Assembly (NCBI GenBank): GCA_016873435.1
Contig: VGXF01000006.1
Location: 1 to 64,000, forward strand
Source of the DNA: Nitrospira sp.
GTDB lineage: Bacteria > Nitrospirota > Nitrospiria > Nitrospirales > Nitrospiraceae
DNA: 64,000 bases
Direction of reading: 5' to 3'
The notes beneath the pieces are model-generated. The model saw only the letters and a list, made by a program, of their open reading frames with translations, was not told the DNA's origin and ran no database searches. The position numbers were made by a program, and so were the translations under genes. Every line of letters starts with the position of its first letter. Positions within the stretch are counted from its first letter, which is position 1. Shown piece by piece: positions 1 to 64,000 of the stretch.

Positions 1-94
1 TTTCAGTGATCAGTTCCGGGTACTGGATACTGCCAACTCATCGCTTTGAAAGAACGCGAAGTGAAAAAAGTTCACCGCCGTGTTCAGCATTCGG

Positions 95-1441
95 CTAAGC
101 ACGAGTCGTGGCAGAAGGGCGGATCACCCACGCCAGCATCGGCCAGAACAGATTCGCGCCGATGGCCGCGAGCCACAGAAACCATTCCAGCTTCCCGATC
201 ACCGCAAAGGCAAGCAGGAGAATGGAAAAGTCGCGGCTGGCCATGTTCTTGAGGATAAACTCCGCGCGAGCCGCCTGCTCCGGCGTGCGCCAGGCGTTCT
301 GCGCCTGAGCTGTCTTAGCCCTCGTCATTAGCCATAGGGACACAATATTGGCAAACACTGCCGCGCTGCTCAGCGCCAGTGGCAGCCACACCGTGCCGCC
401 GCTGCTCCATCCGCCATGCGCCCGGAACACGCCCAGTCCGATGGCGCCGAAGATCGCCATGTGCACCAGGTTGTCCGTCATGATGTCCAGTTGCTCGCCG
501 AACGGCGATTCGGCGAAAGTCAGACGGGCTACTTCGCCGTCGCAGCAATCGATAATGGCCGACAATTGAAAGAGCACTGCGCCGATAATCCCGGCCGCAT
601 AGGTCCCCACCGAAAAGACCGCCGCCGCCAGCATGCCGACCGCCGTGGCCACCAGCGTGATGGCATTGGGCGAGAGATGCAGCGCCAGAAACATTTGGCT
701 GAGCAGCGCCGAGATCTTGCGATTGAAATAGGTGTCGACAAATCCTTCGTACTGGCCACGGAGCGATGCAAATAATTTCTCCTTGGCCCTCGTCGCAGAG
801 TCCAGATCGTCCACGCGCAGACACCAGCAGCGCGACGTCACGGAAGTTTCGAAGGTCGTCACCAGGCCGTCCGCCTGAGCACGCCCCAGCAGGGCTTGCA
901 GCGGCGGTGACTCGCTCTTGATCGGTGTGGCGACACGCAGCAGCACCGGCTGCACCACCGCCAGATCTGTGGCGCGCCCATCGCAGACCACGGTTAGGGC
1001 TCCCGCAGCAGCTGCCGCCTCGCCCGCCAACACTTCGAGAAGCTGGCGCGACAACACCATCTGCGCGCCGACTACCACACAGGCCCCCTTCATTTCATGC
1101 GCGAGCGCGTCCCATGTCGTGTAATCGTTGGCGGGAAATTCACGGGCTGGCCACCATCGGACCGGCACAGTGATTCTCGGGTTACCCGCTAGCGCGCGCT
1201 TGAGCTGCAGCTCGTCATCGCCGGCCACGACCGTGACGCTCTGTACGCCGGCCCGCTGCAGCGTCAGGATGACGCGCACGAACAACGGCAGCCCCCCCAC
1301 CACTGTCAGCGGCCCCACCGTTTGCCCGACCGGCGAAGCCGAACCAAAGATGCCCGGCGCCGCGATCACGATGGCGCTGACCAGCGACGACCCCGCCGGC
1401 ACGGCCAGCTGCTCGTTGGGAATGGTCTGGCCCATCATCAC
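95..1441 (-). CDS. CDP-alcohol phosphatidyltransferase with degenerate nucleotidyltransferase-like N-terminal domain
   Basis: Membrane enzyme predicted to transfer a CMP-activated polar head group, here probably CMP-aminoethylphosphonate, to a lipid alcohol. Residues about 20-225 look like a nucleotidyltransferase-type domain, but the expected LAAGxGxR loop reads IAAPGIFGSASP, so this half is probably not catalytic. Residues about 235-445 are a CDP-alcohol phosphatidyltransferase: the whole signature is present (D298xxD301G302xxA305R306, eight residues, G315xxxD319xxxD323) among several hydrophobic segments. The two-domain layout recalls bifunctional inositol-phosphate cytidylyltransferase/phosphotransferases. 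It is the last gene of the leftward phosphonate operon, 50 bp after the nucleotidyltransferase gene. The family call is firm; the substrate is inferred from neighbours. Confidence 0.85.
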   Translation of the reverse strand: MMMGQTIPNEQLAVPAGSSLVSAIVIAAPGIFGSASPVGQTVGPLTVVGGLPLFVRVILTLQRAGVQSVTVVAGDDELQLKRALAGNPRITVPVRWWPAREFPANDYTTWDALAHEMKGACVVVGAQMVLSRQLLEVLAGEAAAAAGALTVVCDGRATDLAVVQPVLLRVATPIKSESPPLQALLGRAQADGLVTTFETSVTSRCWCLRVDDLDSATRAKEKLFASLRGQYEGFVDTYFNRKISALLSQMFLALHLSPNAITLVATAVGMLAAAVFSVGTYAAGIIGAVLFQLSAIIDCCDGEVARLTFAESPFGEQLDIMTDNLVHMAIFGAIGLGVFRAHGGWSSGGTVWLPLALSSAAVFANIVSLWLMTRAKTAQAQNAWRTPEQAARAEFILKNMASRDFSILLLAFAVIGKLEWFLWLAAIGANLFWPMLAWVIRPSATTRA

Positions 1442-1491
1442 TTGCAGGCACGCGGTGAGAGAGGGCGCCCTCTCGCCGCGTGCCCTCCCCC

Positions 1492-2217
1492 CTAGCCTTC
1501 CATTTTTGGCAGAATCTCCCGCTCGGCTTTCGCGATGTCGTCCTCGAAGTCGATTTCGGTCCAGGGCAGCCCCCCGATCCGCTCGAAGCCGACCCTCACG
1601 TCTCGGAAAAACTCCAGCAGGGCGTCCTCATACTCCATGTCCAGCTTGCCGCGCTCCACATAGGCGCCCACGGATTTGATGAGCGTCCCCGTGTCCGTAC
1701 CACGGACCTTCAGAAACCCGACGCCCTCCCCAGCCAGATCGTACTGCTCCGGGATTTTCTTCGTCAGTGCGATCACCCGCCCACCCTGGGAGACCACCAT
1801 GCACTCTTCGCCGGTCTGCTTCACCGATTCATCCATCAAGAGCGCGTTCGCGTGAGACGACTTCACCAAGCGTTCGAGAATCTGCTGATGAAACAGCACA
1901 TCGGCATCCATGATCACAGCGTCGCCGTTCAATTCTTCGCGAGCGCGCCACAGCGAGGTGATACTGCCTCTCTGGTACTGATCGCTCTCGAGATAGCGCA
2001 CCGCGACGCCGTGCAGCCCCGACCCGACGGCTGCCTGGATCATTTTATTTTTATACCCGACGACGAGGACCGCCTGCCGAACGCCCACAGCCGCGAGCGA
2101 CCGGAGGTAGCGCACGATGAGCGGCTGCCCACCAAACTGGATCAAACACTTGGGGTGATGTTGCGTGACCGGCCAGAGCCGTTTTCCTACACCTGCCGCC
2201 AGGATGATCGCTTTCAT
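1492..2217 (-). CDS. Sugar-phosphate/phosphonate nucleotidyltransferase (PntC/LicC-like)
   Basis: A 241-residue single-domain NTP transferase. The N-terminus carries the nucleotide-binding loop LAAGVGKRLWPVT followed by PKCL, and a metal-binding Asp pair is visible in MDADVLF. The C-terminal WTEIDFEDD is typical of cytidylyltransferases acting on phosphocholine or phosphonates. In this operon the likely reaction is CTP + 2-aminoethylphosphonate -> CMP-aminoethylphosphonate + PPi, feeding the downstream CDP-alcohol transferase. The start overlaps the stop of the transaminase gene by 4 bp (ATGA), so translation is probably coupled. A sugar-phosphate substrate cannot be excluded from sequence alone. 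A second nucleotidyltransferase domain is fused to the mutase at 5778-7463. Confidence 0.85.
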   Translation of the reverse strand: MKAIILAAGVGKRLWPVTQHHPKCLIQFGGQPLIVRYLRSLAAVGVRQAVLVVGYKNKMIQAAVGSGLHGVAVRYLESDQYQRGSITSLWRAREELNGDAVIMDADVLFHQQILERLVKSSHANALLMDESVKQTGEECMVVSQGGRVIALTKKIPEQYDLAGEGVGFLKVRGTDTGTLIKSVGAYVERGKLDMEYEDALLEFFRDVRVGFERIGGLPWTEIDFEDDIAKAEREILPKMEG

Positions 2218-3308
2218 GTGCGGATGGTCGAGGTTTCCAATACTTTTTGAAATGCAGCGAGAAATCCGTCCACGTCCTGCACAGATAGGGCGCCCATATT
2301 GGCAATGCGAAACACTTTGCTCTCCAATTTTCCTTGCCCCGCATAGATCACATAGCCCTGTTCTTTCAGGCGATCGTGCAGCGTCTGATAGGCTAGGCCC
2401 TCAGGCAGATGGAAGCAGGTGATCGTGTTGGACTGATGATTAGCCGGCAGCAGCGGCTTGACGCCCAGCGCCTTCATGCGCTCACGGATTTTCGCAGAGA
2501 CTTTTTTATACCGCTGGATGCGAGTGGCCACGCCCTCCTCGAGCAATTCATCAAGCGCTTCGTTGAACGCATACGCCACCTGCACGGCCGGCGTGAAGGG
2601 GATGGCCGCCGCTTGATTGTCCTCATAATAATGAGGCAGGTGCAGGTACCAGGAACGCATGGGATAGCCCTTCATCCGTTCCATGAATCCCTTGCGAATC
2701 AGCACGAAGGACATGCCGGGAAAACCCTGGATACATTTGCCTGCCGTCCCGGCAACCATGTAGAGCTTCGAGCCTGCGATGTCGAGCGCCTCGCCCGCCA
2801 GTCCGCTAACCGAGTCCACGAGAAAGGCGCGGTTCTGGCTATCCACTACCTCGGCAATCTCTTTTATCGGATTGATCAACCCCGTCGTTGTTTCGTGGTG
2901 CACCATCGCCACTACGTGCACTTCCTGGTGCTGCCGCAGCGCCAGCCGTAATTGTTCCGGATCGGGCCGTTTCGTCCAGTCCATCTTCAGCTCAGCCACG
3001 CCCAGGCGGTGCACACCGATCATGCTGGAAATTCGTTCACCATAGACACCGTTGTTGATTACAAGCATCCGCTTGCCGTGCGGGAGGGAGGAGAGCGCCG
3101 CGGCTTCGACGGCGGCGGTGCCCGAGCTGGTCAGCAGCACGGCCGTGTACTCAGATTCCGCTCCTGGTACGAACGCTTTCAGGAGTTTGTGCCGGATGCC
3201 CTGCAGCAGTTCCGCGCATTCCGGCTCACGATGGCAGATATCGGGCTTGTGGAGCGCCTTGCGGACACGCTCAGTGACATTGACCGGTCCGGGATTGAGA
3301 AGAATCAT
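2214..3308 (-). CDS. phnW: 2-aminoethylphosphonate--pyruvate transaminase (class V aminotransferase)
   Basis: PLP enzyme interconverting phosphonoacetaldehyde and 2-aminoethylphosphonate with alanine/pyruvate; next to decarboxylase genes it probably runs in the biosynthetic direction. The 364-residue protein starts with the family-typical LLNPGPVNVTERV, has the phosphate-binding SSGTAAVEAA loop, D165 in the LVDSVSGL cofactor region, and the Schiff-base lysine at about K191 in AGTAGKCIQGFPG, very close to known PhnW active-site segments. It lies 92 bp after the decarboxylase beta gene and overlaps the nucleotidyltransferase by 4 bp. A related alanine-glyoxylate type aminotransferase is the alternative, but context favours PhnW. 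Confidence 0.88.
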   Translation of the reverse strand: MILLNPGPVNVTERVRKALHKPDICHREPECAELLQGIRHKLLKAFVPGAESEYTAVLLTSSGTAAVEAAALSSLPHGKRMLVINNGVYGERISSMIGVHRLGVAELKMDWTKRPDPEQLRLALRQHQEVHVVAMVHHETTTGLINPIKEIAEVVDSQNRAFLVDSVSGLAGEALDIAGSKLYMVAGTAGKCIQGFPGMSFVLIRKGFMERMKGYPMRSWYLHLPHYYEDNQAAAIPFTPAVQVAYAFNEALDELLEEGVATRIQRYKKVSAKIRERMKALGVKPLLPANHQSNTITCFHLPEGLAYQTLHDRLKEQGYVIYAGQGKLESKVFRIANMGALSVQDVDGFLAAFQKVLETSTIRT

Positions 3309-3400
3309 AAGAACTTGGCGCGATGACTGAGGAGCGATGAACGAAACGGGCTTGGGTCTTTCCGCTCGTTTATCATTCTACATTCAGCATGCATCGCTGG

Positions 3401-3979
3401 CTATTCAATCGCTTTCTTAAACCGCTGCGTCATATCGTGCGGCTCGATCAGTACGCGGTCGGCATCCTCGGTCTGCTCGGTCACCTTGATGAGCAGCATG
3501 CTGGGGCCGTCCTTCTTAAGCATCTCCTTGAACTCGTAGACGATGTCCTCACGCTCAATGACGCGCTCGACGTGAACGTAGCCGGCCGCCTTTGCAATGT
3601 GCTCCAGCCGCACGACGTTCGAAATTGTCGGCTGATTGCCCGTGGTGCCGTAGACTTCGTTATCCAGCACGACGTGCACAAAATTTTTCGGCCTCAGAGC
3701 GGCGACGGTCGCCAGCGTCCCCATGCCCATGAGCACGTTGCCGTCCCCGTCGAACACGACGACCTTCTTATTCGGCTTGTGCAGCGCCACGCCAAGGCCG
3801 ATGGCTGCCGCTACGCCCATGGAGCCGATCATGTAGAAATGCGTCGCCCGGTCCGCAATCTTATGCGCCTCACGCGACGGAAAGCCGTTGCAGATGATGA
3901 CCGGTTCGTCCTTCAACTGCTCCAGCAGCGCGGCGATCGCCCGCGCGCGGCTCTGCATGGTGCCTTCTTCGGGTCTCAT
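3401..3979 (-). CDS. Phosphonopyruvate decarboxylase, beta (TPP-binding) subunit
   Basis: C-terminal half of a thiamine-diphosphate decarboxylase, encoded separately. The 192-residue protein carries the TPP/Mg motif GDG (residues 78-80) ending in LDNEVYG with N107, as in phosphonopyruvate and sulfopyruvate decarboxylases. With the alpha subunit encoded 63 bp upstream it should convert phosphonopyruvate to phosphonoacetaldehyde and CO2, the irreversible step that pulls the unfavourable PEP mutase equilibrium forward. Sulfopyruvate decarboxylase (ComE-like) has the same split architecture; the transaminase and mutase neighbours decide for the phosphonate reading. Start ATG gives MRPEEG; no signal peptide, cytoplasmic. 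Confidence 0.87.
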   Translation of the reverse strand: MRPEEGTMQSRARAIAALLEQLKDEPVIICNGFPSREAHKIADRATHFYMIGSMGVAAAIGLGVALHKPNKKVVVFDGDGNVLMGMGTLATVAALRPKNFVHVVLDNEVYGTTGNQPTISNVVRLEHIAKAAGYVHVERVIEREDIVYEFKEMLKKDGPSMLLIKVTEQTEDADRVLIEPHDMTQRFKKAIE

Positions 3980-4042
3980 TCTTTCCTCGCCACACTCGTA
4001 TTTCCTCGTTTGTGAAACAAAATCATTTTGACGAGATGCACT

Positions 4043-4540
4043 TCATGGATGGAGCGACTTGACGATACCTTTTTTTAGCAGCAGTGCCACTGGCACGCGC
4101 TCCTTCATGAAAGTCTGCGCGGTCCACCGGAGGTCGTCCACCAGCGTTTGCTCGGAAATGGTGCGATGCGGAATCTTCACCGAGTCCAGCACTTGCGTCA
4201 TGTTCTCGCCCATGACCAGATGTTCAGGCGCGTCCTTGCCCTGAAACCCGCGCCACGAAATCAACAGTAGGCAGGGCTGTTTGTAGATGACATTGAGCGA
4301 GATGATCGCGTTCATGGACGTGCCCAGGCCCGAGTTCTGCATGAGCACCGCCGGCACCTTGCCCGCCATATAGGCGCCGGCCGCTATGGCCACCGCCTCG
4401 TCCTCACGCACGGCAGGGGTATACAGACGCCGCTCCATGAGGGTTTCAATGATGCCGCCCAATATGGAGTCCGGCACACCGGTGAAGAAATCAAAGCCTA
4501 CGTCCTGTAGGGCCTGCACGAATACGTCGCTATCGATCAT
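4043..4540 (-). CDS. Phosphonopyruvate decarboxylase, alpha (PYR) subunit
   Basis: N-terminal half of the same thiamine-diphosphate enzyme, 165 residues. The segment FFTGVPDSILGGI and the cofactor-activating glutamate (E46 in VREDEAVAIAAG) match phosphonopyruvate/sulfopyruvate decarboxylase alpha chains, as does LMQNSGLGTSMNAI. It is the first gene of the leftward phosphonate operon; its beta partner follows after 63 bp. A TATAAT-like -10 box lies just upstream (see promoter entry). Splitting of this enzyme into two genes is common in archaeal ComD/ComE but many bacterial phosphonopyruvate decarboxylases are single chains, so the arrangement is worth noting. Confidence 0.87.
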   Translation of the reverse strand: MIDSDVFVQALQDVGFDFFTGVPDSILGGIIETLMERRLYTPAVREDEAVAIAAGAYMAGKVPAVLMQNSGLGTSMNAIISLNVIYKQPCLLLISWRGFQGKDAPEHLVMGENMTQVLDSVKIPHRTISEQTLVDDLRWTAQTFMKERVPVALLLKKGIVKSLHP

Positions 4541-4594
4541 ATCGTCCCTTCAGAAACAACAACGGCCGGCCTCATCTGCCGACCGACCGCGCGC

Positions 4595-4624
4595 ATTATA
4601 GCCAAGCCTCCGGGGGATTCACAA
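4595..4624 (-). promoter_or_regulatory. Candidate sigma70-type promoter of the phosphonate operon
   Basis: On the minus strand, TATAAT (4595-4600) lies 18 bp downstream of TTGTGA (4619-4624), about 55 bp before the start of the decarboxylase alpha gene. The -10 box is a perfect match; the -35 box matches moderately. It sits in the 127-bp divergent gap shared with the rightward secreted-protein gene. Confidence 0.5.
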
Positions 4625-4667
4625 GGAGCCGTGATCGTGTTACTGTGCCACACGTCAGGAGCGATTC

Positions 4668-5192
4668 ATGCTGACTTTACGCCATCGCTTTCCTCTTCTC
4701 ACCGCCGTGTGCATGTGGGCTGTGATCAGCGTGCCTGTCACCCACGCCGTCCCCATGGTCAGCGACCCAAAAGGCTTCAGCGGTATCACCTGGGGCACCT
4801 CGTTGAACGATCGGCCGGAACTCGCACTGGTCACTACCGCCAACCGCATCAAGGAATATGACCGCAAGAGCAGTCCGCTGCAGTTTGGCGACGCCGCCGT
4901 CGACACGATGCGCTTCTCCGCAGTAGACGGAAAATTTGCCCGCGTGACCATTCGCTACAAAGGCAAGGACACGCTGGCGAAAGTCCTGGTCCATCTTCAA
5001 CTGCTCTACGGCCCGCTGGACCGCACCCCCGGCCAGATGATGCGGAGCGCCAATCAGCAGTACAACTGGCGCGGCACGGACACCGAGGTCAACATGACCT
5101 TTGATGGCATGGGTGAGCGCGGATTCCTGTTCATCGAAAGCACCGTGCTGGCCCCCCGGTTCAATGATTCGCTCACGGATAGCGCCTACTAA
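4668..5192 (+). CDS. Secreted protein of unknown function, tandem paralog 1
   Basis: A 174-residue protein with a signal peptide (about residues 1-28, cleavage near THA/VP). I do not recognise the family. The mature part has recurring GITWGT, FARVTIRYKG, YGPLDRTPGQ and YNWRG blocks and no cysteines, suggesting a small beta-rich periplasmic domain. The neighbouring gene at 5203-5727 has the same length and the same blocks in the same order, so they arose by tandem duplication. They stand between the divergent decarboxylase operon and the mutase gene, which suggests a link with phosphonate or envelope metabolism, but nothing in the sequence proves it. Confidence 0.8.
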   Translation: MLTLRHRFPLLTAVCMWAVISVPVTHAVPMVSDPKGFSGITWGTSLNDRPELALVTTANRIKEYDRKSSPLQFGDAAVDTMRFSAVDGKFARVTIRYKGKDTLAKVLVHLQLLYGPLDRTPGQMMRSANQQYNWRGTDTEVNMTFDGMGERGFLFIESTVLAPRFNDSLTDSAY

Positions 5193-5202
5193 TGAGGCGG
5201 CC

Positions 5203-5727
5203 ATGCGCCTGCCCTCGGCTCGTCTCATTATTTTAGGGCTGACTGTCGGCGCAGTACTTCCGTTTGCCGGCTCCGCTCACGCCGTCCCCATGATCAACGA
5301 CCCCCAGGGATTCGGCGGCATTACCTGGGGAACTACCTTCAAGACGCTGGACGACTATGCGCTGGTGGAATCCACCACGCGGATTAAAGGCTACGAATTG
5401 AAAAGCGGCCCTCCACCGCTGGGCGAAGCCAAAATCGAGATGATGCGCCTGCTGACGATCGATGGGAAATTTGCCCGTGTGATAGTCCGCTACCAGGGCG
5501 ACCAGACCCACAAAAAGGTGCTGGCCTATCTAGAAACCACGTACGGCCCCCTCGACCGCACACCGGGTCAGCTTTCGGTGGGCACGCTCACTCTGCACAA
5601 CTGGCGCGGCCCGGAAACTGAGATTAATCTTTCCTTCGACGCCAAACAGGAACGCGGCGTGATTTTCTTCGAAAGCCGGATGCTGCTGCCGACCTTCCAG
5701 GATGCCATCAGTGATACGGTGAATTGA
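5203..5727 (+). CDS. Secreted protein of unknown function, tandem paralog 2
   Basis: A 174-residue paralog of the preceding gene, 10 bp downstream of its stop. Start ATG at 5203 is chosen because it begins MRLPSAR and gives a normal signal peptide cleaved near AHA/VP; an upstream in-frame extension would overlap the first gene. Shared blocks are DPQGFGGITWGT, KFARVIVRYQG, YGPLDRTPGQ and NWRGPETEI. Function is unknown. It is followed 50 bp later by the mutase fusion gene in the same direction, so the three may be one transcription unit. Confidence 0.8.
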   Translation: MRLPSARLIILGLTVGAVLPFAGSAHAVPMINDPQGFGGITWGTTFKTLDDYALVESTTRIKGYELKSGPPPLGEAKIEMMRLLTIDGKFARVIVRYQGDQTHKKVLAYLETTYGPLDRTPGQLSVGTLTLHNWRGPETEINLSFDAKQERGVIFFESRMLLPTFQDAISDTVN

Positions 5728-5777
5728 TCGGCAACAATCGACAACTAGATTGACAATTCGCGCGCCCGTCTCGCATC

Positions 5778-7463
5778 ATGCGCCTCATGCATCAAGCCAC
5801 CAAACTGCGTGAACTTCTGAAGCGCCCCGGCGCAATCAAAATTGTCGGTGCCCACGACGCGCTCAGCGCCAAGCTGATCGAGCGTGCGGGCTTCGACGGC
5901 GTCTGGGCCAGCGGATTCGCCATCTCCGCCTCGCTCAAGTGCATTCCGGATGCGAGCTTCATTGATTCTAGCGAACAACTCGCCGTCGAACGCCGCATCG
6001 CTGAAACGATCAACATTCCGATTGTCGCTGACTGCGATACTGGCTACGGTAACGCGCTGAACGTCATGCGCACGGTGAGCGACCGTGAGCGCGTGGGTGT
6101 GGCCGCCATCTGCATTGAAGACAACGTCTATCCCAAACGCTGCAGCTTCTACGCCGGCGTCCGCCGCGAGTTGATTCCCATCAAAGAGCATTGCGGCAAG
6201 ATCAAGGCAGCCAAGGCCGCGCAGACCGTGCCAGACTTCATGGTGATCGCTCGCACGGAGGCGTTGATTGCGGGCTGGGGCAAGGACGAAGCTATCAAGC
6301 GCGCAGAGGCCTACGCAGAAGCTGGTGCGGACGCGATCCTGATTCATTCCAAATCGAAAACTTTCGACGAGCTTAAGTCAGTTTACAGGGCGCTCTCGTG
6401 TCGGGTCCCGATCGTCGTCGTACCGACCATCTTCGACCAGACCACAGCGAAGGAAATGGAAGACGCAGGCGTCAAGATTATCATCTATGCCAACCAGCCG
6501 GTGCGCGCGGCCATCCGGAACATGCGCGATACGCTGGAGCTGATCAAGAAGGACACGCGGCCCGGCGTGGCCAACGACCGCATCGTCACCCTGCCGGAAG
6601 TCTACGACATTGTCGGTGTCCCGCAGATGGAGGAGGATGAGAAGAACTTTCTGCCTGTGGGCGGTGAGAAGATCACGACGATCATCGCGGCGGCAGGGTT
6701 TGAAAAACAGCTCCTGCCCCTGATCGAGGACAAACCCAAGTGCCTGCTGGACATCAAGGGCAAGACCATTCTCGAACGGCAGGTGGCGGCGCTCAACGAT
6801 TGCAACATCAAGGACATTGCCCTCGTCCGCGGCTACAAAAAAAACGCGATCAACCTTTCCAACATCAAGTACTACGACAACGACCGCTATGAGGAAACCG
6901 GCGAGCTCTACTCAATCTTTTGCGCTGAACCGGCCATGAAAGGTCGCTGTCTCTTCCTTTATGGCGACATCATCTTTGACGCGGCTGTACTGGAAAAACT
7001 CTTGAAGTGCCCAGCGGATATGGCCATCGTGGTCGACTTGGCCTGGTCGGATCGACCGAAGACCGGCACCCCGCCGCCGCATCTCAAGCCGGACCTCGTG
7101 ACATTGGAGCATGCTCCGTCAGCAGGCGGCACGGGCCGCTTCGTCATGCCGGACAACCAGCCGCGCGTGCGCAAGATCGGCCAGCACATCGCCCACGGCC
7201 AAGCGCATGGCGAGTTCATCGGCATGGCAATGCTCTCCGAAAAAGCCACGGAAGCCTTCAAGCAGGCCTATCACGACGCAGGCCAAAAAACCGGCAAGGG
7301 CTTCCACGAAGCGCCTACGCTCCAGAAAGCCTCCCTCACCGACCTCCTCCAGGAACTGATCGACCGCGGCCAGACCGTCGAGGCCGTGCCCATCTACAAG
7401 GGGTGGATGGAAGTGGATTCGTTCGAGGAATATCAGCAGGCCTGGGCCAGGCTTCGTCAGTAA
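5778..7463 (+). CDS. PEP mutase/isocitrate lyase family domain fused to nucleotidyltransferase
   Basis: A 561-residue two-domain protein. Residues 1-~285 are an isocitrate lyase/PEP mutase barrel; residues ~298-561 are an NTP transferase with IIAAAGFEKQLLPL and DKPKCLLDI. By context it should form the C-P bond (PEP to phosphonopyruvate) and activate the product with CTP. Expected active-site residues of PEP mutase are present at the familiar positions: D58, D85, D87 (DTGYGN), E114, K120, R159 and H190. However the diagnostic EDK(x5)NS reads EDN(x5)CS: K116 is Asn and the key N122 is Cys, as in C-C lyases of the superfamily. The nucleotidyltransferase loop also lacks the usual GxGxR arginine. 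An ATG 9 bp downstream is an equally possible start. Confidence 0.82.
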   Translation: MRLMHQATKLRELLKRPGAIKIVGAHDALSAKLIERAGFDGVWASGFAISASLKCIPDASFIDSSEQLAVERRIAETINIPIVADCDTGYGNALNVMRTVSDRERVGVAAICIEDNVYPKRCSFYAGVRRELIPIKEHCGKIKAAKAAQTVPDFMVIARTEALIAGWGKDEAIKRAEAYAEAGADAILIHSKSKTFDELKSVYRALSCRVPIVVVPTIFDQTTAKEMEDAGVKIIIYANQPVRAAIRNMRDTLELIKKDTRPGVANDRIVTLPEVYDIVGVPQMEEDEKNFLPVGGEKITTIIAAAGFEKQLLPLIEDKPKCLLDIKGKTILERQVAALNDCNIKDIALVRGYKKNAINLSNIKYYDNDRYEETGELYSIFCAEPAMKGRCLFLYGDIIFDAAVLEKLLKCPADMAIVVDLAWSDRPKTGTPPPHLKPDLVTLEHAPSAGGTGRFVMPDNQPRVRKIGQHIAHGQAHGEFIGMAMLSEKATEAFKQAYHDAGQKTGKGFHEAPTLQKASLTDLLQELIDRGQTVEAVPIYKGWMEVDSFEEYQQAWARLRQ

Positions 7464-7498
7464 TCGCTCCGCGTTCTCTTTTCCAAATCAGCTTTGCC

Positions 7499-7556
7499 TT
7501 GCTCATTGGTCAAGCTGCGTGGTATCGTCATAGGTAAGTGAGTAATCACTTACCTA
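7499..7556 (+). promoter_or_regulatory. TetR operator and promoter of the efflux operon
   Basis: A perfect inverted repeat with 11-bp arms (TAGGTAAGTGA at 7531-7541 and its complement at 7546-7556) and a 4-bp GTAA centre ends three bases before the tetR start codon. A weak promoter, TTGCTC (7499-7504), 18 bp, TATCGT (7523-7528), would place the transcription start inside the palindrome. This is the expected layout for autorepression by the downstream TetR protein. Confidence 0.8.
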
Positions 7557-7559
7557 TCT

Positions 7560-8195
7560 ATGCCAAGCATGAAGAAGAACGGCAAGCGGAAGGCGTCCGG
7601 ACAGGAGCGGCAGGCAGGTATCATCGCGGCGGCGGCGGCGCTCTTCGCGCGGCGCGGCTTCACCGGCGCGACGACCAAGGCGATTGCCAGAACCGCCGGC
7701 TGCAGCGAGGCGCTGGTTTTCAAATACTTCCCGACCAAGCGCGCGCTCTACGCGGCCATTTTGGCCGAGAAGGTCCCGCTTGGAGAGATGATGGTCGCCG
7801 TGGAGGATGCGGCGAAAAAGAAGGACGACCGGCTTGTCTTTACCACCCTTGCCCGCCACCGCATCCGGCGCAATGCCGACCCAACCCTCCTGCGCCTGCT
7901 GCTTTTCAGCGCGCTGGAAGGGCACGAACTCTCAAAGATGTTCTTCAAGAATCAACACCGGGTCTTCTACGATTACCTCGCGGCCTACATTGAACAGCGC
8001 ACCCGCGATGGCGCATTCCGCCGTGTAGATCCCCTGCTCGGCGCCCGCTCCTTCATGGGCCTGATTGCGCACCATCGGCTGCTGCATGAACTGTTCGGCG
8101 TGGCTCTGCACCGGTCCCAGGAAGAGTGCATTGAGAGCTACGTCTCGCTGTTCCTTAACGGCATTCAAACGAACGGCGGAAAGACCAGCGCATGA
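7560..8195 (+). CDS. TetR-family transcriptional regulator
   Basis: A 211-residue cytoplasmic repressor. The N-terminal HTH is clear: a basic stretch, then RQAGIIAAAAALFARRGF, GATTKAIARTAGCS and the TetR-typical VFKYFPTKRALYAAI. The remaining part is an all-helical ligand/dimer domain. It probably represses itself and the adhering RND pump genes through the palindrome at 7531-7556, which almost touches its start codon. No Shine-Dalgarno sequence is visible because the operator occupies that position. The stop overlaps the start of the membrane-fusion gene by 4 bp. The inducing ligand is unknown. Confidence 0.9.
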   Translation: MPSMKKNGKRKASGQERQAGIIAAAAALFARRGFTGATTKAIARTAGCSEALVFKYFPTKRALYAAILAEKVPLGEMMVAVEDAAKKKDDRLVFTTLARHRIRRNADPTLLRLLLFSALEGHELSKMFFKNQHRVFYDYLAAYIEQRTRDGAFRRVDPLLGARSFMGLIAHHRLLHELFGVALHRSQEECIESYVSLFLNGIQTNGGKTSA

Positions 8196-9385
8196 ACCGG
8201 CTGCGGCTCCACCCCCTCGTCACCATCTTTGTCGTAATCCTGCTCGTGCTGGCCGGTCTGATCACGTTCAAGCTAACCAGCAGCGGGGCCAAGAGTGACC
8301 AGCGTAAGGGCCGCGTGATCACGGTCAGCACGGCCACGCCGGTGCGGCAGGATTTGGACGTCCGCCTCGAGTACACGGCTGATATCGGCCCCTATCAAAT
8401 GGTCAACCTCTTTTCGCGCGTGGATGGCTACATCGCTAAGATGTACGTGGACAAGGGTGACGTCGTGAAGGCCGATCAATTGCTAGTGGAGATTGACCAC
8501 ACGGATTATCTCCATGCCGTCAATCGGGCCAAAGCCAATCTGGCGTCGGCCCAGGCCGAGGTCCTGAAACAGGACGCCAATCTCCGTAACACCAAACTGA
8601 CGCTCGACCGTATGAAGGCGCTGATCAAGGATCAATTTGTCTCGCAGCAGGATTTGGATACAGCGCAGGTGAATTTCGACGGAGTGTCGGCGCAGCTCGA
8701 GGCGGCACGCGCACAGGTGAAACAGATGGAGGTGGCACTGCAACAGGCCGAGACCAATCTGGCCTATTCCTACATCCGCGCGCCCTTCAACGGCTATGTC
8801 GCCGAGCGCAATCTCGATCCTGGCGCCTACGTGACTGGCTCAACGGCTAGCACCTCGACCATGTCGCGCGGCATCCTGAGTCTGCACGATATCGAAACCG
8901 TTCGCACACTAATCGAGGTAGTCGAAAAAGATATCCCCCTCGTGAGGATTGGCCAGCCAGCGGAGATTCGCGCCGAAGCTTATCCGGACCGTACCTTCAC
9001 CGGCACGGTGACGCGAACCGTGCAGGCCGTCAATCGCAACACGCGCACGATGACCGTGGAGGTGGATCTGGCGAATAAGGACCGCCTACTCAAGGGCGGC
9101 ATGTTCGCTCGCGTAGCGCTCAAGGTGGGCGTGCACCGGAATGCGATTCAGATTCCAATTGATGCCGTCACTCGACTCGAAGACAACCAGTACGTCTATG
9201 TGGTGCGCGAGGGCAAGGCACGCCAAGTCGCCGTCGACCTAGGCGCCCGCAGCGAGCACAGGGTCGAGATCACGAGGGGGCTGACCGGAGACGAGCAGGT
9301 GATCGTCTCCGGTAAGGACCTCGTCAGCGACGGCACCGTCGTCGAAGTCCACCCACTGGAAACCGACGTGAAGCGGCCCTTATAA
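8192..9385 (+). CDS. RND efflux periplasmic adaptor (membrane fusion protein, HlyD/AcrA family)
   Basis: A 397-residue adaptor bridging the inner-membrane pump and an outer-membrane channel. It starts with one membrane anchor (about residues 7-28), followed by a beta-barrel/lipoyl half (YTADIGPYQMVNLFSRVDGYI), a helical hairpin (about 105-190), the second lipoyl half (YSYIRAPFNGYVAERNLDPGAYV) and C-terminal barrel segments. It overlaps tetR by 4 bp and precedes the RND transporter gene by 69 bp. No outer-membrane factor gene follows, so the pump probably shares a TolC-type protein encoded elsewhere. Confidence 0.92.
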   Translation: MNRLRLHPLVTIFVVILLVLAGLITFKLTSSGAKSDQRKGRVITVSTATPVRQDLDVRLEYTADIGPYQMVNLFSRVDGYIAKMYVDKGDVVKADQLLVEIDHTDYLHAVNRAKANLASAQAEVLKQDANLRNTKLTLDRMKALIKDQFVSQQDLDTAQVNFDGVSAQLEAARAQVKQMEVALQQAETNLAYSYIRAPFNGYVAERNLDPGAYVTGSTASTSTMSRGILSLHDIETVRTLIEVVEKDIPLVRIGQPAEIRAEAYPDRTFTGTVTRTVQAVNRNTRTMTVEVDLANKDRLLKGGMFARVALKVGVHRNAIQIPIDAVTRLEDNQYVYVVREGKARQVAVDLGARSEHRVEITRGLTGDEQVIVSGKDLVSDGTVVEVHPLETDVKRPL

Positions 9386-9417
9386 AGGGCATCTCTTAAC
9401 CATGACGACTCTTCGAC

Positions 9418-9444
9418 GCTTCACACTTCACGTTTCACGCTTCC
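9418..9444. repeat. TTCAC-rich intergenic microrepeat
   Basis: Between the adaptor and pump genes there are four near-tandem TTCAC/TTCC units spaced by 4-7 bp. Similar TTCA-rich, AT-leaning spacers recur between unrelated genes in this window (for example near 21350, 23865 and 56690). Function unknown. Confidence 0.5.
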
Positions 9445-9454
9445 CGGCACCGCC

Positions 9455-12400
9455 ATGTGGCTGACGATCCTCGCGCTCCGCAACAGCGTCGGCATTTTGA
9501 TGCTCTCCCTTGCCATGGTGGTCCTGGGAGCGACGTCGCTCCAGCGCCTGCCGGTGGACCTCTTCCCGAACATTTCCGTGCCAGTGGTCTTCGTCGGTGT
9601 CATCTACGAAGGGGCGCCGCCGGTGGATATCGAACAAAGTGTCATCTATCCGATTGAGAAAGCCGTCAGTTCGGCCTCGAACGTCGAGCACGTCGAGTCT
9701 TTTTCAAAACTTGGGCTGGGCGCGGTACAGGTCTGGTTCAACTGGGGAGCCGACATCAACGTGGGCCAGATGGAGGTGATGCAGCGCATCACCCAGATTC
9801 TCAATCAATTGCCTCCAGGCGTCTTGCAGCCCTTCGTCGTCAAGTTCGACGTCTCCAACATCCCCGTGGCCTACGTCACGGTCGGCAGCGACAACCTGGA
9901 CGAACGCGCACTCTACGACCTGGCCTTCAATACCATCGCGCCGCAGATTGAGCAGATCAACAACGTGGCCGCGGCCACGGTCGAGGGTGGCAAGATCCGC
10001 CAAATCAACATCAGTCTTGACCCGGCACTCTTGCACGCGCGCGGCCTATCCATTCTGGACGTTGTCAAATCCGTCAAGGCCGCCAATCTGATTCTGCCGT
10101 CTGGCGACATCAAAGCGGGCAATCTCGATTACAACGTCTTCACGAACAATCAGTTCAAGACCGTTGAGCCGATCCACGACGTCGTCGTAAAAGTGGACTC
10201 ACGAGGCAACCCGGTACGGGTGCGCGATCTGGGAATCGTCACTGATTCCTCCGACATCCAGACCAACATTGTACGCATCGACAGTCAGCGCGGGGTCTAC
10301 CTCCGCGTAAACAAGCAACCGATCGCCAACACGGTGGAGGTGGTCGACGCACTCCAGCGCACCCTGCCCAACATGATCGGGATCCCCCCCGGCGTGAAAC
10401 TAGGCATTTCGTTCGACCAGTCGCTCTACATCCGCATGGCGATCAAGAACCTAACCGAGCAGGCCTTGCATGGCTCGCTGCTGGCGGCGGCGGTCATTCT
10501 GCTGTTCCTCCGCAATTTGACCAGCACGGCCATCATCTCTATCGCCATCCCTCTCTCGATCCTGGTGACGTTCATTGTCATGTTCTTCAGCGGTATGACG
10601 CTCAACATCTTCACACTTGGCGGGCTGGCGCTCGGCGTCGGCCGTCTGGTGGACGACTCGATCGTCGAGCTGGAAAACATCCAGCGACATCTCAACAAGG
10701 ATCCCTCTCGCTGGCACGCCATCGTGAACGCAGCCCGCGAGGTGGCCATGCCAATTTTCGTATCCACCGTGACAACTGTCGTGGTGTTTCTCCCGATGTT
10801 TTTCGTCATCGGTATTGCACGGCTGCTGCTCATCCCACTTACGCTCACGATCGCTATCTCACTGTTCACATCGTTCTTCATCTCGCGGACGGTCACGCCC
10901 TGCCTCTGCTACAAGTTCCTCAAGCCGGAGGAGGAAGCCGCGCGCAATCTGCCCGACTGGTGGCGCCGCTTTATCGAGCGCAGCCGGCGGTATTACGAAC
11001 GGCTGGATGACGGCTACCAGCAGGCGCTGGACTGGACGCTATCGCACCGCAAGACGGTCATCGGCTCGATTCTGACGCTATTTCTAGGCACCTTGGCCCT
11101 GCTGCCGTTCATTGGTTCTGAGTTCATCCCCGTCACCGATGAAAGCCAATTCCGCATCGTCGTGCGCGCGCCGGTGGGTCAGCGGGTGGAAAAAACGGAG
11201 CACCAGGTAGCGGAGATCGAAAAGGTCCTCCGGGAAAACATCCGGCCGGAGGAATTGGACACGATCGTCTCCAGCACCGGTGTGCTCCAGCAAGGCCGTT
11301 CGTCGCTGTTCAACCCTAACACCGGTCCGCACACCTCGCTTGTGCAAGCCTACCTGGTCTCGCCGGACAAGCGGACGAGAAGTCAGGTCCAGATCATGAA
11401 CGACGTCCGACCGAAGATCACCAAGCTCTTTCCCGGCGTCGCCATGTTCTTTGACCCTGGAGGGATCGTCAAGCGCGTGACCAGCTTCGGCTCGCAGAAG
11501 GCGGTGGATGTCGAAATCTACGGCTATGAATTTGAGAAAGCCCGGACCGCCATCAAACAGGTGGAGGCGGTGATGCACGAGGTTAAGGGCCTGGCTGACA
11601 TTGAAGTCAGCCGGGAAGAAAACTATCCGGAGCTCAACGTGCAGGTGGACCGCGAGAAGGCTGCACTGCTGGGCATTAGCGAGACCGACGTCGCCAACGC
11701 CGTCCTCTACTCAATGGTCGGCAACGGCCGAACTGATCCGATCATCTACACCGATCCACAGACTGGCAACGAGTATTACATCAGTGCCTGGCTAGCCGAG
11801 CAATATCGAAAGGAGCTGAGCGACCTCGAAAACAACGTAATCCTGACGGCGCGAACCGGCGAGCCGGTACTGCTCAAGAACTTGGCCTTGATCAAGTTCA
11901 ACGCCGGACCAGTGAAAATCGAGCGCAAATACTTCCAGCGTGTCATCCATATCACCGCCAACCCGGTCGGGCGCGACCTCGGCAGCATCGGCAATGAGCT
12001 CGACGAGCGGTTCGCGCAATTACAATTGCCGCCGGGCTTCGGTATCCGGCTGGCCGGCCAGATCCAGCAGCAGCGCGAAACGAGGGAGGGCCTCCTCTTC
12101 GCAACCCTTCTTGCCATATTGCTCGTCTACATGGTCATGGCCGCGCAGTTCAAATCGCTGGTCGACCCCTTCATCATCATGTTCTCAATTCCGCTTGGAC
12201 TCGCTGGCGTTTGGCTGATTCTCTTCCTAACCAGTACGACAATCTCGACGACTTCGATGATGGGCGTAATCATGATGCTGGGCATCGTCGTCTCGAACGG
12301 CGTGTTGCTGGTGGATTACACCAACGTGCTGCGGCGGCGTGGCCTGGCCCTGCGCGAAGCCATCGTGCTCGCGTCGCGGACGCGGTTGCGGCCGATCCTC

Positions 12401-12625
12401 ATGACCTCGCTGGCAACCGTGGTCGGTCTGGCTCCGATGGCGCTGGGCTGGGGCGTGGGCGGGGAAACCAACGCGCCGCTGGCGCGCTCGGTGGTCGGAG
12501 GGCTCAGCGTCTCGACGATTTTGACGCTGTTTCTGATCCCGACGCTCTACATGATTCTCGAAGAACGTTTCCCGCGCAAATCCGATCCGATGCTGGGCGA
12601 TGGACCGCCCACACTGCAGAGTTGA
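9455..12625 (+). CDS. RND-family multidrug efflux transporter (HAE1/AcrB type)
   Basis: A 1056-residue proton-driven inner-membrane pump of normal AcrB length. It shows the two-fold repeat of six membrane segments and a large periplasmic loop each. The proton-relay aspartate pair in TM4 is present in GVGRLVDDSIVELENI, which places it with drug rather than heavy-metal (HME) pumps; the first loop begins RLPVDLFPNISVPVV, a common HAE1 opening. The C-terminal half carries TRLRPILMTSLATVVGLAPMAL. It is the last gene of the tetR-adaptor-pump operon. Substrates cannot be read from the sequence. Confidence 0.95.
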   Translation: MWLTILALRNSVGILMLSLAMVVLGATSLQRLPVDLFPNISVPVVFVGVIYEGAPPVDIEQSVIYPIEKAVSSASNVEHVESFSKLGLGAVQVWFNWGADINVGQMEVMQRITQILNQLPPGVLQPFVVKFDVSNIPVAYVTVGSDNLDERALYDLAFNTIAPQIEQINNVAAATVEGGKIRQINISLDPALLHARGLSILDVVKSVKAANLILPSGDIKAGNLDYNVFTNNQFKTVEPIHDVVVKVDSRGNPVRVRDLGIVTDSSDIQTNIVRIDSQRGVYLRVNKQPIANTVEVVDALQRTLPNMIGIPPGVKLGISFDQSLYIRMAIKNLTEQALHGSLLAAAVILLFLRNLTSTAIISIAIPLSILVTFIVMFFSGMTLNIFTLGGLALGVGRLVDDSIVELENIQRHLNKDPSRWHAIVNAAREVAMPIFVSTVTTVVVFLPMFFVIGIARLLLIPLTLTIAISLFTSFFISRTVTPCLCYKFLKPEEEAARNLPDWWRRFIERSRRYYERLDDGYQQALDWTLSHRKTVIGSILTLFLGTLALLPFIGSEFIPVTDESQFRIVVRAPVGQRVEKTEHQVAEIEKVLRENIRPEELDTIVSSTGVLQQGRSSLFNPNTGPHTSLVQAYLVSPDKRTRSQVQIMNDVRPKITKLFPGVAMFFDPGGIVKRVTSFGSQKAVDVEIYGYEFEKARTAIKQVEAVMHEVKGLADIEVSREENYPELNVQVDREKAALLGISETDVANAVLYSMVGNGRTDPIIYTDPQTGNEYYISAWLAEQYRKELSDLENNVILTARTGEPVLLKNLALIKFNAGPVKIERKYFQRVIHITANPVGRDLGSIGNELDERFAQLQLPPGFGIRLAGQIQQQRETREGLLFATLLAILLVYMVMAAQFKSLVDPFIIMFSIPLGLAGVWLILFLTSTTISTTSMMGVIMMLGIVVSNGVLLVDYTNVLRRRGLALREAIVLASRTRLRPILMTSLATVVGLAPMALGWGVGGETNAPLARSVVGGLSVSTILTLFLIPTLYMILEERFPRKSDPMLGDGPPTLQS

Positions 12626-12730
12626 GAGTTATCCATTGAGCCTGCTGGGCTAAAAGGACTCTTCACTCTCCACTGTCAATTCGCAACTGAGTTGGAAGCA
12701 CGTTGACATCCGCGCGAGGGCTCAGTGACA

Positions 12731-12904
12731 ATGCCGCGCATGTCGTCACAGCCGGGCCAGCCCGCACAAGCTGACATTCCTGACCGCCGCTGCACCTGGT
12801 GCAAGGTGCCGATGAAGAAACGCCTCGTTGGCAACGGGCAGTATCTCCACTACACCTGCCCAAAGTGCGTGTTTCAGCACGCCATGAAGTGGGAGAAAAA
12901 GTAG
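12731..12904 (+). CDS. Small zinc-ribbon-like protein (57 aa)
   Basis: A short reading frame of 57 codons from ATG 12731 to TAG 12904. The protein has two CxxC pairs (C21/C24 in RRCTWCKVPM and C43/C46 in YTCPKCVF) separated by 18 residues, the spacing of a rubredoxin-like or zinc-ribbon knuckle, and a basic C-terminus. A second ATG at codon 4 is possible. It stands alone between the RND pump and the convergent TPR gene. Cysteine placement supports a real gene; its role is unknown. Confidence 0.6.
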   Translation: MPRMSSQPGQPAQADIPDRRCTWCKVPMKKRLVGNGQYLHYTCPKCVFQHAMKWEKK

Positions 12905-13051
12905 CGGGAGCAGGCCGTATGGCTGCTTTCGTCCGCACCTGCCGGAGCGACCCGTCCGGGCTTGCTCTCCAGATCAATAAGCAACTTTTCATCCCCTGCA
13001 CGTTGTTTCTGATACATCGATTCGCCGGTGGGGGCCTTTCCCGGCATCCTG

Positions 13052-14221
13052 CTATAATGGGCCGCGCTTAGAGGGGGGAGCTACCGCTTCGGCCGGCTTC
13101 GGCTTGTCTTCGAACTGCCTCAGCACTTTCAGAATGGTTTTCGCGCGGTCGATACCCACCCGGTTCCCCGGCGTGTCGGCCGCAAGCCGCAGATATTCGC
13201 GAAACTCCGGTACCGCCTCTCTGGGGCGCGATTTCGCCATCAGTGCCACGCCCAAATTGTAATGAACCGTGGCGTAATCAGGTTTGAGCTTCAGCGCGAT
13301 TTGGTACTGCTTGATCGCACCGTCGAGATCCTGCTTATCTTGCAATGCTAGCCCTAAATCGTGGTGCGTGTAGGCGTCGTTGGCGTTGAGACGGAGGGAT
13401 TCCTGATATTCAGCGATGGCGCCCACTAAATTTCCCTTGGTCTTGAGCGTGAAGCCCAAGTTGTGATGGGCCTCGGCGTAGCCCGGCTGTAGGCGGATCG
13501 CGTGGCGGTACGCCTCGATCGCACCGTCGAGGTCGCGCTTGGCCTGCAGCGCGATCCCGAGATGGAAATAGATCGGCGCGTTGTCCGGCTGAAGACGTAC
13601 GGTTGTGCGGTACTCCTCGATCGCCGCCGTCTGATCGCCTAAGGCGGCGAACGCGAGGCCCAGATTGTAGTGCGCTTCCACCAGATCCGGATTAAGTTTC
13701 AACGCCGCCCGGTATTCGGCCACGGCCCCCGGCACATCGCCCTTCGCATGCAACGCGGCGCCGAGTCCCTGGAGTGCAACCACGAGATTGGGCTGATATT
13801 GCAACGCGGCGCGATACTCCTCGATCGCACTGGTGAGATCCCCACGTTTGGCCAGCGCAACGCCGAGCGCATGATGCGCGGCGGCGAATCCCGGCCGGAT
13901 CTGGACGGCGGTCCGGTAGGCAGCAATCGCACCGGTCTGATCGTCCACCGCCGTGAGCACCACGCCCAGATTATAATGGGCTTCAACCAGATCGGGTTGG
14001 AGCCGCACCGCCTCACGATATTCAGCAATGGCGGCCCGATGTTTATTTTTGGCCTGCAAACCGACGCCGCGATTGTAGTGGGTTTCAGCATCCGTGACGT
14101 TTCGGTGGACTCCGGATGGGACATCCCCCTTGGCCCAGAGACTGGGGGGGCACGCACATATCAGTGCAAGCAACAGCCCCGCCCACACCATCATTAGTCC
14201 CATCCGGCCTTGAGCGGGCAT
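13052..14221 (-). CDS. Exported TPR-repeat protein
   Basis: About 389 residues made almost entirely of 34-residue tetratricopeptide repeats, at least nine in a row, with consensus such as VEAHYNLGVVLTAVDDQTGAI. An N-terminal hydrophobic stretch (MVWAGLLLALICACPPSLWA) is a signal peptide or anchor, so the repeats face the periplasm. I chose ATG 14221 so that the hydrophobic segment sits near the N-terminus; a start at 14293 adds 24 residues and one at 14203 removes 6. A TATAAT sequence on the minus strand at 14300-14305 may be its -10 box. TPR arrays mediate protein-protein contacts; the partner is unknown. Confidence 0.85.
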   Translation of the reverse strand: MPAQGRMGLMMVWAGLLLALICACPPSLWAKGDVPSGVHRNVTDAETHYNRGVGLQAKNKHRAAIAEYREAVRLQPDLVEAHYNLGVVLTAVDDQTGAIAAYRTAVQIRPGFAAAHHALGVALAKRGDLTSAIEEYRAALQYQPNLVVALQGLGAALHAKGDVPGAVAEYRAALKLNPDLVEAHYNLGLAFAALGDQTAAIEEYRTTVRLQPDNAPIYFHLGIALQAKRDLDGAIEAYRHAIRLQPGYAEAHHNLGFTLKTKGNLVGAIAEYQESLRLNANDAYTHHDLGLALQDKQDLDGAIKQYQIALKLKPDYATVHYNLGVALMAKSRPREAVPEFREYLRLAADTPGNRVGIDRAKTILKVLRQFEDKPKPAEAVAPPSKRGPL

Positions 14222-14448
14222 GGTCAACGGTGGAGACGGGAAAATCTGTGCGGCGGTTCCGGACGCGACCTGGAATATGATCTGCGTCGTCATTGTTTCA
14301 TTATATCTCCCACTCTGCGCGTCAGCCTACCTAGGCGCCGTGCCCCTGTCCAGTGGAACCTCGGTTCGATAGATGAGAGTCTTATGCTGTCTCAAGGGGC
14401 CGGTCGGCGACTCTACGCGCACTGCAATGCGCGGCAGCAGGACATACA

Positions 14449-15510
14449 TCACGGGAAGGGAAGAAGCGGCGCATACGTCACCGGCATCCCCAGCAACCGC
14501 TCCAACTCGCCGGTCATGTTTTCCTCCTGCAGCGGCGCACGGTTGAGCCGAACTTCAAGTTGAAATCCCCCGTCACTGCCGACGATGCCTATGATCGCCG
14601 ACGCGTCGGCGCCACCCGGCCAGATCTGCTGCGTATGGAATTCGCAGAGCGTTGTGTAGAGCCGGCCGGCCGGCGCGATCGCACGCAAGACTTCGGGCAC
14701 GTCACCTAGCGGGCAATGGACCGAGCAACGGTAGGATAAACGGGTGCCGGGCGCTTCTGCGGCAAATTCGTCCAGCGCCTCATCAGAAAATCCCGTCAGA
14801 TAAGCCCGTACGCGGGCCGGCGTGCCACCGCACGTCGCGGCCAGACGACTGGCGGGCACAAGATATTCGAAGGCGTCCGGCGAATTGCATTCGAACTGGC
14901 AGGGACCGAAGGCATCGGGCCACGAACAGAACAGCGGACGGCTTGTGTCGTCGGAGCACAATATGGTTTGCCCGTTGTCGTTCCGCACGTCGATCGGCAC
15001 GTCCAGCAGCTTGATGGCAGCGAGAAACGCACGCCGGCGTTCGTCAAGCCACTCCCCGCGCCAGGCATCGGCCCGGGTTTCCCCCGGCGTCACCACTTCA
15101 GTCGTGTGCAGCCGTACGCGGATGAACCCGTGCGTGTGACGGAACCCTTGCCAGAGCATGCCACGGGGATAGTGACGGGCAAAGGGACCGGCCAACTGCC
15201 AGGGATGGCTGACCGAGCAGTAGGTGCCGACGGACTGGTGGCGCTGGTAGACCGTGTGGTAGGCACCGGCCAACAGAAAGAAATCGCCCTGCCAGCCCTC
15301 GCGCAGATGCACGAGCGTGACGTCTTCGGTGGACCAAGGATCGAGCGCGTCGAACTCCTCTGGCGCACGAACGGCCCATTCCTCGACATAACAGATGACG
15401 TCCTTGTTGGACGCCACCGGTGTCAGCCCCTGAGCGGCCAGTTGGCCGGAAACGGCAAGCGCTTCACCGAAGGTCAGCGTGGCCTGTGTTTCCCATCGCC
15501 GCTCGCGCAT
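14449..15510 (-). CDS. Hypothetical protein (353 aa)
   Basis: I do not recognise this family. The protein has no signal peptide or membrane segment and is rich in aromatic residues and histidine (for example FRHTHGFIRVRLHTTEV). It contains scattered cysteines, including SYRCSVHCPLGDVPEVL and CGGTPARVRAY, and two W/H-rich blocks near residues 95-130. Codon use resembles the neighbours. It lies between an exported TPR gene and a lipoprotein gene, all leftward, but the gaps (about 80-230 bp) do not demand one operon. Confidence 0.7.
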   Translation of the reverse strand: MRERRWETQATLTFGEALAVSGQLAAQGLTPVASNKDVICYVEEWAVRAPEEFDALDPWSTEDVTLVHLREGWQGDFFLLAGAYHTVYQRHQSVGTYCSVSHPWQLAGPFARHYPRGMLWQGFRHTHGFIRVRLHTTEVVTPGETRADAWRGEWLDERRRAFLAAIKLLDVPIDVRNDNGQTILCSDDTSRPLFCSWPDAFGPCQFECNSPDAFEYLVPASRLAATCGGTPARVRAYLTGFSDEALDEFAAEAPGTRLSYRCSVHCPLGDVPEVLRAIAPAGRLYTTLCEFHTQQIWPGGADASAIIGIVGSDGGFQLEVRLNRAPLQEENMTGELERLLGMPVTYAPLLPFP

Positions 15511-15588
15511 CTAGTCAAGATGGGGTGAGGGGCAGGCTTAGGCGAAGCAACGGATTCCCTGTTCTCGACCCCACCCTCAGCCTTTCCG

Positions 15589-16218
15589 CTACTTGATCTG
15601 CAGCGCGCGATCCTGCACCCGGATGTCGGCCAGCACCTTGTCCAGATTCTCCGCGAGCATCCGGTTCACCAGTTCCTGCACTTCCATCGGGTCAAACCAA
15701 AAGATGGCACTCTCGCGCATGCCGTCAAGGTTGAACCGCATCGTACTGCGATCCGACGCGTTGGCCACCTGGATTACCGCCTTGACCCTGGCCGTTATCG
15801 CGGTCGAAAAAAACCGGCTGCGCCCCTGGACCGAAAGCTGTTGCACCTGGCCAGTGATCACGACATCCGGTTTGGCCAGCACCTCCTGCGCGGTGGATTT
15901 GCTTACCCAAACTTGGAATCCCAGCCGGGCCAGATGATCGCCCACCATCCGCGCCAGTACTGTACCGATCTTCCCGTCCTGCACCGTGAACACTGTTTCG
16001 CCGCCGCCGAGATGCGTACGCACGCCAAGCCGGTCCGCATCCGCGTTGGATTCGAATGGCTCGATAACGACCCTAATATCCTGAAAACTTTGATTGACGG
16101 ATTTGAGACTCGGCAGGGTCTGAATTTTCAACGGCACCACTTCACCCGTACCGACGCAGCCAGCCACGCCCAGGATGATCCCAAGGCATGCACACAGTCG
16201 CTGCACCAATGACATCAT
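15589..16218 (-). CDS. YajG-like exported lipoprotein
   Basis: A 209-residue protein with a lipoprotein signal (hydrophobic segment ending VAGCVG, Cys about residue 21). The mature part resembles YajG-type or related periplasmic lipoproteins: an IRVVIEPFES strand near the start, a GTVLARMVGDHLARLGFQVWV region, then PDVVITGQVQQL and a C-terminal helix. A GGGAGG ribosome site lies just before the ATG-ATG start. Such proteins are usually outer-membrane-linked with unknown roles. The gap to the next leftward gene upstream is 56 bp. Confidence 0.7.
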   Translation of the reverse strand: MMSLVQRLCACLGIILGVAGCVGTGEVVPLKIQTLPSLKSVNQSFQDIRVVIEPFESNADADRLGVRTHLGGGETVFTVQDGKIGTVLARMVGDHLARLGFQVWVSKSTAQEVLAKPDVVITGQVQQLSVQGRSRFFSTAITARVKAVIQVANASDRSTMRFNLDGMRESAIFWFDPMEVQELVNRMLAENLDKVLADIRVQDRALQIK

Positions 16219-16274
16219 GACATCCTCCCGTACCTGAATAACGCCGCCCTCTACCAGACCGCACCAAATTATCG

Positions 16275-16628
16275 TTAATGCGTTTCGATGGCGCCGATTT
16301 CGAGATCGAAGAGCCTCCGGCAGTCGGCGCAGCGGAGTCCCATCTGGTCACGCACGACGTCCATGGCCCGGACTCCGATGGCGGTCAGGTGCGCTCCCGC
16401 GCAATCTGTCAGTCGCTCGGAGGCCGAGCGCCCAGGACCTTCCTCAACCGCCCGCATCACGGAGACCCGCAGCGAAAGCGTCCGGACGGCCACCGCATGG
16501 ACCAAATTACACGAGCTGCAGTGAAAGATCAGCCGGGCGGGAAGGTCGAGCTTTTTGAGAGTGAGGCACAGGGGATGGACCGCAAAACACTGTTGAATGA
16601 AGGCTCCGCTTTTATACACCTGTCCCAT
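16275..16628 (-). CDS. Hypothetical protein with two CxxC pairs
   Basis: A 117-residue protein of unknown function. Two CxxC motifs (HCSSCNLVHA around residue 37 and RCADCRRLFDLE near 100) could bind zinc. The start codon directly abuts the stop codon of the upstream membrane-protein gene, which in turn overlaps the zinc-finger gene, so the three form a tight operon. No signal peptide is seen. Confidence 0.6.
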   Translation of the reverse strand: MGQVYKSGAFIQQCFAVHPLCLTLKKLDLPARLIFHCSSCNLVHAVAVRTLSLRVSVMRAVEEGPGRSASERLTDCAGAHLTAIGVRAMDVVRDQMGLRCADCRRLFDLEIGAIETH

Positions 16629-16961
16629 TTACATCCTGGCAAGCAGGAGAAGGACCGCAACCCCCATGAGATACGGCAACGCGCAGGTGTAGAGCACGAT
16701 TTTCAGCGCGCGGGAGCTGTCTGGCTCACGCGTCAGCTGTTCCTTGTACACGAATTCGTAGGTGAGTACGGCAATCGTGACCGTGAGGACTAACACGCGG
16801 CTGGTCCGCGGCCAGGTGTAGGCACCGCTCAGGACAAAGTCGGTAGTGGAAAATCCGCTGATGAACAGGATGACCGGCGCGACCACGAAACGGACGCCAT
16901 CGGCAAACCGTTGCGGCCAGCGGGAGGAGGGTTCGTCGACCCTGATATCGGCCCGCGTCAC
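16629..16961 (-). CDS. Small membrane protein of unknown function
   Basis: A 110-residue protein with about three hydrophobic segments (around residues 24-42, 55-70 and 87-108). I do not recognise it. It overlaps the upstream zinc-finger gene by 4 bp and abuts the downstream CxxC gene without a gap, so the three are probably co-translated. Confidence 0.6.
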   Translation of the reverse strand: MTRADIRVDEPSSRWPQRFADGVRFVVAPVILFISGFSTTDFVLSGAYTWPRTSRVLVLTVTIAVLTYEFVYKEQLTREPDSSRALKIVLYTCALPYLMGVAVLLLLARM

Positions 16962-17233
16962 GCCCCGACCACGGTCTTTTTGGTGGCGCCAGAGGCTAGC
17001 GCCTGGTTGGACTGGCAGGTTTTGCAGATACGGGGACGCTGCTTGAGGAACTTAGCCTTACCGCCGGCTAAGCAGCCGTAGTGCACGAACTGATCGCAGA
17101 CCGTGCAGCGGGACCAACCGCCGCGGAAAAAGGTAGTGTTTCGGTAAAGACCCTTGTGGCAAACATAGCAGGTGCGGGGCTCGATCCCCAGCAGCATCGG
17201 CTCCCACTGCCCGCCTAACGCGCGAATACTCAT
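16958..17233 (-). CDS. Zinc-finger protein with C4-H-C3 pattern
   Basis: A 91-residue protein whose Cys/His order is CxxC, CxxC, HxxC, CxxC (CYVC near residue 22, CTVC near 43, HYGC near 51, CKTC near 71). This cross-brace-like pattern resembles PHD, C1 or FYVE fingers more than common bacterial ribbons. First gene of a three-gene leftward operon with a small membrane protein and a second CxxC protein. Function unknown; the metal-binding inference is strong, the fold is a guess. Confidence 0.65.
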   Translation of the reverse strand: MSIRALGGQWEPMLLGIEPRTCYVCHKGLYRNTTFFRGGWSRCTVCDQFVHYGCLAGGKAKFLKQRPRICKTCQSNQALASGATKKTVVGA

Positions 17234-17289
17234 AGAGTCAGTTTAGCAAAGCTGACGGCCGGCTGACAAGACGGAGGGATCTGGACACC

Positions 17290-17339
17290 ACGGACTGTTA
17301 ATCTGCGGGTCTGGGGTTCGTGTCCAGATCGGGGAGCCA
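17290..17339 (+). pseudogene. tRNA-Asn 3'-half remnant
   Basis: The 50 bases from the anticodon stem to CCA match the 3' half of a bacterial tRNA-Asn: anticodon loop CTGTTAA (GTT anticodon), variable region, a TTCG-containing T arm and the acceptor strand TCGGGGA-G-CCA. The 5' half (acceptor, D arm) is absent and the T arm is damaged (TTCGTGT loop, mispaired stem). Such fragments mark attachment sites or old integration scars. It lies at the left border of the compositionally distinct cob cassette. Confidence 0.75.
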
Positions 17340-17716
17340 AAAAATACGAACGCCCAGCAGAAATGCTACCCCTCCCCCAGCACCCGAGGCTTGGTTGCCA
17401 AAAACCAAGGCAAAAAAACCTTGCCTTTCAGTTTGTTTCCACCCGCTCTAACTCTACAGGAGGTGATAAAAATATTGAATTAGTAATAGCATCAAGCTAG
17501 GCTGAAAACTCTCACAAACCTTGAATCAACATTTAACGCGGGCCCGTCTTGATGCAGTGATCAGCGGCGCTTAGAGAGAAGACAGCACCTTGTTCAATGG
17601 CGGTGCCGGCTGCCAAACCTGAGCAGGTCCGGCCTATTGAGTCCACCCCCGCTTAGAAAGATGCCGGCAAATCGGTTTCGCCAGGTAGATTTCAGATCAT
17701 AAACGCAGGCTAAACC
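17340..17716. other. Gene-free AT-rich spacer before the cob cassette
   Basis: No supported gene. It is visibly richer in A/T than the flanking host genes. It contains overlapping small hairpins near 17390-17430 (CTTGGTT/AACCAAG, then CAAGG/CCTTG around an A-run) that could end a transcript. An AGGAGGTGAT sequence near 17459 resembles a ribosome site but no reading frame follows it. I looked for a cobalamin riboswitch before cobT and found only a partial resemblance. Confidence 0.6.
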
Positions 17717-18793
17717 ATGTTTTTCACCATTCCCTCCATCGAAGACATCGACCAGCCCGCACTGACCGAGCGCCTCCAACGCAAACTCGACAACAAAACC
17801 AAGCCCATCGGCTCGTTAGGCGACCTGGAACGCTTGGCCATGCAAATAGCCATAACCTTGGGCACTGAGTCGCCACAGCTGCAAAGCCCCCAACTGATCG
17901 TATTTGCTGCAGACCACGGCTTAGCCCAGCAAGGAGTGTCGGCCTACCCCAGCGATGTGACGTGGCAAATGGTCGCAAATTTTTTGTCAGGCGGTGCAGC
18001 CGTAAGTGTGTTAGCGCGCCAACATGGTATTTGCCTTCACGTGGCCGACTGTGGCGTTAGCCATAACTTTGACCCCAGGCACGGTTTGCTTAGGTACAAA
18101 ATTGCCCATGGCACGCGAGATGCCCTGCTTACCCAGGCGATGTCGCTTGAGCAATGCCACCAAGCGTTGGCCAATGGCGTTGATCTGATTAAAAACCTGC
18201 CTGGCAACGCGCTGTTGTTGGGAGAAATGGGTATTGGGAACACATCTGCAGCAGCATTGCTCATGAGTCGTTTGTTGGGGCTCGACATTGCCGATTGCAC
18301 AGGTGCGGGCACAGGTCTTGATGCCGGAGCCATAGAGCATAAAACGCAGATCTTGCGGCAGGTTTTGTTGCGCCACGACCAGGCCCATGAGCCTCTCGAT
18401 GCGCTGGCCGCCATGGGTGGGTTTGAAATCTCCACCATGGTGGGGGCGGTACTCCAAGCTGCTGTAGAACGCAGGGTGATTGTGGTGGATGGATTCATTG
18501 CCTCGGCAGCCGTGCTGGTAGCCTGCAAGCTCCAACCGTTTGTTGTGCAGCGCTGCATATTTGCACACCAATCGGCTGAGCGCGGGCACGCAATCATGCT
18601 CCAGCACTTGGGCGCTAGGCCGCTGCTCCGGTTGGACCTCCGGCTGGGTGAGGGCTCGGGGGCCGCTTTGGCCTGGCCCTTATTGGTGTCAGCCTGTGAG
18701 GTGCTAAACAACATGGCCAGCTTTGAGTCTGCAGGTGTGGCCCGCCAAGTGCCGGTCGACCAAGAAAAACATAAACCTAATGCAAGCCCTTAA
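17717..18793 (+). CDS. cobT: Nicotinate-nucleotide--dimethylbenzimidazole phosphoribosyltransferase
   Basis: Makes alpha-ribazole phosphate from 5,6-dimethylbenzimidazole and nicotinate mononucleotide for the lower loop of cobalamin. At 358 residues it is full length, with family blocks KPIGSLGDLERLA, IVFAADHGLAQQGVSAYPSDVT, GEMGIGNTSAAALL, the GAGTGLD loop and the C-terminal GEGSGAALAWPLL that contains the catalytic glutamate. Base composition and codon choice (many CAA, TTG, GTG, T-ending codons) differ from genes on both sides and look betaproteobacterial. It overlaps cobS by 14 bp. Confidence 0.93.
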   Translation: MFFTIPSIEDIDQPALTERLQRKLDNKTKPIGSLGDLERLAMQIAITLGTESPQLQSPQLIVFAADHGLAQQGVSAYPSDVTWQMVANFLSGGAAVSVLARQHGICLHVADCGVSHNFDPRHGLLRYKIAHGTRDALLTQAMSLEQCHQALANGVDLIKNLPGNALLLGEMGIGNTSAAALLMSRLLGLDIADCTGAGTGLDAGAIEHKTQILRQVLLRHDQAHEPLDALAAMGGFEISTMVGAVLQAAVERRVIVVDGFIASAAVLVACKLQPFVVQRCIFAHQSAERGHAIMLQHLGARPLLRLDLRLGEGSGAALAWPLLVSACEVLNNMASFESAGVARQVPVDQEKHKPNASP

Positions 18794-19592
18794 GCACTTT
18801 TTAATTGCTGTACAGTTTTTTACCCGTATTCCTGTCGTGGGGCGATTAGCGGCATGGGTGGGGTACTCACCAGACATGCTGCGTGCCTCTGCCGTGTATT
18901 TTCCGCTGGTGGGGTGGGTAGTAGCAGCAGTATCAGGGGCGGTGATGTGGTTTGTTTACGCTACACTGCCAGCCCTGTCTGCAACGCCTTGGGCGGCTGT
19001 ATTGCTCAGCACCGCGGCGGGTATTTTCCTGACCGGTGCTTTTCACGAAGATGGCCTGGCCGATACGGCCGACGGCCTGGGCACCGGCTTTCCCCCTGAG
19101 CGCGTATTGCTCATCATGAAAGACTCTCGAATCGGCACCTATGGTGCATTGAGCCTTTTTTTGGTGGTCTTGACAAAAGTTGCCTTGCTGGTTGTGTGGG
19201 TGCAGCTGTCTTTGACATGGGCGCTTTGTGTCTTGTTGATGGCGCATACCGTCTCCAGGTTCTTCCCGCTCTGCGTGATCAAAGCCCTCCGCCATGTAGG
19301 AGACGCACCAACCTCAAAATCCAAACCCCTTGCGTCTCAAATCTCTTGGCGTGGGCTGTGCATGGCACTGGTCTGGTGCGTGCCACCTTTCATTGGCTCG
19401 TTAAGTTGGTTTCCGGGGCTGGTCATGGTGGGTGGGGTGTCTTTCTCGGCTCTATGTGCGGTTTATATGGCTTGGCGGCTTCGTGTGCGCATCCAGGGGT
19501 TTACAGGTGACGGCTTGGGTGCCGTACAGCAGCTAAGTGAAATTGGGTTTTACTTGGGTGCTTTGTGGGTTGCGGGGCTTAGGGGCTGGTGA
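18780..19592 (+). CDS. cobS: Adenosylcobinamide-GDP ribazoletransferase
   Basis: Membrane-bound cobalamin synthase joining adenosylcobinamide-GDP and alpha-ribazole(-phosphate). The 270-residue protein starts with the family-typical ALKHFLIAVQFFTRIPV and has the conserved acidic block AFHEDGLADTADGLG, KDSRIGTYG, and GDGLGAVQQLSEIG, in about six membrane segments. ATG 18780 lies inside the end of cobT, indicating translational coupling. Composition is as unlike the host as that of cobT. Confidence 0.92.
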   Translation: MQALKHFLIAVQFFTRIPVVGRLAAWVGYSPDMLRASAVYFPLVGWVVAAVSGAVMWFVYATLPALSATPWAAVLLSTAAGIFLTGAFHEDGLADTADGLGTGFPPERVLLIMKDSRIGTYGALSLFLVVLTKVALLVVWVQLSLTWALCVLLMAHTVSRFFPLCVIKALRHVGDAPTSKSKPLASQISWRGLCMALVWCVPPFIGSLSWFPGLVMVGGVSFSALCAVYMAWRLRVRIQGFTGDGLGAVQQLSEIGFYLGALWVAGLRGW

Positions 19593-20143
19593 TGAGGCTG
19601 TGGCTTTGTAGGCATGCGCCGGTGCTCGTTGAGCCGGGGGTCTGCTATGGAGCCAGCGATGTGCCATTCGATGAAACAGCCACCCAAGTTGCTGCGAAAA
19701 AAATAGCCACTTGGCTACCCAAGGCCTGCGTGGTTTGGGCATCACCCTCGTCCCGAGCTGCCGTCTTCGCCAGGCAACTTGTGCAATTTCGCCCCGATTT
19801 GAATCTCGCAATCGATCCCCGTCTTGCTGAAGCGGACTTCGGCACTTGGGAGCTAAAGAAATGGCATGACATCCCCAAAACGGATCTCGATACGTGGGTC
19901 GCGAGCTTTGCCCTTTACACGCCAGGCGGGGGTGAAAGCGTGTATCAATTGATGTTGAGGGTTACCGCGGCCCTTGATCACCTGCAGGATTTACAGGTGC
20001 CTGAGGCACTTTGGGTTACTCATGCCGGCGTCATTCGCGCAGCGCAGTTCATGGCCATCCATGGGGTGAGGAAATTACCGGAGGCCCAAAATTGGCCCGA
20101 TACGCCAATTCCGTTTGGGGAACCCCTGCCACTGGATCTTTAA
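19592..20143 (+). CDS. cobC: Histidine-phosphatase family alpha-ribazole phosphatase
   Basis: Predicted to remove the phosphate from alpha-ribazole 5'-phosphate or adenosylcobalamin 5'-phosphate. The 183-residue protein has the phosphohistidine motif as RHAP (residues about 8-11), GVCYGASDVPFDE, a second-half EADFGTWELKKW block and the terminal THAGVIRA histidine motif. The cobS stop and the start share TGATG. It is the last gene of the three-gene cassette; only late nucleotide-loop steps are encoded, as expected for salvage of cobinamide or corrinoids. Confidence 0.82.
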   Translation: MRLWLCRHAPVLVEPGVCYGASDVPFDETATQVAAKKIATWLPKACVVWASPSSRAAVFARQLVQFRPDLNLAIDPRLAEADFGTWELKKWHDIPKTDLDTWVASFALYTPGGGESVYQLMLRVTAALDHLQDLQVPEALWVTHAGVIRAAQFMAIHGVRKLPEAQNWPDTPIPFGEPLPLDL

Positions 20144-20171
20144 CTCAACATTTTTGAGGCCTGGGCCAAAA

Positions 20172-20323
20172 TTATTAGTGCACCGCTGTTGCGCGGAGCC
20201 GCGGTTTTGCGATCTGCCGCGATCCCTGTTATTTGGCAAGGCCTCTTCGGGGGGACGGTGAATCAAGCGGTTCGCGCAATATTCAAACTTGGACATTCTG
20301 TCCGACTTGTTATTAGTACACCG
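20172..20323. repeat. Short direct repeats flanking the right side of the cob cassette
   Basis: TTATTAGTGCACCG (20172-20185) and TTATTAGTACACCG (20310-20323) match at 13 of 14 positions, both followed within 15 bases by GCGCGG. They lie in the 246-bp gap between cobC and ispA. They could be a junction scar of the insertion or a local duplication. No gene is supported in this gap. Confidence 0.55.
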
Positions 20324-20389
20324 ACTTTCGTCGCGCGGCTTGCCTGATGCTATAGCCCTTTGTTAGTCTGCGACGCGACGGACGAACTC

Positions 20390-21280
20390 ATGGATATCAA
20401 GAAATATCTCGAGCAAAAACGCGACGCGGTAGACCGGTTTTTGGACTCGGTCATCCCAAGCGCCACCACCCCGCCGACCACGCTGCACGAATCCATGCGT
20501 TACAGCCTCTTCGCTGGCGGCAAACGCGTGCGGCCAATTCTGGCCATTGCGGCAGCCGAGGCGGTCAGCTCTCCGTCAAAAGCCATTTTCCCGGTCGCCT
20601 CCTCTCTTGAACTCATTCATACCTATTCGCTTGTTCACGACGACCTGCCCGCGATGGACAACGACGATTTTCGCCGCGGCAAGCCGACCAATCACAAGGT
20701 CTACGGCGACGCGATGGCCATTTTAGCTGGCGACGCGTTGCTGACGCTGGCCTTTGAGCTCTGCAGCCGGCCCGATCTGATGGACGGCCTCGACCCGGCT
20801 CGCCAGGTGCAGATCGTCCGCGAGCTGGCGCATGGTTCCGGCAACCTCGGCATGGTCGGAGGGCAGGTGCTGGACATCCAGGCGGAGAACAAGGACATCG
20901 ACCTGGCCATGCTCCAGGGCATTCACAAGCACAAGACTGGCATGCTGATCCGCGCCTCTGTGCGCATGGGCGCACTCGTGGGCGGCGCTACGCCGGCGCA
21001 GCTCGACTGCCTGACGAAGTACGCGGAAGACATCGGCCTCGCCTTCCAAATCGCTGACGACGTGCTCAACGTCACCGGTACGCGCGAGGAACTCGGTAAG
21101 GACGCCAACACCGACGCCAAGCGCGGCAAGAAAACCTATCCGACGTTTTACGGCGTGGACGGCGCCAGAAAAATGGCCGACGAATGCGCGCGGCGAGCGA
21201 TCGGTCGCCTGCCATCTTTGGACGCCAAAGCCGATCCGCTCCGCGAACTGGCCCGCTACATCACGTCCCGCAAGAACTAA
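20390..21280 (+). CDS. ispA: Farnesyl/geranylgeranyl diphosphate synthase
   Basis: Soluble prenyltransferase condensing isopentenyl units into C15 or C20 diphosphates. The 296-residue protein has the first aspartate-rich motif HDDLPAMDND (D84, D85, D90) followed by RRGKPT, and the second motif DDVLNVTG (D223, D224) followed by LGKDANTDAKRGKKTY, as in IspA. ATG 20390 (MDIKKYLEQ) is preferred over an upstream TTG. Downstream, after about 110 bp, come an HpnA-type epimerase and a carotenoid-type membrane protein, so the product probably feeds hopanoids or carotenoids. Confidence 0.92.
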   Translation: MDIKKYLEQKRDAVDRFLDSVIPSATTPPTTLHESMRYSLFAGGKRVRPILAIAAAEAVSSPSKAIFPVASSLELIHTYSLVHDDLPAMDNDDFRRGKPTNHKVYGDAMAILAGDALLTLAFELCSRPDLMDGLDPARQVQIVRELAHGSGNLGMVGGQVLDIQAENKDIDLAMLQGIHKHKTGMLIRASVRMGALVGGATPAQLDCLTKYAEDIGLAFQIADDVLNVTGTREELGKDANTDAKRGKKTYPTFYGVDGARKMADECARRAIGRLPSLDAKADPLRELARYITSRKN

Positions 21281-21391
21281 GTCCGAACGTAGCATGATGA
21301 CCGCTGGAGCAAGCATCTCGAGACTGAGCAGCCAGCGTTTTCAATCCTCGCCCACCTTCATCGTTCATAGTTCCTCGTGCATTGCGGTTTT

Positions 21392-22378
21392 ATGAAAGCG
21401 CTTGTCACCGGGGCGACGGGATTCGTGGGAGCCGCCGTGGCTCGCGCTGTGGCCGCCACCGGCGCGGACGTGCGCGTGATGGTCCGGCAGGACAGCGAGC
21501 GCGGCAACCTCGACGGCTTGCCTGCTGAGCATGTCCAAGGCGATTTGCGCAACCCCGACTCCTTGCGCCATGCGCTGGCCGGCTGCCGGCAGCTCTACCA
21601 CGTCGCCGGTCATTACGCACTCTGGGCGCAAAACCCGTCGATTTTCTACGACATCAACGTCACCGGCACGCGCCTGTTGATGGAGGCGGCCGGCGATATC
21701 GGCGTCGAACGCATCGTCTACACCAGTACGATCGGCGCGATCGGCCTGCCGGATGGCGGCGGCCCTGGAACGGAACAGACACCTCTGTCGCTGGGGCAGA
21801 TAACGGGCGACTACAAGCGCTCCAAATACCTTGCCGAGCAGGAGGTGCTGAAGCTGACACGGGCCGGTCTGCCGGTTGTGATCGTGAACCCCAGCGCGCC
21901 AGTGGGTGAGCGCGACATCAAACCCACTCCTACCGGACAGATGATCGTCGACTTCATGAAGGGCCGTATGCCGGCCTATATCGAAACCGGCATGAACCTG
22001 ATTGACGTGGACGATGTCGCCACCGGCCATGTTCGCGCGATGGAACGCGGCCGTATTGGCGAGCGGTACATTCTTGGGAACAAGAATCTCATGCTGCGGG
22101 AGATTTTCGACGCGCTCAGCAAACTGACCGGAGTCTCCGCCCCGACAATCAAATTGCCCCGACTGGCGATTCTGCCACTGGCCTACGCCAATCAATGGAT
22201 CGCAAATTACTTCACCCATCAGCCGCCGCGCATTCCGCTGGAAGGCGTCAAGATGGCCAAGTACAAGATGCACTATGATTGCAGCAAGGCCGTCCGCGAG
22301 CTGGGCCTACCGCAGCCACCGATCGAGATCGCGCTGGAGAAGGCCGTGCGGTGGTTCCGTGCGTACGGCTATGTCTGA
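21392..22378 (+). CDS. hpnA: Hopanoid-associated sugar epimerase HpnA (NAD-dependent)
   Basis: A 328-residue extended short-chain dehydrogenase. The NAD-binding loop GATGFVGAAVA is at the N-terminus and the catalytic pair lies in YKRSK (YxxxK), preceded by YTSTIGAIG. HpnA-type features include the ALWAQNP and VNPSAPVGERDIKPTPTG segments. HpnA proteins are found with hopanoid genes and are thought to act in hopanoid side-chain modification, though their exact reaction is not settled. ATG 21392 (MKALVTG) is chosen over a start five codons upstream. The stop shares one base with the next start. Confidence 0.88.
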   Translation: MKALVTGATGFVGAAVARAVAATGADVRVMVRQDSERGNLDGLPAEHVQGDLRNPDSLRHALAGCRQLYHVAGHYALWAQNPSIFYDINVTGTRLLMEAAGDIGVERIVYTSTIGAIGLPDGGGPGTEQTPLSLGQITGDYKRSKYLAEQEVLKLTRAGLPVVIVNPSAPVGERDIKPTPTGQMIVDFMKGRMPAYIETGMNLIDVDDVATGHVRAMERGRIGERYILGNKNLMLREIFDALSKLTGVSAPTIKLPRLAILPLAYANQWIANYFTHQPPRIPLEGVKMAKYKMHYDCSKAVRELGLPQPPIEIALEKAVRWFRAYGYV

Positions 22379-23193
22379 TGGCCGCTCCCCTTCTCCTTTA
22401 TAAGACGCTCCTCCTCCGGCCTTACGTTTTTATTTTTCTTGCCGCGGCGGTCTTCTGCGCATACCGGCTGATCGGCTGGAAACGGACCGGACTGTTTTTC
22501 GGCATCACGTGGTTTGTGGCATTCGTGTGCGAATGGTCATCCACGCGCACGGGCATTCCCTTCGGCTGGTACCACTACACAGGGTCGACGGAGGGACAGG
22601 AGCTCTATTTTTCGAACATCCCCTTCATGGATTCGATCTCGTTCAGCTTTCTGCTCTACGCGAGTTACTGCCTTGCGCTGTTCTTCCTGTTGCCCAAACA
22701 GACGGGTGCTGGCGCGCGCGGTTGTGGGCCTGCGCTTGATTTTACACTGACAGCCCGCACCTCCTGGCCGGCCTGCGGAGTGACCGTGCTGCTCTTCGCC
22801 CTGATCGACATGGTGATTGACCCGGTCGCGTTGCGCGGGAGCCGTTGGTTTCTTGGGCAGATTTATTTTTACCCCGATCCCGGCATCCACTTCGGCGTTC
22901 CACTCGCCAATTACGTCGGCTGGATGGTGGTGGGCGCGATATCGCTGGCCCTCTACGTCCCGCTTGACCGCAACCTGCCCGGACCTCTGCCCTGCGATGG
23001 CCGGCCTGCCACCAGCGCGATTCTCCTGGGCTGCGGCCTCTATTATGGGGTACTGCTCTTTAATCTGGGCGTCACGTTCTGGATTGGCGAGTTTTTGCAG
23101 GGCATTACCGGCACACTCATGTACCTGCCGCTCACGGCCCTGTTTCTGATACGCGCCTTGGATCGATTGCCGCTACCGGGGCACAGCGACTAA
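22378..23193 (+). CDS. Carotenoid biosynthesis membrane protein (CruF/DUF422 family)
   Basis: A 271-residue integral membrane protein with about seven hydrophobic segments. The blocks EWSSTRTGIPFGWYHYTG, IPFMDSISFSFLLYASY and DMVIDPVALRGSRWFLG are hallmarks of the CruF/bisanhydrobacterioruberin hydratase family, which hydrates the carotenoid end group. ATG 22378 overlaps the hpnA stop (TGATG), so the two are translationally coupled. A link to hopanoid/isoprenoid metabolism with ispA and hpnA follows from context; the actual substrate is unknown. Confidence 0.82.
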   Translation: MAAPLLLYKTLLLRPYVFIFLAAAVFCAYRLIGWKRTGLFFGITWFVAFVCEWSSTRTGIPFGWYHYTGSTEGQELYFSNIPFMDSISFSFLLYASYCLALFFLLPKQTGAGARGCGPALDFTLTARTSWPACGVTVLLFALIDMVIDPVALRGSRWFLGQIYFYPDPGIHFGVPLANYVGWMVVGAISLALYVPLDRNLPGPLPCDGRPATSAILLGCGLYYGVLLFNLGVTFWIGEFLQGITGTLMYLPLTALFLIRALDRLPLPGHSD

Positions 23194-23240
23194 TCTACGC
23201 CATCTTGGGTTCTGTACCATAAGGCTGTATACTGAGACTG

Positions 23241-23807
23241 ATGTCATTTCGCGCTAAAATTGCTTTCGGTATCATTGCCGCTTTTGTCCTCAGTGGCATT
23301 CTGACTGGAGTCTGGTTTGCCTACGTGTTTTTCCAGACCGGCTTCAGTGCCAGGGCCGAGCCGTCCGCGCTGGAAGTGGCCGTGGCCCGGCAGGCCCGCT
23401 ATCTGGCAATTCCCTACGTGCAACGCAACAGGCCCAATCCGATCCCGCTGTCGCCGGAACTGCTTGTGGACGCCCGCCGGCACTTCGCCGACCACTGCGC
23501 CACCTGCCACGCCAACAACGGCAGCGGCAAAACCACGATCGGCGAGAACGTGTACCCCAAGGTACCGGATCTGAGGCTCGCTGACACACAATCCATGTCG
23601 GACGGCGAACTCTTTTTCGTCATTCACAACGGCATCCGCTTCAGCGCCATGCCAGCCTGGGGCAAGGGAAGTCCGGATGAAGACAAGGAAAGCTGGAAGC
23701 TCGTCCATTTCATCCGGCACCTCCCCCAAGTCACGCCGGAAGAACTGCGCGATATGGAACATTTTAATCCGAAGACCGCACACAGCGCGGAAAGCCACCG
23801 TCACTGA
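23241..23807 (+). CDS. Membrane-anchored monoheme cytochrome c
   Basis: A 188-residue class I cytochrome c. A single N-terminal membrane anchor (about residues 7-30) leaves the heme domain in the periplasm. The heme motif is C86-A-T-C89-H90; the sixth ligand is probably M137 in RFSAMPAWG. The PKVPDLRLADTQSMSDGELFFVIHNGI segment is typical of small electron carriers. It follows the carotenoid-type gene by 47 bp. Redox partner unknown. Confidence 0.9.
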   Translation: MSFRAKIAFGIIAAFVLSGILTGVWFAYVFFQTGFSARAEPSALEVAVARQARYLAIPYVQRNRPNPIPLSPELLVDARRHFADHCATCHANNGSGKTTIGENVYPKVPDLRLADTQSMSDGELFFVIHNGIRFSAMPAWGKGSPDEDKESWKLVHFIRHLPQVTPEELRDMEHFNPKTAHSAESHRH

Positions 23808-23814
23808 GTAATTT

Positions 23815-23880
23815 TAAATTTTTGATGGTGAATTATGAATGGCACTGGCTCGGCTCCGCAATTCACCGTTCATCGGTCAT
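23815..23880. repeat. Short palindromic AT-rich intergenic element
   Basis: In the gap after the cytochrome gene, GGTGAATT (23827-23834) and AATTCACC (23860-23867) form a perfect 8-bp inverted repeat within a longer imperfect palindrome containing ATGAAT/GTTCATC. A similar small AT-rich hairpin element lies between nuoCD and nuoE. It may be a miniature mobile or processing element. Confidence 0.45.
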
Positions 23881-23901
23881 AATGCAACACGCTGGCTGCC
23901 C

Positions 23902-24297
23902 ATGAAAGGTCTCTTCATCCGATTCTGCATCACCGGGGCGGCCGTTCTCGCAGCGGCCGAGATCGTTCCCGGCATCCACATCGACGGTGTGGCGGCCGGC
24001 GCGGCCACCGTCATCGTGCTGGCGCTCCTGAACGCAGTCATCCGGCCAATTCTCTATCTCTTTTCCTTTCCTCTCATCATGTTCTCTCTCGGCCTGTTCA
24101 TGGTCATCATCAACGCGATTCTGCTGCACCTGACAGCCTGGCTGGTGACAGGTTTCACCTTGGCCGGGTTCTGGCCGTCGGTCTGGGGTGCGCTGCTGAT
24201 CAGCGCGGTGAGCACCGTGCTAAATCTCATGATTTCTGAGGAAGGCAAGGTCGAGGTCCTCGTCCACAAACCCAGACTGCCGCGCGTCGTCAATTAA
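23902..24297 (+). CDS. Phage-holin-4-superfamily membrane protein
   Basis: A 131-residue protein with four hydrophobic segments. The opening GLFIRFCITGAAVLAAAEIVPGIHIDG and the block LALLNAVIRPILYLFSFP are typical of the widespread phage_holin_4_2/YvlD family, whose function in chromosomes is not known; it is not evidence of a prophage. ATG 23902 is used because the upstream in-frame extension is low-complexity intergenic sequence. Confidence 0.82.
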   Translation: MKGLFIRFCITGAAVLAAAEIVPGIHIDGVAAGAATVIVLALLNAVIRPILYLFSFPLIMFSLGLFMVIINAILLHLTAWLVTGFTLAGFWPSVWGALLISAVSTVLNLMISEEGKVEVLVHKPRLPRVVN

Positions 24298-24379
24298 ATT
24301 GAACATGATCGCTGCCATTGCTAGAATCCTGGCGTATTCGCTCAGCATCCGTCGGTCCTAGTTTATTATTGGAGACCCC

Positions 24380-26224
24380 ATGGCCTACGCTGCGCACGCA
24401 CAGAGTGACCGCTCCCCAAAGCAGGAGAAACAGACGACCCTCCAGCGCACGCTGACGACCGCGCTCAACGAACTGGGCACCGAAACGGCGTTGATTGGGC
24501 TGTTCGAGCTCGAAGGTGGGCCCCTGGCACTCCACGGCTGCCGCGGATTCTCTCCGCGCGAGGCGCAGGCCATACTCCGCACCCTCTCGGTCCAGGATGT
24601 TGACTTGCTGCGGAATGCCACTCTTGCCGATGAAGGTGAATCATTCCGTGCAACACGGCTGCGCATGATCACACCGGTTGCCAAGACGCTGCTGACCGTG
24701 CCGCTCCAGCACCTCCACCGGATCTACGGCGTACTCGTGATTGGCCGGAAGGAAAGCGCCCCCTTCACCAAAAAGGAAAAGGCAATTCTGGAAGGCGCGG
24801 GCGAGCAGATCACGTCGGCACTATCGCGGGCTGATCTGTTCGACGGTACGATCTTGCTGCGCCGCCCAACGGTCGGTTACGAGCCGGCCGCCGCCGCGTC
24901 CCGGCCGGCTGCAACCGCGCCGCTGGCTCCGCTGCTCTCCTATTCGACACCAGAGATGCAGGAACAGGTGACGGCCCTGCTCAACGAGACCGCCGCCACG
25001 CTGCCCTTCGACCGAGCATTCGTCACCGTCTACGATCCCGTGTCCAGCGTCATCGAAATCGTCGGCATGGCCGGCACACCGAATGCCGACCCCAAAAAGG
25101 ATCTCAAGCCCGGGCAGCGCCTGGCGCTCGACGCCTCCGCCTCCGGGTGGGCCATCCGGCACCGCAAGACACGCGCGGACCAGGACCTGGCCTCCTCGCA
25201 GGGCCGCTTTCTCGATTACAAGCCGCTCTACAAGGACCACTACATCTGCGCGCTGGTCGTGCCATTTTTCGTTCGCGGCCAGGTGGGCGGCACCGTGGCC
25301 CTTGTGTCAAAAATTGCGGGGCAGTATTCGCTGGCCGACACCAAACAGCTCGAAGGCCTGATCAGCAAACTGGTGGAGCTGCTCCAGCAAACGCCTGTGC
25401 CGGCCTCGCCGGCTGGAACGGCCACCGACGAGGAGGGCGATGAGGGTACGCCTGCGCCGGGGGCCCCGATGCAGGCCGGCCCCTCCGAGCCGATGATCCG
25501 CAAACAGGAACGGCAGGCGGCGCTGGGCGAATTCAGCACCTTTCTTGCCACGGAAGTCCGCGAACCGATGGCCTCTGTCCGGGCGCAATTGGAAGATATC
25601 ACCCGCGAGGGCATTCTCGACTTCGATCCCCAGACCCGGATCGAAAGTGCGATGCGCGACCTAATCCGCGTGGAAACTACGCTGAACGAAATCCTCGATT
25701 TCGCCAAACCGCTGGAGCTCAACCGCCGCGCATGCCGCATTTCCGAAGTCATCGAAGGCACGCTGAGCCTGGTGTCGAACGATATCGAAATGAACCGGAT
25801 CACCGTCACCAAGGAATACGAGGGCCATCCGGTACCGGTCCGATGCGACGACGCCAAAATGCAGCAGGTGTTTCTCAGCATCGTCAAGAACGCGCTGGAG
25901 GCCATGACGCCGGGCGGCCAGCTGGGCATCAACGTCTCTGCCCAGAAGGGCGGGCGCATGGTGCAGATCGTTATCAGCAACAACGGCGCGCAGATCCCGG
26001 CCGAACACGTGGGAAAGCTGTTTGAGCCTTATTTCACGACCAAGCGGTCTGGCACAGGGCTGGGTCTGGCAACGGTCAAAAAGATCGTGGACGAACATCA
26101 GGGGGAGATTGCGATCGCCAGCGAGCCGGAGCGGACGGCCGTCACCATCCAGTTGCCCGCCGCCCCCGCCCGAGGGGGAGGGCGATTCCGGGGCCGCGGG
26201 CGGGGCCGCCGGCACCGGCGGTGA
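24380..26224 (+). CDS. GAF-domain sensor histidine-kinase-like protein lacking the phospho-acceptor His
   Basis: A 614-residue cytoplasmic protein. Two GAF-like sensor domains (about 10-150 and 190-335) are joined by an Ala/Pro linker, followed by a dimerization helix (about 374-445) and an ATPase domain (about 490-593). The N box (VKNALEAM) and GTGLGL G2 box are intact. In the H box the sequence is FLATEVREP, so threonine 391 replaces the phosphorylated histidine, and the G1 box reads NNGAQIP with N534 for the adenine-binding aspartate. The C-terminus ends in an Arg/Gly-rich tail. No response regulator is adjacent. Confidence 0.8.
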   Translation: MAYAAHAQSDRSPKQEKQTTLQRTLTTALNELGTETALIGLFELEGGPLALHGCRGFSPREAQAILRTLSVQDVDLLRNATLADEGESFRATRLRMITPVAKTLLTVPLQHLHRIYGVLVIGRKESAPFTKKEKAILEGAGEQITSALSRADLFDGTILLRRPTVGYEPAAAASRPAATAPLAPLLSYSTPEMQEQVTALLNETAATLPFDRAFVTVYDPVSSVIEIVGMAGTPNADPKKDLKPGQRLALDASASGWAIRHRKTRADQDLASSQGRFLDYKPLYKDHYICALVVPFFVRGQVGGTVALVSKIAGQYSLADTKQLEGLISKLVELLQQTPVPASPAGTATDEEGDEGTPAPGAPMQAGPSEPMIRKQERQAALGEFSTFLATEVREPMASVRAQLEDITREGILDFDPQTRIESAMRDLIRVETTLNEILDFAKPLELNRRACRISEVIEGTLSLVSNDIEMNRITVTKEYEGHPVPVRCDDAKMQQVFLSIVKNALEAMTPGGQLGINVSAQKGGRMVQIVISNNGAQIPAEHVGKLFEPYFTTKRSGTGLGLATVKKIVDEHQGEIAIASEPERTAVTIQLPAAPARGGGRFRGRGRGRRHRR

Positions 26225-26377
26225 CAATCAGGGAAAACCCCTCTGCCCTACCCCAGTTTCCCCTCTGCCTCTCGTCTTGACACGCTTCCCCGAGGTCGCT
26301 AAGATACGCCCGGTTTTACGCATTTATCAGTCCCGAACACGACATATTTTCCACCATTCTCAAAAGGAGTGCGTGAC

Positions 26378-26752
26378 ATGAAAACGTTGATCAGCACTGT
26401 TGTGGGCGTCGCAATCATCGGTGTAGCCACGTCGGTGGCCATGGCCAATCCCGCGAACCTTCCGAAGCACGAAGGCTATCCAGCGAAGGCGGCCACCAGC
26501 CCGGTGACCGGGCAGTCGCTAGCAAACGATCCCGGTCAGACCAACGCCGGTGGGGACAAAGCGATTGTAAAGTCCGTCGACCGCACGGACAACCACGTTG
26601 AGCAGAAGCTGGTGGACCCGAACAACGCTCGCGTCACCGACAAGTCGGCGGGCTCGGGCCGCGTGCCGAAGGTGCAGGGACCGCAGATTCAGATCAATCC
26701 TCCCGTGACCTCAGCGACCAAGGCGGACGCCAGCATCGGCGCGGCTAAGTAA
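26378..26752 (+). CDS. Small secreted hydrophilic protein of unknown function
   Basis: A 124-residue protein with a clear signal peptide (MKTLISTVVGVAIIGVATSVAMA) and a polar mature part rich in Asn, Lys, Pro and Asp without cysteines, probably disordered. The start has a good ribosome site (AAAAGGAG, 7 bp before ATG). A strong terminator follows within 25 bp, so it is likely a monocistronic, well-expressed gene. I do not recognise the family. Confidence 0.75.
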   Translation: MKTLISTVVGVAIIGVATSVAMANPANLPKHEGYPAKAATSPVTGQSLANDPGQTNAGGDKAIVKSVDRTDNHVEQKLVDPNNARVTDKSAGSGRVPKVQGPQIQINPPVTSATKADASIGAAK

Positions 26753-26773
26753 GCTTTTTCGTGAGACATCAAC

Positions 26774-26801
26774 TGGGGCCGCCGGGAAACCGGCGGCCCC
26801 A
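26774..26801 (+). terminator. Rho-independent terminator
   Basis: A perfect 12-bp GC-rich stem (TGGGGCCGCCGG and its complement) closed by a GAAA tetraloop and followed by TTTGATTT, 21 bp after the small secreted-protein stop codon. Confidence 0.85.
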
Positions 26802-26960
26802 TTTGATTTGTGCCGTGCCCTCCCGTTCTGACTTAGAAGGGCTTCCCGCAGAATGGTCAAACCGGTCACCCGGCGAGGCGGCAGCAAACGCCGGCCCGAG
26901 CGATACGTTTTCAGTGCGTTGCGGGTCTGCGTGAGGCGAGAACAACGCCAAAAGCCATTT

Positions 26961-27503
26961 TCACCCTTCTGCCAGTCGAAAGCGCCACGGTTTTTTTGCC
27001 CAGATTCCAGCATATTCAACTCCGATCCTTCGACCAGCCTCAATGCGCGAGTGGACAGTTCGTCTGCCCCGATCCTCAACCCACAACTGCGAGCCCGCCG
27101 TCAGATCTTTGCAATTTAACGTCCGATCGATCGCCAGAAACCGGCAGACACGACCGGGACCGTCGATCCGCACCTGCGCCGCCACATCTTCCACCGCCCG
27201 CACCAAGATGGCGGAGGGAAAGCCTTCCCGCTCCGTGACGATATTGAAGCAGTGGTGCATGCCGTAGATTAAATAGACATACGACACCCCGGCCGGGCCG
27301 AACATGACGTCCGTGCGGCCCGTGCGCCCCTTCGAGGCGTGGCAGGCGCGATCCTCCATGCCGATATAGGCTTCTACTTCCACGATCCGTCCAGTAATAG
27401 TCCTGCGGCCAAGTCTCCGGACAAGGTACTTGCCCAGCAACGACCGGGCCACCCGAAGCGTGGGTCTATTGTAATACCGGCGCTGCAAGACAACGGGGCG
27501 CAT
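26961..27503 (-). CDS. mpg: DNA-3-methyladenine glycosylase (AAG/MPG family)
   Basis: Base-excision enzyme removing alkylated purines. The 180-residue protein shows the family order LARSLLGKYLVRR-like start (VARSLLGKYLV), GRIVEVEAYIGMEDRACHA with the catalytic glutamate, GPAGVSYVYLIYGMHHCFNIV, GPGRVCRFLAIDRTLNC and the C-terminal PWRF. It is slightly shorter than many homologs but complete. It is transcribed leftward, convergent to the secreted-protein gene. Confidence 0.92.
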   Translation of the reverse strand: MRPVVLQRRYYNRPTLRVARSLLGKYLVRRLGRRTITGRIVEVEAYIGMEDRACHASKGRTGRTDVMFGPAGVSYVYLIYGMHHCFNIVTEREGFPSAILVRAVEDVAAQVRIDGPGRVCRFLAIDRTLNCKDLTAGSQLWVEDRGRRTVHSRIEAGRRIGVEYAGIWAKKPWRFRLAEG

Positions 27504-27595
27504 GGTAATTGTTAGTGATCACCGTTTACTGGCGCGAAGCCTTCCGGCAATGCATCATTCCACATAGCGCATTAAACATTCGCGCACATCGCGCG

Positions 27596-29644
27596 TCAAA
27601 AGTACCATGCCAAGCCGCCCATGAGCATGCGCGGGTTCCCTGGCACGAAGTGAATATCACTTGCTCCGGCTAACTCGTTTCTCAGGCGTGATTGAAATGC
27701 AAAGGTCGCCTGTTCCCATTTAGTGTCCAAGAGATTCTGCACGAAAAGAAAGGCCTCGAGCCGCCCACCCTCCAATTTGACCGGCACCTGATAGCGCGTC
27801 GCGAGGTCGAAGGTCAGCCACGACGGTGCATGGACGCTTTTGTTCTCCGCCAGTGGACGGACCCCCAGATAGGTCGCCTGCAATTGCGTCGTCACCCCCT
27901 GCGGCCATTTGACGATGGCTGCACCATAGGCCGTGAGTTCCGGTGCCAGCGGGATGGCACTGCCATTCGTGAATTCCGCTTTTGTCCACGTCACGCTGCC
28001 GTTGAAGGCCAGTGGGCCCCAGACTGGCCCGCGCGCGCCGGCTTCCAGACCGCGCCGCCGGCTGGCGCCACGAATCTGCGTCGTCCCCTGATCGCCAACG
28101 AACACCAATTCGGAATTTAAATCCACCGCCCAGAGGGTCCCGGTCAATTCCATGCCGCCCGGTCCCCACGGTTTTGAGCGGATGCCAACCTCGTAGGTGC
28201 GCGCGCGGGCCAGCGGCGCGGAGCCGCTCGTAATGGATGCTCGTGCGTCGTTGCTGTGAAAGCCCTCGCCATAATTGGCAAACAATTCCGTCGCGCCCCA
28301 GGGCCCGAGGATCAGATTTGCCTTGGGCAGCAGAATGGATGACATCGCCCGTCCGCCCGATTGCGTCGCGCACGCCGCACAGCGATTGCGGACATCGAAC
28401 GTGAAGGTCTCGCTGCGCATACCGCCGGCCACTCGCAGCCAGCGGGCCAGTTGTAACTCCCCCGTCACATAGGGTGAATAGGATGCCTCCAGCACCTCGC
28501 TGTCCGTTGTCACGCCGGTCGGATCGCGTTTCACTTGGGGAGCCAGCCGGGCATGAATAGCATCCCCCCGGCTTTGCACCCCGACTGTCGCAGACGCATC
28601 CATCTCCAGCAGCTTCCCGACTTGACGGTAACCAAGATCGCCACCGTACATCACACGGCGGTCGGCTTGCAGAAACCCGTCGCCCTCCGTTTGATTATTC
28701 AGAAAGAAAGTGAAATTCGAGAAGAGATCGAGCCGGTAATACTGCGCATAGCCATTGGCGAAGAAACTCCCACCTGTCGTCGTATCATAGTGAAGGTTGA
28801 GCCGGCCGGTGACGCGGGTCGTCCGGCCGCCCTCGGTCGGATCGACCGAACCGAAGCGGTCCAACGTCCCGCCTGTGACGGCCCGCAGCGGAATTTGTCC
28901 CGACCCGTTCCACTGGGCCTTGTGAAAGGTCCCGGTCAGGCTGAGCTCCGATCGCGCATTCGGATGCATCGTCATTTTGCCCATCAGATTACTTCGAAAA
29001 TAGCGGTTGTCGTTCTGAACGGGCCCGTTCGTATAGTAGCCTTCGGCGGCAACCAGCGTGCGGACCTCCCCGGTGGTCGGCGAGAACATGAGCAGATGCC
29101 GTTGCGTATCGAATTGTCCACCGGACAATTGCACCACGCCTTCCTTGACCACCTCGCGGGTTTTGAAGTCGACGGCGCCCGCGGTAGCGAAGTCTCCAAA
29201 CCGGGCATCGTAGGACCCCTTGTGGACGTCCAGCCCCTCGATCGTCTCCGGAATGATGAAGTTCAGATCCGCATAGCCCTGCCCATGCGCGTGGGAGCGG
29301 AGATTGACCGGCATGCCGTCGGCGAAAAATGCGACGTCCGTGCCGTGGTCCGCATCAAATCCGCGCAGGAAATACTGGTCGGCCTTGCCCGCTCCCCCGG
29401 AATGCTCCACGGCGATGAAGCCGGGAATCAGGCGCAGCACCTGGGCCGGACGGCCCTGCGGCTGCAACACGTATTCATTGTCGGGAATAAACTGTTGCGA
29501 GGAAGCCGCGATGGGCTGGTCGGTCATCACCCCGACTTCCGGCACGGCAATCTCCGGCAGGCCCGGATCGTGCGCGAATAGCGGCGGCACACCAAAAAAA
29601 GCCCATAGATACCAGATTGTCAGGACGAATCCGCGCGGGCGCAT
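27596..29644 (-). CDS. TonB-dependent outer-membrane receptor (probable nickel uptake)
   Basis: A 682-residue outer-membrane gated channel: signal peptide (about residues 1-24), plug domain with VLRLIPGFIAVEHSGGAGKADQYFLRGFDADHGTDVAFFADG, and a 22-strand barrel ending in an aromatic residue (GGLAWYF). A His-containing stretch NLRSHAHGQGYADLNFI lies in the plug. Its gene starts 6 bp after nikR, so the two are one transcription unit and NikR probably controls it; nickel (or a nickel chelate) is therefore the likely cargo. No ExbB/TonB genes are adjacent; a set lies at 37-45 kb. Confidence 0.88.
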   Translation of the reverse strand: MRPRGFVLTIWYLWAFFGVPPLFAHDPGLPEIAVPEVGVMTDQPIAASSQQFIPDNEYVLQPQGRPAQVLRLIPGFIAVEHSGGAGKADQYFLRGFDADHGTDVAFFADGMPVNLRSHAHGQGYADLNFIIPETIEGLDVHKGSYDARFGDFATAGAVDFKTREVVKEGVVQLSGGQFDTQRHLLMFSPTTGEVRTLVAAEGYYTNGPVQNDNRYFRSNLMGKMTMHPNARSELSLTGTFHKAQWNGSGQIPLRAVTGGTLDRFGSVDPTEGGRTTRVTGRLNLHYDTTTGGSFFANGYAQYYRLDLFSNFTFFLNNQTEGDGFLQADRRVMYGGDLGYRQVGKLLEMDASATVGVQSRGDAIHARLAPQVKRDPTGVTTDSEVLEASYSPYVTGELQLARWLRVAGGMRSETFTFDVRNRCAACATQSGGRAMSSILLPKANLILGPWGATELFANYGEGFHSNDARASITSGSAPLARARTYEVGIRSKPWGPGGMELTGTLWAVDLNSELVFVGDQGTTQIRGASRRRGLEAGARGPVWGPLAFNGSVTWTKAEFTNGSAIPLAPELTAYGAAIVKWPQGVTTQLQATYLGVRPLAENKSVHAPSWLTFDLATRYQVPVKLEGGRLEAFLFVQNLLDTKWEQATFAFQSRLRNELAGASDIHFVPGNPRMLMGGLAWYF

Positions 29645-29650
29645 GACGAA

Positions 29651-30067
29651 TCAGTGGAAGCCCTTTGCTGTGGTCGTCATCGCCAACTTGCCGTGCTTGA
29701 CGCCCTTGGTCCCGATCAGGATATCGGCCACTTTGCGAACCTCCGAGCCGCGGCCCCGTACGACCAGCACCTCCAGACAATGGTCATGGTCCAGATGCAC
29801 GTGCATGCCGGAAACGATCAGACGCTGATAGTCGTGCTGGATGCTGGTGAGCTTGTCGGTCAGGGCGCGGACGTGATGGTCATAGACGATCGTAACCGTC
29901 CCGACCGTATCTTGGTCCGCGCCCCACTCCTGCTCGACCAGATTGCCCCTGATCAGGTCGCGGAGGGCCTCCGACCGGTTGAGGTACCCCTTGCGGGCGA
30001 TCAGCTTGTCGAAGTCGTCGAGCAGATGGTGGTCGAGGGAGACGCCGAACCGGACAAGTTTTTTCAT
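29651..30067 (-). CDS. nikR: Nickel-responsive regulator NikR
   Basis: A 138-residue ribbon-helix-helix/ACT repressor. The N-terminal strand [11 protein letters not shown] with the helices after it is the DNA-binding part. The high-affinity nickel ligands are conserved with an offset of two from E. coli: H78, H89, H91 (SGMHVHLDH) and C97. It probably represses its own operon, including the TonB-dependent receptor downstream, through the inverted repeat just upstream (30075-30105). Nickel would serve urease or hydrogenase, which are not in this window. Confidence 0.93.
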
Positions 30068-30074
30068 GCCACCC

Positions 30075-30105
30075 TCGTGCTACGAATTGTGAAAACGTAG
30101 CACGA
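30075..30105 (-). promoter_or_regulatory. Probable NikR operator
   Basis: A perfect inverted repeat: TCGTGCTACG (30075-30084) and its complement (30096-30105) around an 11-bp AT-rich spacer, starting 8 bp upstream of nikR. The core GTGCTAC-N13-GTAGCAC has the long-spaced half-site layout expected for a NikR tetramer. Confidence 0.75.
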
Positions 30106-30181
30106 CAATAGCACCGCGGCCCCCCGAACTCAATGACTATTCCCAGCGAGCCCGCGCCGGGGAGGTCGGTTTCAGCGGCTG

Positions 30182-31627
30182 TTAGCCGCCTTCGATGGGC
30201 ACGTAAAGAATCGTCCCCTGGCGGTTGATGAGTAGGAGGGTCAGATCCTTGGGTTTGATCGGTTCCACCAGGCGCTGGTAGGCCTGTAGGTCGGCGACCG
30301 GTTTGCGGTTCACTTCCAGGATTTGATCGCCCATCGAAATGCCGGCCGATTCGACCAGGCTCCCTTCCTCGACTGCTGTGACGACCACGCCGCTCGTGGA
30401 CGTCAGGCCCAGTTGCCGAGCCACCTGCGGAGTCACTTCCTCGACCAGCAGCCCGCCCAGCGGATGGCTCAGCGAAACGCCGTGCGCTGATGCGGCCGCC
30501 CGCTTTGTGCGCTCGCGGGGCGCTTCCTGGATCAGCAATTCGGCCTGCCCCGGCTTGTTGTCACGAATGAACTCGAGTCGGTGCTTGCTGCCGATCGGTG
30601 CCAGTGCGATGACGTTGCGTAGATGGCCCGAGTCCACGACGTCCCTGCCGTCGAACCGCACCAGCACGTCGCCACGCTTGAGCCCGGCTTTGTCGGCCGC
30701 CCCCTTCGCGAACACGTCCGTAACGATGACCCCCTTCACTTCCGGCAGCCGGAACATCTTGGTCAACAGCGGCGTCACATCCTGCGTGCCGGCGCCGAGA
30801 AAGCCGCGCACCACGCGGCCCGTTTTAAGCAGGCTCTGCATGGCCGCCCGCGCCATATTGCTAGGAATGGCAAACCCCACGCCGACGCTGCCGCCGGTCG
30901 TGCTGGCGATGGCCGTGTTGATGCCCACCAGCTCGCCCTTCACGTTCACCAGCGCGCCCCCCGAATTACCTGGATTGATCGGCGCGTCGGTCTGGATGAA
31001 ATCCTCGTAGTCGGCTACGCCGACGTCCGCCCGCCCGACCGCGCTGACGATACCGAACGTGACCGTCTGGTTGAGCCCCAGCGGATTGCCGATGGCTAGG
31101 ACAAAATCGCCTGCCGTCAGCTGGCTGGAATCGCCCCAGGCCACGGTCGGCAGGCCACCGGCCTCGATCTTCACGACCGCCATATCCGTCTTGGGATCGG
31201 TAGCCACGACGCGGCCCTTGAATTGCCGCCGGTCCGCCAGCAACACCTCCACGTTCACCGCCTCCGCCACGACGTGATTGTTCGTGACGATGTAGCCGTC
31301 TGAGGACACGATGACGCCGGAGCCCTGCCCGTACTGGCGGCGCGGGGTGGGCTGCGAGAAAAGGCCGAACGGAAGCCCCTCGTCACTGAACGCCTGCTCG
31401 CGCACGATGACCGTGGACGCGATGTTGACGACCGCGGGCGTGACCTTCGCCGCCGTGCCCTTGATCTGGCTCTGCAGATCCGACAAGTTGGCGGCGGCCG
31501 GCGCCGTCGGACCGCACCAGACAAACACGCACAGCAGTCCGATCAACCCCTGCCGGGCTGGATTGCTCTGCCCGTTATTTCTTCTCACTCTTCCTGCTCT
31601 TGCCGTCCAGGGCCAGGATGCTGGCAA
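30182..31627 (-). CDS. degP: HtrA/DegP-family periplasmic serine protease
   Basis: An envelope protease/chaperone of about 481 residues. A hydrophobic segment near residues 28-46 is the signal or anchor. The trypsin-like domain carries the triad H118 (TNNHVV), D148 (TDMAVVK) and S222 (NPGNSGGAL). Two PDZ domains follow (about 270-365 and 385-478). The called start overlaps the upstream thioredoxin-fold gene by 53 bp; a TTG or other start nearer the hydrophobic segment is plausible. The pairing with a disulfide-type protein suggests a periplasmic quality-control operon. Confidence 0.9.
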   Translation of the reverse strand: MPASWPWTARAGRVRRNNGQSNPARQGLIGLLCVFVWCGPTAPAAANLSDLQSQIKGTAAKVTPAVVNIASTVIVREQAFSDEGLPFGLFSQPTPRRQYGQGSGVIVSSDGYIVTNNHVVAEAVNVEVLLADRRQFKGRVVATDPKTDMAVVKIEAGGLPTVAWGDSSQLTAGDFVLAIGNPLGLNQTVTFGIVSAVGRADVGVADYEDFIQTDAPINPGNSGGALVNVKGELVGINTAIASTTGGSVGVGFAIPSNMARAAMQSLLKTGRVVRGFLGAGTQDVTPLLTKMFRLPEVKGVIVTDVFAKGAADKAGLKRGDVLVRFDGRDVVDSGHLRNVIALAPIGSKHRLEFIRDNKPGQAELLIQEAPRERTKRAAASAHGVSLSHPLGGLLVEEVTPQVARQLGLTSTSGVVVTAVEEGSLVESAGISMGDQILEVNRKPVADLQAYQRLVEPIKPKDLTLLLINRQGTILYVPIEGG

Positions 31628-32252
31628 TCACCGTCTTGAGATTGTCGGGTTGCAGGTTTTCGCCTTCGACCTTAATGTTGCCATCGAGCACCACTGTCGG
31701 CGTGTACTGGATCTTCACCCGCTCCCCCCACTTGCGGCCGGCCTCGAAGGCGGCCGCGGGCTTGCCGCCGTCCAGCCCGGCCTCGAACGTAGCCGGGTCG
31801 AGCCCGACTTCTTTAATCAGGGTCTCGCGGATCGTCTTGTCGAGCACGTGCAGCTTGTCCTTGTGGATCGTGCGGAAGAGGACCTTCTTCATTGCCGTCC
31901 CCCGCCCCATGATCTTGGCCTGCTCGTACATTTCGAAGGCCGTCGGCAGCTTGCTGTTGATGACGGGAAACCCGACCATCGTGATCTCCACCTTACCACC
32001 AAATTCCTTCTCCATCATGATGGCGACGGTCTGCTCAAACATGTGGCAGTGGGGGCAGTAAAAGTCGGCGAACGTGGTCATCTTTACCCGGCCCGGCTCG
32101 TGCGTGTTTTTTTCGTTTGCGAGAATTTCGTATTTGCCCTCGTATTTCGACGTCACGCCTCCGTCGACGCCTCGCGGCGCGGCCGGGCTGGCCCAGACCG
32201 GTCCGCCGACCATGACCGTCAGCATGATCGCCGCCATCACCATTCGGTGCAT
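31575..32252 (-). CDS. Thioredoxin-fold disulfide oxidoreductase (DsbA-like)
   Basis: A 225-residue periplasmic protein. Signal peptide about residues 1-23 (MVMAAIMLTVMVGGPVWA). The active site is C66-P-H-C69 in FADFYCPHCHMFEQTV, as in DsbA, and the cis-proline loop is YTPTVVLDG. ATG 32252 is chosen because AGGAAG lies just upstream and the signal peptide starts there. It probably introduces disulfides into exported proteins; the gene precedes and overlaps the degP-type gene. Confidence 0.88.
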   Translation of the reverse strand: MHRMVMAAIMLTVMVGGPVWASPAAPRGVDGGVTSKYEGKYEILANEKNTHEPGRVKMTTFADFYCPHCHMFEQTVAIMMEKEFGGKVEITMVGFPVINSKLPTAFEMYEQAKIMGRGTAMKKVLFRTIHKDKLHVLDKTIRETLIKEVGLDPATFEAGLDGGKPAAAFEAGRKWGERVKIQYTPTVVLDGNIKVEGENLQPDNLKTVIASILALDGKSRKSEKK

Positions 32253-32308
32253 ACGTTTCTTCCTTTCTTGACAACGGAAAACGGGGCTCATTATAGCCAA
32301 TCTGCTGT

Positions 32309-32314
32309 TATAAT
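32309..32314 (+). promoter_or_regulatory. TATAAT box directly before the slp start
   Basis: A perfect TATAAT lies only 5 bp before the ATG at 32320. If used as a -10 box, transcription would start at or within the start codon, giving a leaderless message. A second TATAAT on the minus strand (32290-32295) can serve the divergent thioredoxin-fold gene. Confidence 0.4.
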
Positions 32315-32319
32315 GAATC

Positions 32320-32862
32320 ATGATTCCTCGCGTGCACAGCCTGATCTTCGCACTGGCCGCACTGCTGGCCGGTTGCGCCGGCAATCCAGTCGTGCCCGCC
32401 GCCCTTGCCGCCCAGCTCGACAAGACCCTGACCTTCACGCTACTCCGCCAGTCTGCCGATTCCTACCGCGGCCATCTGATCGTCTTAGGCGGCGAAGTGC
32501 TGTCGGCGAAACGGCTCAAGGACGGCACGCGGATCGAGGTCCTGGAGATTCCACTGGAAGGATCCCTGGAACCGGGACCGGACCGCACGATGTCGGAAGG
32601 CCGGTTTGTCGCCATCCAGACGGAATTTCTCGACCCTGCGACTCTCCCCCCCGGCACGCGGCTCACCGTCGTCGGCGAGGTGACCGGCTCCGCGGTCGAT
32701 AAACTCGACGAAACGGACTACACCTTCCCGGTGCTGGAGATCAAAGCCTTGAGGGTCTGGCCGAGGAGAGAAGAATCCTACGCCCGCACGCCCTATTACT
32801 ACTACCCGCCCTCATACTACTGGCGGCCGTACTACCACACGTTCGGACGAATCAGGCGGTAG
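32320..32862 (+). CDS. Slp-family outer-membrane lipoprotein
   Basis: A 180-residue lipoprotein with signal peptide and lipobox LLAGC (Cys about residue 19). The segments LLRQSADSYRGHLIVLGGEVL, GTRIEVLEIPL, GRFVAIQTEFLDP and GTRLTVVGEV match the Slp family of starvation-induced lipoproteins. The C-terminus is tyrosine/proline-rich (TPYYYYPPSYYWRPYY), a feature often seen in these proteins. It is divergent to the thioredoxin-fold gene and no ribosome site is visible. Confidence 0.87.
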   Translation: MIPRVHSLIFALAALLAGCAGNPVVPAALAAQLDKTLTFTLLRQSADSYRGHLIVLGGEVLSAKRLKDGTRIEVLEIPLEGSLEPGPDRTMSEGRFVAIQTEFLDPATLPPGTRLTVVGEVTGSAVDKLDETDYTFPVLEIKALRVWPRREESYARTPYYYYPPSYYWRPYYHTFGRIRR

Positions 32863-32953
32863 CGCGAGAACGCGAGCGGGACTTGCGAGAAAGGCGCGCC
32901 TCGCCGGAGGCTCCCCCGGCCACACGCGCGGCTCTCGCAGGTGCGATCAGCGC

Positions 32954-34006
32954 CTATCGTGCCGCTTGGCCCACGATGCGCTCGATGCGCTCGTCGCGCC
33001 CGCCCAGTTCGATGTATTTGCGGTAGGACGCCAGCGCACGCCCCACATCCTTCCGGTGGGATTCGTAGAACAACCCGAGGCTATAATGGGCCTCGGCGAG
33101 GTTGGGCTTGAGCTGCACTGCCGTTTCGTATTCGTCCTCCGCCAGGTCGAGCTTGCCCATGTTGGCGTAGAGCCCGCCCAGATTCAGGTGCGCCTCGGCA
33201 TATTCCGGCCGCAGTCTGATCACCTCTTCGAAGCGGTGGACCGCCTCCTGCATCTTGCCCTCACTGCGGTAGAGAAACGCCAGATTGAAATGGGCGTCCA
33301 CCAGATCCGGCTTGGCGGCCACGGCCATCCGGTAGGCGTCGATCGCCTGCGGCACGCGGCCCCCCTTTTCCTCAAGCCGGCCCAGCAGGTACCAGCCGTC
33401 CGGATGCGAGGGATCCACCTTGGTCAAACGCTCCAGCGATTCGCGCTCCTGCTTGCCCTCTCCCTGCGCATCGTGAACCATCGCCAGGCTGAAGAGCGCA
33501 CCCGTGTGGTTAGGATTGACGGCCAGCAGCTCGGTCAGGAGGCCGATGGCCTGCTCGTACCGGCGGTTGCGCTGGAATTGTCGGCCCAGCGCCCAGTAGG
33601 CTTCTTCGTACTTGGGATTGAGCCTGATGGCCTTCCGCAGTAAATCCTCAGAATCGCGGAACTTGCCCTGCACCTGATAGACCAGCCCGAGATAGTAATA
33701 CGCCTCCGGGAAGTCCGGCTTGATCTCGATGGCCTGCTTCATTGCCGAAGTGGCATCCCCTACGCGCCGCTTCCCCTCGAATTGGATGCGTCCGAGCAGC
33801 AGATGGGCGTCGGCTAATTTGGGCTGCAACTGGATGGCTTTCTTGGCGGATGCGATCGCCTCGTCGTATCTGTCCTGCTCGAAAAGCTTGGCGGCCTGGA
33901 GATACTGCTCCTGCGCCTTGCTGTCGGCGGCCACGGCCGGACCGGGGAGGCTGAGCGTCAGCGCAAGAGTCACCGGCAGGAATCGTGTCGCAAAAGAATT
34001 CGGCAT
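32954..34006 (-). CDS. Exported TPR-repeat protein
   Basis: A 350-residue protein with a signal peptide (about residues 1-24, cleavage after AVAA) and about nine tetratricopeptide repeats, for example EAYYYLGLVYQVQGKFRDSEDL. ATG 34006 is chosen so that the signal peptide is N-terminal. It is distinct from the TPR gene at 13 kb but of the same general build. Partner unknown; periplasmic scaffold is likely. Confidence 0.87.
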   Translation of the reverse strand: MPNSFATRFLPVTLALTLSLPGPAVAADSKAQEQYLQAAKLFEQDRYDEAIASAKKAIQLQPKLADAHLLLGRIQFEGKRRVGDATSAMKQAIEIKPDFPEAYYYLGLVYQVQGKFRDSEDLLRKAIRLNPKYEEAYWALGRQFQRNRRYEQAIGLLTELLAVNPNHTGALFSLAMVHDAQGEGKQERESLERLTKVDPSHPDGWYLLGRLEEKGGRVPQAIDAYRMAVAAKPDLVDAHFNLAFLYRSEGKMQEAVHRFEEVIRLRPEYAEAHLNLGGLYANMGKLDLAEDEYETAVQLKPNLAEAHYSLGLFYESHRKDVGRALASYRKYIELGGRDERIERIVGQAAR

Positions 34007-34073
34007 CGCGCGCCCTCCGGAATGTGCGGCGACTATACCCGGCAGAAGAAGCGAAATCAACGTGCGAAAGGAC

Positions 34074-34115
34074 AAAAAAGCCGCCTCCCGTCCGATGTTC
34101 AGGACGGAAGGCGGC
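34074..34115 (-). terminator. Rho-independent terminator (minus strand)
   Basis: On the minus strand a 14-bp GC-rich stem (GCCGCCT then CCGTCC, with one G-U) closed by an 8-base loop is followed by six Ts at 34079-34074. It lies 20 bp after the stop of the gene at 34136-34621. Confidence 0.85.
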
Positions 34116-34135
34116 AAAACGCAGTCGCGGCTCGG

Positions 34136-34621
34136 CTACTTGAGCATCACCAGCCGCCCGCCGACCACCTCCGGATGCAGGTGGTCGCTGTAGTACAGCA
34201 CGTTGCCCTGCGTGGCGTAGAAGAGGTCGCTGGTCGGAATGCCGATGTACTTGGACTCGCCCGGCTTCAGCGTAATTTTCGCCTTCATCACGGTCGGCGC
34301 GGCCTGGTTTTGCTCCGCCGAGAAGAAAAACCCGCGCTCGCCCGAAGAACTGTTGGTGACTTTGATCATGAACGGACGCCCGGGACGGACCTTGAAGTCC
34401 ACCACCGTCGTCGGAGGATACCAGACCTTCTTGCCCTGCGCCCCGCCCAGATCGAGCGCGAACAATTCCGCATCCACCTCCAGCGACTTGAACGGCAGCC
34501 CGACGACCGAACCCGTCTCCAGATCGCCGATTTCCACACCGCCGGCCTGGAGCGCCCATCCTGACGATGCTAAGGTTAGCACAACTATCAAGAGACAGAA
34601 TCCCGAGATCCACAGTTTCAT
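34136..34621 (-). CDS. Secreted protein of unknown function
   Basis: A 161-residue protein with a signal peptide (about residues 1-23). The mature part has a beta-rich look (PFKSLEVDAELFALDLGG, GRPFMIKVTNSSSGERGFFF, GESKYIGIPTSDLFYATQGN) with Met/His positions that recall cupredoxin-like folds, but I cannot assign copper ligands. A GAGGAGG ribosome site precedes ATG 34621. It shares direction and a 22-bp gap with the gene upstream and ends in a strong terminator. Confidence 0.72.
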   Translation of the reverse strand: MKLWISGFCLLIVVLTLASSGWALQAGGVEIGDLETGSVVGLPFKSLEVDAELFALDLGGAQGKKVWYPPTTVVDFKVRPGRPFMIKVTNSSSGERGFFFSAEQNQAAPTVMKAKITLKPGESKYIGIPTSDLFYATQGNVLYYSDHLHPEVVGGRLVMLK

Positions 34622-34643
34622 AACAATGACCTCCTCGTGAATA

Positions 34644-34997
34644 TTAGGACGATGATGGCTGCGCTGAGTCCGACGACCCGCACGGCGGTAGATCCTTGCC
34701 TTCCAGCACATTCCCGCCGATCACCTGCTCGCCGGCGATGAGAAACAGGATTTTAATACGCTTCGTGTTCTCCAAAAACCTGCCGCTGGCCACAGCCACC
34801 ACCTCGCGCGATCCGTCGCCCTGCGGCTCGTCGGACTCGATCGTGACGTGATAAGACGAGAACCCCTCGAACATTTTGTTGAACACCTGCGCCCGCAGGA
34901 GCCGCTCCAGTGAGGACTCATCCGCGAAGACTGACGCCGTGCCCGCCCAACACAGCACCAGCAGCACTATTCCCGCGATGGACATTCCCCGTATCAT
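34644..34997 (-). CDS. Small secreted protein of unknown function
   Basis: A 117-residue protein with a signal peptide (MSIAGIVLLVLCWAGTASVFA). The mature part has a YHVTIESDEPQGDGSREVVAVASGRF strand-rich segment. Start ATG 34997 or 34985 are both possible. It lies 22 bp upstream of the next secreted-protein gene, so the two are probably co-transcribed. Family not recognised. Confidence 0.6.
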   Translation of the reverse strand: MIRGMSIAGIVLLVLCWAGTASVFADESSLERLLRAQVFNKMFEGFSSYHVTIESDEPQGDGSREVVAVASGRFLENTKRIKILFLIAGEQVIGGNVLEGKDLPPCGSSDSAQPSSS

Positions 34998-35136
34998 AAC
35001 GGGTCGGTTATACGGGCTTGGCAACGACCTGTCTACCGATGAAAACAGACGTCTGCTACAGGATGCTACACATTTTCATCGATCGAATTTCGGCCGACGG
35101 CTGGGCAGCACCGAACGTTGCTCCGCACAGAGACGC

Positions 35137-35436
35137 TTACTTGCCCTTCGCTTTTTTCTTCTCAGCCGCCTGCTCCGCATGCGCGAGGGATTCTTCGGCA
35201 TGCTTGACCGCTTCCTTGGCATGCTCCAGGGCTTCCTTTGCATGCGCGTCGGAAGCTCCTTTCACGGCCTCTTCCAGATGCTTGATGGCTTCCTTTTCGT
35301 GCTGAATGCCTTCCTTCGCATGTTTGATGGTTTCCCGCACGTGTCCGTCGCCGCCGGCCAGCGCGACGCCCCCGGACATCGCAAGGGACAGTCCGTACAC
35401 GGCCAGCACCAGCAACCCGAATCCTGAACGTTTCAT
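35137..35436 (-). CDS. smbP: SmbP-type small periplasmic metal-binding protein
   Basis: A 99-residue protein: signal peptide (about 1-27), then a four-helix-bundle-like sequence of heptad repeats with histidines at 32, 39, 46, 53 and again 65, 72, 79, 86, each seven apart (H-A-K-E-A-x-K pattern). This regularity is the hallmark of SmbP, first described in Nitrosomonas europaea, which binds copper and other divalent metals in the periplasm. It probably buffers copper. Strong ribosome site AAGGAGG before the ATG. It is the leftmost gene of the metal/P460 island. Confidence 0.88.
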   Translation of the reverse strand: MKRSGFGLLVLAVYGLSLAMSGGVALAGGDGHVRETIKHAKEGIQHEKEAIKHLEEAVKGASDAHAKEALEHAKEAVKHAEESLAHAEQAAEKKKAKGK

Positions 35437-35485
35437 GACATTCCTCCTTGTGAATGAATTACAAGGCTTCCTTCACGCTCCGGCG

Positions 35486-35582
35486 AGTATACTCCACGCG
35501 CCCCACCCCCTCTGCAACCGATGCAGACCGATGCAACAGTTTCTCCACATTTCGCCCATGCCGGAGGGCCGGGACCGATGCA
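35486..35582 (-). promoter_or_regulatory. smbP promoter region with three ACCGATGCA direct repeats
   Basis: On the minus strand TATACT (35486-35491) is preceded by TTGCAG (35512-35517) at an unusually long 20-bp spacing. Upstream of it lie three copies of ACCGATGCA on the plus strand (35517-35525, 35527-35535, 35574-35582); the first two are 10 bp apart, one helical turn. The layout suggests an activator binding site, possibly metal-responsive. Confidence 0.5.
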
Positions 35583-35657
35583 CCGCAACCGCGCGCTCGA
35601 CGCGCGTGAAGGAGCGTCTGTGCGGTCGGATGGAGGGAGAACAACTCCCGCGAGGAT

Positions 35658-37025
35658 CTAGGCGAGTCCGAGCCAGTTGCGCGCGGCGGGGATGCGGCGC
35701 AACATGAAGTGTTCCGTCAGGAGCACGACGATCAACGAGGCGGCGAACAGCGGCAGATAGAGGCTGAAGAGCAGCACCAGCGCCGGCAGACCTTTCGAAA
35801 ATCGCGGCGGTTGGAGCGCCTCGGGCGCGCCCAGCACGCCGGGGGCGCGCCGGCGCCACCACATGGTCACGCTGCTGGCCGCCAACGTCAACAGACCGAG
35901 GGCGGTCAGCGCGCCCACAACCTGATTGGGCCAGCCGAAGAGCTGGCCCTCGTGGGCGGCCACCCCAATGCCCACCATGCGATCCAGCACGTGACGATCC
36001 TTGAAGTCTTCGCGTTTGAGAATGGCGCCCGTTGCCCCGTCGAGCGTCAGATTCACACGCAACGGACGGTTCTGCGTGTCTGATTTGGCCGTCCATGGGG
36101 CCCCGGCCTTCGCCGGAGGAGAGAGCAATACGGGCGGAGGCAGATCGAGAGGACGCACCGTCTCGATCAATCGGTCAAGCGCGGAATAGTCCGGCGCCGT
36201 TTTGATCGAACCGGATTTCCCCATGGGCGCCCCCGGATGGTCTCCGTGCCCGCCCGAAGCGGTTCCACTCCGTTCGGCGCCAACCGTCCAATCCTGCCGC
36301 GCCACGGCCGTTCCGGTCAGCCTCCGGACGCTCTTGAAATACTCGCCCCAGACCTTGGCCCATGGCAGCCCGGTCAGCAGCAGGAACAACACGAAAAATG
36401 AAATCCAGAAGCCGGTGACGGCATGCAGGTCATGCCAGAACGCCCGTCCACCGCGCCCGAGGCGCGGATACAGTACGCCGCCCAAGCCCCGTTCCGAACG
36501 CGGCCACCAGAACGACAGTCCCGTGGCGATCATGACGATCGTCCAGGATGACGCCGTTTCGACAATGGCCGATCCGATATTCCCGGCAAGCAGTTCGCCA
36601 TGCAGTCTGAAGATGACGCGCATCAGCCGATCTTCCTCCCCAACGACCTTGAGCACCGCCAGGGTTTCAGGGTGGAGGTAGACCCGCAGACGCTCGTCGC
36701 CGCGCTTGACGATCACGCGCACAGCTGTATCCGGCGCCGTCGGCAATTCGTAGGCGAACAGTGTCGAGCCGGGAACGGCGGCGAGCGCCGCCTGAGCCTG
36801 CGCCGCCGCGCCGGCCGGCTGGCCGGTGACCGCGAGATGGTCGTATGGCCGGTCCAGCCAGGCCTCGATTTGCGGCGTGAACAAATAGATGGTGCCGCTG
36901 ATCGCCAGGACGACGACGAACGGGAAGCAGAACAGGCCCGCGTAGAAATGCCAGCGCCAGACGGCCCGGTAGTCGGGCCAGGGGCTGGACGGCCGTGTTC
37001 CGTCTAGCAGCATCGTCTCTTGCAC
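35658..37025 (-). CDS. PepSY-associated membrane protein (PiuB/iron-uptake type)
   Basis: A 455-residue inner-membrane protein of the PepSY_TM family. It opens with WRWHFYAGLFCFPFVVVLAISGTIYLF (TM1), has a periplasmic PepSY-type loop, a second TM near SSWTIVMIATGLSFWWPR, a third with FWHDLHAVTGFWISFFVLFLLL, a long Pro-rich loop, and a last TM pair at the C-terminus. Histidines in TM1 and in WHDLHAV are conserved in the family and may bind heme. Members sit beside TonB-dependent receptors and are implicated in reduction or transfer of iron/copper. Confidence 0.85.
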   Translation of the reverse strand: MQETMLLDGTRPSSPWPDYRAVWRWHFYAGLFCFPFVVVLAISGTIYLFTPQIEAWLDRPYDHLAVTGQPAGAAAQAQAALAAVPGSTLFAYELPTAPDTAVRVIVKRGDERLRVYLHPETLAVLKVVGEEDRLMRVIFRLHGELLAGNIGSAIVETASSWTIVMIATGLSFWWPRSERGLGGVLYPRLGRGGRAFWHDLHAVTGFWISFFVLFLLLTGLPWAKVWGEYFKSVRRLTGTAVARQDWTVGAERSGTASGGHGDHPGAPMGKSGSIKTAPDYSALDRLIETVRPLDLPPPVLLSPPAKAGAPWTAKSDTQNRPLRVNLTLDGATGAILKREDFKDRHVLDRMVGIGVAAHEGQLFGWPNQVVGALTALGLLTLAASSVTMWWRRRAPGVLGAPEALQPPRFSKGLPALVLLFSLYLPLFAASLIVVLLTEHFMLRRIPAARNWLGLA

Positions 37026-37026
37026 A

Positions 37027-37400
37027 TCACGACGGCTGCTTGATGCATTCGATTTCCAGCCTGATCTCGACCTCGTCCCCCACGGCGAGCCCGCCGTTGT
37101 CCAGCGCCTTGTTCCACACCATGCCGAAATCCTTCCGGTTGATCTTCCCCTGCGCCGAAAACCCCGCGCTCGCGAGCCCGCGGGGATCCCTGGGCAGCAC
37201 GCCGTTGAAGGTGCCGGTGAGCACGATCTCCTTCGTGACGCCCAACAGCATCAGGTTACCTTTGGCAATATAGTGGTCCCCTTCCTTGGCATAGGAGGTC
37301 ATGCGGTAGACCATGGTCGGAAACTTGTCCGCACTGAAAAAATCAGGGCTTTTGAGATGCGCGTCCCGCTTGTCGTGGTTGGTGTTGACCGACGTTTCGC
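37027..37400 (-). pseudogene. YceI-family protein, N-terminal half missing
   Basis: Only the C-terminal part of a YceI-type lipocalin-like periplasmic protein is present: SVNTNHDKRDAHLKSPDFF, YIAKGNLMLLGVTKEIVLTGTFNG, GFSAQGKINRKDFGMVWN and EIRLEIECIK. About half of the normal ~190 residues, including the signal peptide, are gone. The homology starts abruptly near 37398, exactly where the exbB homology ends in a different frame, indicating a deletion fusion. The remnant is 1 bp from the PepSY gene. Whether any product is made is doubtful. Confidence 0.8.
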
Positions 37401-37813
37401 TGCGTCTTGTACAGCACCAGCAATTCAGCCACGCGCCGGCGCAGCGCATTGTTCAGCACCACGCAGGGAATCGCCACCAGCAGACCCACGGCCGTGGCCT
37501 TGAGCGCCAGGCTCAGCCCGACCATGATGGCGCTCACGGACATCGCGCCGGAAGTGCCCATCGCATGGAACGTGAGCATGATGCCGAGCACGGTGCCCAA
37601 CAGACCGATGTAGGGCGCGTTGGCGGCGACGGTGCCGATGACGACCAATCGCCGCGTCAGGGCGATTTCGAATTCCTCGACGGTCCGGAAGGCGGACATG
37701 TCCGCGCGCTGGTAAAAACGCGCCCGCTCGGCCGCCACCACGGCCGCCACCACGCTGAGCGCCAGCAGCAACCCAATGACGCCATAGTCCACGGCGTGCT
37801 TCAGCCAATCCAT
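37343..37813 (-). CDS. exbB: ExbB-type TonB energizer, C-terminus altered by deletion junction
   Basis: A 156-residue protein. Residues 1-139 are a nearly full short-form ExbB with three TM segments: TM1 VIGLLLALSVVAAVVAAER, then NAPYIGLLGTVLGIMLTFHAMG and LSLALKATAVGLLVAIPCVV. It forms the proton channel that powers TonB. From residue 140 the frame runs into yceI-derived DNA and reads an unrelated tail. The usual partner exbD is absent here, probably lost in the same event or located elsewhere. It may still be functional. Confidence 0.82.
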   Translation of the reverse strand: MDWLKHAVDYGVIGLLLALSVVAAVVAAERARFYQRADMSAFRTVEEFEIALTRRLVVIGTVAANAPYIGLLGTVLGIMLTFHAMGTSGAMSVSAIMVGLSLALKATAVGLLVAIPCVVLNNALRRRVAELLVLYKTQRNVGQHQPRQAGRASQKP

Positions 37814-37816
37814 CGT

Positions 37817-38428
37817 CTAGGACACGGCGCTGAAGACGGCGGCCCCTGTCCGAGGCGTCTGTCCTTCGGCAAGCTGCCCCAAGGGGCAGCACTGTCGCAC
37901 TGCCGAAGCCAGCAGCCCTCCGTCAGCGGCATAGGTGGCATGGGCCCACAATTGGCGGTTCTGCCCAGCCGATCCGGGAACGCTCACGTCCGCGTATTTC
38001 TCCATGACGAAGACGGTGTCCGGCGCCGCATCCGGCGATTTCGGTCGCGCGGAACGCCTGTCCCCATCCGGAGCGACCCGATAGGTTTCCATGATAAAGC
38101 GCGTTCCGGTCTGGAACTCCTCGTGCGGAAGCGCGCTGAATCCCTTGGGGCAGATGTAACATGCGAACGTCGTCGTGCGCGGGACGCCCTCGGCCGTCGT
38201 CCGTATGCACGGCCAGTTCCGATAGGCCGCCGGGAGCGCGATGGCATTCGAGATGACGCGCCGGGTCGGTCGTCGGCTCAGTTCAATCGCAATCGCCAAG
38301 AGTCGGACCGTTACCACGGCCAGCGGCGACGGCTCCGCAGCCTTGCGGCGAGCCGTGCGTACCGTTCCCAGCCCGGCGATCTTAGGCAGTTTCACCAGTC
38401 GGCTTGTCTCCAGCGCACGCTTGTTCAT
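37817..38428 (-). CDS. Cytochrome P460-like protein without heme-binding motif
   Basis: A 203-residue protein that can be aligned along its length with the true P460 at 39515-40063: IALPAAYRNWP with LALPGNYVVWP, FQTGTRFIMETYRVAPDGD with FPDGTQFVMELYKAKADGD, VFVMEKY with VFVMGKD, and QLWAHATYAADG with SWVFAAYGPDG. Where P460 has CRACH it reads V177-R-Q-C180-C181, so the c-type heme site is lost; the C-terminal helix is replaced by an unrelated tail. It has a new CxxC (C90/C93). Start overlaps the preceding gene by 4 bp. Probably a repurposed or decaying paralog. Confidence 0.72.
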   Translation of the reverse strand: MNKRALETSRLVKLPKIAGLGTVRTARRKAAEPSPLAVVTVRLLAIAIELSRRPTRRVISNAIALPAAYRNWPCIRTTAEGVPRTTTFACYICPKGFSALPHEEFQTGTRFIMETYRVAPDGDRRSARPKSPDAAPDTVFVMEKYADVSVPGSAGQNRQLWAHATYAADGGLLASAVRQCCPLGQLAEGQTPRTGAAVFSAVS

Positions 38429-38997
38429 AGGACCCCCTTTACGTCCGGCGTGAGCAGAATCGCGACATCCCGAACATCGGACGACAACTCCAGCCAATAC
38501 AGCCGACCGCCCTTTAGCGGAAACACGACGACCTTGAACAGGGCCGGACACTCGGTCTGCATTTCGAAGGCGGCGGCTTCCATCGGCACGTTCTCCTCAA
38601 CAATCTCGATTCGAACCGGTTGTCCACTGCTGATGCGGTATCGCCCTCCCTCCGGAACGCTGAATGCCACCATGCCCGCGTAGGCCGCAGCCCGTTTCGG
38701 CGGAACAGTCAGGGCCACATGATCCCGCGGCAGCAGCCTAATCTCGACCGGCCGCATCGGCATAAGCATCGCCGGCTGCTCGCCACGGCCCGGCCACGCG
38801 ATTCTCGCCTCATGTGCCCCCGCCATGGTCCGCAGTTCGGTCCTCACGTCCATGTCGAACGACGCGCACCCGCCGTGCATTTCGTTCAGTGGACGGTGTT
38901 GCGGCTCCCCGAACACAGACCCGGCCATGGTCCAAAGACAGACAACGACGAGCAACACGACACGCGCGCACGACGTCACGTTCGACCCGATCACCAA
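38425..38997 (-). CDS. Secreted protein of unknown function
   Basis: A 190-residue protein with a signal peptide (about 1-30, VVLLVVVCLWTMAGSVFG). The mature part contains HGGCASFDMDVRTELRTM, a Met-rich stretch (AMLMPMRPVEIRLLP) and a beta-rich C-terminus. Two cysteines (near residues 44 and 150) could pair. It overlaps the P460-like gene by 4 bp, so the two products probably act together. The two-hairpin element at 39029-39104 lies 32 bp upstream. Confidence 0.7.
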   Translation of the reverse strand: MVIGSNVTSCARVVLLVVVCLWTMAGSVFGEPQHRPLNEMHGGCASFDMDVRTELRTMAGAHEARIAWPGRGEQPAMLMPMRPVEIRLLPRDHVALTVPPKRAAAYAGMVAFSVPEGGRYRISSGQPVRIEIVEENVPMEAAAFEMQTECPALFKVVVFPLKGGRLYWLELSSDVRDVAILLTPDVKGVL

Positions 38998-39028
38998 CAG
39001 ACCCCTGCCCGCCCCTGTCTGAAATGGG

Positions 39029-39104
39029 CCGGGGTGAAGGCCACAGGAGGCCCCGCCTTCACCCCGGGAACCGGTCCGGACCGGGAGGCCGCCCTGCCCG
39101 GACC
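39029..39104 (-). ncRNA. Candidate structured leader, two-hairpin element (copy B)
   Basis: Two adjacent hairpins upstream of the gene starting at 38997: a perfect 12-bp stem (39029-39040 with 39056-39067, 15-base loop) and a 7-bp stem (39073-39079 with 39098-39104, 18-base loop). On the minus strand the second loop contains GGCCTCC. The same arrangement occurs at 39412-39478 and 40499-40573. It may be a regulatory leader or an attenuator/terminator; the type is a guess. Confidence 0.5.
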
Positions 39105-39140
39105 AGGTTTGCCATCATGTTCTCCGCGCACAGGCCGTCG

Positions 39141-39386
39141 TCACCGACGTTTTGCCGGCCTAGCCACACCCGGCGCACGCACGGACTTGAGCCGGGGGAC
39201 GGACTCGAGCGCGTCCGTCCGTCCTCGCTCGATCAACGACGCGATGGAGTGGCGGAAGATGCGCAGGCTGCTCTTGCCGATCCGCGCCGCCTCCAGCCGG
39301 CCCTCCTCCACCCACCGATAAATGGTCCAGCGGCTGACGTTCAACGCCTGCGCCGCCTCGCCGACCCGCAACAACTGCCGGTCCAT
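39141..39386 (-). CDS. Excisionase/MerR-type HTH protein (paralog 1)
   Basis: An 81-residue DNA-binding protein of the HTH_17 (excisionase-family) type: LLRVGEAAQALNVSRWTIYRWVEEGRLEAARIGKSSLRIFRHSI. The recognition helix is in SRWTIYRW. A second copy with the same core lies at 41114-41350. In genomes these proteins are either phage/plasmid excisionases or small regulators; no integrase is nearby, so regulation of the island is plausible. ATG 39386 (MDRQLL) is chosen to match the paralog start (MEQPLL). Confidence 0.82.
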   Translation of the reverse strand: MDRQLLRVGEAAQALNVSRWTIYRWVEEGRLEAARIGKSSLRIFRHSIASLIERGRTDALESVPRLKSVRAPGVARPAKRR

Positions 39387-39411
39387 TCCGTGCTCCCCTT
39401 CACCCGGTAGC

Positions 39412-39478
39412 GGGGAGCGGCCTTGCGACCGCCCCCCCACAGGAACCCGCGCAAGGAGGTTGGCCAAACACGGGTTCC
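39412..39478 (-). ncRNA. Candidate structured leader, two-hairpin element (copy C)
   Basis: 26 bp upstream of the HTH gene: a 9-position stem (39412-39420 with 39429-39437; one plus-strand A-C mismatch that is a U-G pair on the minus strand) and a perfect 8-bp stem (39442-39449 with 39471-39478) whose 21-base loop on the minus strand contains CCTCCTTG. Same order as copies B and A. Confidence 0.5.
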
Positions 39479-39514
39479 GCCACGGCGTCGTGGGCAAGAC
39501 GACGCCAGTCCGGG

Positions 39515-40063
39515 TCAATGACCGTGGTGCTGCTGCTCGAAATACTCGTCGTACCGATGCACGAAATCCTTCTGCGCCAGGGGCGCGTGGCAGGCCCGGC
39601 ACTTGGTGAAATCCTCGGCCAGCGCCTTGCCGTCCGGCCCGTAGGCGGCGAACACCCAGCTGCCGTTCTTAAGATTGTCCGGCACGTCCCCACCCCATCC
39701 CCTGTCCTTCCCCATCACGAACACCTTGGCCAGGTCACCCTTGACCAGTTTGCCGTCGGCGCCGGTCACCAATTTATCACCGTCGGCTTTCGCCTTGTAC
39801 AGCTCCATCACGAACTGAGTACCGTCCGGAAACGGCTGGCCATGAGCAGCTTTCACGCCGGTGAGATTGATGAAAATCTCCCGCACCTGCTTCGCATCCG
39901 GACGCTGAACCTCGGACAAAAACTTCGGCCAGACCACGTAGTTGCCAGGCAATGCCAGTTCTCCGTCTTTCGGCCCGCCTGCCACAGCCACGTTCACCGC
40001 CGCCACCAGCGCGAGCACACCAAGACCGACACGCACACTGCTGCGTTCTGCGATTCTCAACAT
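39515..40063 (-). CDS. Cytochrome P460-family protein
   Basis: A 182-residue periplasmic monoheme protein. Signal peptide about 1-28 (VGLGVLALVAAVNVAVAGG). The heme motif C155-R-A-C158-H159 lies near the C-terminus, as typical of P460/cytochrome c'-beta, followed by PLAQKDFVHRYDEYF. Upstream are the family blocks ELALPGNYVVWPKF and FPDGTQFVMELY. In Nitrosomonas, P460 oxidizes hydroxylamine using a lysine-heme cross-link; K71 is a candidate but I cannot confirm the cross-link from sequence. Strong ribosome site GGGAGG before ATG 40063. Role: hydroxylamine/NO chemistry or detoxification. Confidence 0.88.
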   Translation of the reverse strand: MLRIAERSSVRVGLGVLALVAAVNVAVAGGPKDGELALPGNYVVWPKFLSEVQRPDAKQVREIFINLTGVKAAHGQPFPDGTQFVMELYKAKADGDKLVTGADGKLVKGDLAKVFVMGKDRGWGGDVPDNLKNGSWVFAAYGPDGKALAEDFTKCRACHAPLAQKDFVHRYDEYFEQQHHGH

Positions 40064-40108
40064 GACCAGCCTCCCTGTTGATGAAGTGACTCCTGCGCGG
40101 CCCATTGC

Positions 40109-40450
40109 CTATTGCGCCTTCGCCTTGCACCCCCAACCCATCGCCAGTTCCCGCTCGACCTCATCCGCAAACTGCTCCGGTGTCGCGCCGCCGGGCCAGT
40201 ACGTGATCAGCACCGTGCCGTGATCGTTCAGAAATTTCACGTTCGCGACCACCTGGAAGCGCCGCAACGCGTGCTCCACATTCCTGGGGTAGTACTCGCA
40301 CCGATTGCCGAAAATCTGCACGATTGCTTCCCGTGTCTCATCGGTCACCGGCGCCGTCGTTGTCCCGCGTTCTTCAGCGCAGACATTGGCGGCAATGCCG
40401 GCGCCGATCCACAGTCCCACGATGAACATCATCGTCCTTCTCGACATCAT
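40109..40450 (-). CDS. Small secreted protein upstream of cytochrome P460
   Basis: A 113-residue protein with a signal peptide (MMFIVGLWIGAGIAANVCA). The mature part has RCEYYPRNVEHALRRFQVVANVKFLNDHGTVLITYWPGG, with cysteines near 50 and 109. Family not recognised. It lies 45 bp before the P460 start in the same direction, so it is probably its operon partner. A two-hairpin element (copy A) lies 49 bp upstream of the chosen ATG 40450. Confidence 0.68.
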   Translation of the reverse strand: MMSRRTMMFIVGLWIGAGIAANVCAEERGTTTAPVTDETREAIVQIFGNRCEYYPRNVEHALRRFQVVANVKFLNDHGTVLITYWPGGATPEQFADEVERELAMGWGCKAKAQ

Positions 40451-40498
40451 TCGTCCTCCCGTCATTCTGAAAACGTCCCCGCTTTCGAGAAAAATGGG

Positions 40499-40573
40499 CC
40501 GGGATGGGGTGAAGAAGGGTTCAAGCCCCACCCCGGTCCGGTCCGAGCCAAGGAGGCCGTCCCCACTCGGACC
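40499..40573 (-). ncRNA. Candidate structured leader, two-hairpin element (copy A)
   Basis: Upstream of the P460 operon: an 11-position stem (40499-40509 with 40526-40536; the one plus-strand A-C mismatch becomes U-G on the minus strand) and a perfect 8-bp stem (40540-40547 with 40566-40573) with an 18-base loop that on the minus strand contains GGCCTCCTTGG. On the minus strand the inner hairpin is followed by CCCATTTTT, so terminator or attenuator action is possible. Confidence 0.5.
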
Positions 40574-40708
40574 ATGCACATTCGCGTACAGGCGGATTCT
40601 GAGTGCCTGCACCCATTGAAAGACCGGCCTGGGTCTGCCGATGGCGGCAGCGTGTCCAGGACCTTTGGCCTAGGTCGGCCTGTCGATGGATGCGGATAGA
40701 AGAAAGAC

Positions 40709-41065
40709 TTAGCGGGGAGGCGCCCGGGACCGGATGAGGTTGGGAGAGAACGACGACCACTGCGCGATGACCGCGACAACGCTTGCGAACAGCACCGGGG
40801 ACACCGCGGGCACGGGAGCGCCGACGGAGAGACAGTCGGACGATCCGGCCTGACAGGCCCAAGCGCAGAGCAGGGAATGCACGGGCTGGCTGCCGTGATC
40901 GTGCGCACCGGCATCGTGCCCGGCATGCGTCGTCATGCATACCGTGGCCAGCAGCGCTAGGCACAGATACACGACGGCCATGACGCCGGCGGCCGGCGCC
41001 AACACGCCTGTCCATCGCCTGATCACACCATTCGTCACGACACCATAACCCTCAATTCGACTCAT
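40709..41065 (-). CDS. Small His/Cys membrane protein, copy 1 (DUF2946-like)
   Basis: A 118-residue protein with a hydrophobic segment, then a His-rich stretch (HAGHDAGAHDHGSQPVH), SLLCAWACQAG, a second hydrophobic segment and the C-terminal RSRAPPR. Two other genes in the island (44149-44487, 47204-47509) encode the same order of elements. This resembles DUF2946-type proteins often found by copper or TonB genes, though I cannot confirm membership. His and Cys positions suggest metal binding at the membrane surface. ATG 41065 is one of two possible starts. Confidence 0.72.
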   Translation of the reverse strand: MSRIEGYGVVTNGVIRRWTGVLAPAAGVMAVVYLCLALLATVCMTTHAGHDAGAHDHGSQPVHSLLCAWACQAGSSDCLSVGAPVPAVSPVLFASVVAVIAQWSSFSPNLIRSRAPPR

Positions 41066-41113
41066 GCCATCCACCCATCTGCATTGCACCCTAACCCGGC
41101 ATGCCCCGTCTGC

Positions 41114-41350
41114 CTACAGACTCCTGCTCACTCCTGCTACACGGCGCCCGGTTTCTCGGACCGGCTCGTCCAGCAGCGGCGTGCGATGGCTTTGTACCAG
41201 CGCGTCCACCGATGCCCGAAAAATTCGGAGGCTCCCCCGGTTGAGCTTCGTGCCCTCCAGCCGGCCCTCCTCCAGCCAGCGATAGATCGTCCACCGGCTC
41301 ACGCTCAGCAATCTGGCCACTTCATCGACCCGCAAAAGTGGTTGCTCCAT
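41114..41350 (-). CDS. Excisionase/MerR-type HTH protein (paralog 2)
   Basis: A 78-residue paralog of the protein at 39141-39386: LLRVDEVARLLSVSRWTIYRWLEEGRLEGTKLNRGSLRIFRASVDALV. The DNA-recognition part (VSRWTIYRW, EEGRLE, SLRIFR) is nearly identical between the two, so they may bind the same sites. Starts 23 bp after the stop of the receptor-plug fragment with GAGGTG as ribosome site. Confidence 0.82.
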   Translation of the reverse strand: MEQPLLRVDEVARLLSVSRWTIYRWLEEGRLEGTKLNRGSLRIFRASVDALVQSHRTPLLDEPVRETGRRVAGVSRSL

Positions 41351-41373
41351 GGCATCACCTCAATGATCGTTGT

Positions 41374-41739
41374 CTATTTCCCCGACCCCCGTATGGAGAT
41401 CGTGGCGTCACGGCCCCCTGATCCCTGCCGGGCGGTCACGCCCGGCAGGGATTCCAGGGATTCCCGCATGGTGCGGGTCGGCTGTTCCATGAGTTCGCTA
41501 CGCGGCGCCACCGATCGCGTCACACCCTCAGGCTGACGCTCCAACTGCCGCAGTTCCGAACGGATTCGAGCGGCCTCCGCCGTCAACTTCCGAATCCGCT
41601 CGGCCCGCTCCTTTCCCGTCCGGTCTGCCGCCGGCGGTTCAGCCCACGCGGCGCAAGTGCCCAGCAGGGCCAGCAACAGGGCAACGATGAGCAGTCCCGC
41701 CGGTAACAGACGGTGATCGGACAACGCCTGGTCCATCAC
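41374..41739 (-). pseudogene. TonB-dependent receptor fragment ending in the plug domain
   Basis: A 121-residue open frame that begins with a signal peptide (GLLIVALLLALLGTCAAWA), a charged coiled-coil-like stretch, and then PTRTMRESLESLPGVTARQ and ISIRGSGK, where it stops. The same words occur in the full receptor encoded 13 bp upstream (PTRHMRESLESLPGVIIRQ, SISIRGSG), which continues for another ~600 residues. So this is either a truncated receptor left by recombination or a free-standing mini-plug. The intact reading frame and signal peptide leave the second option open. Confidence 0.75.
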
Positions 41740-41752
41740 AGTGCCTCCCTCT

Positions 41753-44056
41753 TCAGAATCCCAGCGTCACGCCGCCGTAGAGCGCGCGCCCGTAGCCGGC
41801 GAAGAAGAGCGTCTTGGACGCGTCGGCCGTGGAATCGGCGATGATGTTGCCGGATGCGGCGTACTTTGTGTCCGCCACGTTGTCGAGCTGGAGGTAGAAC
41901 TTCGCCGAACGGATGTACGACGAACTGGCAAACTCCATGTTCTTGTGCAGATTCAAATTGAGTAGCCAATATTCCGGCATCCGCACGGTGTTGTTGTTGT
42001 TGAGAAAGTAACTGCCGTGATAGCTGGTCTCGAACCATCCGCCCCAGCCAGACGGATGATCGTATTCCTCCTTGAAATTGATCACGTCGCGCGCCACGTT
42101 TGGCACCTCCTTACCGTCCCGTACGGCCGTTGTGACCGCGCCGGTCGAGCCGTACTTGTCTGTGAAATTGATGTACTTGGCGTCCACATGCGTGTAGGCG
42201 CCGGAGAACCGCCAGCCGGCCGCCGGCCGCCAGTTGTACGCCAATTCCACGCCGCGATACTGGGACGAGTCGGCATTGACGGAGAAGGAGCCGCCGGACG
42301 ACGAGTTCACCTGACTGATGATCTCGTTCTTGAAGAACACATAATAGCCGGTCGCGGAGAGGGTCAGGGTCTTGTGGACCTGGGACTCCGTGCCGATCTC
42401 GACGTTGAGGTTGCGCTGCGGCTTGAGCGCAAAGTTTGTGCCGGCCAGACCGTCCAGCCCGGTGGTCAGATTGCTTAATTGCGGGATCCCGTAGCCCGTG
42501 GACCCGCGAATCCAGTGCCGGTAGCCCTCGGCAGGCTTCCAGGACAGCGACAGTTCCGGCGCCCAATTGGAGAAGGTCCGATCGGCCGAGGCCCGCGTGC
42601 TGACAGCTCCGGCGGACGAATAGTCGATCGCTTGGATGCTCAGCTGGGATTGCTCGAAGCCCAGCCCGCCGGCCAGCGTCCATTTCGGTACAAATTCCAA
42701 TTCCTCGCGGACCCGTCCGCCGACGTTGCGGATCGTCCCGCGGGTCCTTTGCCGCAACACGCCGCGCGTGCCCTGGTAATCCCCCCCATTAGCGAAGCTC
42801 TGCCCTTCCTGTTCCATGTTGTTCACAAAGAACCCGACGTAGCTTTTCAGTGGCATGTCACCCAAGCGGCCGTTGTGCCGCAGGTCGGTGTAGTGTTTGT
42901 AGTTCGGATTGATGTTGTCGGTGATCTGCGTGAAGGTTTGGTTGATGTCCTTCAGGTCGTAATCGGCCTCGATTGTGAGCGTGGTGTTGGCGTCCAGCTC
43001 ACGTTCGTAGAGTCCGCCGATGATCGTGCGCCGGTCGAGCCGCCGCTGGGCGAGCCGCTTCGCATCGTTGGAGGTACTGGTGCCGCCGGCATAGCGGGGA
43101 TCGTCGCGGAACTGCGAGAGGGTCAGCCGCGTCGGCACATTGGTATCTAGCCAGTTGTTAATCGCCTTGAAATAGAAGTTCTGCTTGTCGTCGATTTTGA
43201 ACCGGAAGTTAAAATTGATCGTCTGGGTATCGTAGTCGCTGTGGCGGATGTACCCTTGCTCCGCCACGTTGCTGACGAACAGCGAAACGTCGAGATTCTG
43301 ATACTGCTTGCCGACTGCAACAGCCTGCTTCTGGTATCCAAACGATCCGCCGCTCAGGAAGGTTTCCACGCCGTTGATGTCGCTGCCCCGGCGCGTCTTG
43401 AAGTGGATCATGCCGCCGAGCGCGTAGTTGTCGTAGAGCGATGAGGAGGCGCCCTTGGTCACTTCCACGCTGCGCATGAACCAGGGATCGTGGATGTCGA
43501 GACGCGAGAGGCCGTCCGACTGCGTCTGGATGAACCCGTCCTCGTACATCTTGAGTTCTCGGACTGCGAAGGTGGTCTTCACGCCGGAGCCGCGGATCGA
43601 AATGCTGAAGTCCCGCGGTCCGTTGGCCTGGCGGATGATCACACCGGGCAGCGATTCCAGTGACTCCCGCATGTGCCGGGTCGGCTGTGACTGATACTCG
43701 GTCGGCTCGGTAGCCGAAATGGACACGCCTGCCGGACGCATCTGCACCCGCTGGCTGACGATGCTCATATCTTGCAGCGAAACTTCCGGCGTTCCTCCCT
43801 CAAGTTCGCTCATCTGGCGTACCGGCGCCGCAGCGGACGGCTGCTCCGGCGGCGCGCCGCCGGAGGCGGGCGCGCCCGGCTGTTTGAGCTGATCCAGCTC
43901 GTCTAGAATCCGTTTGAGATCCTGGCGCAACTGTTTCTCGCGCGGCGACGGTACATCCGCCTCCTGCGCCCAGACATGCAGCGACACACCCCAGAATGAG
44001 AGCCCTGCGGTGACGATGATGACCCCCGTGAGAACCGACAGACGTTGACATACCAT
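41753..44056 (-). CDS. TonB-dependent outer-membrane receptor
   Basis: A 767-residue receptor. Signal peptide (about 1-30), a coiled-coil-like REKQLRQDLKRILDELDQL segment and a Pro/Ala linker precede the plug (PTRHMRESLESLPGVIIRQ, then SIRGSG), followed by a 22-strand barrel that ends ALYGGVTLGF with a terminal Phe. ATG 44056 is chosen because the upstream extension has no signal and is arginine-rich. It lies in the same leftward island as TonB, TlpA and ExbB. Cargo unknown; heme, copper or a siderophore-type compound would suit the neighbours. Confidence 0.9.
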   Translation of the reverse strand: MVCQRLSVLTGVIIVTAGLSFWGVSLHVWAQEADVPSPREKQLRQDLKRILDELDQLKQPGAPASGGAPPEQPSAAAPVRQMSELEGGTPEVSLQDMSIVSQRVQMRPAGVSISATEPTEYQSQPTRHMRESLESLPGVIIRQANGPRDFSISIRGSGVKTTFAVRELKMYEDGFIQTQSDGLSRLDIHDPWFMRSVEVTKGASSSLYDNYALGGMIHFKTRRGSDINGVETFLSGGSFGYQKQAVAVGKQYQNLDVSLFVSNVAEQGYIRHSDYDTQTINFNFRFKIDDKQNFYFKAINNWLDTNVPTRLTLSQFRDDPRYAGGTSTSNDAKRLAQRRLDRRTIIGGLYERELDANTTLTIEADYDLKDINQTFTQITDNINPNYKHYTDLRHNGRLGDMPLKSYVGFFVNNMEQEGQSFANGGDYQGTRGVLRQRTRGTIRNVGGRVREELEFVPKWTLAGGLGFEQSQLSIQAIDYSSAGAVSTRASADRTFSNWAPELSLSWKPAEGYRHWIRGSTGYGIPQLSNLTTGLDGLAGTNFALKPQRNLNVEIGTESQVHKTLTLSATGYYVFFKNEIISQVNSSSGGSFSVNADSSQYRGVELAYNWRPAAGWRFSGAYTHVDAKYINFTDKYGSTGAVTTAVRDGKEVPNVARDVINFKEEYDHPSGWGGWFETSYHGSYFLNNNNTVRMPEYWLLNLNLHKNMEFASSSYIRSAKFYLQLDNVADTKYAASGNIIADSTADASKTLFFAGYGRALYGGVTLGF

Positions 44057-44148
44057 GGCGATGGATCTCCTTGATGACGATGACGGACAGGCCCCGGCTC
44101 CATGCCGGGACGCTTCGATGCTGTTCTGATTTCTACGACGAAGACGGA

Positions 44149-44487
44149 CTAGCGGGGCGGCGCGCGCGCGGGGACGAATCGAATGACTTGGACGTACCCA
44201 GTGGTGAAATCGGACAAACTTGAGCCGGCTACGATGAGCACGAACCCGGCCGCCAGCACCGCAGCAACCGGTCCGGGCTGCAGATTGGCCTGGCAGGCCC
44301 AGATGCAAAGGGAGGAATGCAGCGCATGACCGGGCGCCTTGCCATGCTGATGCGCGTGCGCCGTGACGGACGGCTCGGCAGGGCAGACGGCCATCAGCAC
44401 GCCCAGCACAAGATAGACCGCCGCCAGTGCCAGAATGCCGGCGCGGCGCAAGGACGGCTCTAGGGTGCTGTGCGTCACATTAATCAT
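44149..44487 (-). CDS. Small His/Cys membrane protein, copy 2 (DUF2946-like)
   Basis: A 112-residue protein with TM1 (ILALAAVYLVLGVLMAVC), a His-rich stretch (AHAHQHGKAPGHALH), SSLCIWACQAN, TM2 (AVLAAGFVLIVAG) and a C-terminal PARAPPR. Same layout as the proteins at 40709-41065 and 47204-47509. The gene overlaps tonB by 8 bp and lies 92 bp before the receptor start, placing it in the tonB-receptor transcription unit. Confidence 0.75.
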   Translation of the reverse strand: MINVTHSTLEPSLRRAGILALAAVYLVLGVLMAVCPAEPSVTAHAHQHGKAPGHALHSSLCIWACQANLQPGPVAAVLAAGFVLIVAGSSLSDFTTGYVQVIRFVPARAPPR

Positions 44488-45301
44488 TGAGTTTGTAATT
44501 GACCGGCACTAGCACCGCCACCTGTTGGCGTCCCAGTTCGTGCTTCATGTGCAATGGGCACACGCGCCGGATCAGCTCTAGCGCCTCCTCGTCCAACACG
44601 CGATGGCCGGAGGTTTCGTGCACGGCGAGGGCCTCCAGATGGCCGTCGTGTCGGATGACCGCGCGCACCACCACCCGCCCCTCCAAATGGTTCAGCCGAG
44701 CCTGGAAGGGATACCGCTGGATTTCCGACGCGCGACGCCAGATGGAATCCGCCAGCCAGCCGTAATCCGCCCGCCCCCCGCCCCCCGCGCCGCGTGAAAT
44801 CGATGCCGCCACGGCCGGAGCGGGTGCCACCGGTTCGGACGATGCGGCTGCGCTCGCTGGAGCGCCGGGCGGTTCCACGATCGCCGGCATGGGAGCCGTG
44901 GCCACGACCGTGGCTGTTGCCGGCTCCGCCGGTTCCGACGGCGCGTGCACGGCGGCCACCATCGGCGCAAGCTCCTGGATGACGGTTTGGATTGTTTCCG
45001 GTGTCGGTGTCGGCTCGACTTTCGGTTGCTCCGGTGGTGGCGGCGCAATCGGCTGCGCGGCAGCCGTGGATTGCGGGGCCGCCTTAGGCGCGGCTGGTGC
45101 GGGGCGTTCCGGCTCACGGACCGCCGGGGCTTCCGCCATGGTTAATTCCAGCCGGAAGGATTCCGGCATCGGTACGAGCGTCAGGCTCGACGTCAGATGC
45201 ACGGCGACGCCGACCATACCGATATGGGCAAGCGCGGATGCCAGCCATCCGGCCAGCTCCGGCGTGACGATGCTGGACGCCCCTCCGGCACGTAGGTTCA
45301 C
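44480..45301 (-). CDS. tonB: Energy transducer TonB
   Basis: A 273-residue protein linking the inner-membrane ExbB/ExbD motor to TonB boxes of receptors. One N-terminal membrane segment (about 15-40), a Pro/Ala/Glu-rich periplasmic spacer (about 55-170), and a C-terminal domain: YPFQARLNHLEGRVVVRAVIRHDGHL, SGHRVLDEEALELIRRV and VPVNYKLN. The YP and VxVxF-like strand match TonB. Start overlaps tlpA-like gene by 4 bp. Probably serves the receptor downstream and perhaps the nickel receptor at 27.6 kb. Confidence 0.9.
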   Translation of the reverse strand: MNLRAGGASSIVTPELAGWLASALAHIGMVGVAVHLTSSLTLVPMPESFRLELTMAEAPAVREPERPAPAAPKAAPQSTAAAQPIAPPPPEQPKVEPTPTPETIQTVIQELAPMVAAVHAPSEPAEPATATVVATAPMPAIVEPPGAPASAAASSEPVAPAPAVAASISRGAGGGGRADYGWLADSIWRRASEIQRYPFQARLNHLEGRVVVRAVIRHDGHLEALAVHETSGHRVLDEEALELIRRVCPLHMKHELGRQQVAVLVPVNYKLND

Positions 45302-45837
45302 CGCGTTCCCTCCAAACTCTTCACGAAGGCCACGGCGTCAGCGCTGTCCCAGTCCCGCGGCCCCACCGCGCGGCCGGCCAGGCGGCCGTCCGCTCCAATG
45401 AACACCGTGGTCGGCAGGCCACGCACCAAAAACGCCGCCGACACAGATCGATCCTCGTCAAGCCAGATCGGAAAATTCAATCCCAGTTGTTTCACGAAAG
45501 CGCGGATGCCGTCCCGCTGCATGTCGGTCGTCACGGCGGCCAGCACCACCTTGTCACCGTCCACCTGGCGGCGCAGACGCTCCAGCGCCGGCATCTCCTC
45601 TTTGCATGGCCCGCACCACGTGGCCCAGAAATTCAGCACGACTACCTTGCCCTTGAGCTCCGCGGAATCGATCTCTCGGCCGTCGAGCGCGCGCATTTGG
45701 AATACCGGTGTCTCGTCCACGCCCATGACCGAGCCGATCTTCAGCATCGCGGCCGGGTCGGACGCGCTGCCGGCCGGCAACACGCCGGCCAGCATCAGCA
45801 TCGCGATCATGAAACCGATCGTCCGCATGCGACTCAC
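45298..45837 (-). CDS. TlpA/ResA-type thioredoxin
   Basis: A 179-residue membrane- or periplasm-located thiol-disulfide protein. Signal/anchor about 7-24 (GFMIAMLMLAGVLPAGSA). The active site is CGPC in VLNFWATWCGPCKEEMPAL, followed by LPTTVFIGADGRLAG. TlpA/ResA proteins reduce cysteines of apocytochromes or copper sites. It overlaps both neighbours by 4 bp (BNR gene upstream, tonB downstream), so the three are translationally coupled. Likely client: copper or heme proteins of the island. Confidence 0.92.
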   Translation of the reverse strand: MSRMRTIGFMIAMLMLAGVLPAGSASDPAAMLKIGSVMGVDETPVFQMRALDGREIDSAELKGKVVVLNFWATWCGPCKEEMPALERLRRQVDGDKVVLAAVTTDMQRDGIRAFVKQLGLNFPIWLDEDRSVSAAFLVRGLPTTVFIGADGRLAGRAVGPRDWDSADAVAFVKSLEGTR

Positions 45838-47108
45838 CGCTCCACCGCCGCTGCCACCGCCGGCAACTGCGCCGTCTGCACGACGAGCTTGTGGCTCGTC
45901 ATGGCATGCTCCTTCCAGGCCAGCGCCAGCAGACCTGTGCTGTTCACCGACACCGCAGGGCTGTGACTTTTCTTCTCGTTTAATTTGTAGGGGCGGCTAA
46001 AGGTCTGGCCACGATCCAGCGAGACGCTCACGACGACTTCCTGGCGGGCCGGCGACTGTTCCTCCCAGATCGCCACCACGTGGCCAGCGGAATCCACCGC
46101 CAACTGCGGGTGATCGGGAAATGTGCCCTTCGATCCATTGAGCATCCGCTTGGGTACGAAGGTTTTTCCGCGATCGTCCGAATAGGCCAGATACACGGCC
46201 GGCGTCTCGTCGGCGCCCTCAGAATACCAGATCACGTAGAGCCGCCCGCCACGGTCCACGCCGAGCGCGGCCGGCCGGTGCGGGCAGCCGGCATAGACCC
46301 AGCGGTCATGGCCCACAATGACGGGTTCGGAGAAGGTCTTGCCGCCGTCCTCCGACCGCGCCACGACCGTCTCACGGATATTACCCTCGAAAATTTTTCG
46401 CCACGCCACGTAGATGGTCCCGTCCGGGGCCGTCGCCAGCGCGGTCCGGCAGCAGACGCAGGTGTTCTCGTCAATCTTGCGGTTTTTCTCGACGCTCTGA
46501 CCGTGGTCCACCGACCGCGCGATGTAGGTGCCAGGATCCTTCTTGCCGTCGCGGGGATCGATCCAGGAAATATGGATCGTGCCGTCGGGGGCAATGTGGA
46601 GCGCGTCGAATGTGTGGTTGGCGACCGTGTCGTCGTCGTTCACAACCACTGAGGGCAGGAACGAGCGCCCAAAGTCGGTGGAGCGGCTCAACCGCAGCTC
46701 GGTGCTGAACGGCTTATCGGGCGTGGACTTCGGATGCGTCAGCGCCCAGGTGATATAGACATCGTGGCCAGACACGGCGAGCGTTGGAGCTTCCTGCCGC
46801 CAGTAAGGCGCCTCCGTTGTGCGGTTCACCCGCGTCGGGGCACCGACCGTGCCCGCCGCGTCCGCGCTGCGGGCATATTGCACGGTCCGGACTTCCTGCT
46901 TGTCCTCCTCCATCCAGACCAGATGCACGAGACCCTGCTCGTCCACCTGCACCGAGGGCCCGACGACCGACCGGGCCTTCAGTTCGATAACTTGCTTCGC
47001 CGCCAGTGTCAGCGGTGGCGCCGCGGCGGGCTCAGCTTGTACGCCGGCAGACACAGCCGCACTCACCACCGCAATGGACATTGCTGCAATCAACCGCTGG
47101 ATGAACAT
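45834..47108 (-). CDS. Exported BNR/sialidase-like beta-propeller protein
   Basis: A 424-residue protein with signal peptide (about 1-25) and five or more BNR/Asp-box repeats (SxDxGxxF: STDFGRSF, SEDGGKTF, SDDRGKTF, SLDRGQTF), forming a propeller. The segment DENTCVCCRTALA holds a CxCC cluster, and CPHRP follows near residue 276. True sialidase catalytic residues are not evident, so enzyme function is doubtful; a metal- or protein-binding scaffold coupled to TlpA is more likely. First gene of the propeller-tlpA-tonB operon. Confidence 0.82.
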   Translation of the reverse strand: MFIQRLIAAMSIAVVSAAVSAGVQAEPAAAPPLTLAAKQVIELKARSVVGPSVQVDEQGLVHLVWMEEDKQEVRTVQYARSADAAGTVGAPTRVNRTTEAPYWRQEAPTLAVSGHDVYITWALTHPKSTPDKPFSTELRLSRSTDFGRSFLPSVVVNDDDTVANHTFDALHIAPDGTIHISWIDPRDGKKDPGTYIARSVDHGQSVEKNRKIDENTCVCCRTALATAPDGTIYVAWRKIFEGNIRETVVARSEDGGKTFSEPVIVGHDRWVYAGCPHRPAALGVDRGGRLYVIWYSEGADETPAVYLAYSDDRGKTFVPKRMLNGSKGTFPDHPQLAVDSAGHVVAIWEEQSPARQEVVVSVSLDRGQTFSRPYKLNEKKSHSPAVSVNSTGLLALAWKEHAMTSHKLVVQTAQLPAVAAAVER

Positions 47109-47203
47109 CTACCTTGGGCTCCGCATGACCCGTGACGCTTACACGCACCCCGCGGCGCGTCACGCACAGGAATTCGTCAATGTGAAGGAACCGAGTCGAC
47201 GAA

Positions 47204-47509
47204 CTAGCGGAGAGACGGAGGGCCGCGGGAGGAAATTGCGAAAGGAACGATGCTGAGCGGTTCGCTAACAACGACCGGCGCAGCCGCACCGATCGGATTC
47301 AGCTCAACCCGAAAGACAACCGCCGTGCCTTCGAACACCTGGCCGGCAGAGCACACCCACGAACACAGCGAGGTGGCGTGCGTTGCGGCCTTGTGTGCAG
47401 CGTGGTGGCCGGCATGCGCGACGATCTGCGGATAAGCCAGCCCGCTCAGGAGCAGAAGACAAACCGCCAAGCCCACAGCAACCGTTTTGAACCCGCCGCG
47501 TGACAACAT
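47204..47509 (-). CDS. Small His/Cys membrane protein, copy 3 (DUF2946-like)
   Basis: A 101-residue protein: TM1 ([18 protein letters not shown]), His-rich [25 protein letters not shown], a hydrophobic C-terminal half and the ending SSRGPPSLR. Third paralog of the family at 40709-41065 and 44149-44487, the most divergent at the tail. It is the first gene of the leftward island, 95 bp before the propeller gene and divergent from secA. Confidence 0.72.
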
Positions 47510-47612
47510 CGACTGGAATACTAATGAGGCGCTCCGCCGCTGTCAAGCAATCGCACCGGTGGGATTTTGCTCATCCAATAAGGTATACTGCCGTGAAATT
47601 TTGGAATTTCTG

Positions 47613-50330
<2,718 letters not shown>

Positions 50331-50852
50331 GCGTACGGCCTGGGCGTAGTGGGCTTGCTTGTGGGCTCGCCAAGCGTACACGCGGGACTCATTCGAAATT
50401 GCATTGAAGCGGCCGGCACGCGCTCGATGCGCGCAGTTGGAGCACGCCCACAGCTCAGCGACTTAATTGGAAGACCGGGGCGGAAAAGGTCCGGTGCGTG
50501 TCTAGAAAAGAGCTCGTTTAGGTCGCGCAATTAGCCATCACAAGGCATCGCGGCCGTATCGTGATAGATGTCCCTTCTCAGTTGGCAGGCGGGAGAACGG
50601 AACTGATTCTTCCGAGCCGTGACGGTTTTCTCCTCAGTGCTAACCGCCAGTTGCGCCATCGGAGTCCCGATAAAGTGATCCCCGTCGCTCCAACGGATCA
50701 GCGAACTGCTTGCCGGAAAGCCGGAGCCCAAACCACGCTTGTACCGCCGTGGCTCAAGATGACCGTGGTCGTGTAGCCGCTCTGACTATTCTTGCCGTTA
50801 TCCTGATCCCGCAATTTCGTTAACCCGCGAACCACACTGCGTGCAAAAGAAC
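50331..50852. other. Gene-poor region after secA
   Basis: No gene is supported over about 520 bp. Short frames on the minus strand (50531-50731 and 50698-50886) could together be a frame-shifted remnant of one gene, but I recognise no family. Base composition is more even than in the flanking genes, in keeping with decayed sequence. Confidence 0.5.
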
Positions 50853-50888
50853 AGGTGCCAGGAATGATTGGGACACTTTCTGGCACCT
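50853..50888. repeat. Inverted repeat AGGTGCCAG / CTGGCACCT
   Basis: Perfect 9-bp arms (50853-50861 and 50880-50888) separated by 18 bp, just before the FKBP gene stop. The word AGGTGCCAGGAA resembles repeat units seen with REP-associated transposases and orphan mobile-element ends in other genomes. It could also act as a bidirectional terminator hairpin. Confidence 0.6.
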
Positions 50889-50909
50889 TCCTCGTTGTGC
50901 GGTAGTCGG

Positions 50910-51581
50910 CTATTTTTTCACAATTTCGAGCAGTTCGACTTCGAAGACTAGCGTAGCGCCGGGCTTGATCGTTGGCGGCTGCCCGCGGTCGCCATAGGCC
51001 TGGTTGGAGGGGCAGACCAGCCGGCTCTTGCCGCCGACCTTGATCTGCTGCACGCCCTCGGTCCAGCAGGGAATGACCCGCTGCAAGGGGAACGTGGCCG
51101 GCTCGCCGCGCTGCACGGAACTGTCGAATACCGTGCCGTCGGTCAATGTGCCGTGATAGTGCACTTTGACGGTGTCTGAATCCTTCGGCGCGGCGCCCTT
51201 CCCTTCCTTCAGTACCGTGATGACGATGCCGGACGCCGTTTTCGTCGAACCCTTCTCGGACGCCGCCTTGGCCAGGAACACCTCCCCGGCCTTCTTTTCC
51301 TTGTCTGCCAGCATGGAGGCGCGGGCCTTCTGAAGCTGCTGGACCTTCGGTCCGAAGGCCTGAACGTCCACCTTGGCCTTGCGGTTTAGCACGCCGTCGG
51401 TTATGCCCGCCTTGACGAACTCCAGTTCACCCTCGCTCAAACTGAAGGTCGCCAGCGACTGACTGATGGCGAGCCCGAGCGCATAGAGGGTTTTCTGCTC
51501 GTCGTTGGTGGGATCCGCGGCAAACAGGGAGGAGGCTCCCAGGCAGACGACGACGGACAACACGGCAGCAATGATACGCAT
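50910..51581 (-). CDS. FKBP-type peptidyl-prolyl isomerase (FkpA/Mip-like)
   Basis: A 223-residue periplasmic foldase. Signal peptide about 1-20 (VLSVVVCLGASSLFA), an N-terminal helical dimerization region (YALGLAISQSLATF, then a long coiled helix), and a C-terminal FKBP domain with VKVHYHGTLTDGTVFDSS, FPLQRVIPCWTEGVQQIKVGGKSRLVCPSNQAYGD and LVFEVELLEI. ATG 51581 is preferred to one 6 bp upstream because AAGGA lies at the right distance. It assists folding of outer-membrane or secreted proteins. Confidence 0.92.
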   Translation of the reverse strand: MRIIAAVLSVVVCLGASSLFAADPTNDEQKTLYALGLAISQSLATFSLSEGELEFVKAGITDGVLNRKAKVDVQAFGPKVQQLQKARASMLADKEKKAGEVFLAKAASEKGSTKTASGIVITVLKEGKGAAPKDSDTVKVHYHGTLTDGTVFDSSVQRGEPATFPLQRVIPCWTEGVQQIKVGGKSRLVCPSNQAYGDRGQPPTIKPGATLVFEVELLEIVKK

Positions 51582-51738
51582 GGACATCCTTTCGTGTAAG
51601 GGACGTGATATCGAATGGCATTGCACGACGGGCGCTACCCTAAGCCAGTCGTGCCGGCGGCTTCAATAGAAATGTGCTTGGGGGAAAGAGCCCGCGGCAG
51701 TACCCATACTTAAATGGTTTGTGACGCCGGTTGAGAGA

Positions 51739-52410
51739 TCAGTCCGAAACCGACTTACGATGCAAAAAGATCTGCCACTGGTGTTCCTGCTGGTCGCGTG
51801 GCGCAGGCAGATGCTCAATGCAGTCCACGCGGATCAACCGGTCGCCGAAATCCGCGTTCATCAACTCGCAGTGATGCAGTCGCTCCGCACCCTGATTCAC
51901 ATAGGGGCGGAAATGCGTGCAGGTAACGCACATCTTGGCCGTCGGAGTCTCGCCGCAGTCCTGGATGGACTTGGTGAGCTTGACAAGGGTTCGTAGCAGC
52001 GTTTCCTGTTCTTGGTCGGGCAGCAGCTCGATGGCCCGGAGCAGAAAATCCGGCCACCCCATGACTTGCTCGGCCCGACGCCGGCCGCGCACGGTGAGCA
52101 TAACCGTAAAGACCCGTCTGTCTTCCTCTGTCCTAAACTTGCGCAGCAGACCCCGGCGGGTGAGCACGGCAATGACGTCTGACGCGGTTGGCATGCTGAC
52201 GCCAAGCATCTGTGTGATGGCGGAAACCGTCGCACCGTGCGAGGGCTGCTGGCGAAGAAAATTGAGAATCTGTGCCTGCAAGGGGCTGATGCGCCGTGAG
52301 AATGCGTCGCGCCAGAGGCGGCGCTTGAGCGATACGCTGACTTTGCCCAATGCAGAAGCCAGCCGGTGCGGCAGGGGGTCGGTCGTTTTTTCAAGTACAC
52401 TCTTGTCCAC
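51739..52410 (-). CDS. MarR-family regulator with C-terminal cysteine cluster
   Basis: A 223-residue regulator starting at GTG 52410 with AAGGAG 6 bp before it. The winged HTH lies around residues 40-115 (ILNFLRQQPSHGATVSAITQMLGVSMPTASDVIAVLTRRGLLRK, RTEEDRRVFTVMLT). After the MarR core, residues about 158-205 contain MCVTCTHFRP, HHCELMN and DCIEH, four cysteines plus histidines that could bind a metal or Fe-S cluster or sense redox state. It is divergent from the MidA-nuo operon, whose promoter lies in the 147-bp gap, so it may control complex I genes. Confidence 0.88.
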   Translation of the reverse strand: MDKSVLEKTTDPLPHRLASALGKVSVSLKRRLWRDAFSRRISPLQAQILNFLRQQPSHGATVSAITQMLGVSMPTASDVIAVLTRRGLLRKFRTEEDRRVFTVMLTVRGRRRAEQVMGWPDFLLRAIELLPDQEQETLLRTLVKLTKSIQDCGETPTAKMCVTCTHFRPYVNQGAERLHHCELMNADFGDRLIRVDCIEHLPAPRDQQEHQWQIFLHRKSVSD

Positions 52411-52499
52411 GACAGGCTCCTTCTTTTTAGGACTACAAACTTTACCCTACAATATTCCAGATCGCTGGTAAATCCACTCCGGTTGCAAGGTCTTTAATC

Positions 52500-52527
52500 T
52501 TGACTTGCTCGGACTTCGGCGGATAAG
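52500..52527 (+). promoter_or_regulatory. Candidate promoter of the midA-nuo operon
   Basis: TTGACT (52500-52505) and GATAAG (52522-52527) are spaced 16 bp and lie about 30 bp upstream of the methyltransferase start. The -35 box is a near-consensus match. Confidence 0.5.
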
Positions 52528-52557
52528 GTAGCTCTCTTTTTATAGGCCTAAAGCACT

Positions 52558-53859
52558 ATGGCGGCCCATACGCAACAGACTGATTTTGCTCAGATTGGTT
52601 CCCCCGACACGGTATCGTCCATCGTGGATGAAATCCGCGCGGCGGGGCCGATCCCCTTTGCACGTTTTATGGAGCTAGCGCTCTACCATCCGGCGTCTGG
52701 CTACTATATGCGTACGAGGGATGCGAACGGCAACCAACTGACTGCCAGTAATTCCGATGCCGAACATCTAATCGGCTGGTCCGGCGATTACTATACTGCC
52801 CCAGACGCCCATCCCATCTTCAGCCAGGCGCTCGCGCGCCAGGTGGACCAAATTGATACAGGCATGGGCCACCCTGTTTCTTTTACCAGTGTCGAGATGG
52901 GTCCGGGCAAGGGATTGTTAGCCCGCGATCTATTGGCGACTTGCGAGCGGCAATTTCCCAACCTCTTCGCTCGTCTGCACTGCATACTGATCGAACGCAG
53001 CCCCACGATGCGGGAAGCCCAGCGCCAACATCTGGCGCCATGGGTGGCCTCCGGACACGTCTCGTGGCAGGATGATCTGCGCACGCTGTCGGCCAACAGC
53101 GTGACAGGCGTTTTTCTTTCGAACGAACTGGTGGATGCCCTCCCAGTGCATCGCATCAAGATCGTAAACGGGACGCCTGTGGAATTATACGTGGCCTGGC
53201 GCGACGACTGCTTCGTCGAGCAGGTAGGCCCTCTTTCCACGCTCGCCCTGTCCGACTACGTGAATCAACTGGCCGCGATGGACGTCGCGCTACCGGAAGG
53301 CTATGTGACGGAGATCAATCTGAATGCCCTTGCCTGGATGCGCGATGTGGCGCGGGCACTTGGCCATGGCGTGGCGATCACGATCGATTATGGCCACACG
53401 GCCCAGGATCTTTACGGTCCCGACCGCGCGCGGGGGACTCTGCTCTGCTACGCCAAGCACCAGGCTTCGAAAAATCCTTATGTCCGTGTGGGGCAGCAGG
53501 ACATCACCGCGCATGTGGATTTCACCGCGCTGGCCGCAGCCGGCGAGGAGGCGGGCCTCCACGTGACCGGCTTCACGAACCAGATGAGTTTTCTGATGGG
53601 GCTCGGCGCAGAGGACCTGTTCGCCTCACTTGCACCGGACTCCGCGGAACTGCGCGCGGCCATCCGGCTGCTGCGTCCAGACGGGATGGGCCGCACGTTC
53701 AAGATTCTGATCCAGCACAAGGGCATCACGGCGCCGGCGCTGGATGGGCTTCGCCATAAACCATTTTTCGGCTCTGTGCTGGCGGGCGCAGGGCAGAACG
53801 TCAACCGTCCCCCGTCAGGTGGGAAGCAGAAAGAATCCGGCAAATCCAATGACGAATAA
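52558..53859 (+). CDS. MidA/NDUFAF7-family SAM-dependent methyltransferase
   Basis: A 433-residue class I methyltransferase. Residues about 20-65 (ARFMELALYHPASGYY) and the SAM motif VEMGPGKGLLARDLL, then FLSNELVDALPVHR, are characteristic of the MidA/NDUFAF7 family, and the later ITIDYGH and YVRVGQQDITAHVDFTAL also fit. In mitochondria NDUFAF7 dimethylates an arginine of the NuoD-type subunit and is needed for complex I assembly. Here the gene stands 17 bp before nuoA, strong support for the same role. The target arginine context (LHRG) is conserved in NuoCD at R238. Confidence 0.9.
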   Translation: MAAHTQQTDFAQIGSPDTVSSIVDEIRAAGPIPFARFMELALYHPASGYYMRTRDANGNQLTASNSDAEHLIGWSGDYYTAPDAHPIFSQALARQVDQIDTGMGHPVSFTSVEMGPGKGLLARDLLATCERQFPNLFARLHCILIERSPTMREAQRQHLAPWVASGHVSWQDDLRTLSANSVTGVFLSNELVDALPVHRIKIVNGTPVELYVAWRDDCFVEQVGPLSTLALSDYVNQLAAMDVALPEGYVTEINLNALAWMRDVARALGHGVAITIDYGHTAQDLYGPDRARGTLLCYAKHQASKNPYVRVGQQDITAHVDFTALAAAGEEAGLHVTGFTNQMSFLMGLGAEDLFASLAPDSAELRAAIRLLRPDGMGRTFKILIQHKGITAPALDGLRHKPFFGSVLAGAGQNVNRPPSGGKQKESGKSNDE

Positions 53860-53876
53860 CGAGTGCCGAGATCCCT

Positions 53877-54248
53877 ATGGGTAACGAGTCGGTTCCTTTA
53901 AATTATATCCCGATCCTGTTTTTCATCGCGGTCGCGCTGGTTTTCGGCGTGGTATCGCTGCTGGCTGGCTGGGTCGTCCGTCCAAGCCGCCCCTACCAGG
54001 CCAAGCTCAAGACCTACGAGAGCGGCAGCCCGCTTTTTCAAGATGCGCGCGTGCAGTTCCCGATGCGTTATTACATCATCGCAATGCTGTTCGTGATCTT
54101 CGACATCGAGTTCGTGTTTCTCTATCCGTGGGCTGTGGAATTTCACAAGCTCGGGCTGGTGGGATTGGTTGAGATGGTGGTCTTCATCGGTATTCTGCTT
54201 GTGGGGTTCTGGTATGCTTGGAAGAAGGGCGCGCTTGAATGGGATTAG
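53877..54248 (+). CDS. nuoA: NADH-quinone oxidoreductase subunit A
   Basis: A 123-residue membrane subunit with three TM segments (about 10-32, 63-83, 92-112). Family blocks: KLKTYESGSPLFQDARVQFPMRYYIIAMLFVIFDIEFVFLYPWA. It forms part of the quinone-site/E-channel region. First nuo gene, 17 bp after the methyltransferase gene and 88 bp before nuoB. Confidence 0.95.
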   Translation: MGNESVPLNYIPILFFIAVALVFGVVSLLAGWVVRPSRPYQAKLKTYESGSPLFQDARVQFPMRYYIIAMLFVIFDIEFVFLYPWAVEFHKLGLVGLVEMVVFIGILLVGFWYAWKKGALEWD

Positions 54249-54336
54249 AGCAGAGGTCATGGGCGATGGACTATAGGGTGGAACGGACTTCCGGCCCCTT
54301 AGTCAGGACCCACCGCGTATTGTCTGGGAGTTATTA

Positions 54337-54816
54337 ATGAGCATGCTGGAACGGCAGTTTGAGGCGAATATCATCACGACGAATCTCGACGCGCTCGTGA
54401 ACTGGTCGCGGAAGTCGGCCCTATGGCCAATGACCTTCGGCCTGGCCTGCTGCGCGATCGAGATGATCGCGGCTGTCTCTTCGCGCTACGACATCGACCG
54501 CTTCGGGGCCGGCGTCTTCAGGGCCTCGCCTCGGCAGTCGGACCTGATGATCGTCGCCGGTACCGTCACGCGAAAGATGGCCGAGGTGATCCGCCGCATC
54601 TACGACCAGATGCCGGAGCCGCGCTACGTGATCTCCATGGGATCCTGCGCCACATCGGGCAATCACTACAACAGCTACAGCGTCGTCCAGGGCGTGGACC
54701 AAATCGTGCCAGTGGACGTCTACGTCCCGGGCTGCCCGCCCCGACCTGAGGCACTGCTAGATGGTTTACTCAAATTACAGGAAAAGATTCAGCGGGAAAA
54801 GGTCTTTGTGAAGTAA
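54337..54816 (+). CDS. nuoB: NADH-quinone oxidoreductase subunit B
   Basis: A 159-residue peripheral subunit holding Fe-S cluster N2, the direct electron donor to quinone. Ligands are C38, C39 (GLACCAIEM), C104 ([12 protein letters not shown]) and C133 (PGCPPRPE). The family opening [21 protein letters not shown] and [12 protein letters not shown] fit standard NuoB. A good match to bacterial complex I of the 14-subunit kind. Confidence 0.97.
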
Positions 54817-54890
54817 GAAGTAAGAATGCTAAGCGATGAACTGAATTCTCTGTCGTTTGTACTTTAGCCTTCAACGTTCAGAGCTAATTT

Positions 54891-56642
54891 ATGCATCCGG
54901 TCCTCGACATACTCAAGGCGCAGTTCCCCGACGCCGTCCTGTCCGTCAACCAGGACAAGAACCACGGGGATCTCTCCGCACGTGTGACGGCCGCTCGCAT
55001 GCTGGACATTGCGCGGTTCCTGCACGACGAACCGCGCCTGGCCTTCGACCACATCACGGACGTCTGCTCGGCCGACTATCCCGACGACCCCGAACGCTTT
55101 GAGGTGATCTACCATCTGCTTTCCCTCTCCTATGGCGTACGCCTGCGCGTGAAAGCGCGCGTGACCGAGGACCATCCGGCGATTGCCTCTGTCGTCAGCG
55201 TCTGGAAGGGCGCCGATTTCATGGAGCGCGAAACCTACGATATGATGGGGATTCAATTTTTAAGGCATCCCGATCTACGCCGTATTCTCATGCCGGAGGA
55301 CTACAACGAGGGGTGGCCGCTGCGGAAGGATTTTCCCGCTGAGGGGAAAGGCTGGCGCGGTAGCTTCTCCTTCCTGCCCAAGATGGACGAGCCGGTGGGC
55401 GAGATTCCCCAGGTGGAAGTGTCCGAGGAGAGGAAGAAAGTCTATTTGGCTGACCGCGGCGTGTCATCGACCCATCGCACAGAAGAACTGCTGCTGAATA
55501 TGGGCCCGCAGCATCCGAGCACGCACGGCGTGCTACGCGTCGTGCTCGAACTGGACGGCGAGCGGGTTGTAAAAGCGACGCCCGATCTGGGCTATCTGCA
55601 TCGCGGCGTGGAAAAGCTCTCCGAGGGGCTGACCTATATGCAGATCATCCCCCACACGGACCGGCTCGACTACGTCTGCTCGATGACGAACAACTACGCC
55701 TACGTCCGTGCCGTTGAGAAACTGCTCGCACTCACGGTACCGGAGCGGGCCGAGTACATCCGCACGGTCGTGGCGGAGATGCAGCGCATCATCGGGCATC
55801 TCTTCTGGCTCGGCACGCAAGCGCTCGACATCGGCGCGATGACGGTCTTCTTCTGGACCTTCCGCGAGCGCGAAGTCCTGCTCGACATGTTCGAGAAGCT
55901 CTGCGGGGCGCGGCTCACACTCAACTATTTCCGCATTGGCGGCGTGGACAGCGACTTCACGCCCGACCTGGTCCAGCGATTAAATGCGTTTCTCGACACG
56001 TTTGAAGAGCATGTCCGCGAGTACGATTCGCTGATCGCCAACAACCGCATCTGGATCGGCAGAACGAAGAATGTCGCCGTGATCTCGGCCGAAGATGCGA
56101 TCAACTTCGGTCTGACCGGCCCGCCTCTGCGCGGCTCCGGCGTCAAGTACGATGTGCGCAAGCTGGAGCCCTACGGGGCCTACGACAAGGTGGAATGGGA
56201 GGTGCCCGTTGGCAAGAATGGCGACACCTACGACCGGTACTGGATCCGTATGGAGGAGATGCGGCAGAGCGCGCGCATCATCCGACAGTGCCTCGCGCAG
56301 ATGCCGCAGGGGCCGATCGTCGCTGACGCACCCCAGATCATCCCGCCGCCCAAGGCCAACGTGATGCGGGACATGGAAAGCCTTATCCACCACTTTATCA
56401 TCTTCACGCAGGGCTTCAAGCCCCCAAAGGGCGAAACCTACTGCGCGACGGAGGTGCCAAAGGGTGAGCTGGGATTTTTCATCATCAGCGACGGCAGCCC
56501 GCGGCCTTATCGTCTGAAAATCCGCGCCCCTTCCTTCGTGCACATGGGCGCCTTCGACCACATGGCTCGGGGCTATTTGATTTCGGATATCATCACGATC
56601 TTTGGCACCTACGACATCGTGATGGGGGAATGTGACAGATGA
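54891..56642 (+). CDS. nuoCD: NADH-quinone oxidoreductase subunit C/D fusion
   Basis: A 583-residue fused subunit. Residues about 1-180 are NuoC (DVCSADYPDDPERFEVIYHLLSL, WKGADFMERETYDMMGI, GWPLRKDFP); about 195-583 are NuoD (LNMGPQHPSTHGVLRVVLEL, YLHRGVEKLSEG, and the C-terminal HMARGYLISDIITIFGTYDIVMGECDR). D-type residues of the quinone site (H and Y of the GPQHP/HRG and MTNNYAYV segments) are present. R238 in LHRG corresponds to the arginine methylated by NDUFAF7. Fusion of C and D is common in many bacteria. Confidence 0.97.
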   Translation: MHPVLDILKAQFPDAVLSVNQDKNHGDLSARVTAARMLDIARFLHDEPRLAFDHITDVCSADYPDDPERFEVIYHLLSLSYGVRLRVKARVTEDHPAIASVVSVWKGADFMERETYDMMGIQFLRHPDLRRILMPEDYNEGWPLRKDFPAEGKGWRGSFSFLPKMDEPVGEIPQVEVSEERKKVYLADRGVSSTHRTEELLLNMGPQHPSTHGVLRVVLELDGERVVKATPDLGYLHRGVEKLSEGLTYMQIIPHTDRLDYVCSMTNNYAYVRAVEKLLALTVPERAEYIRTVVAEMQRIIGHLFWLGTQALDIGAMTVFFWTFREREVLLDMFEKLCGARLTLNYFRIGGVDSDFTPDLVQRLNAFLDTFEEHVREYDSLIANNRIWIGRTKNVAVISAEDAINFGLTGPPLRGSGVKYDVRKLEPYGAYDKVEWEVPVGKNGDTYDRYWIRMEEMRQSARIIRQCLAQMPQGPIVADAPQIIPPPKANVMRDMESLIHHFIIFTQGFKPPKGETYCATEVPKGELGFFIISDGSPRPYRLKIRAPSFVHMGAFDHMARGYLISDIITIFGTYDIVMGECDR

Positions 56643-56724
56643 AAATTTGGAATTATCAGTTTTGACTGATAAATTTTAAATGGTCGGTAATTCACAGTTC
56701 GTCATTGAACGTTTAAAATTTGGA
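56642..56724. repeat. AT-rich hairpin/direct-repeat element between nuoCD and nuoE
   Basis: A hairpin with perfect 8-bp arms (TTATCAGT at 56653-56660, ACTGATAA at 56665-56672, TTTG loop) and a 10-bp direct repeat AAAATTTGGA (56642-56651 and 56715-56724) fill the 95-bp gap. It is much more AT-rich than the genes around it and resembles the element near 23830. It could attenuate or process the nuo transcript, or be a miniature insertion. Confidence 0.55.
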
Positions 56725-56737
56725 TTGTGAACGCGCT

Positions 56738-57268
56738 ATGTTGCAGGACAAATACACAGCTGAAATAGCCGACATTTTGTCACGCTACCCGGTGAGGCGA
56801 TCAGCGCTGCTGCCCCTGCTTTATCTCGCGCAGCGCGAGCAGGGCTACGTGACCGAAGCGGCAATGAAAGAGATCGCGCAGATTCTGAAATTGACGCCAC
56901 CCCAGGTCTACGAGACGATCACGTTTTACACGATGCTGAATCTTAAGCCGGTGGGCACGTTTCACATCCAGGTCTGCAAATCGCTCATGTGCGCCCTGGT
57001 CGGCTCCGACACGCTAGTCGGCTGGTTGCATGCGAAACTCGGCATCAAGCCGGGACAGACAACTTCGGACAAACTGTTCACGCTGAGTGTAGTGGAATGC
57101 CTCGGCGCCTGCGGCACCGGGCCAATGATGCAGATCAACGACGACTATTACGAGCGGCTGACGGAGACGAAGGTGGATCAGATCCTCCAGGATTTGAAAA
57201 CGACCGGCGCCTGCCCGCTCAAAACCGGGCCCTTTCTGTGGCCAGCGCCCGAAAAGCGGGGCGCGTGA
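56738..57268 (+). CDS. nuoE: NADH-quinone oxidoreductase subunit E
   Basis: A 176-residue thioredoxin-like subunit carrying a [2Fe-2S] cluster (N1a) in the NADH-oxidizing arm. Ligands are C80, C85 (QVCKSLMC), C121 and C125 (ECLGACGTGP). The opening LSRYPVRRSALLPLLYLAQREQGYV is typical. ATG 56738 (MLQDKYT) is chosen over an upstream in-frame codon inside AT-rich spacer. 90 bp before nuoF. Confidence 0.95.
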   Translation: MLQDKYTAEIADILSRYPVRRSALLPLLYLAQREQGYVTEAAMKEIAQILKLTPPQVYETITFYTMLNLKPVGTFHIQVCKSLMCALVGSDTLVGWLHAKLGIKPGQTTSDKLFTLSVVECLGACGTGPMMQINDDYYERLTETKVDQILQDLKTTGACPLKTGPFLWPAPEKRGA

Positions 57269-57358
57269 AGCGGTATGCATATCTCGTTGTTCGCAAGCAG
57301 GAAATCCACACTGTCTAACGCTCCGCGCTTCACAAGCGACGCTGCACGAGATTAAGCG

Positions 57359-58666
57359 ATGGCCACGTACGAACTTGTTCTTTTAAAAAACATGATGCAG
57401 CCCGGCTATGCGGGCTCGCTCAAGGATTACGAGAACGCCGGTGGCTACCAGGCGCTAAAGAAAGTCCTGGGCAAGATTGCGCCTGGTGACGTCACGCAGA
57501 CGGTTATGAAGTCCGGCCTGCGTGGGCGCGGCGGCGCGGGCTTCCCGACCGGCGTAAAGTGGAACTTCCTCCCCAAGGATTACAAGGGCCCCAAGTACCT
57601 CTGCTGCAACGCGGACGAGAGTGAGCCAGGCACCTTCAAAGACCGCCAGTTGATGGAACGGGACCCCCATCAAGTTCTGGAAGGTATCATCATCGCCTGC
57701 TACGCCATCGGCGCAGAGACGGCCTATATCTACATCCGCGGCGAGTTCGTCCTAGGTTCGCAGATCCTCGACAAGGCCGTGGCTGAGGCGCGTGCCGCCG
57801 GCTATCTGGGGAAAAACCTTCTCGGTTCCGGCGTGAACATCCAGATCCACGTGCATCGGGGGGCCGGCGCCTATATCTGCGGTGAGGAGACAGCCCTGCT
57901 GGAATCGCTTGAGGGCAAGCGCGGCCTGCCGCGGGTCAAGCCGCCCTTCCCGGCCACCTCCGGGCTGTACGGCAAACCGACGGTGATCAATAATGTCGAG
58001 ACGTTGGCCAACCTGCCGCACATCATCAACCGCGGCCCCGACTGGTTTGCGTCTATCGGCTCGCCGCCCAAGAGCACCGGCACGCGCATTTTCTGCGTCA
58101 GCGGCCATGTCAAGCGGCCGGGCAACTACGAACTGCCGATGGGCGTGACGCTGCGCGAACTGGTTTATGAACACGCGGGCGGGATGCGCTCCGACAAACC
58201 GCTCAAGGCGTTGATCCCCGGCGGGGCCTCCGCACCGTTCCTGACGCCCCAGCACCTGGATGTGAAGCTGGACTTCGAATCCGTCGCAGCGGCCGGATCG
58301 ATGCTTGGCTCTGGCGGCGTGACGGTCATGGAGGAGGGCACAAGCATGGTCTGGGCCGCGCTACGCCTAACGGAGTTTTTCTATCACGAGTCCTGCGGCA
58401 AGTGCAGCCCCTGCCGCGAAGGCAGCTCCTGGCTCACGCAAACGCTCCGCCGGATCCTGGCCAAACGAGGCCGGATGGAGGACCTTGAAACCCTAACACA
58501 GTTGTGCCAGAACATCGCCGGGCGGACGATCTGCGCCTTCGGCGATGCCGAGGTGTCACCGATCATGAGCACCCTTCAACACTGGCGGCACGAGTACGAG
58601 GAACTGATCCGCGAGGCCGAGGCGCACCGGGAGAAGGAACTCCCAATAGCAGAAGCGAGGCACTGA
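57359..58666 (+). CDS. nuoF: NADH-quinone oxidoreductase subunit F
   Basis: A 435-residue NADH-binding flavoprotein. FMN/NADH site: LRGRGGAGFPTGVKW and CNADESEPGTFKDR; GAGAYICGEETALLESLEGKRGLPR; Fe-S cluster N3 ligands in SCGKCSPCREG and the later cysteine in LCQNIAGRTICAFGD. Full length for NuoF. It is 8 bp before nuoG. Confidence 0.97.
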   Translation: MATYELVLLKNMMQPGYAGSLKDYENAGGYQALKKVLGKIAPGDVTQTVMKSGLRGRGGAGFPTGVKWNFLPKDYKGPKYLCCNADESEPGTFKDRQLMERDPHQVLEGIIIACYAIGAETAYIYIRGEFVLGSQILDKAVAEARAAGYLGKNLLGSGVNIQIHVHRGAGAYICGEETALLESLEGKRGLPRVKPPFPATSGLYGKPTVINNVETLANLPHIINRGPDWFASIGSPPKSTGTRIFCVSGHVKRPGNYELPMGVTLRELVYEHAGGMRSDKPLKALIPGGASAPFLTPQHLDVKLDFESVAAAGSMLGSGGVTVMEEGTSMVWAALRLTEFFYHESCGKCSPCREGSSWLTQTLRRILAKRGRMEDLETLTQLCQNIAGRTICAFGDAEVSPIMSTLQHWRHEYEELIREAEAHREKELPIAEARH

Positions 58667-58674
58667 AGATACCC

Positions 58675-61341
58675 ATGACTCCGACGACAGCCGCAGAGAC
58701 AGTCCGGCTAACGATCGACGGGCAGACCGTCACGGTCCCAAAGGGGACACTCGTCATCGAGGCCGCGCGCCAGGTCGGCGTGATGGTCCCGCATTTCTGC
58801 TATCATCCGAAACTGGCGCCGGTCGCCAACTGTCGCATGTGCCTCGTCGAGGTCGAGAAGGTGCCAAAGCTCCAGACCGCCTGCAGCACGCCGGTAGCTG
58901 AGGGCATGGTCATCCGCACGGCCACGACCGTCGTCAACGAGGCACACAAATCCGTCTTGGAGTTCATCCTGGCCAACCACCCGCTGGACTGCCCCGTTTG
59001 CGATCAGGGAGGCCGCTGCGATCTTCAGGACTACTCGCACCAGTACACGCCGACGACAAGCCGCTTCATCGAAGTCAAGCGCGTCTACCAGAAGGAATAT
59101 TTTAGCCCGCTGATCGAAAAACAGATGAACCGCTGCGTGCAGTGCCAGCGCTGCGTACGCTACTGCGACCAGGTGATGGACGTGAATGCGCTCGCCCCGA
59201 TCAACCGCGGCACGATGACCGAGATCAAGTCGTTCGCCGATCATCCGTTGGACTGCGAGTTCTGCGGCGGCTGCGTACAGATCTGCCCAGTCGGCGCGAT
59301 CACGAGCCGGCTGTCCATGTACGAGTTCCGGCCCTGGATGCTCAAGCGCGCCGAAACGACCTGCGCCTACTGCGGCGACGGCTGCTCTATTACGCTGCAA
59401 ACGAAGGGCAACGATCTCATTGAAGTCATGTCCGCGCAGGGCGTAGGCCGTAACAATGGCGACCTCTGTGCGCGCGGTTTCTTCGGCTATCACGTCAGCA
59501 CGCACGCCGACCGGCTCAAACATCCCCTGATCCGCCGAGACGGCAAGCTGGTCGAAACGACCTGGGAAGAAGCGCTTGAGTACGTAGCCGAGAACGCCAT
59601 GCGGATCAAGATGGCGCACGGTGGGCAGGCTTTTGCCGGCCTCATTGCCTCCCGCTGCACAAACGAAGAGCTGTATGTATTCCAGAAGTTCATGCGGCTC
59701 GCCATCGGCACCAACAAGCTCGACAGCAGCGCCCGCTACGGCCACGTCAATGGCGTCCGCGCACTGCGCCACGTGCAGGGTACGCACCGGTGGACCGTCA
59801 CCTTCGAGGACATCGCGAAGGCCGAGGCGCTCCTCCTTGTCGGCACGAACGTCACTGAGGCCAACCCGATCACCGGACTCAAGGTCAAGGAAGCGGTAAA
59901 GAAGAACCTCGCGACGCTGATCACCATTGAAGCGCTGCAACCGGCTATCGGCACGATCAGTAACATCGCCAATCTTTCGGCACACCACTTCGGCACGCAT
60001 CCCGACCGGTTCCATGCCGTAGCACTTGGCCTGATCAAGGCGCTGATTGAAGAGAATCTTGTTGCCAAGCCGCTCGTGCAGCGCGCCCCGGCTTTTGTGA
60101 AAGCCATCGGCGACGCGGTGAAGACGCTCACCTGGCCGGCGATCGAACGGGAGATCGGCTCGCCGGTTGCCGCAGTGAAAGACGCGGCTCGCGCGTTCCA
60201 GAAAACCAGCCGCGCCGTTATCCTCGTCGGTCCCGGCGTCCTGCGGCAGCCCGGAGGCGCGGGCCTCATGACTACGCTGCTCGACCTCCTATTGTTGAGC
60301 GGCCATCACGGTCTCGCCGGCTGCGGCGTGGCTCCGCTGGCTGAGGAAAACAACGACCAGGGTGCGATCGAGATGGGCGCAACGGCGGAGTACCTGCCCG
60401 GCCCGGCTGAGTTGGGCGATCCAGCCGCGCGCCAGCGCCTCGCGCAGCTTTGGAAGGAAGAGCCGGCGAACGCGCCAGCCCGCACGCTGCTGGAAATTCT
60501 CGACGAGGCCCGCGCTAGTACGGTCAAAGCGATGTTCGTCGTCGGCGAGAATCCGGCCGGCTCGTTGCCCCCCGCCGCGAAATCGAAAGAAGCGATGGAG
60601 AAACTCGACCTCCTTGTTTGCCAGGAACTATTCCTGACTGAGACGGCGGCGCTCGCGCATGTCGTCCTGCCCGCCTGCTCCTACGCTGAGAAGGATGGTA
60701 CATTTACCAATTCCGAGGGCCACGTGCAGCCAGTGCGGCGCGCGATCGAGCCGCTAGGCGAGAGCCGCCCCGACTGGGAAATCCTCTCCGCCCTGTCCGT
60801 CCTGATGGGAGCTCCGCTTGAATACGGCGACGCGAAGGAGATCACAAACGAGATCCGCAGCCTGATCCCCGGCCACGGCCTGCTCGGGGCCGGCCCCACA
60901 CCGCCGAAGCCGGATGACGCGACGGTGACGAAATATTTGACCGAGGGCTTCCGCGCCGATCTGTCGGCGCGCTATGCGCTGTCCAAAACAGACTGGCCGG
61001 CCGGAGAGTTCACGCTCGTCTCGCAACAAAGCCTCTTCCACTCGGGCAAGTTCTCGACTCGCTCGAAAGGTTTGCTGCAGATTCAATCCACTGGCTCGCT
61101 GGCGTTGAATTCAACGGATGCGGCTAGGATGGGGCTGGCCGATGGCGGGCGCGTGCGCCTGTCGAACCAGCAGGGCGAGATGACGACTACGGTCAAAACG
61201 CAGGACCGCGTCCCCGAGGGCATGGCGGTGTTTCCCGAACATTTTGACCAGGAACTGCGCCACCTCACGGGCATGGCGGTCGATCCACAGACCGGCGTGC
61301 CCTATTGCAAAACGGTGCGCGTGAGGATTGCCAAAGCGTAG
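58675..61341 (+). CDS. nuoG: NADH-quinone oxidoreductase subunit G
   Basis: An 888-residue Fe-S subunit. The N-terminal ferredoxin domain has [2Fe-2S] ligands near 42-70 (PHFCYHP, ANCRMCLVEV, ACSTPV); then HPLDCPVCDQGGRCDLQ (N5); CVQCQRCVRYC and CEFCGGCVQICPVG (N4 and a second cluster); and CAYCGDGCSI (N7-type). The C-terminal molybdopterin-oxidoreductase-like part has no evident catalytic cofactor role. Length and extra cluster motifs fit long-form NuoG. ATG 58675 lies 8 bp after nuoF. Neighbouring frames confirm no frameshift. Confidence 0.95.
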   Translation: MTPTTAAETVRLTIDGQTVTVPKGTLVIEAARQVGVMVPHFCYHPKLAPVANCRMCLVEVEKVPKLQTACSTPVAEGMVIRTATTVVNEAHKSVLEFILANHPLDCPVCDQGGRCDLQDYSHQYTPTTSRFIEVKRVYQKEYFSPLIEKQMNRCVQCQRCVRYCDQVMDVNALAPINRGTMTEIKSFADHPLDCEFCGGCVQICPVGAITSRLSMYEFRPWMLKRAETTCAYCGDGCSITLQTKGNDLIEVMSAQGVGRNNGDLCARGFFGYHVSTHADRLKHPLIRRDGKLVETTWEEALEYVAENAMRIKMAHGGQAFAGLIASRCTNEELYVFQKFMRLAIGTNKLDSSARYGHVNGVRALRHVQGTHRWTVTFEDIAKAEALLLVGTNVTEANPITGLKVKEAVKKNLATLITIEALQPAIGTISNIANLSAHHFGTHPDRFHAVALGLIKALIEENLVAKPLVQRAPAFVKAIGDAVKTLTWPAIEREIGSPVAAVKDAARAFQKTSRAVILVGPGVLRQPGGAGLMTTLLDLLLLSGHHGLAGCGVAPLAEENNDQGAIEMGATAEYLPGPAELGDPAARQRLAQLWKEEPANAPARTLLEILDEARASTVKAMFVVGENPAGSLPPAAKSKEAMEKLDLLVCQELFLTETAALAHVVLPACSYAEKDGTFTNSEGHVQPVRRAIEPLGESRPDWEILSALSVLMGAPLEYGDAKEITNEIRSLIPGHGLLGAGPTPPKPDDATVTKYLTEGFRADLSARYALSKTDWPAGEFTLVSQQSLFHSGKFSTRSKGLLQIQSTGSLALNSTDAARMGLADGGRVRLSNQQGEMTTTVKTQDRVPEGMAVFPEHFDQELRHLTGMAVDPQTGVPYCKTVRVRIAKA

Positions 61342-61365
61342 GAGTTTTTCTTTCAGGAGGATGTC

Positions 61366-62439
61366 GTGGCTGAACTGGCGTTGAAGATGGCATTTTCGCT
61401 GGCGCAGATCGCTGTCGTGATGGGCGTCATCATGCTGACCGTGATGGTCCTCACGCTGGCTGAGCGCAAGGTCCTCGGCTGGATGCAGGACCGGATGGGG
61501 CCGATGGAGGTGGGACCCTACGGCGTGCTGCAGCCGATCGCCGACGGATTGAAGCTGTTCTTTAAGGAAGACATCGTGCCCGCCGGCGCGAACAAGTTTC
61601 TCTTCAGCCTCGCGCCGATCCTGGCGCTGGTGCCGGCCCTGATTGGCTTTGCCGTCATCCCCTTCGGTCCTGATACGACAATAGAGCTGTTCGGCCAGAC
61701 GTTCAACCCCTTCATCATCAGCGACATCAACATCGGTATTCTCTACATCCTGGCCTTCACCTCCATCGGCGCCTACGGCATCATCCTGGGCGGCTGGGCC
61801 TCGAACAGCAAATACTCGCTGCTGGGCGGGCTGCGGTCGGCCGCGCAAGTCATCAGCTACGAGTTGAACGTCGGCCTAGCGATCGTGGGCGTGCTGCTGC
61901 TGGCCGGCTCGCTGAGCCTCGTGAAGATCACGCAGGCGCAGGCCGGCTGGTTCTGGAACTGGTACATCTTCGCGCCGCCCTTTCCGCAACTGCTGGCCTT
62001 CGTGGTCTACGTGATCTCGGCGGTGGCCGAAACCAACCGCGTGCCCTTCGACCTGCCAGAGGCAGAGAGCGAACTGGTGGCGGGCTTCTTCACTGAGTAC
62101 AGCGGGATGCGGTTTGCGTTCTTCTTCATTGCGGAGTACGCCAATATGATCATGGTCTCCTGCATCGCCGCGGCGCTGTTTCTGGGCGGCTGGAACGCGC
62201 CCTATCCGGGTACCGCGCTGGCGCGGTTGGGCTTCGAGCAGTTCGCCTGGGTCGAAAACGTCGTCTGGTTTGCGGCCAAGGTTTATTTTTTTCTATTCCT
62301 GTTTTTCTGGCTGCGCGCGACGCTGCCGCGACTGCGGTACGACCAGCTCATGCGGTTCGGCTGGAAGGTGATGCTTCCGATCGCACTGGGCAACATTCTG
62401 GTCACATCCATTGCAGCCTACCTGTTCCCCCGGGGGTAG
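61366..62439 (+). CDS. nuoH: NADH-quinone oxidoreductase subunit H
   Basis: A 357-residue membrane subunit with about eight TM segments, forming the quinone chamber and the link to the proton path. Diagnostic segments: [35 protein letters not shown], and the [21 protein letters not shown] loop. It starts at GTG 61366 after a strong CAGGAGG ribosome site; an out-of-frame ATG at 61361 is not used. Confidence 0.97.
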
Positions 62440-62486
62440 TTTAAGACGCGAGGCCCGGAGTTCGAGGCGAAAGGAAAGACCAGGAG

Positions 62487-63029
62487 ATGCGGACACTTAA
62501 AGCGTGGTTCAAAACCATCGTCTTCTACGAGATTCTCGTAGGCATGGCTGCCACGATGCGCCATCTGCTGCACTACAAACCCATCACGATTCAGTACCCG
62601 CACGAGAAGCGCGTGCTACCGGACAGTTATCGCGGCATGCTGGCGCTTCTGCGCTACGACGACGGTACCGAGAAGTGCGTCGGCTGCGACCTCTGCGAGG
62701 CCGCCTGCCCGTCGCGCGTCATCCGCGTCGTGAGCGGCGAGGTGCCAGGCGAGCCGACCAAGCGCTACGCGAAGGAATATTACATGGACATGACCCGCTG
62801 CCTGTTCTGCGGCATGTGCGTGGATGCCTGCCCGGTAGACGCACTAGGCATGACGCGCGAATACGAGTGGGCTGTCTACGATAAGCGAAACTTATTGCTG
62901 AATAAGCAGCAGCTCCTGGCCATCGGCGACCGCTCCTATCCGATGCGCGAGAAGCGGCTGGAGTTCCAGCATTCGAACGTCGCCTTCTTCAACGTCGCGT
63001 TCAAACAGATCCCCCAAAAGGAGAGCTGA
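62487..63029 (+). CDS. nuoI: NADH-quinone oxidoreductase subunit I
   Basis: A 180-residue ferredoxin-type subunit with two [4Fe-4S] clusters (N6a, N6b): CVGCDLCEAACPSRVI and CLFCGMCVDACPVDALG. The YRGMLALLRYDDGTEKC segment is typical of NuoI. It sits 47 bp after nuoH and 4 bp before nuoJ. Confidence 0.97.
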   Translation: MRTLKAWFKTIVFYEILVGMAATMRHLLHYKPITIQYPHEKRVLPDSYRGMLALLRYDDGTEKCVGCDLCEAACPSRVIRVVSGEVPGEPTKRYAKEYYMDMTRCLFCGMCVDACPVDALGMTREYEWAVYDKRNLLLNKQQLLAIGDRSYPMREKRLEFQHSNVAFFNVAFKQIPQKES

Positions 63030-63033
63030 CCGC

Positions 63034-63546
63034 GTGGCCCAGCTCTTCTTTTTTTACTTCGCCTGCATCATCGTGCTGACCTCCATCCTAGTGGTGGCGC
63101 TGAAAAACCCTGTCTACAGCGCCCTGTCGCTGCTGATCATGTTCTTCCATGTGGCTGGCCTCTACGTCATGCTCCACGCGGAATTCGTAGCCGCCGTCCA
63201 GATCATCGTCTACGCCGGTGCGATCCTGGTGCTTTATCTCTTCGTCGTCATGTTGCTGAATCTCCACCGTGAAGATCGCTACCACGGGCAGTTGCCCGTC
63301 GGCGCATTATTGGGCGTGACGCTATTGACCGAGGCCGTGCTGCTCCTCGCGCAGCGGAAGGACACTGGCGCGCCCCCAGCACCCGACTTGACCACGGCAG
63401 TCGAAGGCAACACGGAGGCTATCGGTGATTTACTGTACTCGACCTATGTCTTCCCATTTGAAGTCGCGTCGTTGATTTTGCTGGTCGCCATGATCGGTGC
63501 GATCATCCTGGCCAAGCGGGACCTCCTCACAAGGCGCGCGCCATGA
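63034..63546 (+). CDS. nuoJ: NADH-quinone oxidoreductase subunit J
   Basis: A 170-residue membrane subunit with about five TM segments. [27 protein letters not shown] is the conserved core with the pi-bulge region; [23 protein letters not shown] is the last TM. It starts at GTG 63034 after AAAAGGAG. Confidence 0.95.
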
Positions 63547-63628
63547 AGCAAGAAGTATCTCTCGCAAAACACGAGACGCCTTTTCGGCAAAACATGCGAT
63601 ACGCGCGACGAGATCCGAGGATTTAGAC

Positions 63629-63931
63629 ATGATTCCCATTTCCTACTACCTGATCCTGAGCGCGATCGTGTTCATCACGGGCGTGGTGGGTGTGCTAATC
63701 CGTCGGAATATCATCATCATTCTGCTGTCAGTGGAATTGATGTTGAATGCCACGAACATTAATTTCGTCGCCTTTTCGAATTATTTCCAGAACGTGTCGG
63801 GACAGGTTTTCGTCTTCTTCGCACTAACTGTGGCAGCCGCGGAGGTGGCGGTGGGCCTAGCCATCATCATCGCGCTCTATCGCAGTAAGGCCAGCATCAA
63901 CGTGGACGATTTCCAGCTGATGAAATGGTGA
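63629..63931 (+). CDS. nuoK: NADH-quinone oxidoreductase subunit K
   Basis: A 100-residue, three-TM subunit of the proton channel. [24 protein letters not shown] and [22 protein letters not shown] carry the key glutamates (E in VELMLNA and in [17 protein letters not shown]). ATG 63629 (MIPISYY). An 82-bp AT-leaning spacer separates it from nuoJ. The last 69 bp of the window hold no gene; nuoL, M and N are expected beyond the edge. Confidence 0.95.
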
Positions 63932-64000
63932 TCTTGTACTTATGAAGGTTCACCGATGATTGATGAACTGAGGAAGATGCGAAACAAAGAGATGCCAAGT

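Follow-up and report, generated by a model that had tools for sequence, protein, structure and literature searches.

A predicted PEP mutase of Nitrospira and other bacteria with cysteine at the phosphoryl-contacting asparagine position

The barrel domain of a two-domain protein of Nitrospira sp. is most probably a genuine PEP mutase with a new variant of the active site, in which cysteine replaces Asn122; it would feed a predicted route to 2-aminoethylphosphonate (AEP) and probably on to a phosphonolipid. The gene lies in a stretch of 64,000 nucleotides (contig VGXF01000006.1, positions 1 to 64,000), which as a whole is called the window here. The function is read from genomes; catalytic activity, order of the pathway and lipid product are predictions. 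The original prediction had offered either a PEP mutase whose chemistry is altered or a different phosphonate-forming or -splitting step. Residues, fold, tree and syntenic replacement all agree with a PEP mutase of changed active site; the second option is not supported, as Cys-type enzymes and those with the canonical EDKx5NS motif interchange over the same locus and the enzyme groups in the tree neither with the C-C lyases nor with the Thr-type hydrolases (types are named after the residue at position 122).

The open reading frame (5778..7463, plus strand; 561 aa, start codon ATG) comprises a PEP-mutase-like TIM-barrel domain (residues 1-291; 5778..6650, plus strand; Pfam PF13714, 196 bits) and a fused MobA-like NTP-transferase domain (residues 299-561; 6672..7460, plus strand; PF12804, 42 bits). 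At the equivalent of the EDKx5NS motif (residues 114-123; 6117..6146, plus strand), translation and alignment to the Mytilus PEP mutase (PDB 1M1B) give EDNVYPKRCS versus EDKLFPKTNS, that is, Asn116 (codon 6123-6125) and Cys122 (codon TGC, 6141-6143); with this sequence the protein fails the motif test for PEP mutase (TIGR02320). The other catalytic ligands of PEP mutase (W44, S46, D58, D85, D87, E114, K120, S123, R159 and H190) are all present in the alignment to 1M1B, as is E161; the residues as originally read (EDN x5 CS with N116 and C122, other catalytic residues kept) were exact. The fused domain, on which the original prediction was silent, has AAGFEKQ at the nucleotide-binding GxGxR signature and fails the PntC-type test; the signature is missing from the Cys type as well as from the related Asn-type fusions examined and, judged from its sequence, this domain may lack catalytic activity or work in another way.

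The best match of the protein among PDB sequences is the PEP mutase 5unc (E 7.9e-82), followed by the phosphonopyruvate hydrolase 2dua (2e-65) and the Mytilus PEP mutase (5e-61); lyases appear from 9e-39 onwards. PEP mutase (TIGR02320) also ranks top among the NCBIfam models, with 268.2 bits, under the equivalog cut-off of 319.55; two fusions which do carry EDKx5NS (L088 and L095) score 318 bits, likewise slightly under this cut-off. Phosphonopyruvate hydrolase (TIGR02321) follows with 248.4 bits (cut-off 374.4), but its residue test is failed with Cys instead of Thr at position 122. The prpB model gives 200 bits, and of the residues that mark C-C lyases (Cys122-Gly123, Asp161, Glu190) only Cys122 is found, the others being Ser123, Glu161 and His190. 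An AlphaFold model (pLDDT 89) has its best fold matches in the PEP mutases 5unc and 1pym (target TM 0.93-0.97); it aligns to 5unc with a target TM of 0.96 and 48% identity, to 2dua with 41% structural identity, and to lyases with TM 0.84-0.91. Because the gate loop (block 121-130) is modelled with a confidence of only about 64, no distances involving Cys122 are claimed.

The link to phosphonate genes, part of the original prediction, is borne out on the opposite strand of the window. There, phosphonopyruvate-decarboxylase-like (PPD) subunits are encoded, alpha at 4043..4540 (minus strand; TIGR03297, 126 bits over model positions 1-156; TIGR03845, 117 bits) and beta at 3401..3979 (minus strand; TIGR03297, 176 bits over positions 170-358; TIGR03846, 192 bits with a cut-off of 221.5), together with a 2-aminoethylphosphonate aminotransferase-like protein (PhnW/AepZ; 2214..3308, minus strand; TIGR03301, 351 bits, cut-off 360.8), a stand-alone NTP transferase with intact LAAGVGKRL, which is a candidate AEP nucleotidyltransferase (1492..2217, minus strand; PF00483, PF12804), and a CDP-alcohol phosphatidyltransferase-like protein with the motif DGx2ARx8Gx3Dx3D, a candidate phosphonolipid synthase (95..1441, minus strand; PF01066, 43.7 bits). 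A TetR regulator, a membrane-fusion protein and an RND transporter next to pepM (7560..12625, plus strand) mark the syntenic slot in relatives. From PPD alpha to pepM, two adjoining paralogous genes (4668-5192 and 5128-5727, together 4668..5727, plus strand) have no Pfam match; their N termini are signal-peptide-like by eye, and the pair is kept in Nitrospira even without pepM. An Rfam search of the window yielded nothing. PPD and NTP transferase, mostly with PhnW too, flank Cys-type genes in loci of Acidobacteriota, Planctomycetota and Binatia; many EDKx5NS fusions are also flanked by PPD, NTP transferase and, mostly, PhnW, and split PPDs beside EDKx5NS mutases score like PPD alpha and beta of the window. 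In some Cys-type loci (e.g. L078, L107) all of these partners are missing from the stretch examined.

Relatives were collected in scans of one-per-species genomes, and residues were counted over 87 distinct Cys-type and 49 distinct Asn-type barrels. Although pairwise identity among the former goes down to 40%, C122, S123, W44, D58, D85, D87, E114, K120, R130, R159, E161 and H190 are present in all of them (87/87), and R121, Y125 and T160 (86/87 each), N116 (85/87) and H138 (81/87) in nearly all, while K116, N122, Q130 and F138 are invariant in the Asn type (49/49). Given this conservation within both sets, the two types differ by a set of co-varying residues in the gate loop. A sequencing error, chance or a mutation of a single genome at position 122 was considered and rejected, C122 and S123 being fixed in a conserved clade (87/87). 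The Cys type is found in Nitrospirota and in records labelled Nitrospinota, Acidobacteriota, Planctomycetota, Binatia and Deltaproteobacteria; the cultured Nitrospira moscoviensis has a homolog (L066:8001-9677) that is 78% identical to the window protein. When 294 Planctomycetota genomes were drawn separately, they contained 21 Cys-type loci (already-known ones included), and 16 of these have a PPD gene within the short piece of sequence retrieved. The Cys type is the sole mutase-type enzyme found in 13 genomes with such loci besides that of the window, further matches therein being lyases where typable, and the window's genome has no second mutase-type PF13714 gene. In the phage and plasmid records examined, all relatives were distant ones of the Asn, Thr or lyase type.

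Several individual loci stand apart. L202, an Asn-type fusion whose branch is very long, reads EDKQYPKRNS, which combines K116 and N122 with the Arg121 of the Cys type. A deep-branching stand-alone Cys-type PepM, also on a long branch (EDNAFPKRCS; L206:318-2340), overlaps a gene resembling HMGL/homocitrate synthase; homologs from this family (FrbC type) condense phosphonopyruvate with acetyl-CoA, which is why L206 may represent a second phosphonate context, a route of the phosphonomethylmalate type. Another stand-alone Cys-type PepM (EDSRHPKRCS; L203:1447-3437) adjoins an Ldh_2-family dehydrogenase, perhaps a reductase of phosphonopyruvate or of an analog; both contexts are leads only. One chimeric frame (L127:9818-10762) is of the Cys type to about residue 110 and then continues as a different member of the superfamily; it is probably a misassembly, since the remaining Cys-type gene begins another contig of the same genome. 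A contig of a metagenome-assembled genome titled Klebsiella pneumoniae (L083) has a locus resembling those of Binatia and 'Deltaproteobacteria' records, and its title is probably wrong.

The original prediction called for the enzyme to be placed in a tree, and in three trees, built with the motif columns left out, it groups with PEP mutases and hydrolases outside the C-C lyases, which are split from all others at 100/100; a plain C-C lyase without ties to phosphonates, an outcome that would have refuted that prediction, is not what was found. Asn- and Thr-type enzymes form a group at 100/99, every Cys-type row falls outside that clade, and the Thr-type hydrolases are a clade of their own nested within the Asn-type enzymes. 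Rooted with the lyases, the Cys-type rows form a grade at the base of the EDKx5NS/TS clade; a sister position is also compatible, strict monophyly of a single Cys-type clade being neither shown nor rejected (AU p 0.435), and the position of the root is not certain because the lyase branch is long. Given this basal position relative to the EDKx5NS enzymes, Cys122 may have been inherited from lyases; Cys122 being common to the lyase outgroup, the simplest history has one change from Cys to Asn along the branch leading to the EDK group, and from the sequences the Thr of the hydrolases would in that simplest history be derived within the group.

The distribution over Nitrospirales, the order of the window, was followed in 144 listed genomes. 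There, 40 have the Cys type, 94 a fused Asn type of about 40% identity (EDKx5NS was read directly in 14/14 genomes, the remaining assignments being made by score and frame length), ten have neither, and none has both, where 26 would be expected (Fisher p 1.6e-26, a value that ignores kinship; genera g2 and g8 each include both types). Twelve Asn-type genomes have a split PPD locus away from their PepM gene; in nine of these, from the window's own family, the gene order (RND-MFP-TetR-hyp-hyp-PPDa-PPDb-PhnW-NTPt-CDPOH) matches that of the window except for an empty pepM slot, and in the remaining three the block from PPD to CDPOH lacks the TetR/RND flank. Neither tblastn nor blastn found a remnant of the Cys-type gene in the empty slot. 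The replacing enzyme is a canonical PEP mutase (387 bits versus a cut-off of 319.55), which thus occurs in genomes that lack the Cys type but keep the genes downstream of it.

PPD beta is near-universal in the order, being present in 118 of the 119 searched genomes with PepM and in nine of the ten without. Five near-complete genomes keep PPD-PhnW and have no PepM, their loci lacking both NTP transferase and CDP-alcohol transferase (G060 with locus L234, G143 with L237, G218 with L235, G293 with L236 and G305 with L239); in the two examined for it, L234 and L239, a CstA-type transporter lies downstream. PPD-PhnW alone is, therefore, no proof of phosphonopyruvate as the substrate, and the argument that this cassette proves the function of PepM was dropped in favor of mutual exclusion, syntenic replacement and the co-occurrence with CDP-alcohol transferase; conversion of sulfopyruvate to taurine is one guess for the PepM-free loci. 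The CDP-alcohol transferase, on the other hand, tracks PepM: it is found in 69/70 genomes with either PepM type versus 3/10 without PepM (p 3e-7), the latter three being drafts (90-95% complete) whose genus-mates have PepM.

It is very improbable that the enzyme is a C-C lyase of the methylisocitrate-lyase or dimethylmalate-lyase type which came by drift to lie among phosphonate genes and uses Cys122 as the usual acid/base. The enzyme of the window has Cys122, Arg121 and Thr160 in common with lyases and reaches 200 bits with the prpB model, but the PEP-mutase model outscores the latter with 268 bits, W44, S123, E161 and H190 are of the mutase type in 87/87 barrels and never so in lyases (F/Y/H, G, D and E, respectively), and the split in the tree has full support; further, a partner of the methylcitrate cycle is missing from the window's genome (no MmgE/PrpD match in G000), and several Cys-type genomes have true lyases as separate genes. 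Phosphonopyruvate hydrolase, the degradative relative with Thr122, comes near the mutase in score (248 bits) and shares the 41% structural identity to 2dua; yet the separate clade of Thr types among Asn-type enzymes, the biosynthetic surroundings (nucleotidyltransferase, CDP-alcohol transferase) and the replacement by a canonical mutase above the NCBIfam cut-off make a hydrolase highly unlikely.

The PepM-free loci bear on another reading, in which a sulfonate or other analog is made, PPD being a sulfopyruvate decarboxylase that leads with the PhnW-like enzyme to taurine, and the Cys type acting on a different substrate. The higher score of PPD beta with the model for sulfopyruvate decarboxylase beta (192 bits) than with that for PPD (176 bits) is in line with this, as is the retention of PPD and PhnW in the five genomes; summed over both subunits, however, the PPD score is 302 of the 312.5 required, both sulfopyruvate models being further from their cut-offs, split PPDs beside EDKx5NS mutases score alike, and the same locus is served in other genomes by a canonical PEP mutase instead of the Cys type. 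On chemical grounds, a phosphonate, not a sulfonate, would suit the steps of NTP-transferase activation and CDP-alcohol transfer, and we regard the sulfonate reading as unlikely. Degeneration does occur in the window protein, as GxGxR is lost in its fused domain, and the barrel might thus be a non-catalytic PEP mutase kept for the fused domain or as a structural partner; with metal and substrate ligands all invariant over 87 distinct barrels and no other mutase-type enzyme in the genomes, this is extremely improbable.

As a genuine PEP mutase, the barrel would convert PEP to phosphonopyruvate in a Mg-dependent reaction, with Cys122 in place of the phosphoryl-contacting Asn and set in a co-adapted gate loop (N116, R121, C122, Y125, R130, H138). 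PPD alpha/beta would decarboxylate phosphonopyruvate, the PhnW-like transaminase step would yield AEP, the stand-alone NTP transferase would activate it, and the CDP-alcohol transferase would attach the activated product, probably to a lipid. In PEP mutase R159, H190 and, hypothetically, N122 and S123 contact phosphonyl oxygens of the metaphosphate-like intermediate (PMC7916636); since Asn122 is reportedly near the phosphonyl group (PMC7916636), its exchange for Cys could lower or alter activity. Presumably, Cys122 assumes the role of Asn122 and steers the metaphosphate-like phosphoryl group, or else it transiently accepts this group. In the more conservative of both readings a hydrogen bond of the thiol would do the job of Asn, R121 and R130 offsetting the lost K116; in the other a nucleophilic Cys122 thiolate would give phosphocysteine. 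That these are early-branching PEP mutases which retained the lyase Cys and work by double displacement via phosphocysteine at Cys122, in contrast to Asn-type enzymes with their dissociative metaphosphate route, appears rather doubtful.

Compared with known systems, the Cys type is most like PEP mutase itself (PepM/Ppm; Mytilus 1M1B/1PYM, Streptomyces platensis 5UNC; TIGR02320) in fold, metal and substrate ligands, W44, S123, E161 and H190, but differs from it in having N116, R121, C122, Y125, R130 and H138 instead of K116, V/T121, N122, I/L125, Q130 and F138; the system in the window also stays under the NCBIfam cut-off and has split PPD subunits and a CDP-alcohol transferase. The likeness is greatest to the PepM-PF12804 fusions of clusters for AEP on the cell surface (Pnt; Rice et al. 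2019, PMC6697681), which likewise have a fused MobA-like NTP transferase and a neighborhood of PPD, transaminase and NTP transferase. Phosphonopyruvate hydrolase (Variovorax 2DUA/2HJP; TIGR02321) has the barrel, most ligands and a substitution at position 122 in common with the Cys type, whereas it differs in Thr122, K116, Q130, its separate clade and its degradative role. C-C lyases (PrpB 1MUM, 1XG3; petal death protein 1ZLP) share the PKRC segment with Cys122, and Thr160, while they have F/Y/H44, Q116, G123, D161 and E190 and are set apart in the tree.

Searches of the open-access literature found no description of a Cys-type PEP mutase. Surveys of phosphonate biosynthesis take EDKx5NS as the definition of a valid PepM (PMC6697681, PMC8931226, PMC12723261); in that of Rice et al. 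(PMC6697681) the motif filter removed 22 fused non-motif proteins, and the Cys-type clade is a likely source of some of these. Although it fails the criteria of motif and model cut-off, descent and context make the Cys type very probably a PEP mutase. Many Nitrospira and members of several further phyla carry an enzyme of this clade, and, as the filter drops it, nitrite oxidisers and Planctomycetota would be under-counted as phosphonate producers. With a lyase-type Cys among otherwise mutase-type residues, and branching near the split of lyases and mutases, these enzymes make two questions testable with few mutants, namely how C-P bond formation originated from C-C lyase chemistry and which role position 122 has in the migration of the phosphoryl group.
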